Origin: a virus
Length of the DNA: 34,577 nt
IMG/VR virus record: IMGVR_UViG_3300004807_000009
Location: 1-34,577 of that record
Direction: 5' to 3' (one strand)
The first letter of the stretch is position 1; the number at the start of each line of letters is the position of its first letter. Positions 1-34,577 of this stretch are shown here, one piece after another. The notes under the pieces were generated by a model, which did no database searches, was not told the origin of the DNA, and worked only from the letters and a program-made list of their open reading frames with translations. The translations under genes were made by a program, and so were the position numbers.

Positions 1-122
1 ATGAGGAAATAGAATCTGCGTGGTTTAAAGTTTTTAAACCCGAATCTGGAATAGGAAAAAATATAACTAATGGAGTTTACGAATTTGCAAGAGCAATACT
101 AAAGAAAGGAAGTGAAAAATGA
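1..122 (+). CDS. 3' part of a small hypothetical protein that wraps the contig junction
   Basis: This frame enters the contig already open (first full codon at 3) and stops at TGA 120-122. Because bases 1-40 repeat bases 34538-34577, it is the end of the gene starting at 34357. Joined across the circle the gene is 303 nt and encodes 100 residues. This part covers the C-terminal 39 residues, lysine-rich and without a recognisable motif, ending KKGSEK. The stop overlaps the next start (ATG 119) in an ATGA, which supports the frame and translational coupling. Function unknown; an early, host-takeover or regulatory role is only an inference from its place in the early operon. Confidence 0.75.
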   Translation, partial: EEIESAWFKVFKPESGIGKNITNGVYEFARAILKKGSEK

Positions 123-301
123 CTGCAAATTATGTTGATGAATTGGTATGGATGGCAAAAAACAAAGGCGATAGTCTTTCAAGACAACTTGCAGACCTTG
201 TACGTCAACAAGCCCAAGAAATAGCAATGCTAAAACAAATTATTGATGCAAACAATTTACAGTCAGATATTGGGCAATTAAAGAAAGCGAGTGAACAATG
301 A
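119..301 (+). CDS. small hypothetical protein, predicted helical/coiled coil
   Basis: Encodes 60 residues. The start overlaps the previous stop (ATGA) and its own stop overlaps the next start at 298, so it sits in a tightly coupled run of small early genes. A purine-rich stretch (AAAGGAAG) about 6 nt upstream of the ATG is a good ribosome binding site. Residues 10-58 are rich in K, E, Q, A and L with heptad-like spacing, suggesting one long helix. No cysteine motif, membrane segment or catalytic motif is visible, and I do not recognise a family. Confidence 0.7.
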   Translation: MTANYVDELVWMAKNKGDSLSRQLADLVRQQAQEIAMLKQIIDANNLQSDIGQLKKASEQ

Positions 302-498
302 CAAAAGATATAGTAAATAGGCTTCAATGTAAAAAGTGTGGCGATGTTATTGAGTCTAAAACTCGGCATGATTTTGTGTGGTGCAAGTGTAAATCTATTT
401 TTGTTGATGGTGGTAAGGACTACTTTAGGCGAGGTGGAGATATTAAAGATATGATTGACCTTTCTGTTTATTTAGATGATAAAGAAAGTGAATCATAA
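298..498 (+). CDS. zinc-ribbon-like small protein
   Basis: Encodes 66 residues. Four cysteines form a likely zinc knuckle pair: C11-x2-C14 and C29-x-C31, separated by a short basic/aromatic loop. After the ribbon come a GGKDYFRRGG segment and an acidic tail. Small phage proteins with this C-x2-C, C-x-C pattern and a following DGG motif are common as uncharacterised early genes; zinc binding is inferred from spacing only. It starts inside the previous stop (ATGA). It could bind nucleic acid or a host protein, but nothing in the sequence decides this. Confidence 0.75.
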   Translation: MTKDIVNRLQCKKCGDVIESKTRHDFVWCKCKSIFVDGGKDYFRRGGDIKDMIDLSVYLDDKESES

Positions 499-553
499 AT
501 GAATCAATAGAGGCTTAATGCAAAATATATGATACAAAGAAAGGCACAAAAAA

Positions 554-637
554 ATGGTACGATTTTGTATAGGTATTGGGATGTTTTTATGTGGGATTGT
601 AATTTTAATGACTGAAATAATAAGGAATATAAAATGA
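554..637 (+). CDS. tiny single-span membrane peptide (27 aa)
   Basis: ATG at 554 opens a 27-residue frame whose stop TGA (635-637) overlaps the ATG of the next gene (634) in an ATGA, the coupling seen between neighbouring genes. Residues 4-19 are almost wholly hydrophobic with several glycines, followed by a short charged tail, as in a one-pass membrane peptide. A GAAAGG stretch lies about 8 nt upstream. A competing 28-residue frame from 529 has no such overlap. It is too short for homology; the case rests on overlap and hydrophobicity. Confidence 0.4.
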   Translation: MVRFCIGIGMFLCGIVILMTEIIRNIK

Positions 638-828
638 CGCAACATCAAATAATTGTAAAACTGGCCAAGAAACGCTGGATAAGCCCACTAGACGCATTTT
701 TAGAAGGTGGTGGTATGAAGCTATCAACTAGAGTTGGAGAGCTGCGTAAGGCAGGTTATACCATTTTAGATAAATGGCATAAATCAAAAGAATACAAACT
801 TTATAAATGCATAGGTGAACCTAAATGA
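634..828 (+). CDS. helix-turn-helix domain small protein
   Basis: Encodes 64 residues. The layout (ISPLDAF... followed by LSTRVGELRKAGYTI and a basic C-terminal strand with YKLY) matches the short winged-HTH proteins found in many phages, in which a SxLEA-type helix precedes an R-x2-ELRKAGY recognition helix. DNA binding and an early regulatory role follow from the family, not from direct evidence here. Both ends overlap neighbours (ATGA at 634 and at 825), so it is made together with the flanking small proteins. Confidence 0.75.
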   Translation: MTQHQIIVKLAKKRWISPLDAFLEGGGMKLSTRVGELRKAGYTILDKWHKSKEYKLYKCIGEPK

Positions 829-1025
829 AAGCATTTCCAACAGAACATCCAATATCAGGATCATTGGGACTTTACGCAGATGGCATGGATTTAAGAGATT
901 ACTTTGCTGCTAAAGCACTTCATGGATTATTAGCTGCTGAACAAGTTGGCGAATATAGTAATGAACACGTTGCAGAAATTTCTTATGTTATAGCTGATGC
1001 AATGATGAAAGCAAGAGAACAATGA
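825..1025 (+). CDS. conserved small phage protein (GM-LRDYFAAKAL type)
   Basis: Encodes 66 residues. The centre, GMDLRDYFAAKALHGLLAAE, followed by a helix with IADAMMKARE, is a pattern I recognise from many unannotated small phage proteins; no function is established for it to my knowledge. It is predicted to be all-helical and soluble. The start overlaps the HTH gene stop and its TGA (1023-1025) overlaps the start of the next gene at 1022, so translation is coupled on both sides. Confidence 0.7.
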   Translation: MKAFPTEHPISGSLGLYADGMDLRDYFAAKALHGLLAAEQVGEYSNEHVAEISYVIADAMMKAREQ

Positions 1026-1192
1026 AACCACATCCAGAATCTAAATATACAAATGACAACCCACCGTACAAAGATAAAAAATGGGTTTATAACGATTCTT
1101 TACGAACTAATGTAGCAAAAGTTTTTAATAAATCAAATTTTTACAGAGATTGGGTAGTTACCAACGCTATAAAACTTTCACAAAAAAATTAA
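1022..1192 (+). CDS. small basic hypothetical protein, last gene of the early operon
   Basis: Encodes 56 residues, starting at ATG 1022 (ATGA overlap with the previous stop) and ending TAA 1190-1192. It is rich in N, K, Y and W with a proline-rich N-terminus (KPHPESKYTNDNPPYKDKKW) and contains an RDWVVTNAIK segment. It is the last gene of the rightward transcript: its stop overlaps by 4 nt the stop of the leftward gene at 1189. No terminator hairpin is visible between the converging transcripts. Family not recognised. Confidence 0.6.
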   Translation: MKPHPESKYTNDNPPYKDKKWVYNDSLRTNVAKVFNKSNFYRDWVVTNAIKLSQKN

Positions 1193-1389
1193 TACTTCCG
1201 CATATTAGGCAATGGCGCATCTTTCTGATCTGAAGGATGTGCCTTGTCAGCAGGTAAACTCATGTGTTTGTCTAGCTTCTTTTCTAAACGCACTAATTCA
1301 TTGTGTTCTTTTTTTTCATGCTCACGTTCAACTACATAGTGACCTTTTTTAGATTCGTAATGTTTGCCATCAATTTTAAAGTTTGCCAT
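1189..1389 (-). CDS. small charged hypothetical protein downstream of the endolysin
   Basis: Encodes 66 residues, very rich in K, E and H, with an EREHEKKEHNELVRLEKKLDKH stretch likely to form a charged helix. It starts inside the end of the endolysin gene (overlap 1376-1389) in another frame and is the last gene of the long leftward late operon. Small lysine-rich proteins in this position are common in podoviruses but have no assigned function. Confidence 0.6.
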   Translation of the reverse strand: MANFKIDGKHYESKKGHYVVEREHEKKEHNELVRLEKKLDKHMSLPADKAHPSDQKDAPLPNMRKY

Positions 1390-1897
1390 CTATAAATTCC
1401 TTTGCGTTGTTAAGTACATCTTGACATCTGTTTAACCATCCTTGACCAAATACACTAAATGTTTTAAGTGATCTATAAAACTGTTCTTTTTGCGTAGTAA
1501 ATTTTGTTAGTAATCTGTCAACTGGAGTAATGTTTAATGCGTTTATTACATTAGGGCCAATCACACCGTCTGGCACACATCCTAATGACTGTTGCAAAAG
1601 ACGCACCGCACGACCAACTCCCATATTAACCGCAGCATCAAACAATAAATAATCTAAGCCAATAGGCATTTTGTCGCATCCTGCCGATTCCCAATACAAT
1701 GCTTTATAAAATGGTGTGACATCTTCTACAGTCAGTTTTGCCATTTCTCCATCTTCTACTGGTCGTTTAAGCCAAGTTGACCAAGCATTGCGAGTAACCC
1801 CACGCATTGTTTCCCCACCAGGATCAGCAGGATTATTAACATATAACCCTTCTGATTTAAGTACGCAAGCTAAGGCTTTATCAAAATTACTTTGCAT
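1376..1897 (-). CDS. endolysin, GH108 family N-acetylmuramidase
   Basis: Encodes 173 residues, the usual length of the family. Residues 6-36 carry the signature: a likely catalytic Glu16 in KSEG, then a conserved NPADPGGETMRGVT segment (about 22-35). The C-terminal half includes the peptidoglycan-binding-like stretch GCVPDGVIGPNVINAL. The reaction expected of GH108 enzymes is hydrolysis of the glycan backbone of peptidoglycan at lysis. No signal peptide is visible, so release through a holin lesion is expected. It overlaps the Rz-like gene by 11 nt and sits with spanin and holin genes in one lysis block. Confidence 0.92.
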   Translation of the reverse strand: MQSNFDKALACVLKSEGLYVNNPADPGGETMRGVTRNAWSTWLKRPVEDGEMAKLTVEDVTPFYKALYWESAGCDKMPIGLDYLLFDAAVNMGVGRAVRLLQQSLGCVPDGVIGPNVINALNITPVDRLLTKFTTQKEQFYRSLKTFSVFGQGWLNRCQDVLNNAKEFIDGKL

Positions 1898-2303
1898 TGA
1901 TTACACCTTGTTCAATAATCCATTGTTGTAATGCGTTTAATTGTTCGGTTGTTTCTGCACATTGTTGAGTAAATACTGGGTCGGGGCTGGTTTCATTAGC
2001 TCCGCTGGAGGGGTTGGGAACGCTGGACACTTCACCGCTATTGGTGTCGATGAACACCCTGCGAGCATACACACTCCTAATATTAGCAATTTGCTTTTCA
2101 TAATCCACCTTAATTTGTTGATTAATTAATTCTCCCTGTTTTGCAATTTCTTGATTATGCGCTTCTTGTTCCTTAGCCACCGCTTCTACTTCAGCTTTAA
2201 ATGTATTATATTTGTCTGCTTCATGGTTTCCATACAAAATACCACCTGTCGCACAAGCAATTAAAGCAGCATAAATATAAAACTTAATTGGCAGGGGGAA
2301 CAT
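1887..2303 (-). CDS. Rz: Rz-like inner-membrane spanin subunit
   Basis: Encodes 138 residues from ATG 2303, chosen because AGGAG lies 9 nt upstream; the longer open frame reaching 2375 starts with a spurious leader. Residues about 6-24 form an N-terminal membrane anchor, followed by a long K/E/Q-rich helix in the periplasm, the i-spanin design. Embedded in its 3' half, in another frame, is a complete Rz1-type lipoprotein gene (1937-2101). Together they would span the periplasm and disrupt or fuse the outer membrane, the last step of lysis of a Gram-negative host. It overlaps both the holin candidate and the endolysin. Confidence 0.85.
   Translation of the reverse strand: MFPLPIKFYIYAALIACATGGILYGNHEADKYNTFKAEVEAVAKEQEAHNQEIAKQGELINQQIKVDYEKQIANIRSVYARRVFIDTNSGEVSSVPNPSSGANETSPDPVFTQQCAETTEQLNALQQWIIEQGVINAK
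1937..2101 (-). CDS. Rz1: Rz1-like outer-membrane spanin lipoprotein, nested in Rz
   Basis: Encodes 54 residues in a different frame wholly inside the Rz-like gene. The N-terminus is a textbook lipoprotein signal: MKSK, a hydrophobic stretch, then the lipobox LAGC with Cys16. The mature part is short and proline-rich (CPAFPTPPAELMKPAP), typical of o-spanins. AAGGTGG lies just upstream of the ATG. After cleavage and lipidation at Cys16 it would sit in the outer membrane and pair with Rz. It is often missed in annotation because of size and nesting, but the combination of lipobox, proline content and position is hard to get by chance. Confidence 0.9.
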   Translation of the reverse strand: MKSKLLILGVCMLAGCSSTPIAVKCPAFPTPPAELMKPAPTQYLLNNVQKQPNN

Positions 2304-2526
2304 CTGGTTCAGCTCCTGATAGTTGTTTGCCAGCAACACCAGCTGCATGAGCCCCTGCATTAATACCAAAAGCACTTGCTAATTCAGTTAAACTAATTTG
2401 ATGCCCACCATAAATTAAATAAATAGCAGCGCCGCCAATAAAAAAGAAACTTAACACAAATGACCACTTCCATGCATCATGCGTTGTATTGTCTTTGCCT
2501 GTTAAAATATGTTTTATAAATTCCAT
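2284..2526 (-). CDS. holin candidate, single membrane span
   Basis: Encodes 80 residues. After a charged start (LTGKDNTTHDAWKW) comes one strong membrane segment at about residues 20-40, then a small Gly/Ala-rich domain with FGINAGAHAAGVAGKQ. Small proteins with an LTGKD start, one span and a Gly/Ala-rich tail beside endolysins are commonly called holin-like in podoviruses. AAAGGA precedes the ATG. Its stop overlaps the Rz start region by 20 nt. Holin function is inferred from size, topology and neighbours; the tiny membrane peptides upstream are competing candidates. Confidence 0.65.
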   Translation of the reverse strand: MEFIKHILTGKDNTTHDAWKWSFVLSFFFIGGAAIYLIYGGHQISLTELASAFGINAGAHAAGVAGKQLSGAEPDVPPAN

Positions 2527-2527
2527 A

Positions 2528-2605
2528 TCAATCCTTTAATAAAATAATTGCAATAATGCACACTAAGGCAAATATTAACCATATTTTAAACACTTCATCA
2601 TCCAC
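2528..2605 (-). CDS. tiny membrane peptide with GTG start (25 aa)
   Basis: A GTG at 2605 with AAGGA 8 nt upstream opens a 25-residue frame ending at 2528, one base before the next gene's ATG (2526). The peptide has an acidic N-terminus (DDEVFK), a hydrophobic segment of about 17 residues and a KD tail, so it should cross the membrane once. It overlaps the end of the 58-residue gene by 8 nt. It may modulate the holin, as small antiholin-type peptides do, but that is speculation. Confidence 0.45.
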   Translation of the reverse strand: MDDEVFKIWLIFALVCIIAIILLKD

Positions 2606-2774
2606 GCACAATATCCTTTTTGGTACGTTCTTCAGTTATTGTTCTTGTTATTTTGAATCGTATTGGTTTGGGTTTTTTGGTTAATTGACGTATTTCCCAA
2701 TTTAAAAACAAAATATAACCCCAAATAAACAATTCAAAAATAAATACGGTAAACCAATATTTTGTCCAATTCAT
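2598..2774 (-). CDS. small membrane protein, basic C-terminal tail (58 aa)
   Basis: ATG 2774 overlaps the stop of the upstream gene in an ATGA. The 58-residue product has an aromatic membrane segment at about residues 6-25 and then a strongly basic tail (RQLTKKPKPIRFKITRT), so the tail should face the cytoplasm. It lies between a coiled-coil membrane protein and a 25-residue membrane peptide in the lysis block. No family recognised; participation in lysis is an inference from neighbours. Confidence 0.6.
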   Translation of the reverse strand: MNWTKYWFTVFIFELFIWGYILFLNWEIRQLTKKPKPIRFKITRTITEERTKKDIVRG

Positions 2775-3217
2775 ACCACATTAAACCAATAAAGCAAACA
2801 AGTAACAATAAAAGCAGCAAACCAACAATAAAATTGAACACGTTGTACGTCTTTTAATTTATGGCCGTAATACTTTGCGTTTTCTTTTTGTTCTTTTTCA
2901 ACTATAGCTCGTAATTCTAAAACCTTTGCCCATTCTTTTGCGCCATACTTTTTTTTAAAATCTATTTCAGCTTTGTTTTCTGCAATAATGATATTTTTTT
3001 GTGACTCGTATTCTTGTATTGCTTTATAAATTAATGAATTTTCTTTTGCTTCATCTAATGCATCATGCCGTTTTTTGTTTTGTAACTGTTCTTGCGCTAC
3101 TTCTACTCCATCATGCTGTATGTTTTCAATTGTTTTAGTTAGGCTTTTACCAGCTTCACGAGCTTGATTTAATTCTTCACTTAATGATTTTGCGCTTTCA
3201 GCAATTGGGTTTGACAC
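2771..3217 (-). CDS. C-terminally membrane-anchored coiled-coil protein
   Basis: Encodes 148 residues from GTG 3217, preferred over the upstream TTG (3232) because AGG lies 8 nt before it and it follows the previous stop (3219) closely. Residues about 5-120 are a long charged helix rich in K, E, Q and A; the last 20 or so form a single membrane span ending at the C-terminus. The design is a tail-anchored coiled coil, the reverse of Rz. It lies in the lysis block next to an XhlA-like protein. A role in membrane disruption or in anchoring a complex is possible; no family is recognised. Confidence 0.6.
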   Translation of the reverse strand: MSNPIAESAKSLSEELNQAREAGKSLTKTIENIQHDGVEVAQEQLQNKKRHDALDEAKENSLIYKAIQEYESQKNIIIAENKAEIDFKKKYGAKEWAKVLELRAIVEKEQKENAKYYGHKLKDVQRVQFYCWFAAFIVTCLLYWFNVV

Positions 3218-3218
3218 A

Positions 3219-3431
3219 TTATTTACCTGCAAATAAATGTGTTATATATCCAATAAACGTACTTAATGCAGATACAACCATCATACCAACCCAAAAACCA
3301 CCACGACCTTTATTCGCCATAGCAAGTAATTCTTTAATGTCTTGTCGCATTTCAGCTACTTCTTTTTCCATAGCTTCGACTTTTTGCCACATTACACCTA
3401 CTTTAACTGGGTCAATATCAAATTCAGACAT
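3219..3431 (-). CDS. XhlA-like small coiled-coil membrane protein
   Basis: Encodes 70 residues. An acidic N-terminus leads into a short heptad-type helix (residues 13-38), then a glycine-rich turn and one membrane span at about 46-66. Coiled coil followed by one C-terminal span is the layout of haemolysin XhlA-type proteins found next to phage holins and endolysins; XhlA works with a holin partner in Bacillus. The start overlaps the stop of the 778-residue ejection protein gene (TAATG). Assignment is by layout only. Confidence 0.55.
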   Translation of the reverse strand: MSEFDIDPVKVGVMWQKVEAMEKEVAEMRQDIKELLAMANKGRGGFWVGMMVVSALSTFIGYITHLFAGK

Positions 3432-5767
3432 TATTTTTGTTTTCCAAATTCTAAAAAGTCTTTAATCATAGTCATTTTTTGTGCATTTTTTCTTTTTTCT
3501 AAAAGGTTTTTGCCAATCATTGTTGCACCACTTACAATTGGAGCTGGAACTCCTGTAATTAATCCAGTTAATGCTGTTTCTCCACCCATAGTAGCTAATG
3601 CCGCCAATAGACTTGATGATGTTCCACTAGGATTTGTAGTATCTCTAGGAATTGTTTGTAAATCTTTAGTAACTTCATTAAGTGTTCGATAATGCTCGGC
3701 ATTTTTTTTGCCAAACAATAAATCTAATTTATCACTTTTATCTAAAGCAGATATTACAGAATCTAAATTTCTTGTATTAACATAAGGTTTTCCGTTAATA
3801 TCTAATTGAACTCCATTAGTTGCACGATTTTTAATATGTTGAGCAACATGACCACGCAATTCATTTTTAATTGTTTGTCCTTCAGGCCCTAATTCATCTA
3901 AAACATTAAACAAATGAGTAATATCTTCTGCCGTTCCTTTAATCATTACTTTATCGTTAAGATCAGCTAAAGCATTTTTATATTCTTTTCCTGTTTTACC
4001 AATAATATCTTGCACAATTGAATTGTCATTAAATTTATCATTTAATTTAATATTTTCATCTCTTGCTAAACGATAATTTTCACCACCCTTACCTTCTGTA
4101 ACTGCATCAATTTGTTTATTAATTTCTTTTGCAAAATGACCGTTTGTAGGTGAACTTTGAGATAAAGTATTATTTAATTTTCTAATTTCTTCTAAATCAT
4201 TAATTGTTATATTGCCTTCTTTATCAAGAAGTTTTTTTAATTTAACTTTTGCACTTGTAATTACTGGCGCATTTATTTCTTCTGCCTCTAATGAATCTAA
4301 ATATTTTTGTACTGGCGCAGCATTTACTAATTCAGCAGTTTCGCCTTCTGCTTTTGCTTTGTTATATGCTGTTTCAACTTTTTGTTTTTGTGCATCTCTA
4401 GCTTTTTCTACTGATGTACGCAACATTTTACCTACTGTTGATGGTTGCGCTTCAGTATATTCTGCTCCAGTTTCATGAACCAAGTGATCTAAATTTTGCT
4501 GTATTTTGGCATTATCATTTGCGTACTTTTCTTGAAATAATTGTCCAAATACAGGATCTTTAGTAGTTTCTCTAGCAAATCTAACATCGGCAGGATGTCT
4601 TGTTACTTGGCTACGTTCTAATTCAATTGGAATTGGTAATTCATTTGCTCTAGCAATTCTTAATGCTCCCTGATCTAATTCGGCTGCGCCTACACTTCTT
4701 AAATTTGGGTTTTCCGCAGGGTTTATATCAACTAAATCTTTTGCTTTATTTTTAATATTTTCAAATTGTTCATTTAATTTAATTTTTGTATTTTCTAATG
4801 CTGGAGAAATTGCTTCTGCACCAGCCGTAACAGATTTACCCAAAATAGGTGCTAATTTAATACCTGCCGCATTAGCAAACCATGAAATATCTTCTTTAGG
4901 TAAACCTGTTTGCTGAGCAATATAAGAAATCGGTTTGTCAGCATATTGACCTATAGTGTCCAATATCTTTGTTGCAGCTTCTGCTTTATAAACTGGGTCA
5001 TTAGTGATTCCAAATGCTTTACCTAATGGTTTACCCATATAATTTTCTACACGGTTTAATGCTTCTTGTGCAGTTTTTCCATCTCCAAATGTATCAACAA
5101 GTTTAGCAAATGGTGTAGCAATAAATTTACCTGCGCCCAATAATCCACCATAAGCAACATCAGCTTTAGCTGCTATGTCTTTACCAAGAAAACTTGGATT
5201 AGTTAAATTGTTAAAAGTGTTTTGTAAAGTATCTTTAGTTGAAAGTTGTTCTTGCGCTGATGGTTCTTTATTAGATTCAATATTTGGGTCTAAATATTTT
5301 TTAAAAGGCAAATTTACTTCATTATTATCTGGGCTTTCAGATGTACCCCTTATTTCAATTTCTAAAGGTGGTGAATATTTTGGATCTAAAACTGTGTGAA
5401 CTGGGTCTGCTTTTCCTAATGGCCGATGTAAACCATATTGGTTTAAAAATTCTTCTGGAACTTCAGTAGATATATCAGCAGCATCTGTATGAAAATATTC
5501 TTTATCAGGATATTTAGAAGGATCAATAGGCATATAAATGCCTTTTTCACCACGTTTATGCCTATTATATAAATCTTGTTGTTCTGCTCGTGACCTTACT
5601 TTGCTAGTAATAGGTAAATCTTTACCATATTGTTCTTTATAAGCAGATTGCGCTTGTTCTAACCTTGATGCTAATTCAGGATTTAATTGAGCATTAGGAT
5701 TGGCTTCAACAACAGGCTTATCTGTAGATAAATAACTATAAGCTGGCTTAACAAGGTCATCAACCAT
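3431..5767 (-). CDS. large ejection protein with N-terminal M15-type peptidoglycan peptidase domain
   Basis: Encodes 778 residues. Residues about 28-128 resemble D-Ala-D-Ala carboxypeptidase/endopeptidase (M15/VanY/CwlK-like) domains: KVRSRAEQQDLY at 57-68, FHTDAADIS at 92-100 and DPVH at 121-124, which give plausible zinc ligands His93, Asp98 and His124. The rest is mostly helical, with a hydrophobic Ala/Gly stretch near 715-752, as in P22 gp16-like proteins injected with DNA. It is the last and largest of three ejection-type genes. Expected role: carried in the virion, ejected first, opening the peptidoglycan and helping form the DNA channel. The enzymatic assignment is by motif; P22 gp16 equivalence is by position. 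Confidence 0.75.
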   Translation of the reverse strand: MVDDLVKPAYSYLSTDKPVVEANPNAQLNPELASRLEQAQSAYKEQYGKDLPITSKVRSRAEQQDLYNRHKRGEKGIYMPIDPSKYPDKEYFHTDAADISTEVPEEFLNQYGLHRPLGKADPVHTVLDPKYSPPLEIEIRGTSESPDNNEVNLPFKKYLDPNIESNKEPSAQEQLSTKDTLQNTFNNLTNPSFLGKDIAAKADVAYGGLLGAGKFIATPFAKLVDTFGDGKTAQEALNRVENYMGKPLGKAFGITNDPVYKAEAATKILDTIGQYADKPISYIAQQTGLPKEDISWFANAAGIKLAPILGKSVTAGAEAISPALENTKIKLNEQFENIKNKAKDLVDINPAENPNLRSVGAAELDQGALRIARANELPIPIELERSQVTRHPADVRFARETTKDPVFGQLFQEKYANDNAKIQQNLDHLVHETGAEYTEAQPSTVGKMLRTSVEKARDAQKQKVETAYNKAKAEGETAELVNAAPVQKYLDSLEAEEINAPVITSAKVKLKKLLDKEGNITINDLEEIRKLNNTLSQSSPTNGHFAKEINKQIDAVTEGKGGENYRLARDENIKLNDKFNDNSIVQDIIGKTGKEYKNALADLNDKVMIKGTAEDITHLFNVLDELGPEGQTIKNELRGHVAQHIKNRATNGVQLDINGKPYVNTRNLDSVISALDKSDKLDLLFGKKNAEHYRTLNEVTKDLQTIPRDTTNPSGTSSSLLAALATMGGETALTGLITGVPAPIVSGATMIGKNLLEKRKNAQKMTMIKDFLEFGKQK

Positions 5768-7257
5768 TATTGAAATTTACCTTGTTCTAAACGGTGAATA
5801 TTTTCATATTTTTGATCAAATTCTTTTCTTTGGTCTTTTGGTATGGAATTATAAATTCTGCTAATTTCTTCTTTCTTTTTCGCTTCAGGTAATGATGATA
5901 TTGCAATACTATCCATTTGAAATATTCTAGTATCGTAATTAGACATAAATGTTGACTTGTAATTATTTGTATGAATAGATCCGTTTACTTCACCGTACTT
6001 ATCTCTAAATTGTTTTAATCCTTTGGTATAAGCATCTTGCGCATAAGCAACTGCACCAGCTCTTGAAATAATATCTTTTAAAGCACCTTCTGTAATATCT
6101 TTACTGCCTGATACTACTTGTTGATCTGCTCTTGCTTGATCTGTTGTTGCTTTACCAAAAGTATCCGCATTTGATAAATAAACACGCATAATGTTTTTTT
6201 CTAATTTATCTGCTGTTTCGCTACCAAAAACACCTCTTACTCCACCACGCAATACTTGGGCAGGTTTGTTACCAAAAGCTGCGCCAAGATTTTCATAAAC
6301 ACCATTTATGTTTTGTAATTGTTCTTTAGATTGCGCTTGTTGTGCTGTATTTGCACTAAACTCTTTTTGTCCATTTTCATATAAGGGTGTTTGATAATCA
6401 TTTAATTGCATTTGTGATCCGCCTGGACCTGTGTAATCAAATGTTTTATCCATTTGTACAAGTTTTGGATGCGCAGGATTTACATTAGCATTTGGTTGCA
6501 TACTTTCTTGACCTGTTCCAACTTGTATTAATTTTCCTTCATTATTAACAATGTATTTATTCCCTTTAACATCAACAATTTGTTTAGGAATCTGTTGCTC
6601 ATATTGTGTGCCTGGTATTGCTTGACCTTGTGGCACATTTGAAAATGGATTTGTATTTACCGTTTGCCCACCAGCACCTGTATTTACTGCAATACCTGAT
6701 GGTGTTAATGCAGATGTTCGTGACTCAGGTGTCAAACCTAAAATATGACGTTGTTTTAAATAATCTTGTAAATGTGCAGGATCATTTTGTGCAATATCAA
6801 TGTAAGGTTGAATTAATTTAACAGCTGTTTGTTGATCAATTCCTGCTTCTTGACCTTGTTGAATACCCCATTTCGTAATATTTTGAACCAATTTATTTTT
6901 ATCAATTTTTGTTGGATCTTTAGCGGCTTCTACAACCATCGGATCAAATATTTTAGAAACATAACCATTTGCTATTGCTGCTTGTTTTTTTGTATTTAAA
7001 TCAATTCCGCTTGATTCAGTAGATTGTTCTTTTGTTTTTGCTTCTAATGGTGCTATTTGTTCTGCTAAATTTGCTTCAATTTGTGATTTTTTGGAACGAG
7101 CTTGTTCACCAGCAATCATAGCTGGATACAATTCTTTGAGTTTTAATAACTCATAAGAAGATTTTTGTAAATTTAACATATCAGCTAATGAAATATTTTT
7201 TTGCGGTTGAGCAGTTTTATAAATATCACCACTAGCTACGTTTGCAATTTCTGGCAT
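5767..7257 (-). CDS. internal virion/DNA ejection protein (P22 gp20-like position)
   Basis: Encodes 496 residues. The N-terminal 100 residues form a long amphipathic helix rich in K, E, Q and A; the middle is low-complexity (N, Q, G, P); the C-terminal third is helical again. This matches the design of P22 gp20-type ejection proteins, which leave the capsid with the DNA and help it through the envelope. It lies between the gp7-like and gp16-like genes, the P22 order 7-20-16. AAAGGA stands 6 nt before the ATG, and its stop overlaps the next start (TAATGG). Sequence similarity is weak by eye, so the call leans on gene order. Confidence 0.65.
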   Translation of the reverse strand: MPEIANVASGDIYKTAQPQKNISLADMLNLQKSSYELLKLKELYPAMIAGEQARSKKSQIEANLAEQIAPLEAKTKEQSTESSGIDLNTKKQAAIANGYVSKIFDPMVVEAAKDPTKIDKNKLVQNITKWGIQQGQEAGIDQQTAVKLIQPYIDIAQNDPAHLQDYLKQRHILGLTPESRTSALTPSGIAVNTGAGGQTVNTNPFSNVPQGQAIPGTQYEQQIPKQIVDVKGNKYIVNNEGKLIQVGTGQESMQPNANVNPAHPKLVQMDKTFDYTGPGGSQMQLNDYQTPLYENGQKEFSANTAQQAQSKEQLQNINGVYENLGAAFGNKPAQVLRGGVRGVFGSETADKLEKNIMRVYLSNADTFGKATTDQARADQQVVSGSKDITEGALKDIISRAGAVAYAQDAYTKGLKQFRDKYGEVNGSIHTNNYKSTFMSNYDTRIFQMDSIAISSLPEAKKKEEISRIYNSIPKDQRKEFDQKYENIHRLEQGKFQ

Positions 7258-7267
7258 AATTTATCCT

Positions 7268-7999
7268 TTAAGATGTTAATAAACTAGAACCAGATGGTGC
7301 ATATCCACCGCCCAAATTAAATGTACCACTTCCACCACCAGAATTAGGGGATTGATTGCCACTTAAACCATATAAAGCAGCCAAATTACTAATATTATTT
7401 ACTCCACCAGCATACGCATTTGCTTGACCAATTTGACTTGCTGCTTGTGCATTACCTAATCCTGAAGTTAATCCAGCCACATTTGTACCTGTGCCAATCA
7501 TAGCATTTGCAGCACCAGTAGCACCTTGTAAACCCATACCAGCTATTCCAGATAAACGATTATATATATTGGTTTGTTGGCCTTGAAAATTATTAAATGC
7601 TTGTTGATATGCATTTTGAGCATAATTTTGGGTAAATAATTGGTTGGCTAAGTTTACATTAGAGCCACCACCACCTACGTTAGCATTTTCAATAGTTGCC
7701 CCTTGCCCTTGACCAAGCATAAACTGGTAATTTGGCGCAAGATTAGCGTTTAAATCTGCATTAGTAAATTGTTTAGTTAAATACGGTAATTGTTGATTTA
7801 AAGCATTTACACCAGTTTGACCTAATGCTTGATAAGGAGCATATTGTTGTGCGCCTTGTTGACCAGCAGCCAAAACTTGTTGTTGAGCTTGTAAAGTTGC
7901 ATTCGCTTGAGTTTGTGCAGCATTTTGCTGACCTCTAGCAGAAATTGCACCACCAAGTAAAGATCCACCTGCTATAACCGCAGCGGTTACCCATGTCAT
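7268..7999 (-). CDS. DNA transfer/ejection protein, P22 gp7-like
   Basis: Encodes 243 residues. The N-terminus has a hydrophobic Gly/Ala segment (residues 4-21, AAVIAGGSLLGGAISARG) followed by a long Q/A/N-rich helical region (QQNAAQTQANATLQAQQQ) and a Gly/Asn/Ser-rich tail. This pattern is typical of podoviral DNA transfer proteins that are packaged inside the head and injected. It overlaps the cupin-like gene by 4 nt. Expected to cooperate with the 496- and 778-residue proteins in a trans-envelope channel. Confidence 0.75.
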   Translation of the reverse strand: MTWVTAAVIAGGSLLGGAISARGQQNAAQTQANATLQAQQQVLAAGQQGAQQYAPYQALGQTGVNALNQQLPYLTKQFTNADLNANLAPNYQFMLGQGQGATIENANVGGGGSNVNLANQLFTQNYAQNAYQQAFNNFQGQQTNIYNRLSGIAGMGLQGATGAANAMIGTGTNVAGLTSGLGNAQAASQIGQANAYAGGVNNISNLAALYGLSGNQSPNSGGGSGTFNLGGGYAPSGSSLLTS

Positions 8000-8451
8000 A
8001 ATGTATTCTCCTTACCTGTAATTATAAACTTTTTAAGCTCATTATTAAAATCAAAAAGTGCTAAATTATCAGGCTCAATCAGTTGTTTTTCTATAATTTC
8101 TAAGTCTTTTTCATCAGTTTTATGTATTGTTATGCCAATCGCATCAGTTAATGCTAAAGTCACTCTTTTTGTGCCAGCTTTAGATTCGACAACATCGCCA
8201 GCATTTAATGTTTTCATGCCCTGTTCAGTCCAAGCCATAATTTGACCACTTGCACACATAAATAAATGATCTTCTTTATGTATTTTGCCAACAATTAAAG
8301 TACCAGCCGATCTAAAAACTTTACGACAATACATACCGCCACTAAAATAATGGTCAGTTTTTAACTCTGCTTGTGGCATATTTACCATTTCTGCCTGCAA
8401 AGCATTAATTTGTTCACGACTTGGCACAAAGTTATCAATAATATTTGTCAT
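7996..8451 (-). CDS. cupin-like protein of unknown function in the ejection block
   Basis: Encodes 151 residues. The segment HYFSGGMYCRKVFRSAGTL, then VGKIHKEDHLFMCASG and AGDVVESKAGTKR, fits the alternating strand-turn pattern of a small cupin barrel; His and Glu/His in IHKEDH could bind a metal. Small cupin-like proteins are often found among podoviral head/ejection genes, without a known job. It sits between the gp26-position fibre protein and the gp7-like gene and overlaps both by a few bases. It may be structural rather than enzymatic. Confidence 0.65.
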   Translation of the reverse strand: MTNIIDNFVPSREQINALQAEMVNMPQAELKTDHYFSGGMYCRKVFRSAGTLIVGKIHKEDHLFMCASGQIMAWTEQGMKTLNAGDVVESKAGTKRVTLALTDAIGITIHKTDEKDLEIIEKQLIEPDNLALFDFNNELKKFIITGKENTL

Positions 8452-9104
8452 TATGTAGCCTGTGTCTGTGCCGTCAAAATGCCGTTAGTAAATGTCATAC
8501 TGCCATTAGTACCGCCACTAGTTAATTTAGCAGTTGTTATCGTTACCGTTAATCCACCTGATATATCTGTGTAAGGAATAGTAGTAGAAGCTGTAAATGG
8601 TGATGTGCCGTTGCCTTTAAGATAACCAGTAAGGGTTATTGCACCTGATCCGCCTGACGGAACACCCAAAGTTCCAGCCAAACTTACTGCGCCAGTTGAT
8701 GCTGTGCTTGGAGTTAACCCAGATAGCGTAGTTACAAAAGATGTAACACCTGTATTGGCAATAGTTACATTACCAGTTGCGCTAGATACACTAATACCAG
8801 TTCCTGCAATATTAGATAAAACACCTGTATTTGCTACAGAAATTGTACCTGCACCATTAGTAATGCCAATGCCTGAACCATTAGACAAAGTATTTAAATT
8901 ATAGGTTGAGCCATTACCAATTAATAATTGACCATTAGTCGGTATTGCAGTTGTACCTGTACCGCCTGATGATGGAGCTATTCCTAAAGAAACCGAAATA
9001 CCTATTGTAGTAGGATTTTGTAACCATAACAACCAAGGCAAGGATGGTTTTTGTGTAAATTGGTCTAAAAAAGGCGCATTAGGAAAATTAATATTAGTGT
9101 TCAC
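8451..9104 (-). CDS. short tail fibre/needle-position protein with fibre repeats
   Basis: Encodes about 217 residues from GTG 9104, chosen because AAGGTGAG lies just upstream; GTG 9113 is an alternative. A hydrophobic, proline-rich N-terminus (SLPWLLWLQNP) is followed by Gly/Thr/Ser/Asn-rich beta repeats. The block GYLKGNGTSPFTAS recurs in the 439-residue fibre gene (13266-14585). It lies directly after the gp10-like gene, where P22 encodes the tail needle gp26, but the sequence is beta-repeat, not the gp26 coiled coil. Role in the tail tip is inferred from position and composition. Confidence 0.65.
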   Translation of the reverse strand: MNTNINFPNAPFLDQFTQKPSLPWLLWLQNPTTIGISVSLGIAPSSGGTGTTAIPTNGQLLIGNGSTYNLNTLSNGSGIGITNGAGTISVANTGVLSNIAGTGISVSSATGNVTIANTGVTSFVTTLSGLTPSTASTGAVSLAGTLGVPSGGSGAITLTGYLKGNGTSPFTASTTIPYTDISGGLTVTITTAKLTSGGTNGSMTFTNGILTAQTQAT

Positions 9105-10560
9105 CAGGCTCACCTTTTAAATTGGCTGACACAATAACGCACTTGATTGGATCACTAACAGACACTTCAAATATACGATCTCTTGACCATCCTAATCTGC
9201 GCCATATAGCACGATTACGATATTTACCCACCAATCCAATGCTAGTCCAATGCTCATTAGAATAAGTTGAACCACCGTCACTTGACCAACGCAACATGGC
9301 TTGTGGATTCTGACCTTGACCTGTTTCTAATCCCACTCCTGGCTGAAATTGTATTTGCAGTTCGCTAAAGTATTGACGTTGTAAATCAGAAACTAAATGA
9401 GGGCATCTACGCAATCTGCGTATTGTATTACCGTTATCAGTATATACAGCGTTATCGAGCTGATAAATAATGCCGTTAGCATAATCACCTACCAAATACA
9501 CATTGTTAAAGAACGCACCGCAATTTGCTCTATGTCTGTGATAACCAGTTGCTTGATCCCAATATAACCATTTATGCCACATCTTTGTAGTTAAGTCATA
9601 TACCCATGTAATATCAATAGTAGGAAATGACACTACATACATTTCATGGCCTTCTAGCTGATAAGTAAAAGCTACTGCATCAGCAATGTATTGATTCATT
9701 AATGTTTGTTCGACAGCGTGAGTTGATATTCTTGTGAATTGATACCCTTCAATACCACCAATCATTGCTTGACCACGAGTATCTTGAGACACAAACAAGA
9801 ATAAACTAGAAAAACGTGCAATAGAAAATGGCGCAGCGCAACCATGCTGTACGTTTGTGCCAGGTATTCTTTGAAATGGAAATGTTGTAATACCTTGTAT
9901 TGTGCTACCTACGTCTGTCCATACTTCAGATGTATTTTCACCTAATAAAAATACTTGTCTGCGATCAACAATTAAAGATACTAAATTATCAGGTGAACCA
10001 TCTTTTGCGCCATATAATGCAGGGCTAGTTGTTACACCTACACTTGTCGCTGACCAATTTTGTGTATTCTGTTCGTTATAAATAATATAATTATCAACAA
10101 CGTCACAAACTGTTGCGCCCTGCCACGGCCCATCTGTTGAAGCTATAGTAGCAAAAACATTTGTGCTTGCAATCCATGTGTAACGATTAGGACCATCAAC
10201 AATATATGCAGTTAATCCATTGTTATATGTTTGATTATCTGTAATCGAAACAGAACCTGTTGATGTTGTTAAAGTTCCAACTTGCGTACTTGTATAAACA
10301 CCTGAATTAACCGTTATTGAATAAACATAAGGCCCTACAACAGCTATTAAATATTTGCCGCCCGATAAAGCCCTCATGCCACGAACTTGACTAGGGAATA
10401 ATTGTAAAATCTTAGTTAATCCTGGTGTTGGATATAAAGCAATTGCGCCACGATCTTGTTTAAATGGATCAATTTCAGGATAGAAATTAATACACTCTTG
10501 TGCATCCTGATATATCGAAGGAGCTTCGTAAGATGGGCCTACGAACCCAAAGTCTGCCAT
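9094..10560 (-). CDS. packaged DNA stabilisation protein, P22 gp10-like
   Basis: Encodes 488 residues, the length expected of gp10 (about 470). The N-terminus DFGFVGPSYEAPSIYQDAQ and the following CINFYPE, with a repeated beta-propeller-like body (GGKYLIAVVGPYVYSI and similar), match the P22 gp10 family as I know it. In P22, gp10 forms a ring below gp4 that seals the portal and carries the tailspikes and needle. It is encoded right after the gp4-like gene and before a tail-tip protein, the same order as P22. The start overlaps the gp4-like stop. Confidence 0.88.
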   Translation of the reverse strand: MADFGFVGPSYEAPSIYQDAQECINFYPEIDPFKQDRGAIALYPTPGLTKILQLFPSQVRGMRALSGGKYLIAVVGPYVYSITVNSGVYTSTQVGTLTTSTGSVSITDNQTYNNGLTAYIVDGPNRYTWIASTNVFATIASTDGPWQGATVCDVVDNYIIYNEQNTQNWSATSVGVTTSPALYGAKDGSPDNLVSLIVDRRQVFLLGENTSEVWTDVGSTIQGITTFPFQRIPGTNVQHGCAAPFSIARFSSLFLFVSQDTRGQAMIGGIEGYQFTRISTHAVEQTLMNQYIADAVAFTYQLEGHEMYVVSFPTIDITWVYDLTTKMWHKWLYWDQATGYHRHRANCGAFFNNVYLVGDYANGIIYQLDNAVYTDNGNTIRRLRRCPHLVSDLQRQYFSELQIQFQPGVGLETGQGQNPQAMLRWSSDGGSTYSNEHWTSIGLVGKYRNRAIWRRLGWSRDRIFEVSVSDPIKCVIVSANLKGEPGEH

Positions 10561-11531
10561 TATCTAAAGAACCCACCAGATAAAATCCATCCAGCATCTT
10601 TTTGTCTGCTCGACAACATAGCGTCTTGGAATCTTGCTGACTGAATAGGTTTCATGTTTGTACGTTTAATTGTTGCTTTTGCTTGTGCTGCATAGGCATT
10701 AATCATTCCTATTTGCGTTGCAGATGCTTTGCCATACATAGGCATTAGACGTTCAGCTAAACACCATCTAAGAGCCATTGAATAGCCTTGAGGTAATACA
10801 ACAGTATCATACATCGTTACATAACGAGAAAATAATGTATCGGCAAAAATGTGCATTTCGCCTTGCGATGGATTAGGCCATACAAAAATGTTTCCTAATG
10901 TTTCGGTTGGTTGATAATAAAGAGCTTTGGGCCACGGACCAGCAAGCGTCTTTAATCCAATCATTTCGTAATCTTCTACGTTAAGAATTGCAACTGGATA
11001 GTCAAGACCGCCATTAGTAATAGGTTGATTATTGCTGTATGTATTAATACGCACAAAAGCACTATTAATAGCAAGGGGTCGCTGATAATACGAATTAATT
11101 GTTGTAGATGCAACAGTTTGATTGATGTTAACAGTATATGTACCAACTTCATTAATGTTGCCCCCTGCGCCTGTATTGAACGCTACAATAGTCGTTCCAT
11201 TAGATATGCCTGTACCACTAAGTGTTTGACCTAATGCAATTGCGCCACTTGTAATTGATGTAACTGTAAGGGTTGTGCCTGATATTGAGCCAACAAATAC
11301 CGCACCTATTGTACCGCCAGGGCCTATTGTATATTGTGTTACACCTGACGTAATCGGATAAATGATTTCTGTCTTATAAGAAACCATCATTGACTCGTTT
11401 GACCATTGATCAATCATATCGTTTAACATATCAAACGCATCTTGAGATTGATAAGAGTCAGGCACTTCTCCAGCTTCTAAAGCACCAATGTCTTTTAATG
11501 AACGAGAAATAATATCAATAGGCTGAGTCAT
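10560..11531 (-). CDS. head completion/tail accessory factor, P22 gp4-like, with inserted beta domain
   Basis: Encodes 323 residues, roughly twice the P22 gp4 length (166). Residues 1-70 ([27 protein letters not shown]) and 150-323 ([28 protein letters not shown]) match the gp4 family, which binds the portal after packaging. Between them, about residues 75-146 are a Gly/Thr/Ser-rich block ([46 protein letters not shown]) that looks like an extra surface beta domain. Its start lies against the 88-residue gene stop and its stop against gp10. Confidence 0.85.
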
Positions 11532-11797
11532 TAACTACTCCAAGGTAAATTAGGTGTAATAATTGGTAAATTAGCTAAAGTAGCTATTTGTTTATCTAAG
11601 TTAGTTTGTATTGCTGTTACTTTAACAATCTCAATAGTTGTTTGTGTAGCTGCATCAGCTCGTGTGCAATAAAAATATTGAGAACCTGCAGGAGATGGAA
11701 ATGCACTCGCAAAAGTAACTGACATAGTTGTAGCTACGTTGGTTAAACTAGACGCTAGAGTTGTATTGGCGTTGTTTGCGAATAACATATTTGCCAT
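11531..11797 (-). CDS. small tail/virion structural protein
   Basis: Encodes 88 residues: [31 protein letters not shown], then an [20 protein letters not shown] strand pair. Short proteins that begin with FANNA-type motifs and carry an EIVKVT strand are common in the tail-fibre clusters of podoviruses and are thought to be structural. It is squeezed between the tailspike and the gp4-like genes with no space. No signal peptide. Precise role unknown. Confidence 0.6.
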
Positions 11798-11800
11798 GTC

Positions 11801-13264
11801 TTAAGCCACTCTAGTAATTGTTGCCCAATTTGTAAAAACAGCAGATGCTTTGCTAACCTGAAATTGTGATTGAACATACCCAGTATTTGTAGCACTTCGC
11901 CTAACAATATCCGAAGTCCAAGTTACAGAACCCGCTGATATATCAAACAATCTAGTTGATGCCTCAGTAAATGTTCCTTCGACTGTTTCATACCAATAAC
12001 TAGACCGCATAGCATAGTCTGAGCTATCAACATATCCACCACGAGTCACTAAATAAACAGCAGTAACATCATAGGTGTAATTAAAATTAAAAGAGGATTG
12101 CGACCCTCCAGAACTACTTGTCTGTGTTTGTCTAAGCATTTGCAAATTATTTGCATAAATGCCTGGCGTAGTCATAATAGTATTTGGTTCACTAGGAACT
12201 TCACTATTTGTTTGATAAGTATATCCTGGCAAAAATTGTGGTATTAAACTTGGATCGCCACCTACCAATACTTTTGGATTAGCAGTTAGAACCATCGAAT
12301 ATGGAAAACTGAATTCACAACCATAAAATTCTGAATAACTATTTGCGTTTACTAAACTAACCGTACAAATTTCTTGAATACACCCAAAAAACTTATTTGA
12401 ATTATTATCTATACCAGAAGCACTCATTTGAGAAATAATAATTCCTGTTGGTGTTGCGTTTGGAGATGTTCCTGTATTAACACCTTCCATGTGTACTTTA
12501 GAAAATATATTGGTAGAACCATCATCTATTTGAACGCCTGTGTTCGTACTTTGACCAATACGGATATCATTAAAACTGTTTCTAGTGTTTCCACCAGAAT
12601 GCCCTGAAGTTCCTGCCAACCAAATGCCACGGTTACAAAAATTAATTTCACAAGCAGAAATGATGTTATACCAACAGCCACTATCTACAGCAGAAATTGG
12701 TAAACCACTTCTAAAAATAAATCCTTCTGTTAAACCAGTTAAAAACAAATCATATATAACATTAAATGTTTGATATACAGTTGTTGTATTGATTACTATA
12801 TTTTCAGGTACAAGACCTACGCCATATACTGAAGTTTTGCTATTGCCATCAATTGTTAAATGTTCAATACCGCAATTACTGTCTGATAAGCGAATAACAT
12901 ACATATTATTGCTACCAGCTTTAAGAATAGTAGAGCGACCAGAGCCACGCAAAAATATTCTTCCAGAAGAACTAGATGAGCTTGTATATGGAATTAAAAT
13001 ACCATTAAAAACATTATCTGCACCAGCAATACCATTTAGCAAATAAGTTCCAGCAGGAAAAAATACAGTTCCTCCTCCTGCCGAACGGACAGCGTTAATA
13101 GTATTTTGACAAGCAATGGTGTCATCTGTAGTACCGTCACCAACAGCACCAAAATCTTTTACAGAAAAAACTTCTTGCGCTTTTTCATTAATAGTTCTAT
13201 TAATAGCTCCTACTGGCGTTAGCCCACCATTTTTAAAATCAATTTTTGGAATAAGCGTAGACAT
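11801..13264 (-). CDS. tailspike with pectate-lyase-type beta-helix
   Basis: Encodes 487 residues. After a short N-terminal part, residues 33-78 contain the tailspike/pectate lyase signature FSVKDFGAVGDGTTDDT, then AGGGTVFFPAGTYLL, and the body has the N/G/I-rich rungs of a right-handed parallel beta-helix. Such proteins are trimeric receptor-binding or polysaccharide-depolymerising spikes. The substrate cannot be read from the sequence, and catalytic residues are not obvious. It sits in the fibre block and probably sets host range together with the fibre genes beside it. Confidence 0.82.
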   Translation of the reverse strand: MSTLIPKIDFKNGGLTPVGAINRTINEKAQEVFSVKDFGAVGDGTTDDTIACQNTINAVRSAGGGTVFFPAGTYLLNGIAGADNVFNGILIPYTSSSSSSGRIFLRGSGRSTILKAGSNNMYVIRLSDSNCGIEHLTIDGNSKTSVYGVGLVPENIVINTTTVYQTFNVIYDLFLTGLTEGFIFRSGLPISAVDSGCWYNIISACEINFCNRGIWLAGTSGHSGGNTRNSFNDIRIGQSTNTGVQIDDGSTNIFSKVHMEGVNTGTSPNATPTGIIISQMSASGIDNNSNKFFGCIQEICTVSLVNANSYSEFYGCEFSFPYSMVLTANPKVLVGGDPSLIPQFLPGYTYQTNSEVPSEPNTIMTTPGIYANNLQMLRQTQTSSSGGSQSSFNFNYTYDVTAVYLVTRGGYVDSSDYAMRSSYWYETVEGTFTEASTRLFDISAGSVTWTSDIVRRSATNTGYVQSQFQVSKASAVFTNWATITRVA

Positions 13265-13265
13265 A

Positions 13266-14585
13266 TTATTTTCCTTGTAAAACTTTTATTTGGTTTTGTA
13301 AATCTTCAACTGTAGCAAGTACATTTTGAAGTGATAAAACTACTACCGCTAACACAGATCTATCGTAATAACCCCAAGGTTTTCCTTCTTCAGGTATAGG
13401 GGCAGCTTCAGGGCCAATGGCAGCATTTACATTTTGAGCATAAAAACCTAATTGACGTTCTTTGCCAAATATATCGGCTTTTTCAGAATTGTAATACCAG
13501 TATCCTGGAACTAATGCTTTAAGCATGGAGTCAGGATTTGACGGCACACCATCTTTAATTTTCCATGTTTCATCTGAAACAGAACTAATTACACCAGAAG
13601 CGGAGAAAGTAGCTGCGCCAGCACCATATGTACTCATAGTAACAATACCAGCAGAGCTAATACTTAACCTTTGAACGCTTGCGGTGTATAAATTTAAAGC
13701 AGCAGATCCAGTAGTTCCAATTCCCATTGGATTTGTGCTAACTGTATATACATCAGTTTGACCGCCAGCAAAAGCAGTGCCAATACCAATGTTTAAATTA
13801 GACCCACTAAATGATTGTGTTGAAGCAGCATTAGTTAATGAAAATAAAGTTCCATTAAATGTTAAATTTGAACTTGATTGAAATGCCGAAGTGCCGTTTC
13901 CATAGAGAATATAACCAGTAGAAAGACTTGTTAATCCTGTTCCACCATTTGCGACAGGCAATGCAGTACCAGAATATGTTATAGCCAATGTTCCAGACGT
14001 CGTTATAGGACTTCCAGAGATAGATAAAAATGATGGCACAGAAGCAGCAACGCTTGTAACTGTTCCTGTATAATCAGTTCCCCATGATGGTATGCCACCA
14101 ACAACACGCAAAATTGTTCCTGTAGAACCTATTGATAACTTTGACCATGTATTAGTAGCAGAACCATATAATAAATCGCCTGTAGTAACTGTATTTTGTC
14201 CTGTACCCCCATAAGTTGCACCGATAGTTGATGCGTTCCATGTGCCACTTGTTAATGTGCCTACACTTGTTAAACTTGAAGTAACAACAGTAGAATTTAA
14301 TGTTGTTCCTGTTAATGTTCCAGCAGCAGCAGTTACTGTTCCTGATGCACCTAGACTTATAGAAGTACCATTTACAGTTAAAGAACTATTGGCTAATTGA
14401 GCATTACTTATTGTGCCACTTAATGCACTTGTTGGAATAGTTGAAGATGCTGTAAACGCACTTGTACCGTTACCAATTAAATATCCTGTTAAAGTCGTAG
14501 CCGCACTTCCACCATTAGGAACTCCTAATACACCTGTACTAGAAGCTCCTTCAGCAAGAAATGATAAGTTACGAGGTATTGTCAT
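13266..14585 (-). CDS. tail fibre with C-terminal S74 intramolecular chaperone
   Basis: Encodes 439 residues. Residues 1-330 are Gly/Thr/Ser-rich fibre repeats, including GYLIGNGTSAFTAS and a TSSLTSVGTLTSGTWN...YGGTG...TTGDLLYGSATNT block. Residues about 337-439 form a peptidase S74 chaperone: it opens SDETWKIKDG (Ser337 and Lys342 in the conserved Ser-x4-Lys arrangement), continues with LGFYAQNV, YYDRSVLAVVV and ends in a short coiled coil. In this family the domain folds the trimer and then cuts itself off before the Ser. The start overlaps the upstream stop (ATGA). Confidence 0.85.
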   Translation of the reverse strand: MTIPRNLSFLAEGASSTGVLGVPNGGSAATTLTGYLIGNGTSAFTASSTIPTSALSGTISNAQLANSSLTVNGTSISLGASGTVTAAAGTLTGTTLNSTVVTSSLTSVGTLTSGTWNASTIGATYGGTGQNTVTTGDLLYGSATNTWSKLSIGSTGTILRVVGGIPSWGTDYTGTVTSVAASVPSFLSISGSPITTSGTLAITYSGTALPVANGGTGLTSLSTGYILYGNGTSAFQSSSNLTFNGTLFSLTNAASTQSFSGSNLNIGIGTAFAGGQTDVYTVSTNPMGIGTTGSAALNLYTASVQRLSISSAGIVTMSTYGAGAATFSASGVISSVSDETWKIKDGVPSNPDSMLKALVPGYWYYNSEKADIFGKERQLGFYAQNVNAAIGPEAAPIPEEGKPWGYYDRSVLAVVVLSLQNVLATVEDLQNQIKVLQGK

Positions 14586-15085
14586 TGTAAAAACTCCACC
14601 ACATCACCCACGTTTAAACCCGTTAAAAAAGTTATACTAGATGAATTTGTTTCTGTATAGTTAAGAGTTACAATTTGTTTACTACCGTTAACAAAAACTT
14701 TGAGACTGTTATTACCTGTTGTATATGTTAATCCTGTAAAAACAGTTTGTCCTTGAGTAGCTGTTTGATATGATTGTGTTCCTGCTGACGGTAAACCGCC
14801 ACCCAAATTATCCATTGACCAAATTTGCGAACCTAAAGCATTTTGTAAAACAAACTTATAAGAATATGCACCATTTAACCAAATTTCATTAGGTGGTCTG
14901 CCAGCAGAATCTAAAACAATTGGGTTTGAATTAGCTATTGATCCTGAAGCTGTTGTATATGTTGCTATTGATGTAGATGTTCCAGCAGCATAAGTATATA
15001 AAAGTCCACCAGATAAAGGTATCCCATTATTATCAAAAAACTGCCATCCTGCACCCCCTAATGGAGATAAATTGTATGACATCAT
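14582..15085 (-). CDS. tail fibre-associated structural protein
   Basis: Encodes 167 residues (two adjacent ATGs at 15085 and 15082; AAGGA favours the second). The N-terminus, GWQFFDNNGIPLSGGLLYTYAAGTS, with LDSAGRPPNEIWLNGAYSYKFVLQNA, is a widespread module at the start of phage tail fibres. The C-terminal part has strands (VFTGLTYTTGNNSLKVFVNG) like the tip domain of the 863-residue fibre. It may be a short fibre or an adaptor. It overlaps the S74 fibre gene by 4 nt. Confidence 0.7.
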   Translation of the reverse strand: MMSYNLSPLGGAGWQFFDNNGIPLSGGLLYTYAAGTSTSIATYTTASGSIANSNPIVLDSAGRPPNEIWLNGAYSYKFVLQNALGSQIWSMDNLGGGLPSAGTQSYQTATQGQTVFTGLTYTTGNNSLKVFVNGSKQIVTLNYTETNSSSITFLTGLNVGDVVEFLQ

Positions 15086-15387
15086 TAATCCTTCAATTTA
15101 AATGTTTTAGGAAGCCAAGGCAAAGCTACAGATTGCTCATTTTCTAAGGCTTTCATCTGTTCTTGTAACCTTAATTTTATTGTACTTACACCATTTTGCA
15201 TAGATTCTTTCTCAATCCAATCAACAATATCTTGCTCTTGCACTTGATCTACAGGTTTTTTGTCGGAAAAATACCAATTCCCTTCAGTTGCTACTTCTAA
15301 AGGTTCATTTATTAATTTACAAATGTAATGAGCATGACTAATTAAATCATTTTCAGTATTTATTTTAGTTATTTTCCAATCAAACAT
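15085..15387 (-). CDS. small tail-fibre-linked protein, possible assembly factor
   Basis: Encodes 100 residues from ATG 15387; the open frame upstream begins with a TTG and is less likely. MFDWKITKI at the N-terminus and the C-terminal helix ending ALPWLPKTFK are features of a widespread family of small phage proteins next to tail fibre genes; function unproven. It contains WFxxK, two Trp and an amphipathic helix (IKLRLQEQMKALENE). It overlaps the fibre stop by 8 nt and has no strong ribosome binding site, so it is probably translated by coupling to the fibre gene. Confidence 0.6.
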   Translation of the reverse strand: MFDWKITKINTENDLISHAHYICKLINEPLEVATEGNWYFSDKKPVDQVQEQDIVDWIEKESMQNGVSTIKLRLQEQMKALENEQSVALPWLPKTFKLKD

Positions 15388-17971
15388 TATATGCAATTGT
15401 TTCTACAATATCACTAGCGTTTGCAGCTACAGACAATACAACAGATGTCCCATTCGTTGCCGTATAATCTGCACCATTTAATAAAACACCATTCATAAAT
15501 ACTTGTACATATCCAACATTATAAGTCGCAGAAAATGTTGTTTGACTTGCCATAGCAGTAAATGAAGTTCTTACATAAGGTGGTTTCCATATTGGTGCGC
15601 CACTTGCTACAGTTAATGTATAACCAGTCGTTCCAACTGCAAGTTTAGATAATGTATTAGTCGCAGATGCGTATAAAATATCGCCTGTTGTATATGTCGT
15701 AAGTCCTGTACCACCATACCCTGTTGCAATTGTTGTGCCGTTCCAAACACCTGTAGCAATTGTTCCAACAGATGTCAAACTAGATGACACAATAGAGCTA
15801 GGCAAAGTAGTGCCTGTTAAATTTGACGCATCCAAAGATCCACTAAATGTTGGCGCAATAAATATACCTGTGCTTGGATTAAATTTAACTTGTGTACTAG
15901 CTGTATATAGCGTATTAATTGTGCCAGTTGTTTGACGAGCAAACGTAAGATATTCTGTTGTATTGCTTGATGTATCGTCTGTAACTGTTACAGTCGCTGC
16001 GTTATTTGACCAAATTGGTGCTGAAGTACCTTGTGACGTTAATACTTGCCCTGTAGAGCCTACTGCTGATAACGCTAATGCAGTTGATGATGAATAAACT
16101 ACTGCGCCAGCAGATGCAGTTAAATTAGCGTTTGTACCGCCATTTGCTAATGCTACTTGTCCGACAATATTACCAGCTTGAACAGATAAATTGCTTTTGT
16201 TTACATAAATTGCACCTGTTGTTGAATTTACATAAGCAACAATACCAATTTTAATTGCATATCCTGTCGGTGGGATTGTATTTTGATAAAAACCAGCAGA
16301 ATAAGGCGATAAATAAAGAGTATCACCAACGGTATAACTACCAGTATTTACTCCTTGAATCAATCCAATTGTTGTTACATACCCTGCCGTTCCTGTTGGA
16401 ATAGCTTGATTTGCCAAACCAATGACGTTTCCTGTCGTTAAACTGTTTGCAATTGCTAATGCCACGTTAGGATAAGTGTAACCACTACTTGTTGACGTTA
16501 CATATACAGGTTGACCAATATTAATAGTCGATCCTGTATTGTTATAAACTTTTAATTGTATTTCTTCGCCAATATGTATAGTGTTGTTTGTTACATCGTT
16601 GTAATACGCTAATGCGTTTTGTGTGCTGTCATACCATAAACGACCTGCATTATAAGTAGGCGCAGATATGGCCGTATAAGTTTCATAACTCGATATGTTT
16701 GGAGTAGCCATAGTCACGCTTGTTAGCGTTGATGCAGTTGCACCTAAACTAATTGACGTAGAACCAATCGTAATGCTTGAGTTGGTCAGCGAACCGTTAC
16801 CAATGTTTGTAATTGTGTTGGTTGATCCAGATATGGACTTATTTGTTAATGTGTCTGTAGTCGCACGACCTACCAAAGTGTCGGTAGATGTCGGTAATGT
16901 CAAAGTACCTGTATTGCTAATTGTGCTGATTACAGGGCTTGTCAGCGTTTTGTTTGTTAAAGTCTGCGTACCTGTTAACGTGACTACGGTTGAATCAATT
17001 GCAATCGTTACTGGCGAAGAACCGTTAAAACTTGTGCCAGATAATCCTGTTCCTATTGTCAACGCATTAGGAGTATTCGCTGCAATCGTTGCACTACCAC
17101 CTAGTGATATAGCAGATCCATTTATTGTAATCGAGCTATTCGTTAATCCTGAATTTGGAATAGTCGCATTAATTTGACTAGGCGCAATAGATATTGCTTG
17201 AGCAGATAACGCAGATAATTGACCTTGAGCATTAACTGTAGCACTTAGTGTGTTACTTGCAGAGCCATACGATCCTGCCGTAACACCTGTATTTGTAATA
17301 CTAAATGTATTGCTTGATAAGGTTAATCCTGTCCCTGCAAAATAAGTATTTACATTTGAAAATTGTACCCAAGGCATTGCTGTAACATTAATTGTGCCTG
17401 ATTGTGTTGCAGTACATACCCAACCTGTATCAGATTGCCCACCATTTAAAATAACTGTATATGCACCTGGCACTTCTGACCATACATCCATATCGACTGC
17501 ACGAGTCCAAGCAGATGTAGATGCGACATAAATACCATTATATTGACTTGATAACTGGTTTTTAACTAAAACCCTGTCACCAGCTAATGTTGTATAGCCG
17601 TCAATTGTCTGTAAACCACTTAACGTAATATTTGCCGTAGTTGCAACTTGGCAAGCAGCTTTAGGACCTAATCCTTGTGCAACAGTATCAACATAAAACT
17701 TATTAGCAATGTCTGAAGCATTTGATGGTGTTGTGCTAATTGATCCTGTAGTAGTAGATATGTTAGTAAAAACACCAGTAGAAGGGGTTACAGCACCGAT
17801 TGTCGTACTATTAATTGTGCTGTTGGTAATATTTAACCCTGATTGGCTAGGGTTTACCGTTGCATAAAATGGCTGACCTTGACCAATAAACGTGTTAAAA
17901 CTGCCATCCAAGTTAAAATATGCTTGAACAGGCAGTAAGTTTTGATCCTGCGTTAATGCTGGATCAGCCAT
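15380..17971 (-). CDS. large tail fibre protein
   Basis: Encodes 863 residues, by far the largest fibre gene. The first 60 residues may attach to the tail; residues about 90-205 (KFYVDTVAQGLGPK..., LAGDRVLVKNQ, YNGIYVASTSAWTRA) are a module common in phage fibres. The middle is Thr/Ser/Gly-rich repeats with several TLTNKT/LTNSSITI copies. Residues about 715-795 repeat the SSLTSVGT...GYGGTG...TTGDILYASATNT block of the 439-residue fibre. The tip (797-863) is a beta domain (FMNGVLLNGADYTATNG). Likely the main adsorption fibre. Confidence 0.8.
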   Translation of the reverse strand: MADPALTQDQNLLPVQAYFNLDGSFNTFIGQGQPFYATVNPSQSGLNITNSTINSTTIGAVTPSTGVFTNISTTTGSISTTPSNASDIANKFYVDTVAQGLGPKAACQVATTANITLSGLQTIDGYTTLAGDRVLVKNQLSSQYNGIYVASTSAWTRAVDMDVWSEVPGAYTVILNGGQSDTGWVCTATQSGTINVTAMPWVQFSNVNTYFAGTGLTLSSNTFSITNTGVTAGSYGSASNTLSATVNAQGQLSALSAQAISIAPSQINATIPNSGLTNSSITINGSAISLGGSATIAANTPNALTIGTGLSGTSFNGSSPVTIAIDSTVVTLTGTQTLTNKTLTSPVISTISNTGTLTLPTSTDTLVGRATTDTLTNKSISGSTNTITNIGNGSLTNSSITIGSTSISLGATASTLTSVTMATPNISSYETYTAISAPTYNAGRLWYDSTQNALAYYNDVTNNTIHIGEEIQLKVYNNTGSTINIGQPVYVTSTSSGYTYPNVALAIANSLTTGNVIGLANQAIPTGTAGYVTTIGLIQGVNTGSYTVGDTLYLSPYSAGFYQNTIPPTGYAIKIGIVAYVNSTTGAIYVNKSNLSVQAGNIVGQVALANGGTNANLTASAGAVVYSSSTALALSAVGSTGQVLTSQGTSAPIWSNNAATVTVTDDTSSNTTEYLTFARQTTGTINTLYTASTQVKFNPSTGIFIAPTFSGSLDASNLTGTTLPSSIVSSSLTSVGTIATGVWNGTTIATGYGGTGLTTYTTGDILYASATNTLSKLAVGTTGYTLTVASGAPIWKPPYVRTSFTAMASQTTFSATYNVGYVQVFMNGVLLNGADYTATNGTSVVLSVAANASDIVETIAYNV

Positions 17972-17981
17972 AAACTACTCC

Positions 17982-18335
17982 TTAGTTTTGGTCAACCATA
18001 GGCATTACATACAATGTATTTGCCGTTCCTATTGCTGTAATTGAGAATACTGGTGGTACAACCATTACTTGTGGACTAGACATAGACACACCTAATACAA
18101 ATGATTGTGAAGTATTACCGCCAGTAGGCAATACGGCTGCAGGTGCAGTTGTAGTTGTGCCAAGAACCGCAGGTGCAATAGTAACTGCAATAGGGGTAGT
18201 TCCTGTATTCAAAAACCCACAAAAGTTTACTTGGTCATTACCATTAGGGGTAATTGTGACTGCTGTAGAACTAGATGTAGTAACAGTAATAGCAGTTGTT
18301 GGGCCTACAAAACGGTATGCCGATGTATTTGCCAT
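17982..18335 (-). CDS. small virion structural protein
   Basis: Encodes 117 residues, Thr/Val/Ala/Pro-rich with alternating hydrophobic residues (TAITVTTSSSTAVTITPNG, PIAVTIAPAVLG), consistent with a small beta-sandwich. No signal peptide or catalytic motif. It lies between the fibre gene and a similar small protein, downstream of the terminator that follows the coat operon. It could be a decoration or fibre base protein; I do not recognise the family. Confidence 0.6.
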   Translation of the reverse strand: MANTSAYRFVGPTTAITVTTSSSTAVTITPNGNDQVNFCGFLNTGTTPIAVTIAPAVLGTTTTAPAAVLPTGGNTSQSFVLGVSMSSPQVMVVPPVFSITAIGTANTLYVMPMVDQN

Positions 18336-18344
18336 GATTTATCC

Positions 18345-18674
18345 TTAAGCAGCGTTAGTTGGCAATATAGTACCTTCTAAACGATCACAAGCCAAAATAT
18401 AAGTACCAGCAACAGGAGTTACAGCCGAACCTGAAGCATTTACAAATTGAATACTTAATGTGTTAGCAGCAGATACCCAAGCACTTGTAATGCTGATCGA
18501 AGTTGTTTGTGCGCCATTTAAAGACACATTAATGCAATCATTAACTTGCAAGCCAGGAATAGTAAAAGTTTGCGTAACAGTTGTGCTTCCAGCAACTTGA
18601 GCAGGTGTCAAAGATGCGTAAACTAGGAATGATGCGTAAATGTTTCCACGCAAAATAGTTGTTTGTAAAGACAT
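18345..18674 (-). CDS. small virion structural protein, head/tail junction region
   Basis: Encodes 109 residues with a beta pattern: FLVYASLTPAQVAGSTTVTQ, FTIPGLQVNDCINVSLNG, YILACDRLEGT. The phrase TxxQTFTIPGLQVND resembles small beta proteins near coat genes in podoviruses. AAAGGA precedes the ATG inside a short palindrome (CTTTGCAAAG), and the gene is the first after the intrinsic terminator at 18733-18762, so it may begin a new transcript or be reached by read-through. Confidence 0.6.
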   Translation of the reverse strand: MSLQTTILRGNIYASFLVYASLTPAQVAGSTTVTQTFTIPGLQVNDCINVSLNGAQTTSISITSAWVSAANTLSIQFVNASGSAVTPVAGTYILACDRLEGTILPTNAA

Positions 18675-18713
18675 AATTTTTCCTTTGCAAAGAAAACCAG
18701 AATTGGTTGTTTA

Positions 18714-18719
18714 ATTATA
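18714..18719 (-). promoter_or_regulatory. possible -10 element after the coat-operon terminator
   Basis: Read on the - strand this is TATAAT, just past the terminator and about 40 nt before the start of the 109-residue gene. No -35 element is convincing at 16-18 nt because that position falls in the terminator stem, so a promoter here would need an activator. Low confidence. Confidence 0.25.
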
Positions 18720-18732
18720 CAACAATAAATAA

Positions 18733-18762
18733 AAAAACCCCCTTTTTTACGAGGGGGTTTTT
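18733..18762 (-). terminator. intrinsic terminator after the head gene cluster
   Basis: A perfect 10-bp stem, AAAAACCCCC pairing with GGGGGTTTTT, around a 10-nt loop. On the - strand the stem is followed by an unbroken T tract, so it ends leftward transcripts coming from the coat and decoration genes; the A/T symmetry would let it act on the other strand too. Its place 12 nt after the decoration gene suggests that head proteins are set at a higher level than the tail genes beyond. Confidence 0.9.
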
Positions 18763-18774
18763 AATTAAAACCGA

Positions 18775-19200
18775 TTAAGAATAAGTGCTGAAATCGTAAC
18801 CGTAAATATATACGTCAGCAGTAGCAGCAGCACCTTGCGCTGTAGCTACGTTGAAGTATAAGTTTTGACCACTTAATGTGTTTGTTGATGCAACAGTAAG
18901 TGGGTTAACAACTGTAGAACCTGTATTACCTGATAATGCAGTTGCAGCAGCAACAATAGCTGTACCTTGCTTGGCTGGAGCTGTGTAAACAGCAGCAGTA
19001 GCAGTAGTTAAGCTAGTTGAAGCATTAGTAACGATTACCTGATAAACAGAGTAGTTGCTTGAGTTGATAATAGGCATCACAGTATCGCCTGATGCATTTA
19101 CGTTTACACCTGTAGCAACGGCTAACAAACGAATTGCTTGGTTTGTGCCTAAGTTGTTAGGGTGAATTGTTACGGTGGTTGCTGGTCCTGGATTAGACAT
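18775..19200 (-). CDS. head decoration/fibre-like protein
   Basis: Encodes 141 residues, Ala/Thr/Val/Asn-rich (TTVTIHPNNLGTNQAIRLLAVATG, VYQVIVTNASTSLTT), with a predicted all-beta fold and a tyrosine-rich end (DVYIYGYDFSTYS). It directly follows the coat gene and precedes a strong terminator, the usual place of an abundant head decoration protein. The strand pattern resembles the two small proteins at 17982-18674, but I see no clear shared motif. No family recognised. Confidence 0.6.
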   Translation of the reverse strand: MSNPGPATTVTIHPNNLGTNQAIRLLAVATGVNVNASGDTVMPIINSSNYSVYQVIVTNASTSLTTATAAVYTAPAKQGTAIVAAATALSGNTGSTVVNPLTVASTNTLSGQNLYFNVATAQGAAATADVYIYGYDFSTYS

Positions 19201-19217
19201 TATGTTTCCTTTCTAAA

Positions 19218-20474
19218 TTAAGCTGCAACACGGCAAGCGAGTTCAGGATATAGTGGAGCCCATCCGTACAGAACATCTAAACGAGTAGGAATGCTGTCGT
19301 TGTTGATGGTGTATTGACGAACAACACGCATAGACAAGCCGATTTCTTTATCAGAAGCACGACCAGCGAAATGTACACCTTCTGGCAACTCTAAGTCAGC
19401 GCAAGCAAGTGTAAATGCATTTCTGTGCATAATAATGTTCTGTGGAGAAACTGCACCTGTGCTGTTAAATTGCGTTACAGCAGCAGAAGCAGATGGGCTT
19501 GGAATTGTTACGTTTTGGAACTGACCAGCAGTAATAACGGCTGGAGAAACAGTTACAGTAACGCTTGATCCTGAAGCGATAGATGCAGCAGATTTAACAA
19601 CGAAGTTACGGAGCTTGTTAGATCCATAAGCCTGACGGTTTTGTGGGTTAACTGCATAAACACCAGCAATTTGGATTACGTCACCTACGTTCAAGTTCAA
19701 TGTACCTGTGTTGGCAGCAGTAATACTAATGTTGGAGCTTGATGCCCAACCACTTGATAAGAAACCAGTTGCAGTAGTTGTAGCCACAGATGCAGTAACA
19801 GTAGTAGTGCTGTTGTTACCAAAAGTCTGGCTAACTACGTTTTGATCAAGTTTCCAATTCATACCAGCAGAATCACGACCCATCAAACCTTTACGATACT
19901 GTTCGCCAATTGCTTCTTGTGGCACAAATAAACCCTTCAAAGAATCAACGATAGTTGCAGATGTAAATGGCTCAACGATACAAGCACGTCTGCCGTCACG
20001 AGGAGTACCTTCAGCATCGAGGTAAGCACCAGCAGTCAGGTATGTAATTAAACCTGTTGGGGGTGTACCAGCAACACCAACGATATTCGCTGTGTTAGCA
20101 GTAGCCATAACCATACCGTCACGGTCAATTTTGTTAGCAATAGCAGCAACGGCTGGCTTCAATACACGATCAGAGAACATATCTAAAGACAATGCTAAAT
20201 CTTGAGTTGTAAACTGAGTTGACACTTGATACTGCGTTGTTAATGTAACAGGTACAGAAGTTTCGTTAAAATCTTCAACTACTAATTGCGGGCCTGTAGC
20301 ACCAATAAAACGACCAGGACGTCTTACGTTTACTGTATTACCAATCTTGCCGCCAACGATTGCAAACTGATCGTCATAGTTACGATCTACTTCTGATGTA
20401 AATGTTAATTCGTTCTCCAAGACCATTAGAGCTTCGTTTGTGATCTTGGAAATGGTTAGCAAATTATTTGCCAT
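19218..20474 (-). CDS. major capsid protein, P22 gp5-like
   Basis: Encodes 418 residues, close to P22 coat (430). N-terminal helix ITNEALMVLENELTFTSEVDRNYD, then GNTVNVRRPGRF and VPVTLTTQYQVSTQFTTQDLALS match the gp5-like coat family. The central Thr/Ser/Gly-rich part (about 225-345) corresponds to the inserted I-domain region. It follows the scaffold gene, the standard order. Coat forms the icosahedral head with the HK97 fold typical of the family. The codon choice here is cleaner and less AT-biased than in the small genes, as expected for a highly expressed gene. Confidence 0.92.
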   Translation of the reverse strand: MANNLLTISKITNEALMVLENELTFTSEVDRNYDDQFAIVGGKIGNTVNVRRPGRFIGATGPQLVVEDFNETSVPVTLTTQYQVSTQFTTQDLALSLDMFSDRVLKPAVAAIANKIDRDGMVMATANTANIVGVAGTPPTGLITYLTAGAYLDAEGTPRDGRRACIVEPFTSATIVDSLKGLFVPQEAIGEQYRKGLMGRDSAGMNWKLDQNVVSQTFGNNSTTTVTASVATTTATGFLSSGWASSSNISITAANTGTLNLNVGDVIQIAGVYAVNPQNRQAYGSNKLRNFVVKSAASIASGSSVTVTVSPAVITAGQFQNVTIPSPSASAAVTQFNSTGAVSPQNIIMHRNAFTLACADLELPEGVHFAGRASDKEIGLSMRVVRQYTINNDSIPTRLDVLYGWAPLYPELACRVAA

Positions 20475-20503
20475 GATTATTTCCTTTTTAAAAGATTAAG
20501 TTT

Positions 20504-21388
20504 TTACCTGATCCTTTTAGCTTGTCGCATCGCTTTATATTGTGCAAACGTCATCTTATCTGTATCAGTAATGACAGCTTGCTCGCTATTTGTAGCTTTT
20601 AACGGACTAATAGGGGCAGGTGCTTTTGACTTCTGAGCAACAGGTTTCACTTCTTTAGGCTCGGTTTTTTCAAACTTTGCTTCCAATTTCCCTATTTCTC
20701 TTAAAGCAGTAATAAGCGAAGATTTTGATATTTTTTCTGCGATGTCAGGATTTTCTGCCAAGTGATATAAAATTCTTGGCCCTACATCACTCTCCAAAAT
20801 TGCATCTCTAACCTGGTCACTCACAACCACATCACTAGATGCCACCATTTCTTCATAATCAGGAAGCTCTGCTTTCGTTGCATTTAAACGTGTATTCCAT
20901 CCTTCGATGACCTTATTACGTTCTTCTGCAAGTTTCTTTTCAGTATCTTCTTGTCTAGCTCTCATTACAGCGTTTTCAGCACTCCAATCAGCTAATGCTT
21001 CTGCATATTCAAAAGCATCTACAAATTGATCTGGCTTCGGCTTTTCATCTCGATTCGCTTCAACTTTAGGTCGGGCGGCAGATTCAAATTCCTTTAAACG
21101 AGCTTCAATTTCTTCTCGTTTTTGACGTTCATAAGCTGCATCTTGTTTAGCTTGTTCACGTTCTTTAACGATTTTATCTATTCTCTTTTCAAGCCTAGGT
21201 TTTGGTTTCGGTTCTTCTGTTACTTCCGCCTCGTTTTCTGCATCAGATTCATTCTGAACCGTTTGTTCCTCATCTGGCTCTGTAGTTAATTCCTCAACTA
21301 CCACAGGTTGGGTTTCGGCAGCTAAACCTAGTTTGTTTGCATAAAATTCGGCACTATTCTCACTTGTTAATACAGTTGCTTCTGACAT
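20504..21388 (-). CDS. scaffolding protein
   Basis: Encodes 294 residues from ATG 21388, with GGAG about 8 nt upstream; an upstream in-frame TTG at 21400 is unlikely. The N-terminal 70 residues are strongly acidic (EPDEEQT..., ENEAEVTEEP), the middle is a long coiled coil (about 75-165), and the C-terminus is basic and helical (FAQYKAMRQAKRIR), the coat-binding end in P22-type scaffolds. It lies between portal and coat genes, as expected. It should guide procapsid assembly and leave before packaging. Confidence 0.88.
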   Translation of the reverse strand: MSEATVLTSENSAEFYANKLGLAAETQPVVVEELTTEPDEEQTVQNESDAENEAEVTEEPKPKPRLEKRIDKIVKEREQAKQDAAYERQKREEIEARLKEFESAARPKVEANRDEKPKPDQFVDAFEYAEALADWSAENAVMRARQEDTEKKLAEERNKVIEGWNTRLNATKAELPDYEEMVASSDVVVSDQVRDAILESDVGPRILYHLAENPDIAEKISKSSLITALREIGKLEAKFEKTEPKEVKPVAQKSKAPAPISPLKATNSEQAVITDTDKMTFAQYKAMRQAKRIR

Positions 21389-21409
21389 GGAATTCTCCAA
21401 GAATTTTAC

Positions 21410-21426
21410 CCAATGTACCTCATTGG
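21410..21426 (-). promoter_or_regulatory. leader hairpin before the scaffold gene
   Basis: CCAATG and CATTGG pair around a 5-nt loop in the transcript leader, about 20 nt before the scaffold start and just after the candidate promoter at 21439-21467. It could protect the 5' end of the coat mRNA or be an operator. Six base pairs only, so function is uncertain. Confidence 0.35.
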
Positions 21427-21438
21427 TAAGGTTTACTT

Positions 21439-21467
21439 ATCTTAATGCTATTATTGTTAAATTACAA
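21439..21467 (-). promoter_or_regulatory. candidate promoter for the scaffold-coat operon
   Basis: On the - strand TTGTAA (-35) and TAAGAT (-10) are separated by exactly 17 nt, in the only gap in this part of the cluster. Each hexamer matches four of six consensus bases. It would give the scaffold, coat and decoration genes their own transcript ending at the terminator 18733-18762. In an AT-rich genome such matches arise by chance, so confidence is moderate. Confidence 0.4.
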
Positions 21468-21469
21468 CA

Positions 21470-21988
21470 TTAATCATCTGAATGTATTTCTTTTAAATAA
21501 TCATCCAAATGTTTTTCTTTCCAATCATTTACAACTATTTCTTTATTCCATTTGCCTGTTAAACCTTGTTTACGATTATGTAACCTTTGTTCTGTTTCAG
21601 GTAATTCATGGTCAGAAATCCTAATTATTTTGCCATTAATATTTGGATAAATGCTTTTAGCACTATCATTTTTAGATTTGCTAATTTTTTCTAATGGAAT
21701 TTTATTTTTCTTAAAATGTCTTTCCAAAGCACTTATTGTATGAAAACGAGCTTCAGCATCTGCACCTTTATGATCGCCATGTTCTAAATACATTTTTACA
21801 GTATTTTTTTCTTGATCTGTAAAGTGTTTACTAGTTCCAATTTCTCCAATTTTATTGCTTAATTCTTGTTTTCTTAATTTTTGTCTTTTATTAAATTCTT
21901 CCTGCTCTTTTAATTCTTGAAATCTTTTATTTTGTTTTTCTTCTTTTTCTTTTGCCCAAATAGCCATTTGTTCTGCGGAATGTATCAT
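21470..21988 (-). CDS. hypothetical protein between portal and scaffold
   Basis: Encodes 172 residues. Residues 1-50 form a highly charged helix (KEKEEKQNKRFQELKEQEEFNKRQKLRKQ), and the rest is a compact, basic domain with HFTDQEKNTVKMYLEHGDHKG, ISALERHFKKNK and a C-terminal LTGKWNKEIVVNDWKEKHLDDYL. No membrane segment or known catalytic motif. Its ATG overlaps the portal stop (TAATG). The gene is richer in A and T than portal or coat. It might be a late-acquired head accessory or an ejected protein; function unknown. Confidence 0.65.
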   Translation of the reverse strand: MIHSAEQMAIWAKEKEEKQNKRFQELKEQEEFNKRQKLRKQELSNKIGEIGTSKHFTDQEKNTVKMYLEHGDHKGADAEARFHTISALERHFKKNKIPLEKISKSKNDSAKSIYPNINGKIIRISDHELPETEQRLHNRKQGLTGKWNKEIVVNDWKEKHLDDYLKEIHSDD

Positions 21989-24051
21989 TATATGGCCCTT
22001 TCTGTAGTTTCTGCGTTTGCTAATTTTGCTTGTTGATGATCCATATTTGCTAATAATATAGCGACTTGTGCTTTTAACTGCTCAACTTCAATTTGTGTCT
22101 GAGTCTTAACAACGGTATCTTGTGCAGTAGTCTGAACACGCATTTCGGTATCGTGTGCTTTAGTAGTCTGACGCATGAGTTCACGTTTAGTTTCAGCCTC
22201 TTGCTTAACACCTTCAATGTCTTGACGTTGTTTAACCATTAACTGCATTTGTTGTAGTTGTTGTGTCAATGCCTGTACTTGTGCCTGACCTTGCTTGAGT
22301 TTCATTTGAATAGCTGGTGGAATGTCAGACATATCATCTAATTGTGCCAATGGGTTATTAACAGCCATACGGTCTGCAATAACGTCTGAACCAGGAAAGT
22401 CCATGTTTCTTACTAATAAATCACCTGCAACTTGAATTAATTGTGGTTCAGCAGCAAACAATTGCATCATGGCATCTGACGCTTCCTGACGTTTACTGTT
22501 GTAGCCTGGTCCTGTATCCATAACTACGTCATATTCACCAACTGTTACGTCATTCAATATACGATTAACACCTTGCTCATCCATTTTACGTTCATTGATG
22601 GTCATAATTTCTGGCTTACCATCTGCGCCAATGATCCGCATAGCACGTTCTGTGTCGTAAATCTTAGGTATTAAATCTAAAATAATGCGACCTACTTGAC
22701 GTATTGATCGTGTCAAATTGTCATAGTAATGCATATTAGTCATATCTGACTGTGCTTGCTGACCTGCAATTGCTTTACCTGACTGAATACCCTGTGGCAA
22801 CTGGCTTGGATCAAAAATACCAATAACCGCTTGCAAATCTAAATTCATTGATTGCATGGCTGCCATTGCGCCTGTAGGTGGTTGCTCTGGTGATTGTCTT
22901 ACAGGTGGTGGTGCTGTTCTACCGTCAATATCTGTCTGTTTATAACGTAATACAGGCATTGCCTTAATGTTAGCTTGCGCCCATTCGTTCTCATGCCCTT
23001 CATCTTGACCTTCTGCAAGTAACCATTTGGCTTTTGGTGCTAATGCTACAGTTTCAGTAAGCGCAGTTGACCAGTAGTTATACATACGTTGTGGATCTTT
23101 AGCCATACGCACTAAACCAAAACGCTTATGCTTGCCCTGAACAATGGTTGACTGACCGTAAACAGGCACAATAGGTATGTATTTACCTGCCCATTCGCCT
23201 TCTTCCAACACTTGCATTGCTGTTACTTTGCACCATTTAATCTTTTTGCGTACGGAATCACGCTTATTAATGATCTCAATGCCCAATTCTTTCATTAATT
23301 CTTTGTCAGTTTCATCTTCGTAAATGCTAGATCCATCTGACAGTTGTAATAAAACAACACTTTCTCGCACGGTGTACCAATACTCAGCAATACGGATTTC
23401 TTCTTTTTGTATCCAATCGCCTACAACATCACCTGTGCCACGACTTACAAATCCTGAATCAATCTCAGCTTCAGGGTACATTGCACTAAATGTCTTTTTT
23501 GGGATAAGTGTAGTGATTAAACAGCGTTCTGCGTCTGATCCGTCAGCCATGATGGAATTTGGATCAAAGTAAACAGTAAATGGGTTTTCTATAGGTTTAA
23601 TATAGATTTCTTGATTAAAGCTATCGTCTTTAATGTAATCAGTATGAATACGAATATATCCCCAACCCATTCTTACCGCATAATCAACGGCATTTAAATA
23701 TGCTTGGTCAGCATCGGATTGTAATTCAATGTGTCGGCATAGACCTGTAATGATTTCTGCTTGTTTTTCATCTGACTGTGTATTCATGCCGTGACATTTA
23801 ATTCTAGGTCGTTGTTCACGAATCTGATTTACGATTTGACGGCAATATGCGTCAACTTTATTAATAGTAAGACATGGTCTGGCTTCTAAAACACGACTGT
23901 TTTGTACATCTACAGGCCATTGATCGCCAGCAGCAAAACGAACATCATCAAGAGCTTCGGCACGATTATTAGAGTCAACATCGTTTACCTGACGTAAGAA
24001 CTCCATCGCTTGTTGGATTCTACTGTCCTGATCTGTTTCGATTTCAGCCAT
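21988..24051 (-). CDS. portal protein, P22 gp1-like
   Basis: Encodes 687 residues, close to the 725 of P22 gp1. Recognisable family segments: DVRFAAGDQWP near residue 42, CLTINKVDAYCRQIVNQIREQRPRIK (about 69-94), IENPFTVYFDPNS, and FDPSQLPQGIQSGKAIAGQQ. The C-terminal 100 residues are a long Q-rich helix (MKLKQGQAQVQALTQQLQQM) that corresponds to the portal barrel/helical tail. As a dodecamer it forms the DNA gate, works with the terminase next door, and later binds the gp4-like protein. It overlaps the 172-residue gene by 3 nt. Confidence 0.93.
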   Translation of the reverse strand: MAEIETDQDSRIQQAMEFLRQVNDVDSNNRAEALDDVRFAAGDQWPVDVQNSRVLEARPCLTINKVDAYCRQIVNQIREQRPRIKCHGMNTQSDEKQAEIITGLCRHIELQSDADQAYLNAVDYAVRMGWGYIRIHTDYIKDDSFNQEIYIKPIENPFTVYFDPNSIMADGSDAERCLITTLIPKKTFSAMYPEAEIDSGFVSRGTGDVVGDWIQKEEIRIAEYWYTVRESVVLLQLSDGSSIYEDETDKELMKELGIEIINKRDSVRKKIKWCKVTAMQVLEEGEWAGKYIPIVPVYGQSTIVQGKHKRFGLVRMAKDPQRMYNYWSTALTETVALAPKAKWLLAEGQDEGHENEWAQANIKAMPVLRYKQTDIDGRTAPPPVRQSPEQPPTGAMAAMQSMNLDLQAVIGIFDPSQLPQGIQSGKAIAGQQAQSDMTNMHYYDNLTRSIRQVGRIILDLIPKIYDTERAMRIIGADGKPEIMTINERKMDEQGVNRILNDVTVGEYDVVMDTGPGYNSKRQEASDAMMQLFAAEPQLIQVAGDLLVRNMDFPGSDVIADRMAVNNPLAQLDDMSDIPPAIQMKLKQGQAQVQALTQQLQQMQLMVKQRQDIEGVKQEAETKRELMRQTTKAHDTEMRVQTTAQDTVVKTQTQIEVEQLKAQVAILLANMDHQQAKLANAETTERAI

Positions 24052-24078
24052 AATTTTGCCCTCATTGTAAACTAAATT

Positions 24079-25350
24079 TTAACCCATCCATGATGTACGT
24101 TCAATATAAACCTTCTTTGGCTTGACTTTTTTAGGCTCATTGACCATTAATCCAAGCATACGAAACGCATCTGCACCGTGCGAATATTGGTCGTGTAATG
24201 GCTTTTGACTCCAACTGCCATCTTCTGCCACATCGTATTTGTAATGACGTAAGCATTGTAAGCCTTCATCGCAGTTTTCACGATCAAAGTAACAACGGTT
24301 AAATATGGTTCTCGCAGCGTTAATGCTATCAACAACAGGCACACGGTCTAATATCTGTACTTTCATCCCTGTAGATCGCACTACTTCCTCAATGCTTCTG
24401 CCAGTACCTAAGTTTTTAGCCGCTGCATCATGGGGTAGCCACATCGTATCAAAGAAATAACCAAACTTTTGTATCTCAGCCAAATACCATGAGATTGTTT
24501 GTTGATTTGCTTGCATATATCGAATAATGCGTATTTCCATGCCTATAAACTGTACAAACCATATTGCTGTGTGATCTGCCCATCCTAAATCCCATACACA
24601 ATGCACAGGTTTAATAGGATCGTATGGCACACGAGTAATTCGGTTATCTAGCTCTGCCAATTGCATTTCTTTGGCAAAGATCGCACCATCTACCGTTACT
24701 CGACATAAACCTTCCCAAACGGTGTTATACGCTTCTGGATCACGGTTCTTTAATGCTTCACGTTCTAAGTTAAGTGTCTCAGGAAACCAAGGGTTATCAG
24801 ACCAATTAATTTTTTGTACCAATGCATTTGCTGGTGGACTAACAACAAACCTTTGGAATGTTTCATCTGACTCAAGTTCTGGGTTAAATGTCACCCATAT
24901 TTCAGAACCTTCTTTACGAATCGTTGGGATTAAAATGTTCCAACTTGCCCGACTTGTTGTCTGGGCTTCCTCTACCCACGCTATGTCAACACCCTCATAG
25001 GACTTCACATTGGCAATATTGTTTTTAAGGCCTACAAATGAAAACTCACTACCGTTCTTACCACGAATAGAGTTTTGTGTAACCTCATAAAACGATTCAA
25101 GACTTAATGAGTAGATTTGGTCGCTGAGTAGCTTATGTACTGAATCTTTGATGGAAGTTTGAAATTCTCTGGCGCAGAGGATTCTAAGGGTTGATTTGCA
25201 GCCAAGTATAAGCAAAGCACGAGCAACACCCCAACTTTTAGCACCGCCCCTACCTCCATATAATACTTTGTATCGTGCTTTATCAAAAAGGATGGATAGT
25301 TTCTCAGGAAACTCAGCCTTTGCAATAGCACCTTGTACAGCATCATTCAT
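24079..25350 (-). CDS. terL: terminase large subunit
   Basis: Encodes 423 residues, the standard length of the Terminase_3 (PBSX-type) family. Walker A is GGRGGAKS at residues 32-39, Walker B is VDIAWVEEA at 121-129 with catalytic Glu128, and TFNPE follows as the coupling motif. The nuclease domain begins at HCVWDLGWADHTAIWF, with the second acidic site in HDQYSHGADAFR near the C-terminus. The protein pumps DNA into the procapsid and makes the headful cut. It overlaps the small subunit gene by 8 nt. Circular permutation of the assembly fits a pac-type enzyme. Confidence 0.95.
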   Translation of the reverse strand: MNDAVQGAIAKAEFPEKLSILFDKARYKVLYGGRGGAKSWGVARALLILGCKSTLRILCAREFQTSIKDSVHKLLSDQIYSLSLESFYEVTQNSIRGKNGSEFSFVGLKNNIANVKSYEGVDIAWVEEAQTTSRASWNILIPTIRKEGSEIWVTFNPELESDETFQRFVVSPPANALVQKINWSDNPWFPETLNLEREALKNRDPEAYNTVWEGLCRVTVDGAIFAKEMQLAELDNRITRVPYDPIKPVHCVWDLGWADHTAIWFVQFIGMEIRIIRYMQANQQTISWYLAEIQKFGYFFDTMWLPHDAAAKNLGTGRSIEEVVRSTGMKVQILDRVPVVDSINAARTIFNRCYFDRENCDEGLQCLRHYKYDVAEDGSWSQKPLHDQYSHGADAFRMLGLMVNEPKKVKPKKVYIERTSWMG

Positions 25351-25612
25351 TAGGCTTTACAAACGTAACTTGAATACCTGTTAATGGCTCACCATCTGCA
25401 CCTGTAATCTCAGTTGCTTGAATAGCTTTGCCATCCATCCTATCCATAATTTCTTTAATTGCCCAAGGCTCAGAATCTTCTGCTGCTTTAACCAAGTTCT
25501 CAGCAATTGCTCGCAACCGTCTAGCATCCTCTTGCACAAGCACTTTACGCAACTCTCCATGAAAGAGTTTACCTTTCGCAGAGTTCTTGTTTCCTTCAGG
25601 AGCACCAGCCAT
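25343..25612 (-). CDS. terS: terminase small subunit
   Basis: Encodes 89 residues. The start AGAPEGNKNSAKGKLFHGELRK and the centre ARRLRAIAENLVKAAEDSEPWAIKEIMDRMDGKA are hallmarks of a common small-terminase-like family directly upstream of terL. GNKNSAKGK is basic and likely contacts DNA; the helical centre would make the ring. It overlaps terL by 8 nt, and AGGGA lies upstream of the ATG. It recognises the packaging site; no pac sequence can be identified by eye. Confidence 0.88.
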   Translation of the reverse strand: MAGAPEGNKNSAKGKLFHGELRKVLVQEDARRLRAIAENLVKAAEDSEPWAIKEIMDRMDGKAIQATEITGADGEPLTGIQVTFVKPNE

Positions 25613-25646
25613 TGTAACAATCCCTAATTATTTGATTAACAAAACT

Positions 25647-25859
25647 TTATTGTTGTATATCTGCAACAACAGTTTCTACTTTCTTTTCATCAGCTTGTAC
25701 TGTTTGTTGTATATCTGCAACACCAGATTTAACTGCATCAATCTGCTTTTGTGTATGGTCTTTAATAAAATCTACAAGTCCTCTTGAGAACTTATGTGGT
25801 ACTTCATCAAGAAACTTTAACATCTCGTTAATCTGGTCAATGTGAAATTCAATCTTCAT
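25647..25859 (-). CDS. small acidic helical hypothetical protein
   Basis: Encodes 70 residues, all-helical in appearance, with FHIDQINEMLKFLDEVPHKFSRGLVDFIKDH and a heptad-rich tail. The C-terminus contains VADIQQ twice, 18 codons apart, encoded by an exact 19-nt DNA repeat (25650-25668 and 25704-25722). AAGGA lies 9 nt before the ATG, which overlaps the previous stop (ATGA). No family recognised. Confidence 0.6.
   Translation of the reverse strand: MKIEFHIDQINEMLKFLDEVPHKFSRGLVDFIKDHTQKQIDAVKSGVADIQQTVQADEKKVETVVADIQQ
25650..25722. repeat. 19-nt direct repeat, each copy with dyad symmetry
   Basis: TTGTTGTATATCTGCAACA occurs at 25650-25668 and 25704-25722, 54 bp apart. Each copy can also fold on itself (TGTTG with CAACA). 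Both copies are in frame within the 70-residue gene and give VADIQQ. It may be only an internal coding duplication, but the near identity at all codon positions could mean selection on the DNA or RNA. Confidence 0.6.
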
Positions 25860-25999
25860 TTCTTTTTATCCTTTTTTTGTGCTGCTCGTTGTACGTTTAG
25901 TGCTATTGCTACTGCTTGCTTTTGAGGCTTCCCCGCCTGTACTTCTTTTTGTATATTTTCTTTTACTGCTTTCTGTGACTTGCTCTTGATTAATGGCAT
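25856..25999 (-). CDS. small basic phage protein (MPLIKSKS...KPQKQAVAIA family), nested in an overlapping gene
   Basis: Encodes 47 residues from ATG 25999, preceded by AAGGAG 8 nt upstream; the open frame upstream of this ATG is not coding. MPLIKSKSQKAVKENI and KPQKQAVAIALNVQRAA are a widespread phage/prophage motif of unknown function, probably DNA- or RNA-binding given its charge. Almost all of the gene lies within the 3' end of 25866-26147 in another frame, so the same DNA encodes two proteins. Its stop overlaps the next start (ATGA). Confidence 0.78.
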   Translation of the reverse strand: MPLIKSKSQKAVKENIQKEVQAGKPQKQAVAIALNVQRAAQKKDKKK

Positions 26000-26147
26000 C
26001 TTGCAACTCCTTTGGGACTTCAACAATAAAACGGTAATCAACTTCAAGTTTGTCGATTTTTACGTCTGACATTTGAGTTTTATACCAACCAAAATGATTC
26101 ATTAGTTTTTCTAATATACTTCTGCTATCTAATAATTCAATATCCAT
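25866..26147 (-). CDS. hypothetical protein with low-complexity basic tail, overlapping the next gene
   Basis: Encodes 93 residues from ATG 26147, which overlaps the previous stop (TAATG); the in-frame ATG at 26159 is inside the upstream gene. Residues 1-55 look like a folded domain (DIELLDSRSILEKLMNHFGW, VKIDKLEVDYRFIVEVP). Residues 60-93 are a Ser/Thr/Lys-rich tail that reads through DNA coding for the 47-residue protein in another frame. The tail may be a by-product of that overlap. Function unknown. Confidence 0.6.
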   Translation of the reverse strand: MDIELLDSRSILEKLMNHFGWYKTQMSDVKIDKLEVDYRFIVEVPKELQDAINQEQVTESSKRKYTKRSTGGEASKASSSNSTKRTTSSTKKG

Positions 26148-26416
26148 TAGCAATTCCAATTCTTTAATGATGCTTTGGCTCTTGATGCATCGCCTTTAGC
26201 GTGTTTAACTACACCTTCCATCCTTGCACAAAATGATTTCTTACGGCCTTCATCTTTTTCTGTTTTAGGATGTGGAGCTGGTGCTTTTAGGTTGCTACCG
26301 TTCTTTGCATTGTATTCAGCACGACCTTTGGCAGTCATTCCTGCCCCCTTATCTGTAGGGTTATAAGTCTTGCCCTTGCCAGTAGTTTTTTTGGGGATTG
26401 GTTTATCGTGTGCCAT
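26147..26416 (-). CDS. small basic conserved phage protein (KSFCARM family)
   Basis: Encodes 89 residues, strongly basic. The features KGAGMTAKGRAEYNAKNGSNLK and GRKKSFCARMEGV match a family of short phage proteins with a conserved SLKxP...RRKSFCARM pattern (often listed as DUF6321) of unknown function. It is encoded between a GroES-like gene and an overlapping gene pair, upstream of the terminase genes. Charge suggests nucleic acid binding, possibly in the virion or packaging; not proven. Confidence 0.75.
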   Translation of the reverse strand: MAHDKPIPKKTTGKGKTYNPTDKGAGMTAKGRAEYNAKNGSNLKAPAPHPKTEKDEGRKKSFCARMEGVVKHAKGDASRAKASLKNWNC

Positions 26417-26715
26417 TATGCGATCTCCTGTTCAAAACATACATCTTGCCATGACATGATTAAATATCGTTCGTTATCTTCAAAATATTCTTGAAACTTT
26501 AAATACTCATCATTACCCATTGTTCCAAATCTGACAAATGAACCCACGCTTATAGGCATAGGCTCTCTTTTGCCATTAGGTAACTTTTTACCAGGGCCAA
26601 CTGCCACAACCGTTCCCTGATTATCCTTTTCATCCATAATGACATGGATTAACTTGGATTTTACTCGTTCTATTGGTTTTACGACAATCTTGTCGTGCAT
26701 TGGTTTAAGCTGCAT
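26416..26715 (-). CDS. GroES-like co-chaperonin (Cpn10)
   Basis: Encodes 99 residues, the size of GroES (97). The start QLKPMHDKIVVKPIER aligns with the GroES start, GTVVAVGPGKKLPNG with the central strand and hairpin, and ISVGSFVRFG and YLIMSWQDV with the later strands. The mobile loop that contacts GroEL seems shortened by about four residues (KLIHVIMDEKD). Phage-coded co-chaperonins (T4 gp31 is the known case) refit host GroEL to fold coat protein. No GroEL gene is present, so it must work with the host one. It overlaps neighbours at both ends. Confidence 0.88.
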   Translation of the reverse strand: MQLKPMHDKIVVKPIERVKSKLIHVIMDEKDNQGTVVAVGPGKKLPNGKREPMPISVGSFVRFGTMGNDEYLKFQEYFEDNERYLIMSWQDVCFEQEIA

Positions 26716-26959
26716 ACTTGCGTGGCCTCCCTGATTTTGGTTTATGAGTAGATACTTGCGTCATAATCTGCTCTCTTGTTACATCTTGAACAAGATTATC
26801 AAAGGCTATTTTAGGGGCATTTTGTAAGTATTCACCGCACCATTCAGTAGCGTGTCGGTTTTGATATGTAGGGAATCGTCTGCAACTTCCCATGATGTTT
26901 TTTTCATCTGAGAAATATATACAAGTCCTACACGTCTTATTAAAATTACTATCAGCCAT
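26705..26959 (-). CDS. four-cysteine small protein with basic tail
   Basis: Encodes 84 residues. Cys10-x2-Cys13, Cys26 and Cys41 in CRTCIYF...GSCRRFPTY...WCGEY could hold a zinc ion or iron-sulphur centre; this CxxCxxF, CRRFP, WCGE pattern recurs in phage small proteins of unknown function. The C-terminus, KPKSGRPRKYAA, has an AT-hook-like GRPRK, so DNA binding is plausible. The gene is preceded by a strong leader hairpin (26986-27019). It overlaps the co-chaperonin start by 11 nt. Confidence 0.7.
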   Translation of the reverse strand: MADSNFNKTCRTCIYFSDEKNIMGSCRRFPTYQNRHATEWCGEYLQNAPKIAFDNLVQDVTREQIMTQVSTHKPKSGRPRKYAA

Positions 26960-26985
26960 TCAATACCTATCTTATTGTTGGTTAG

Positions 26986-27019
26986 AAGGCTCTATTCCTT
27001 TACCGAGGTTTAGAGCCTT
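26986..27019 (-). promoter_or_regulatory. structured 5' leader hairpin (copy 1)
   Basis: AAGGCTCTA pairs perfectly with TAGAGCCTT around a 16-nt loop, about 27 nt before the ATG at 26959. On the - strand it is followed by CTTCTAACCA, not a T tract, so it is not a terminator for leftward transcription. The same flanks (ACAAA before, CTTCTAACCA after) surround a hairpin of different stem sequence upstream of the homing endonuclease (30550-30577), which suggests a shared regulatory leader. Confidence 0.55.
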
Positions 27020-27025
27020 TGTTTG

Positions 27026-27370
27026 TTACATATCTTGTTCGTGTGCAGTACGCTTATGGTCGTAGCAAACGGATTCAGAGCTTCCACCCTTCATTTCGCC
27101 TAACATTCCATCTACTTTACCCATGTGTGATGCGTCACGGCTACCAATTCCATCAGCTTTACCAATTGCAACACCGCCAACTAATTTAGTTTTACGTTCG
27201 CCAGTTGTGTCGCTAGATGTAGCACCTGCTGGAGCTTTAGCACCAGTCATTGATGGTGTGCCTTTAGTTGAGTTAGGCCCTTTTTCTGAACCCATTTTTT
27301 CACCAGAACGATCAGATGCTTTAACATCTTTTGGCTCTTTTTCTCCTGAAGCTGGTTTACCGTAATTCAT
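27026..27370 (-). CDS. low-complexity Gly/Lys/Ser-rich hypothetical protein
   Basis: Encodes 114 residues with few hydrophobic side chains, rich in G, K, S, D and E (GKPASGEKEPKDVKASDRSGEK, AKAPAGATSSDTTGERKTK). It is probably disordered until the short C-terminal part (GEMKGGSSESVCYDHKR). It is the first gene after the leftward promoter candidate at 27413-27440, with AAAGGA in a palindromic leader. Similar composition occurs in minor phage virion proteins, but no family is recognised. Confidence 0.6.
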   Translation of the reverse strand: MNYGKPASGEKEPKDVKASDRSGEKMGSEKGPNSTKGTPSMTGAKAPAGATSSDTTGERKTKLVGGVAIGKADGIGSRDASHMGKVDGMLGEMKGGSSESVCYDHKRTAHEQDM

Positions 27371-27379
27371 TTAATTTTC

Positions 27380-27407
27380 CTTTGCAAAGAAATCTCACCA
27401 TTGAGAT
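27380..27407 (-). promoter_or_regulatory. palindromic ribosome-binding leader and operator-like repeat
   Basis: Two small dyads lie before the ATG at 27370: CTTTGCAAAG (27380-27389), which contains part of the ribosome binding site, and ATCTCA-CCAT-TGAGAT (27392-27407). The first is shared, with its flanks, by the leader of the gene at 18345-18674. The second sits just downstream of the -10 candidate and could be an operator. Confidence 0.4.
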
Positions 27408-27412
27408 ACTTC

Positions 27413-27440
27413 ATTTTACTATATTTTTACTGCAAATCAA
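27413..27440 (-). promoter_or_regulatory. candidate promoter for the leftward late genes
   Basis: On the - strand TTGATT (-35, 27435-27440) and TAAAAT (-10, 27413-27418) are 16 nt apart, in the gap between the nuclease gene and the 114-residue gene. It would start a transcript toward terminase and head genes. The -35 lies in the last codons of the nuclease gene. Consensus match is moderate. Confidence 0.4.
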
Positions 27441-27711
27441 GAATTTTTATCAACCTAATTGCGCCTTCTAAATCATTAATGCGTGTAACTGCTGAACCTT
27501 TCCAGTCAGCCATAAACTTTAATTGTGCTTCTGTATATTTCTTTTTTTCGCCTGACTTGATTTCGACAAGCACGGTTTGACCGTTATATCCAACCATAAT
27601 ATCGGGGCAACCTCGACCAACTGCCGACAAATCAAAGACACTTGCACCAAGCTCTCTAAATTTATTTACAATTTCTGTGTGGTTTAAATCCACTCTTTTT
27701 GCGTATGTCAT
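27427..27711 (-). CDS. VRR-NUC-type endonuclease (PD-(D/E)xK)
   Basis: Encodes 94 residues, the size of stand-alone phage VRR-NUC proteins. Active site: Asp37 in GRGCPDIMVG, Glu50 and Lys52 in LVEIKSGEKKKYTEAQ, followed by Gln63, all in the usual order. Enzymes of this family cut branched or junction DNA, which would resolve concatemers before packaging. It is the first leftward gene, divergent from the metallophosphoesterase gene, with no strong ribosome binding site (the leader reads TTGATATACAATG). Confidence 0.85.
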   Translation of the reverse strand: MTYAKRVDLNHTEIVNKFRELGASVFDLSAVGRGCPDIMVGYNGQTVLVEIKSGEKKKYTEAQLKFMADWKGSAVTRINDLEGAIRLIKILDLQ

Positions 27712-27727
27712 TGTATATCAATATAAT
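27699..27727 (+). promoter_or_regulatory. promoter for the metallophosphoesterase operon
   Basis: TTGCGT (27699-27704) and a perfect TATAAT (27722-27727) are separated by 17 nt and lie 39 nt before the ATG at 27766. The -35 is inside the start of the divergent nuclease gene. The leader ends in AAGGGG, the strong ribosome binding site used by the rightward operons. Confidence 0.6.
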
Positions 27728-27765
27728 TATGTTATAAATCAGTATAAACTATTTAAGGGGCAATT

Positions 27766-28779
27766 ATGCCAGCAGCACTTTGTAGCGATGAAGATTTTAT
27801 AAGTTTGTGGCAATCTTTAAAATCAGCCACAAAATTAGCTGTTTCATTAGGCATAGATAAAAGAAATGTTCTTAGAAGAAGAAGAAATATTGAAGCTAAA
27901 TATAACATTCAATTGCTAACAGATGAAAAATTTTTTAATAATAATCATATTGAAAACGTCAAATTAGAACATAACCGCAGATTAGAAGAAACCCGACACA
28001 ATGTCCGAAGGGGTACAACATTAGAAAAAGGTCGTGTTTTAGTTTTTAGTGATGCTCATTTTTACCCAGATGATGAAACCACCGCTTTTCGTGCATTGTT
28101 AGAATGTATCAAAGAGTTTCAGCCAGAAGTTATTATATGTAATGGTGATGCATTTGATGGCACAACAAATAGCCGTCATAGTCCAATCAATTGGAATAAA
28201 GCACCGTCAGTTATAGAAGAATTAAAAGCAGTACAACATTATTTAGGTGAAATTGAAAAAACAACTAAGTTTCACAGTAATTTAATTTGGTGTCTTGGAA
28301 ACCATGATGCTCGATTTGAGCAATTTCTTATCAATCAAGCACCGATGTATGCTGGAGTGCCTGGCACATCTTTAAAAGATCATTTTCCAATATGGAAATC
28401 ATGTTGGTCATATTTTATTAATAACGACACTCAAATAAAACACCGTTGGAAAGGTGGTAAATATGGTGGCGCAAATAATACATTACATTCTGGTTTAAAT
28501 ATTGTAACTGGCCATACTCACGTTTTGTCAGTTGATCCTTATACAGACCATTCCCCACATTTCAAAAATGGCACTCGTTATGGTGTTCAAACAGGAACAT
28601 TAGCTTATCCTAAAGGAAATCAATTTATAGATTACTGCGAGGATAACCCTGTCAACTGGCGATCAGGATTTGTATTAATGACTTGGCATAAATCCCAGCT
28701 TTTGATGCCAGAAATGATCCAAGTCTATGATGAAGAACAAGGAGAAGTGCAATTTCGAGGTAAAGTGTTTTCTGTATGA
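27766..28779 (+). CDS. calcineurin-like metallophosphoesterase with N-terminal HTH-like region
   Basis: Encodes 337 residues. Residues about 8-48 form a helix-turn-helix-like segment (SATKLAVSLGIDKRNVLRRRRNIE) with a basic recognition helix. The phosphoesterase follows with all metal motifs: D96-A-H98, GDAFD at 127-131, GNHD at 178-181, and GHTH at 249-252. Such enzymes hydrolyse phosphodiesters or phosphomonoesters with two metal ions; phage members of this type lack a known substrate. The HTH suggests a DNA-directed nuclease or phosphatase. AAGGGG precedes the start, and the stop overlaps the SprT-like gene. Confidence 0.88.
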   Translation: MPAALCSDEDFISLWQSLKSATKLAVSLGIDKRNVLRRRRNIEAKYNIQLLTDEKFFNNNHIENVKLEHNRRLEETRHNVRRGTTLEKGRVLVFSDAHFYPDDETTAFRALLECIKEFQPEVIICNGDAFDGTTNSRHSPINWNKAPSVIEELKAVQHYLGEIEKTTKFHSNLIWCLGNHDARFEQFLINQAPMYAGVPGTSLKDHFPIWKSCWSYFINNDTQIKHRWKGGKYGGANNTLHSGLNIVTGHTHVLSVDPYTDHSPHFKNGTRYGVQTGTLAYPKGNQFIDYCEDNPVNWRSGFVLMTWHKSQLLMPEMIQVYDEEQGEVQFRGKVFSV

Positions 28780-29114
28780 CACCTACATCTAAAACCCTTG
28801 AAGCAATGTATATTATGCTTTGCCAAATGAAACCCTTTAATCATTGGGAAATGCCTAATACAGCTTGTATAAAGTTTAATGTAACGTCAGAAGAAGACGC
28901 CTATGGCACATATATATTTGATGACGATATGCACCTTATAACCATTTCTAAAGCCAAATGCAGCCATTTTGAAACTATCCTCAAGACATTAGCGCATGAA
29001 ATGATCCACATGAAGCGATACCGTAATAAAAACTGGGATAAACATGATGCAGTTTTTAGACGATATGCAACTGCTGTAGCCGATGAATTCGGATTCGATC
29101 CCCTTGAGTTGTGA
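28776..29114 (+). CDS. SprT-like zinc metallopeptidase
   Basis: Encodes 112 residues. HEMIH at 74-78 is the HExxH zinc site and His90 in DKHDAVF is the likely third ligand, the arrangement of SprT/Spartan-like zincins. It lacks the C-terminal zinc ribbon of many SprT proteins. Spartan proteases cut proteins crosslinked to DNA; a similar clean-up role beside a phosphoesterase is an inference. Start overlaps the phosphoesterase stop by 4 nt, so the two are co-translated. It converges on the leftward gene at 29123 with no visible terminator. Confidence 0.8.
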   Translation: MTPTSKTLEAMYIMLCQMKPFNHWEMPNTACIKFNVTSEEDAYGTYIFDDDMHLITISKAKCSHFETILKTLAHEMIHMKRYRNKNWDKHDAVFRRYATAVADEFGFDPLEL

Positions 29115-29122
29115 TTTATTTT

Positions 29123-29398
29123 CTAATCTAAACCTATAAGTTCCATTGTTTTCTGTAATAAGGCTTGCTCGTCAATTCCGTAGCGAGCTTCAAATCCTCG
29201 CTTCCCAAGTCCGTGAATACCACTATTTCCTCGATGATGCTCTGGGCAAAGTCCGATAACTTCTCTTTGGTATCTTGGTATTCCATTTTTTTGGATGTGG
29301 TGGATTTCGCATGGTGTCTCACCGTATCCAAAATGCCTACAGAGGCAACATCCCAATCTTGCAATTTTTCCATATAATTCTTTTTCTGCTTTTTTCAA
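29123..29398 (-). CDS. Ref-like HNH nuclease
   Basis: Encodes 91 residues. Cys17 and Cys20 (GCCLC), the HNH core CEIHHI (residues 30-35) and CPEHHRG (51-57) with GIHGLGKRGFEARYGI match the small Ref-type nucleases. P1 Ref is a RecA-dependent nuclease that cuts within D-loops and stimulates recombination; P1 Ref itself is longer. It might work with the phage ERF/SSB system or the host RecA. The start overlaps the upstream stop by 4 nt. Confidence 0.82.
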   Translation of the reverse strand: MKKAEKELYGKIARLGCCLCRHFGYGETPCEIHHIQKNGIPRYQREVIGLCPEHHRGNSGIHGLGKRGFEARYGIDEQALLQKTMELIGLD

Positions 29399-29718
29399 CG
29401 TGTTAGTTTTTCTATTTGTCTGCTACTAGCTTCTAAAGTTCTAAATAGCTCAACTTTCATCTTTGCTGTTTCTATTTTTAATTTTAAAGATGTATATTTT
29501 ATACGAGCCTGTTCAATTTCTTCACAAAACTGTATATATTCGTCAGAAGCGAACGCATCCATCTCTTTACCAGCAACTGATGTCTGACTACTATCTTTCA
29601 TCTTTAACGCTTTGAGAGCTGATTTATAGCTTTCTAGGGCAGATAAACGACCATCGGCAGCAGCGTAGTCATCAATTAGATCGACAATGTATTGAATCTC
29701 ATCATTAGGATTTATCAT
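29395..29718 (-). CDS. helical hypothetical protein
   Basis: Encodes 107 residues from ATG 29718, which overlaps the stop of a small membrane protein (ATGA) and has GAGG 5 nt upstream; the ATG at 29733 is less likely. MINPNDEIQYIVDLIDDYAAADGRLSALESYK is followed by two more long helices (IEQARIKYTSLKLKIETAKMKVELFRTLEASSRQIEKL). The middle is SSQTSVAGKEMD. I recognise it as a recurrent phage type without a known function; a coiled-coil partner-binding protein is likely. Confidence 0.65.
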   Translation of the reverse strand: MINPNDEIQYIVDLIDDYAAADGRLSALESYKSALKALKMKDSSQTSVAGKEMDAFASDEYIQFCEEIEQARIKYTSLKLKIETAKMKVELFRTLEASSRQIEKLTR

Positions 29719-29858
29719 TGTGCCTCGATCCATAAACCTAGATTAGCTAACGCATAAGCTAAAAAAGTAATTCCCATGCCATATTGATTCTTTAAAAAAA
29801 AAGAAATACCAATATAAACGTAAATCAATCCCACTAATATTATTAAATAATTACTCAT
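29715..29858 (-). CDS. small two-span membrane protein (47 aa)
   Basis: ATG 29858 is preceded by AAAAGGGGAAAC, a very strong ribosome binding site of the type used in the rightward operons, and the stop TGA overlaps the next ATG (29718). The product has two hydrophobic segments (about 4-22 and 29-43) joined by a short KNQYG turn. Both signals together make this a real gene despite its size. It contains a run of nine T, so sequence errors should be excluded. Function unknown. Confidence 0.65.
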   Translation of the reverse strand: MSNYLIILVGLIYVYIGISFFLKNQYGMGITFLAYALANLGLWIEAQ

Positions 29859-30057
29859 TGTTTCCCCTTTTGAGTATGTTGAACTGCTTAATTATTTCCT
29901 GCTCTAATTCTGCTCTTGCAATCTTACCTCTTTTTTCTTCAACTAAATCTAAATATTTTCTTCTTTGTTTTAATTCAGTTTTAAGAGTTGATGTCGCTTC
30001 ACAAATAGCACGAAATCTTTCAGATTTTTTATATTCCATAACGTGCGAATTGTCCAT
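29851..30057 (-). CDS. small charged helical hypothetical protein
   Basis: Encodes 68 residues from ATG 30057, with AGGA 9 nt upstream. It begins inside the end of the homing endonuclease gene. Content is mainly K, E, R and L: EYKKSERFRAICEATSTLKTELKQRRKYLDLVEEKRGKIARAELEQEII, a long helix with possible heptads. Its stop overlaps the ATG of the two-span membrane protein. Function unknown. Confidence 0.6.
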   Translation of the reverse strand: MDNSHVMEYKKSERFRAICEATSTLKTELKQRRKYLDLVEEKRGKIARAELEQEIIKQFNILKRGNNE

Positions 30058-30517
30058 GATATTTATTCCTAGCTTCAATTGCGGCTAATTCTGCTAATTC
30101 TATATCTTTATAATAACCTATGTGTATTTTTTGTTTATTGATTTGTATTTGAACACACCATTTATTTTTTTTCCAATTTACGTTTTTAATTTTAGATTTA
30201 TTGATTGTAGATAATTTTCTGTTGCAAGCATTTTGACTTTTAGTGGCTGGTCTTAAATTTTCTATTAAATTGTTAGATGGATTTCCATCAATATGATCTA
30301 AAAATTCTGGCAAATAACAGTAGTGCATCATAAAAATTAATCTATGTGCTAAATACTTTTTTTTGTTAATAGTTATAAAACAATAACCATTATGCCAAGT
30401 TCCACAAATTGTTCCCTTGTGAATTTTATAAGAAGGTTTTATTTTCCAATAAAGTTTACCATCTTTATATTTAAAGATAGATTGTAAATATTCTTGAGTT
30501 ATAATTTGTTCAGCCAT
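30029..30517 (-). CDS. HNH homing endonuclease with AP2 DNA-binding domain
   Basis: Encodes 162 residues. N-terminal strands lead to AHRLIF (57-62) and FLDHIDGNPSNNLIENLRPAT (72-92), the HNH_3 core with His75 and Asn residues. The AP2-like domain is at about 110-156 (VNWKKNKWCVQIQINKQKIHIGYY...). Free-standing HNH/AP2 endonucleases are selfish genes that copy themselves between phages. The gene is more AT-rich than its surroundings and overlaps the next gene by 29 nt, suggesting it arrived by insertion. It has its own leader hairpin at 30550-30577. Confidence 0.9.
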   Translation of the reverse strand: MAEQIITQEYLQSIFKYKDGKLYWKIKPSYKIHKGTICGTWHNGYCFITINKKKYLAHRLIFMMHYCYLPEFLDHIDGNPSNNLIENLRPATKSQNACNRKLSTINKSKIKNVNWKKNKWCVQIQINKQKIHIGYYKDIELAELAAIEARNKYHGQFARYGI

Positions 30518-30549
30518 ATCAATTCCTCTTAAATTGTGGTGGTTAGAAG

Positions 30550-30577
30550 CCCTATAAGAACGCCAATTCTTATGGGG
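30550..30577 (-). promoter_or_regulatory. structured 5' leader hairpin (copy 2)
   Basis: CCCTATAAGAA pairs with TTCTTATGGGG with one internal mismatch, around a 6-nt loop, 33 nt before the endonuclease start. On the - strand it is followed by CTTCTAACCA, as is the hairpin at 26986-27019, although the stem sequences differ. On the + strand it is followed by a T-rich tract and might also end rightward transcription. Regulatory leader is preferred because of the shared flanks. Confidence 0.55.
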
Positions 30578-30594
30578 TTTTGTTTATTTTAACA

Positions 30595-30687
30595 TCAAAT
30601 CCATAAACATAATAACAACACAATAACTAAACCTATAATTATTGTATCTAATAACTTTTCAAAATCTTTAATTTCTTTACTGCTCAT
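30595..30687 (-). CDS. tiny membrane peptide (30 aa), doubtful
   Basis: ATG 30687 opens 30 codons ending at 30595. Ten charged residues (SSKEIKDFEKLLD) are followed by a strong hydrophobic segment of about 16 residues and a Trp-Ile end, a typical one-pass peptide. No ribosome binding site is evident before it (CCTAGCCGAAT), which lowers confidence. It lies directly downstream of the candidate structured RNA, so its translation could depend on that structure. Confidence 0.35.
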   Translation of the reverse strand: MSSKEIKDFEKLLDTIIIGLVIVLLLCLWI

Positions 30688-30689
30688 AT

Positions 30690-31110
30690 TCGGCTAGGGT
30701 TTGTAGATGTTGAAGGCAAAATAGTCCTATCCGAGTAAGACTATTATTCGTCTGAGGGATGCTTTAGTCTCAGTCAAAATAGATAAATGGTTGTTGTGCT
30801 TGTTCAGGTCTAGTATTACCAAGTCTACCACGATATTCCACCAATTAAGGTCTAGGACAGTTCCCAATCTCTAATGCTATCTATCACACTAGGTGGGGGC
30901 TTTCGCCATGCGCTTCTGAAGGGTGTTGATTTGCCTATAGTAAGGTTAATCAACGGTTCGCATTTACTGACTCAACTCTATAGAGATCAGGCTATGTCAA
31001 GCCATATTCAACTGGGCTAGTTAGGTTGGCAATTTGACGACCATAAAGGTCATTACCAGCCCATGTGAATAGAGCCTGATTATCAAAGTGCCAACCCTGA
31101 CAATTACATC
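30690..31110 (-). ncRNA. candidate structured non-coding RNA downstream of the regulator gene
   Basis: About 420 nt without a credible gene, in a genome where other gaps are under 160 nt. It is less AT-rich than the flanks. Stems: 31089-31096 with 31024-31031 (8 bp), 31073-31080 with 30986-30993 (8 bp), 31056-31063 with 31013-31020 (8 bp, one G-U), 31048-31053 with 31037-31042 (6 bp, one G-U), 30948-30954 with 30925-30931 (7 bp), 30887-30892 with 30871-30876 (6 bp, one G-U), 30739-30745 with 30720-30726 (7 bp), and a GGC-GAAA-GCC tetraloop at 30898-30907. The G-U pairs and the GAAA loop exist only if the - strand is the RNA. Helix 1 crosses helices 2 and 3, a pseudoknot. It follows the regulator gene on the same strand, so they may share a transcript. 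Family not recognised. Confidence 0.6.
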
Positions 31111-31362
31111 TTAAACTACTTTATTATTTTCTGCAAGTTCAGGCCACACAAAAAAATACGTTTTAGGAAATAAATCCTTTCTAGTGACCAATCCATGTGA
31201 TTCTTTTTCTAACAATGCAGCCAAAAACAACAACTGACCATGTGGAATACCTCTAGATCGCCATTGCGTTACTGCTGGGGGAGCTACGTTACATAATTTT
31301 GATACCCTTTTTGTGCCACCTAACAACTCAATAATTTGGTTGTCTGAAAAATGTACTTTCAT
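31111..31362 (-). CDS. Cro/YdaS-like HTH regulator
   Basis: Encodes 83 residues from ATG 31362 (the upstream TTG at 31365 is not needed). Residues 8-39 are the HTH: IIELLGGTKRVSKLCNVAPPAVTQWRSRGIP, with the Q-W-x2-RGIP end of Cro/YdaS-type repressors. LVTRKDLFP and FVWPEL near the C-terminus are also typical of this family. It is transcribed away from the recombination operon and sits beside the shared promoter region, so it most likely represses or switches those promoters. No integrase or CI-like protease domain is seen. Confidence 0.85.
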   Translation of the reverse strand: MKVHFSDNQIIELLGGTKRVSKLCNVAPPAVTQWRSRGIPHGQLLFLAALLEKESHGLVTRKDLFPKTYFFVWPELAENNKVV

Positions 31363-31392
31363 CAATTAACTTTCGTTGTTATATTTTTATTT

Positions 31393-31422
31393 ATTCTACA
31401 CTATCTTAAAAAATACTTGCAA
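31393..31422 (-). promoter_or_regulatory. promoter for the regulator operon
   Basis: On the - strand TTGCAA (-35, 31417-31422), an 18-nt spacer and TAGAAT (-10, 31393-31398). The -35 is a palindrome and is also the -35 of the rightward promoter, so the two promoters are back to back on the same six bases and RNA polymerase cannot use both at once. Confidence 0.55.
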
Positions 31423-31445
31423 CAAATCTTAATTTAGTTTAGTAT
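31417..31445 (+). promoter_or_regulatory. promoter for the early recombination operon
   Basis: TTGCAA (-35, 31417-31422), 17-nt spacer and TAGTAT (-10, 31440-31445). The start of transcription would fall near 31452, at the edge of the dyad at 31452-31467. The leader then contains TAAAGGGGAAA before the ATG at 31484. Confidence 0.6.
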
Positions 31446-31451
31446 TCTTAA

Positions 31452-31467
31452 TAAGCACTTTTGCTTA
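31452..31467. promoter_or_regulatory. operator-like dyad TAAGCA-CTTT-TGCTTA
   Basis: Perfect 6-bp arms around 4 nt, at the expected transcription start of the rightward operon. It is placed where a bound Cro-like repressor would block rightward initiation; it could also be a small 5' hairpin in the mRNA. Confidence 0.45.
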
Positions 31468-31483
31468 CATAAAGGGGAAATTT

Positions 31484-31684
31484 ATGACACAAGACACAAT
31501 AGATACATTTAACATTGACGATGATATGCAAGAAATGAGAATGATGCAGGAAGAACGTCAAATGCGTTTGCTAGAAGCATTAGAACACATGGAATTAAGC
31601 ACATTGTCTGAAGAAGATAAACAAGTGATTTGGTTTGAGTGTGGTATGCCACGTTCTGCATTTGTTCAATACATGGGACATTAA
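31484..31684 (+). CDS. small acidic hypothetical protein, first early gene
   Basis: Encodes 66 residues, acidic and Met/Glu-rich: FNIDDDMQEMRMMQEERQMRLLEALEHMEL is one long helix, and the C-terminus has IWFECGMPRSAFVQYMGH. TAAAGGGGAAA gives a very strong ribosome binding site. As the first gene of the early operon it may be a regulator or host-directed factor. It is one base away from the ERF gene. No family recognised. Confidence 0.65.
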   Translation: MTQDTIDTFNIDDDMQEMRMMQEERQMRLLEALEHMELSTLSEEDKQVIWFECGMPRSAFVQYMGH

Positions 31685-31685
31685 T

Positions 31686-32270
31686 ATGAACTCATCTGAA
31701 AATATTAATGAATTAGCTACAGCTCTTGCTTTAGTACAAAGCCAACTAGGTCACGCTAAAAAAGATTCCAAGAATCCATTTTTTAAATCTAGTTACGCTG
31801 ATCTTGAATCCGTATGGGATGCTTGCAGATCGTTGTTATCTAGCAACGGTTTGTCAGTAATGCAGTTTCCTGGCAATTATATTGATGGCGAAATGTCTTT
31901 GACTACTATTCTTGCCCACTCATCTGGTCAATATATTGAGCAAACAATGTCGTTTCCTGTATCTAAAAACGATCCACAAGGATGTATGGCCTGTTTAACG
32001 TATATGAGAAGGGGAGCTTTAGCTGCTGTAGTCGGGATTGTTCAAGCTGACGATGACGGCAATGAAGCGTCAGAAAAAGGCAAATCACCATCTATTACAC
32101 CGCAACAGATTGCGTCTATAACCGCTTTAATTGAGCAAACAGGATCAGATGTAGAGAAGCTATGCGCTTACTTTAAAAAGCCCTCTATATCGCTGTTTGA
32201 CCGTATGCAAGCTATGAACGCTATCTCTATGTTAGAAAAAAAATTAGGAACTGAAAATGTCAATCAATAA
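31686..32270 (+). CDS. erf: ERF-family single-strand annealing protein
   Basis: Encodes 194 residues from ATG 31686; the open frame extends upstream only as a TTG inside the previous gene. NINELATALALVQSQLGHAKKDSKNPFFKSSYADLESVWDACRSLL and the following GLSVMQFP are diagnostic of the ERF superfamily, as are the DPQGCMACLTYMRRGAL block. P22 Erf anneals single strands and circularises or recombines phage DNA. The neighbours SSB and a RecB-type nuclease complete the set. The C-terminal helical domain (SITPQQIASITALIEQTG) is common in ERF relatives. Confidence 0.93.
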   Translation: MNSSENINELATALALVQSQLGHAKKDSKNPFFKSSYADLESVWDACRSLLSSNGLSVMQFPGNYIDGEMSLTTILAHSSGQYIEQTMSFPVSKNDPQGCMACLTYMRRGALAAVVGIVQADDDGNEASEKGKSPSITPQQIASITALIEQTGSDVEKLCAYFKKPSISLFDRMQAMNAISMLEKKLGTENVNQ

Positions 32271-32676
32271 AGTTATTTTAATAGGTCATGTTGGAAAAGA
32301 ACCAGAAACCAAAGCATTGCAATCTGGTGAATCATTAACCAACTTTAGTTTAGCGACTAGCGAAAAGTACAAAGATAAACCATCTGGACAGTTTAGAGAA
32401 GCGACTGAATGGCACAACATTACTTGCTTTGGTAAGTTGTCAGAAGTAGCTAGTTTGTACGTTAAAAAAGGTAGTCAGGTTTACATTGAAGGCAAGATTA
32501 AAACAAATAAATATACCGATAAAAACGGTGTTGAAAAGTTTGCTACGAATATTGTTGTAAGTGTGTTGCAGTTGTTGGGTAGTAAAGAAGTAAAAGAGCC
32601 GCCAAAAGATCGTGAAGAAATCAGTAATCATGCTTCGCAGTCTTTAGGTGAATTAGATAGTGATATACCTTTTTAG
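32257..32676 (+). CDS. ssb: single-stranded DNA-binding protein
   Basis: Encodes 139 residues. INKVILIGHVGKEPETK, NFSLATSEKY, TEWHNITCFGKLSEVASLYVKKGSQVYIEGKI form the OB fold of bacterial SSB. The C-terminus ends DSDIPF, the acidic tip with Pro-Phe that recruits partner proteins, so it may dock onto host repair and replication enzymes. The start overlaps the ERF stop by 14 nt. Expected to coat single strands for ERF-mediated annealing. Confidence 0.95.
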   Translation: MSINKVILIGHVGKEPETKALQSGESLTNFSLATSEKYKDKPSGQFREATEWHNITCFGKLSEVASLYVKKGSQVYIEGKIKTNKYTDKNGVEKFATNIVVSVLQLLGSKEVKEPPKDREEISNHASQSLGELDSDIPF

Positions 32677-32683
32677 GTGATTT

Positions 32684-32857
32684 ATGGATTTTATGATTCG
32701 TGAATATGCTAAAAATTGTTCTGACACATATATCGAGCCTTATGGTGTCGATGAAGAACGCACCGTGTACCAGTTTGACCAAGTGGGCTTAGCTCGCTTT
32801 GTCAATCAGGTAGCGCAACGTGCTGTCGATTTGTCAGAAGTTTTTACATATCAATAG
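32684..32857 (+). CDS. small acidic hypothetical protein
   Basis: Encodes 57 residues from ATG 32684, with AGGTGA 4 nt upstream. FMIREYAKNCSDTYIEPYGVDEERTVYQFDQVGLARFVNQVAQRAVDL has balanced hydrophobic and charged residues and looks like a folded alpha/beta domain. It lies just after the SSB gene, in the same operon. I do not recognise the family; similar short proteins accompany recombination genes in other phages. Confidence 0.65.
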   Translation: MDFMIREYAKNCSDTYIEPYGVDEERTVYQFDQVGLARFVNQVAQRAVDLSEVFTYQ

Positions 32858-32876
32858 ATAACTAATTTATTAAAAA

Positions 32877-32905
32877 TTCATGCTTTTGCATGAAAGGTGT
32901 ATTAT
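32877..32905 (+). promoter_or_regulatory. promoter overlapped by a dyad before the nuclease gene
   Basis: TTCATGC-TTTT-GCATGAA (32877-32894) is a perfect 7-bp inverted repeat. It overlaps a -35-like TTCATG (32877-32882), spaced 17 nt from TATTAT (32900-32905). A repressor binding the dyad would cover the promoter. Alternatively the hairpin could be a weak terminator of the ERF-SSB transcript. Both fit the gap. Confidence 0.4.
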
Positions 32906-32933
32906 TCACTTCAAAATCATAAAGGGGAAAAAT

Positions 32934-33680
32934 ATGATTGTTACACAAGAAAGTAATTCAGCACATTGGTACACAAAAGATGGCCAGCCTAGCTATACAC
33001 GCATGGGCAAAAATGGAATGTTTCGCAATACAACGCTTAGGGATGCAAAAAAAGAAGGGTTGCTTCCATCTGTAACTACGATTATTGGATGCCTAGCCAA
33101 GCCTGGATTAGAACGCTGGAAACAAGAACAAGTCTTACTTGCTAGTCTTACCTTACCACGCAATGATAACGAGCCAGAAGCCGATTGGTTGACACGAGTA
33201 ATACAAGATTCACGATCCACAGGTAAAGATGCAATGGAACGTGGTACTAATATGCACAACATATTGGAATCATATTTTAACCAAGAGTTTATGCCTGAAT
33301 ATCCTGATTATGTTAGACGCACAGAAAAAAAATTAAGAGATCATTTTGGCGATCATTTTTGGAAACCAGAGCAATCGTTTGCACATCCATTAGGTTTTGC
33401 AGGTAAGGTCGATTTACACTCGGAAGAAGGCATAGTGGTTGATTTTAAGACGAAATTATCCCTTGAAAACGCTGCCGTCTATTCTGAACATATTTTACAA
33501 CTAGTTGCTTATGCACATGGGTTAAATATGCCAAGAGCTAGATGTGCAATTGCATTTGTGTCCGATGATGATACGCAAATCCACGAAATAGATGAAAATG
33601 ATTTACAACATCATTGGAAGATGTTTCAATGTTTAGTAACGTATTTTAAATTAAAAAATAATCTCAGTCTGGGGGAGTGA
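32934..33680 (+). CDS. RecB/Cas4-like PD-(D/E)xK exonuclease
   Basis: Encodes 248 residues from ATG 32934, with TAAAGGGGAAA upstream; the longer frame from 32880 starts in the regulatory gap. Active-site residues in order: His108 in MHNILESYF, Glu148, Asp160 in GFAGKVDLH, Asp170-Phe-Lys172 in IVVDFKTK, and Gln189-x3-Tyr193 (QLVAY). This is the RecB-nuclease family pattern. It likely resects double-strand ends to make single strands for ERF and SSB. No iron-sulphur cysteines are seen, so it is not a typical Cas4. Confidence 0.88.
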   Translation: MIVTQESNSAHWYTKDGQPSYTRMGKNGMFRNTTLRDAKKEGLLPSVTTIIGCLAKPGLERWKQEQVLLASLTLPRNDNEPEADWLTRVIQDSRSTGKDAMERGTNMHNILESYFNQEFMPEYPDYVRRTEKKLRDHFGDHFWKPEQSFAHPLGFAGKVDLHSEEGIVVDFKTKLSLENAAVYSEHILQLVAYAHGLNMPRARCAIAFVSDDDTQIHEIDENDLQHHWKMFQCLVTYFKLKNNLSLGE

Positions 33681-33719
33681 GCTTTACCCCCTTTAGCTCC
33701 TTCACAACTCTCCCAGACT
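33666..33719 (+). terminator. nested inverted repeat at the end of the nuclease gene
   Basis: AGTCTGGG (33666-33673) pairs with CCCAGACT (33712-33719), and inside it GGGGG can pair with CCCCC (about 33671-33691). The two foldings share bases and exclude each other. The first arm includes the last codons of the nuclease gene. The T-rich stretch after it (CCTTTATG) is weak for an intrinsic terminator, so it may also be a protective 3' structure or an operator. Confidence 0.4.
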
Positions 33720-33779
33720 ACCTTTATGTCGCATTTTTGCAAAACCACTAGGGATAAACCCTAATTATGCAAATATTTG

Positions 33780-33808
33780 TTGATAAATTAACAAAACTTA
33801 ATTATTCT
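33780..33808 (+). promoter_or_regulatory. candidate promoter for the last early genes
   Basis: TTGATA (33780-33785), 17 nt, TATTCT (33803-33808), then a leader with TAAAGGGGAA before ATG 33839. A small dyad TAGGG-ATAAA-CCCTA (33749-33763) lies upstream and could bind a regulator. The matches are four to five of six. Confidence 0.45.
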
Positions 33809-33838
33809 GTATTTGTTGTTTAACTAAAGGGGAATTAA

Positions 33839-33925
33839 ATGCAAACATTTATTGAAGCAGTAATAGGAGTTTTAGTAATTGCAGGGCCAGCTATGATTAT
33901 GTGGATTATTCAAAGGGGATGGTAA
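33839..33925 (+). CDS. tiny membrane peptide (28 aa)
   Basis: ATG 33839 has an excellent ribosome binding site (AAAGGGGAATTAA). The 28-residue product is hydrophobic over residues 4-24 (FIEAVIGVLVIAGPAMIMWII) and ends QRGW. Its stop TAA overlaps the next start (TAATG at 33925), so it is translationally coupled. The combination of promoter candidate, strong binding site and coupling makes it a likely gene; role unknown. Confidence 0.65.
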   Translation: MQTFIEAVIGVLVIAGPAMIMWIIQRGW

Positions 33926-34224
33926 TGTTAAATTATGACGCTTGGTTGACTACCGATACAACAGTCTATGCAGATGAAGATTTGGTTCGTGAACGCAAAC
34001 AGGAATTGCTATATAACAATTCAAATTATAGCAATTGTTTGTTTGAAAATTTTTGTGAAGATTTAAATAATGCGACTATTGAAGAAGCTAGATCAATAGA
34101 AGAATATTTAGAAACAAAAGATTTTGAGAAACTGGGTCGGTTTTTGTATTGTATGTCGTATGAAAGACGTGAAAAATTAGCTGAAGAACGTGCCACAGAG
34201 GAATTTTTTAATGGAAAACTTTGA
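33925..34224 (+). CDS. acidic hypothetical protein
   Basis: Encodes 99 residues from ATG 33925; the frame further upstream begins with a GTG inside the previous gene. It is acidic and Tyr/Asn-rich: NYDAWLTTDTTVYADEDLVRERKQELLYNN, then EDLNNATIEEARSIEEYLETKDFEKLGRFLYCMSYERREKL. Predicted alpha-helical. Coupled to the 28-residue peptide (TAATG), with AAAGGGG upstream. No known family; acidic early phage proteins sometimes mimic DNA or bind host factors, which here is speculation. Confidence 0.6.
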   Translation: MLNYDAWLTTDTTVYADEDLVRERKQELLYNNSNYSNCLFENFCEDLNNATIEEARSIEEYLETKDFEKLGRFLYCMSYERREKLAEERATEEFFNGKL

Positions 34225-34360
34225 ACAACAATCCGAGTATTGGAAACAACAGTTTGAATCTGCTATGAAGTTAATAGAGCAGCAACAAGTTCAATTAAGA
34301 GAACATAGCGAACAGATCAGACTATTAGAGCAATCATTGTTTGGAGGCCCTACTAAATGA
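34211..34360 (+). CDS. small coiled-coil protein (49 aa)
   Basis: ATG 34211 lies 14 nt inside the previous gene and the stop overlaps the next ATG (34357) in an ATGA. The 49 residues are rich in Q, E and L with heptads (FESAMKLIEQQQVQLREHSEQIRLLEQSLF), so it should form a coiled-coil dimer. GPTK at the end. It resembles small phage proteins of unknown role that precede similar helical genes. Confidence 0.6.
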   Translation: MENFEQQSEYWKQQFESAMKLIEQQQVQLREHSEQIRLLEQSLFGGPTK

Positions 34361-34577
34361 CCACAGAAAAATTGGCACAATTAATTGAAGATGCACACCC
34401 AAGAGGTTTTGTAAAAGATGCTGCTGATTTGTTACGACAACTTCAGGCAGAGTTAGATGATTGTAAAGCGCAATTAGTTTTACAAAAAAATGATTTGTTT
34501 GAAATATTATGTGCTTTAGGTAAAGCAAACCTAACAGATGAGGAAATAGAATCTGCGTGGTTTAAAGTTTTTAAACC
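34357..34577 (+). CDS. 5' part of the small hypothetical protein that wraps the junction
   Basis: Starts at ATG 34357 (ATGA overlap with the previous stop) and runs off the contig end. Continued at position 41 (because 34538-34577 equal 1-40) it ends at 122 for a total of 100 residues. The N-terminal 73 residues are helical (KLAQLIEDAHPRGFVKDAAD, LRQLQAELDDCKAQLVLQ) with a likely coiled coil, and the C-terminal part is basic. Function unknown. Confidence 0.75.
   Translation, partial: MTTEKLAQLIEDAHPRGFVKDAADLLRQLQAELDDCKAQLVLQKNDLFEILCALGKANLTDEEIESAWFKVFK
34538..34577. repeat. 40-nt terminal repeat, identical to bases 1-40
   Basis: The last 40 bases equal the first 40 bases exactly. One open reading frame continues smoothly across the join, with matching start and stop overlaps on both sides. 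This is what an assembler leaves when it closes a circular or circularly permuted molecule, so the length without the duplicate is 34,537 bp. Confidence 0.95.

Follow-up and report, generated by a model that had tools for sequence, protein, structure and literature searches.

The stretch of DNA analysed here (the window) comprises the entire virus record IMGVR_UViG_3300004807_000009, 34,577 bases in length. A 40-base direct terminal repeat (positions 1-40 and 34538-34577) suggests that the record is likely a complete, circularly assembled genome. In its coat protein (phrog_283), portal (phrog_156), head-closure proteins, ERF and SSB, the phage resembles a P22-like podovirus. It also encodes a GroES co-chaperonin (26416-26715, minus strand; phrog_3188, 9e-12). 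The locus under study begins with a minus-strand regulator gene that matches Pfam YdaS_toxin and P22_Cro, both under the curated cut-off, and a PHROG transcriptional repressor (1.9e-12). A gene-free stretch follows it directly, then the ORF of a short membrane peptide and an HNH_3/AP2 gene (Table 1); ERF, SSB and exonuclease genes adjoin the locus. An ORF homologous to the membrane peptide (MNSKDIKNFEQKLDRIIIVLVMILFFFLWI) lies immediately 3' of the RNA in two related contigs (L042 and L043), with a similar ORF in a third (L044). On the plus strand, a strong terminator-like hairpin (15 bp, then GTTTATTTTA) occupies 30546-30581, where no plus-strand gene is known.

Table 1. Features of the RNA locus and its flanking genes in window coordinates.
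Feature	Position	Strand	Basis or remark
HNH_3/AP2 gene	30029-30517	-	downstream of RNA
30-aa membrane-peptide ORF, MSSKEIKDFEKLLDTIIIGLVIVLLLCLWI	30595-30687	-	begins at RNA 3' end; frame read by eye
RNA2, 3' module, EGFOA-like (type A)	30687-31000	-	conserved in relatives; sub-threshold Rfam EGFOA
3' hairpin AAUAGUC/GACUAUU	30720-30745	-	compensatory in L004 and L006 (AUCCUA/UAGGAU)
Outer helix GUGGU/ACCAU enclosing CUUG/CAAG hairpin with conserved loop GUAAUACUAGACCUGAA	30787-30831	-	covariation
CUAGAC, 3' half of proposed core pseudoknot	30808-30813	-	boxes complementary by reading
Hairpin ACC-UUAAUU-GGU	30840-30851	-	3 of 4 pairs covary, A versus A'
Box GUCCUAG, 5' half of proposed core pseudoknot GUC(C)UAG x CUAGAC	30852-30858	-	GUCCUA invariant, 12 core sequences aligned
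GGC-GAAA-GCC hairpin	30898-30907	-	read directly; A' counterpart GGCA...UGCC
RNA1, 5' module, alpha type	31001-31104	-	common to A, A', B and C type loci; covariation; ~105 nt in window
H1 3' strand UGCCAACCU	31023-31031	-	within hairpin loop
Inner hairpin H5, GACC/GGUC	31039-31051	-	predicted fold; relatives' equivalent hairpin read by eye
H3 5' strand GGGCUGG	31056-31062	-	partner 31020-31014
H2 5' strand GCUCUAUUCA	31066-31075	-	partner 31010-31001
H1 5' strand GGGUUGGCA (pseudoknot)	31089-31097	-	partner 31031-31023
Candidate -10 TAAGAT	31108-31113	-	overlaps Cro-like gene stop codon; position conserved in relatives
Candidate -35 TTGCAG	31131-31136	-	read from sequence; inside 3' end of Cro-like gene
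Cro/YdaS-like regulator gene	31111-31365	-	directly upstream of RNA

An earlier note, made from the sequence alone, had described positions 30690-31110 as about 420 nt without a gene and proposed a large structured phage RNA. The gene-free length held (about 420 nt and not 590, as the membrane-peptide ORF follows directly), and the borders were adjusted to about 31104 (start) and 30687 (end) on the minus strand, giving an RNA of ~415-420 nt. Between 30517 and 31111 the ORF list has no entry that reaches 50 aa, and no reading frame runs uninterrupted through the region, all six being broken by stops. The note's statement that all other gaps are under 160 nt was nearly right (the ORF list has one other gap, of ~220 nt, at 33680-33901), and its minus-strand GGC-GAAA-GCC motif was confirmed as a hairpin. 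The region is indeed GC-richer (42% vs 29% in the left flank, 33% in the right flank and 36% in the entire window), and only 4.5% of 421-nt windows are equally GC-rich. The minus strand folds better than its dinucleotide shuffles (z -2.9, 0 of 100 shuffles reaching it); the plus strand does not (z -0.4).

The RNA consists of two modules, here termed RNA1 (5') and RNA2 (3'), the latter occurring as type A (the window), A', B and C, and also as A'' and D. Comparison of relatives shows that RNA1 is a long hairpin whose loop pairs with the first nucleotides of the transcript, forming the pseudoknot H1. Across 17 sequences of the alpha type, 93.7% of H1 cells pair in register and compensatory changes are found in 5 of 10 pairs, against 0-1 in slid registers; when strands were swapped between alpha sequences, the mean helix score fell from 8.6 to 5.0 and 0 of 222 swaps reached the sequences' own mean. 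H1 is likewise supported in a second form of RNA1, beta, which has a different sequence and the same topology: 17 distinct 8-mer pairings average 7.5 of 8 pairs (shuffled 5.7, maximum 6.5), with compensatory changes at 7 of 8 positions. The hairpin stem is equally constrained: H2 is 97.1% paired with both-side changes in 6 of 10 pairs, and H3 is 100% paired with one pair covarying and two varying by G-U. Jointly, 98.3% of H2/H3 is paired, 7 of 17 pairs covary, and neither the paired fraction nor the covariation score was matched in any of 500 shuffles. In beta there is also good support for a further contact of the loop, H4 (own 6.96 vs swapped 4.80), and B-type alpha sequences support it too; in the window's own RNA1 it is not supported and would be short at best. 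The RNA1 hairpin and pseudoknot are conserved in structure far more than in sequence. Types A', B, C and D have a terminator-like U-run directly behind the RNA1 stem; the window RNA1 has none.

RNA1 and RNA2 together are 86-99% identical in four viral contigs (L002, L004, L006 and L007), and the RNA is better conserved than the Cro-like gene next to it (96% vs 74% identity in L007, 86% vs 69% in L006). In the RNA2 core, the loop boxes GUAA and UAGACCUG are invariant among the 12 sequences aligned. The strands of the outer helix (30831-30827 with 30791-30787) are 100% paired with 2 pairs covarying; this helix and the hairpin after the first box contain 5 pairs that covary between A and A', and 97.9% of their cells are paired, with covariation in both helices. 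At the position of the window's 3' hairpin, A' carries a CCUAUC-U(A/U)CG-GAUAGG hairpin. By reading, box GUC(C)UAG is complementary to box CUAGAC in nearly all cores, with the variants GUC(C)UAU x AUAGAC in A' (G-C to U-A) and GU(A)CUGU x ACAGAC in A''. We propose that the two boxes form a conserved core pseudoknot missing from the Rfam EGFOA model, an addition that rests on few supporting events. Altogether, because of covariation, conservation above that of the adjacent gene, a promoter-like site of its own and the absence of coding, we conclude that 31104-30687 on the minus strand is a real, conserved structured RNA and not a protein gene. This is shown by comparison, without any transcript having been observed, and it bears out the large structured RNA proposed in the earlier note.

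No Rfam family matched the window at the gathering threshold. In a permissive search the best sub-threshold match was EGFOA (RF02955; 23.8 bits vs a cut-off of 37.7), at 30898-30787. The window RNA shares with EGFOA two conserved boxes, GUCCUAG (30858-30852) and GUAANN(C)UAGACCUG, or GUAANNCUAGACCUG (30819-30805), the hairpin after the first box and the outer helix enclosing a hairpin with a conserved 17-nt loop; the EGFOA copies found here also sit in phage-like gene neighbourhoods. It differs in that the window, like A and A' generally, lacks an extra short hairpin that in EGFOA sits within the outer helix, ahead of the hairpin with the loop, and in that it carries RNA1, which was not recognised at the true EGFOA loci examined; moreover, the Rfam model leaves some three quarters of the conserved RNA uncovered. 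When a two-box pattern from the window RNA was scanned across 2.9 million viral contigs and ~85,000 genomes, the hits beyond the window RNA's own family comprised three viral loci (L009-L011) and a genome locus (L012) that exceed the EGFOA cut-off, at 57-69 bits, and L013, which falls short of it at 26.3 bits. An A'-like module (L177) scored 29.1 bits, and the A' loci L038 and L047 had no EGFOA match at E 10. The relaxed core pattern also hit coding sequence; these false positives (L060, L061, L063, L065, L072-L074, L076, L078, L080, L083, L084, L087 and L088) served as controls, and none of those scanned had an EGFOA score. A covariance model built from A and A' only (R1) did not match EGFOA significantly (17.5 bits, E 0.32, in L013; 14.8 bits, E 1.7, in L012), and its listed L009 match falls outside the EGFOA site of that locus. 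Because the score lies under the cut-off and the extra hairpin is absent, though boxes and helices are common to both, we file the window RNA2 as related to EGFOA and not as a member. The earlier view that the RNA belongs to no recognised class therefore held only partly, since its 3' part has the conserved core of EGFOA. Ornithinibacillus halophilus (L056) contains two EGFOA RNAs in opposite orientation (6436-6587, minus strand, and 8739-8886, plus strand), 2.2 kb apart and surrounding RuvC and MazF-like genes.

The modular make-up of the RNA is absent from the earlier note, as it was not visible to its reader, and came from relatives. A sequence pattern around the EGFOA hit identified six viral contigs with the window's element, and the regulator protein used as a query gave 16 loci. 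In regulator loci of 74-90% identity outside the A type, the slot is often filled otherwise, for example by a different RNA in L035. In L025-L030, L033 and L034 (regulator 76-90% identical), the RNA is absent and a gene that, from our reading of the sequence, we take to be PAPS-reductase-like starts directly after the regulator. A pattern from the 5' part retrieved 12 further contigs in which RNA1 precedes other 3' modules. Eight coding loci (L014-L021) that matched the 5' pattern GTTGANTCAGTAAANGCGA were discarded. A looser core pattern added about 15 A' loci, most of them with beta RNA1, and a beta pattern retrieved 109 contigs. The modules behind beta RNA1 were C-like (at least 25), B-like (at least 28), A''-like (11) or D (at least 8), and a few contigs had RNA1 without a recognisable RNA2. 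In L102, L105, L122, L131 and L182, a pyrimidine-rich stretch takes the place of RNA2 behind beta RNA1. In a podovirus genome from Manatee Spring (MW202674, L051), a B-type RNA2 follows an RNA1-like fold of yet another sequence. Comparison thus shows that RNA2 is exchanged between phages behind RNA1, as A, A', A'', B, C or D, and the two modules recur in more than 100 freshwater viruses of bacteria. The D modules of L167 and L141 are Rfam Betaproteobacteria-1 RNAs (RF02932; 106.7 and 93.5 bits, cut-off 49.4), so that EGFOA-like and Betaproteobacteria-1 RNAs share one slot behind RNA1. The latter is likely an alternative module with a like role, although it has no evident similarity to the window RNA2; its model has no match in the window and is matched only by D-type relatives. 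Types B (L042, 2310-1980, minus strand) and C (L049, 1719-1380, minus strand) have no Rfam match at E 1, and each looks like another undescribed RNA family.

The promoter-like pair before the window RNA (TTGCAG-17 nt-TAAGAT) is a weak match to consensus and was missed by the promoter scan, which did list the equivalent in L042 (TTGCAA-16-TATAAT). Of 79 distinct beta-type contexts, 75 have a TATA(A/C/T)T hexamer no more than 20 nt upstream of RNA1, compared with 1 of 711 control windows, and the hexamer is retained in 31 of the 33 beta contexts that lack a Cro-like gene end. Because this -10-like hexamer is present also behind unrelated genes, the RNA is likely its own transcription unit, with the caveat that no transcript was observed. 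A', C and MW202674 have promoter-like sites and a palindrome (TTAAGNNNNCTTAA) between RNA2 and the next gene, and in several of those loci the palindrome is also found upstream of the Cro-like gene; we infer that it is probably the Cro operator. The RNA of these loci would then be a unit between two regulated transcripts, and a mere leader is disfavoured there because the downstream genes carry operator- and promoter-like sites of their own. Perfect copies of the palindrome between RNA2 and the next gene were recorded at L038 873, L047 95, L066 2099, L049 1270 and L051 3247.

Large structured RNAs of phages are a known kind, exemplified by GOLLD and ROOL, large pseudoknotted RNAs of phages and prophages with poorly understood function (PMC12286853). 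The window RNA is also phage-encoded, large and pseudoknotted, but it is shorter than many GOLLD RNAs (~415 nt vs >800), no tRNA occurs in the window, and the exchanged part in its family is the 3' module. The GOLLD, ROOL, HEARO and OLE models, the first three of which the earlier note had named for comparison, found no match, either in the window at gathering thresholds or in 30500-31200 at E 10. The put/antitermination RNAs of lambdoid phages are structured, lie at the start of an early transcript and are next to the Cro gene. The window RNA is likewise structured and adjacent to a Cro-like gene, at what would be the start of an early transcript; it is much larger, and an RNA family conserved in its own right makes up its 3' module. 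No antisense target was evident in the phage's own genome, the longest complement being 11 nt and not above shuffles (mean 12.1). Weak Rfam matches such as mir-929 and Srn266 were judged to be chance, as were 39-nt matches to Bacillus phage HNH sequences, which lie within a coding gene.

By a modest margin, we favour the reading that the gene-free stretch of this P22-like podovirus is transcribed independently into a modular, structured noncoding RNA. What it does is our best guess, inferred and not shown: an early RNA, trans-acting or scaffolding, in which the 5' module stays constant while the 3' effectors can be swapped. RNA polymerase would start at about 31104 and make RNA1 and RNA2 as a single transcript; RNA1 would cap, protect, process or stabilise the 5' end, or recruit or bind a common partner; and RNA2 would be the effector early in infection, working in trans or serving as a scaffold of RNA or RNP. 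Modules of different families would be interchangeable because all serve one purpose, directed at different hosts or rivals. Several points weigh against this proposal. No transcript has been observed, the window's promoter hexamers match poorly, and, given the U-run that follows RNA1 in types A', B, C and D, RNA2 is possibly made only by read-through. The next ORF of the window starts at the RNA 3' end, leaving a cis role possible there; no partner or effect is known, so that trans action and the effector role are guesses; and, as stated, the A and A' covariance model has no significant EGFOA match.

A bolder reading, to which we give a slight preference over its negation, is that of an undescribed class of modular phage noncoding RNA, in which an RNA1 of constant architecture and hypervariable sequence, with its own promoter, is joined to interchangeable, unrelated 3' modules (the EGFOA-like kind, Betaproteobacteria-1 and two or more undescribed families). 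If true, RNA families catalogued apart would be functional equivalents in one freshwater podovirus system. The exchangeable layout and RNA1 itself appear to be undescribed; an earlier description remains possible, as our search did not cover the EGFOA and Betaproteobacteria-1 literature. This question is relevant because large structured phage RNAs with unknown function are an open problem: when several RNA families occupy one slot in one phage group, the job of the slot must suit several folds, and the arrangement makes function testable through module swapping. In the window lineage, moreover, the 108-nt Rfam motif is extended to an RNA of ~415 nt.

The rival that survives best, and remains possible, is a cis-acting leader or attenuator: RNA1 would be a regulated intrinsic terminator, with H1 and H4 forming or breaking as the signal, that gates polymerase from the Cro side into RNA2 and the left early operon, in a position comparable to the lambdoid put/antitermination sites. 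The U-run that types A', B, C and D carry right behind the RNA1 stem, the location between the Cro-like gene and early genes, the window membrane-peptide ORF beginning where the RNA ends and the conservation of RNA1 structure well beyond its sequence all speak for it. Against it, what lies behind RNA1 is entire unrelated structured RNAs and not one kind of gene, the genes that follow in A', C and MW202674 carry the operator-like and promoter-like sites described above, and true EGFOA occurs in other contexts (the second, plus-strand copy of O. halophilus faces minus-strand genes).

A replication-origin transcript, in which the RNA or an R-loop would prime or regulate replication and module swaps would reflect replication incompatibility, is unlikely. 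The cumulative GC skew has its minimum at 31468, beside the RNA; related RNA2 families are found near DNA polymerase III (L010), primase (L013, and after the primase in Acidovorax phage AP1) and RuvC (L012); and ERF, SSB and exonuclease genes are adjacent in the window. However, the skew minimum is confounded, as it coincides with a flip in gene orientation, the EGFOA of L009 and L011 precedes terminase, and no replication data stand behind this reading. The origin or control transcript that the earlier note had left as an alternative is neither shown nor excluded.

We consider it very unlikely that the RNA is an intron or another self-splicing or mobile RNA associated with the nearby HNH endonuclease. 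An HNH_3/AP2 gene does lie downstream, and phage HNH genes often travel with introns. Yet no group I or II intron or self-cleaving ribozyme model of Rfam matched the window at gathering thresholds or the RNA region at permissive settings (related modules likewise), in L002, L004, L007 and further contigs the gene directly downstream of the RNA is DUF7696-like or of another kind instead of HNH, and the RNA is located between genes, not within one. Finally, a hidden frameshifted protein gene, suggested by a short open stretch in one frame (VEYRGRLGNTRPEQAQQPFIYFD), is all but excluded by stops in every frame, by indels between types that are not multiples of three and by compensatory substitutions that keep base pairs rather than codons.

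Further stretches of this sort were seen in relatives. In L036, positions 4222-4560, 3' of a related Cro-like gene, form a different structured-looking stretch without Rfam match at E 1, followed by an HNH gene. In MW202674, a hairpin-rich gene-free stretch (2590-2720, plus strand) lies between the end of the Cro-like gene and the RNA1-like fold, and ends in a terminator-like hairpin (AACCCATT...AATGGGTT).
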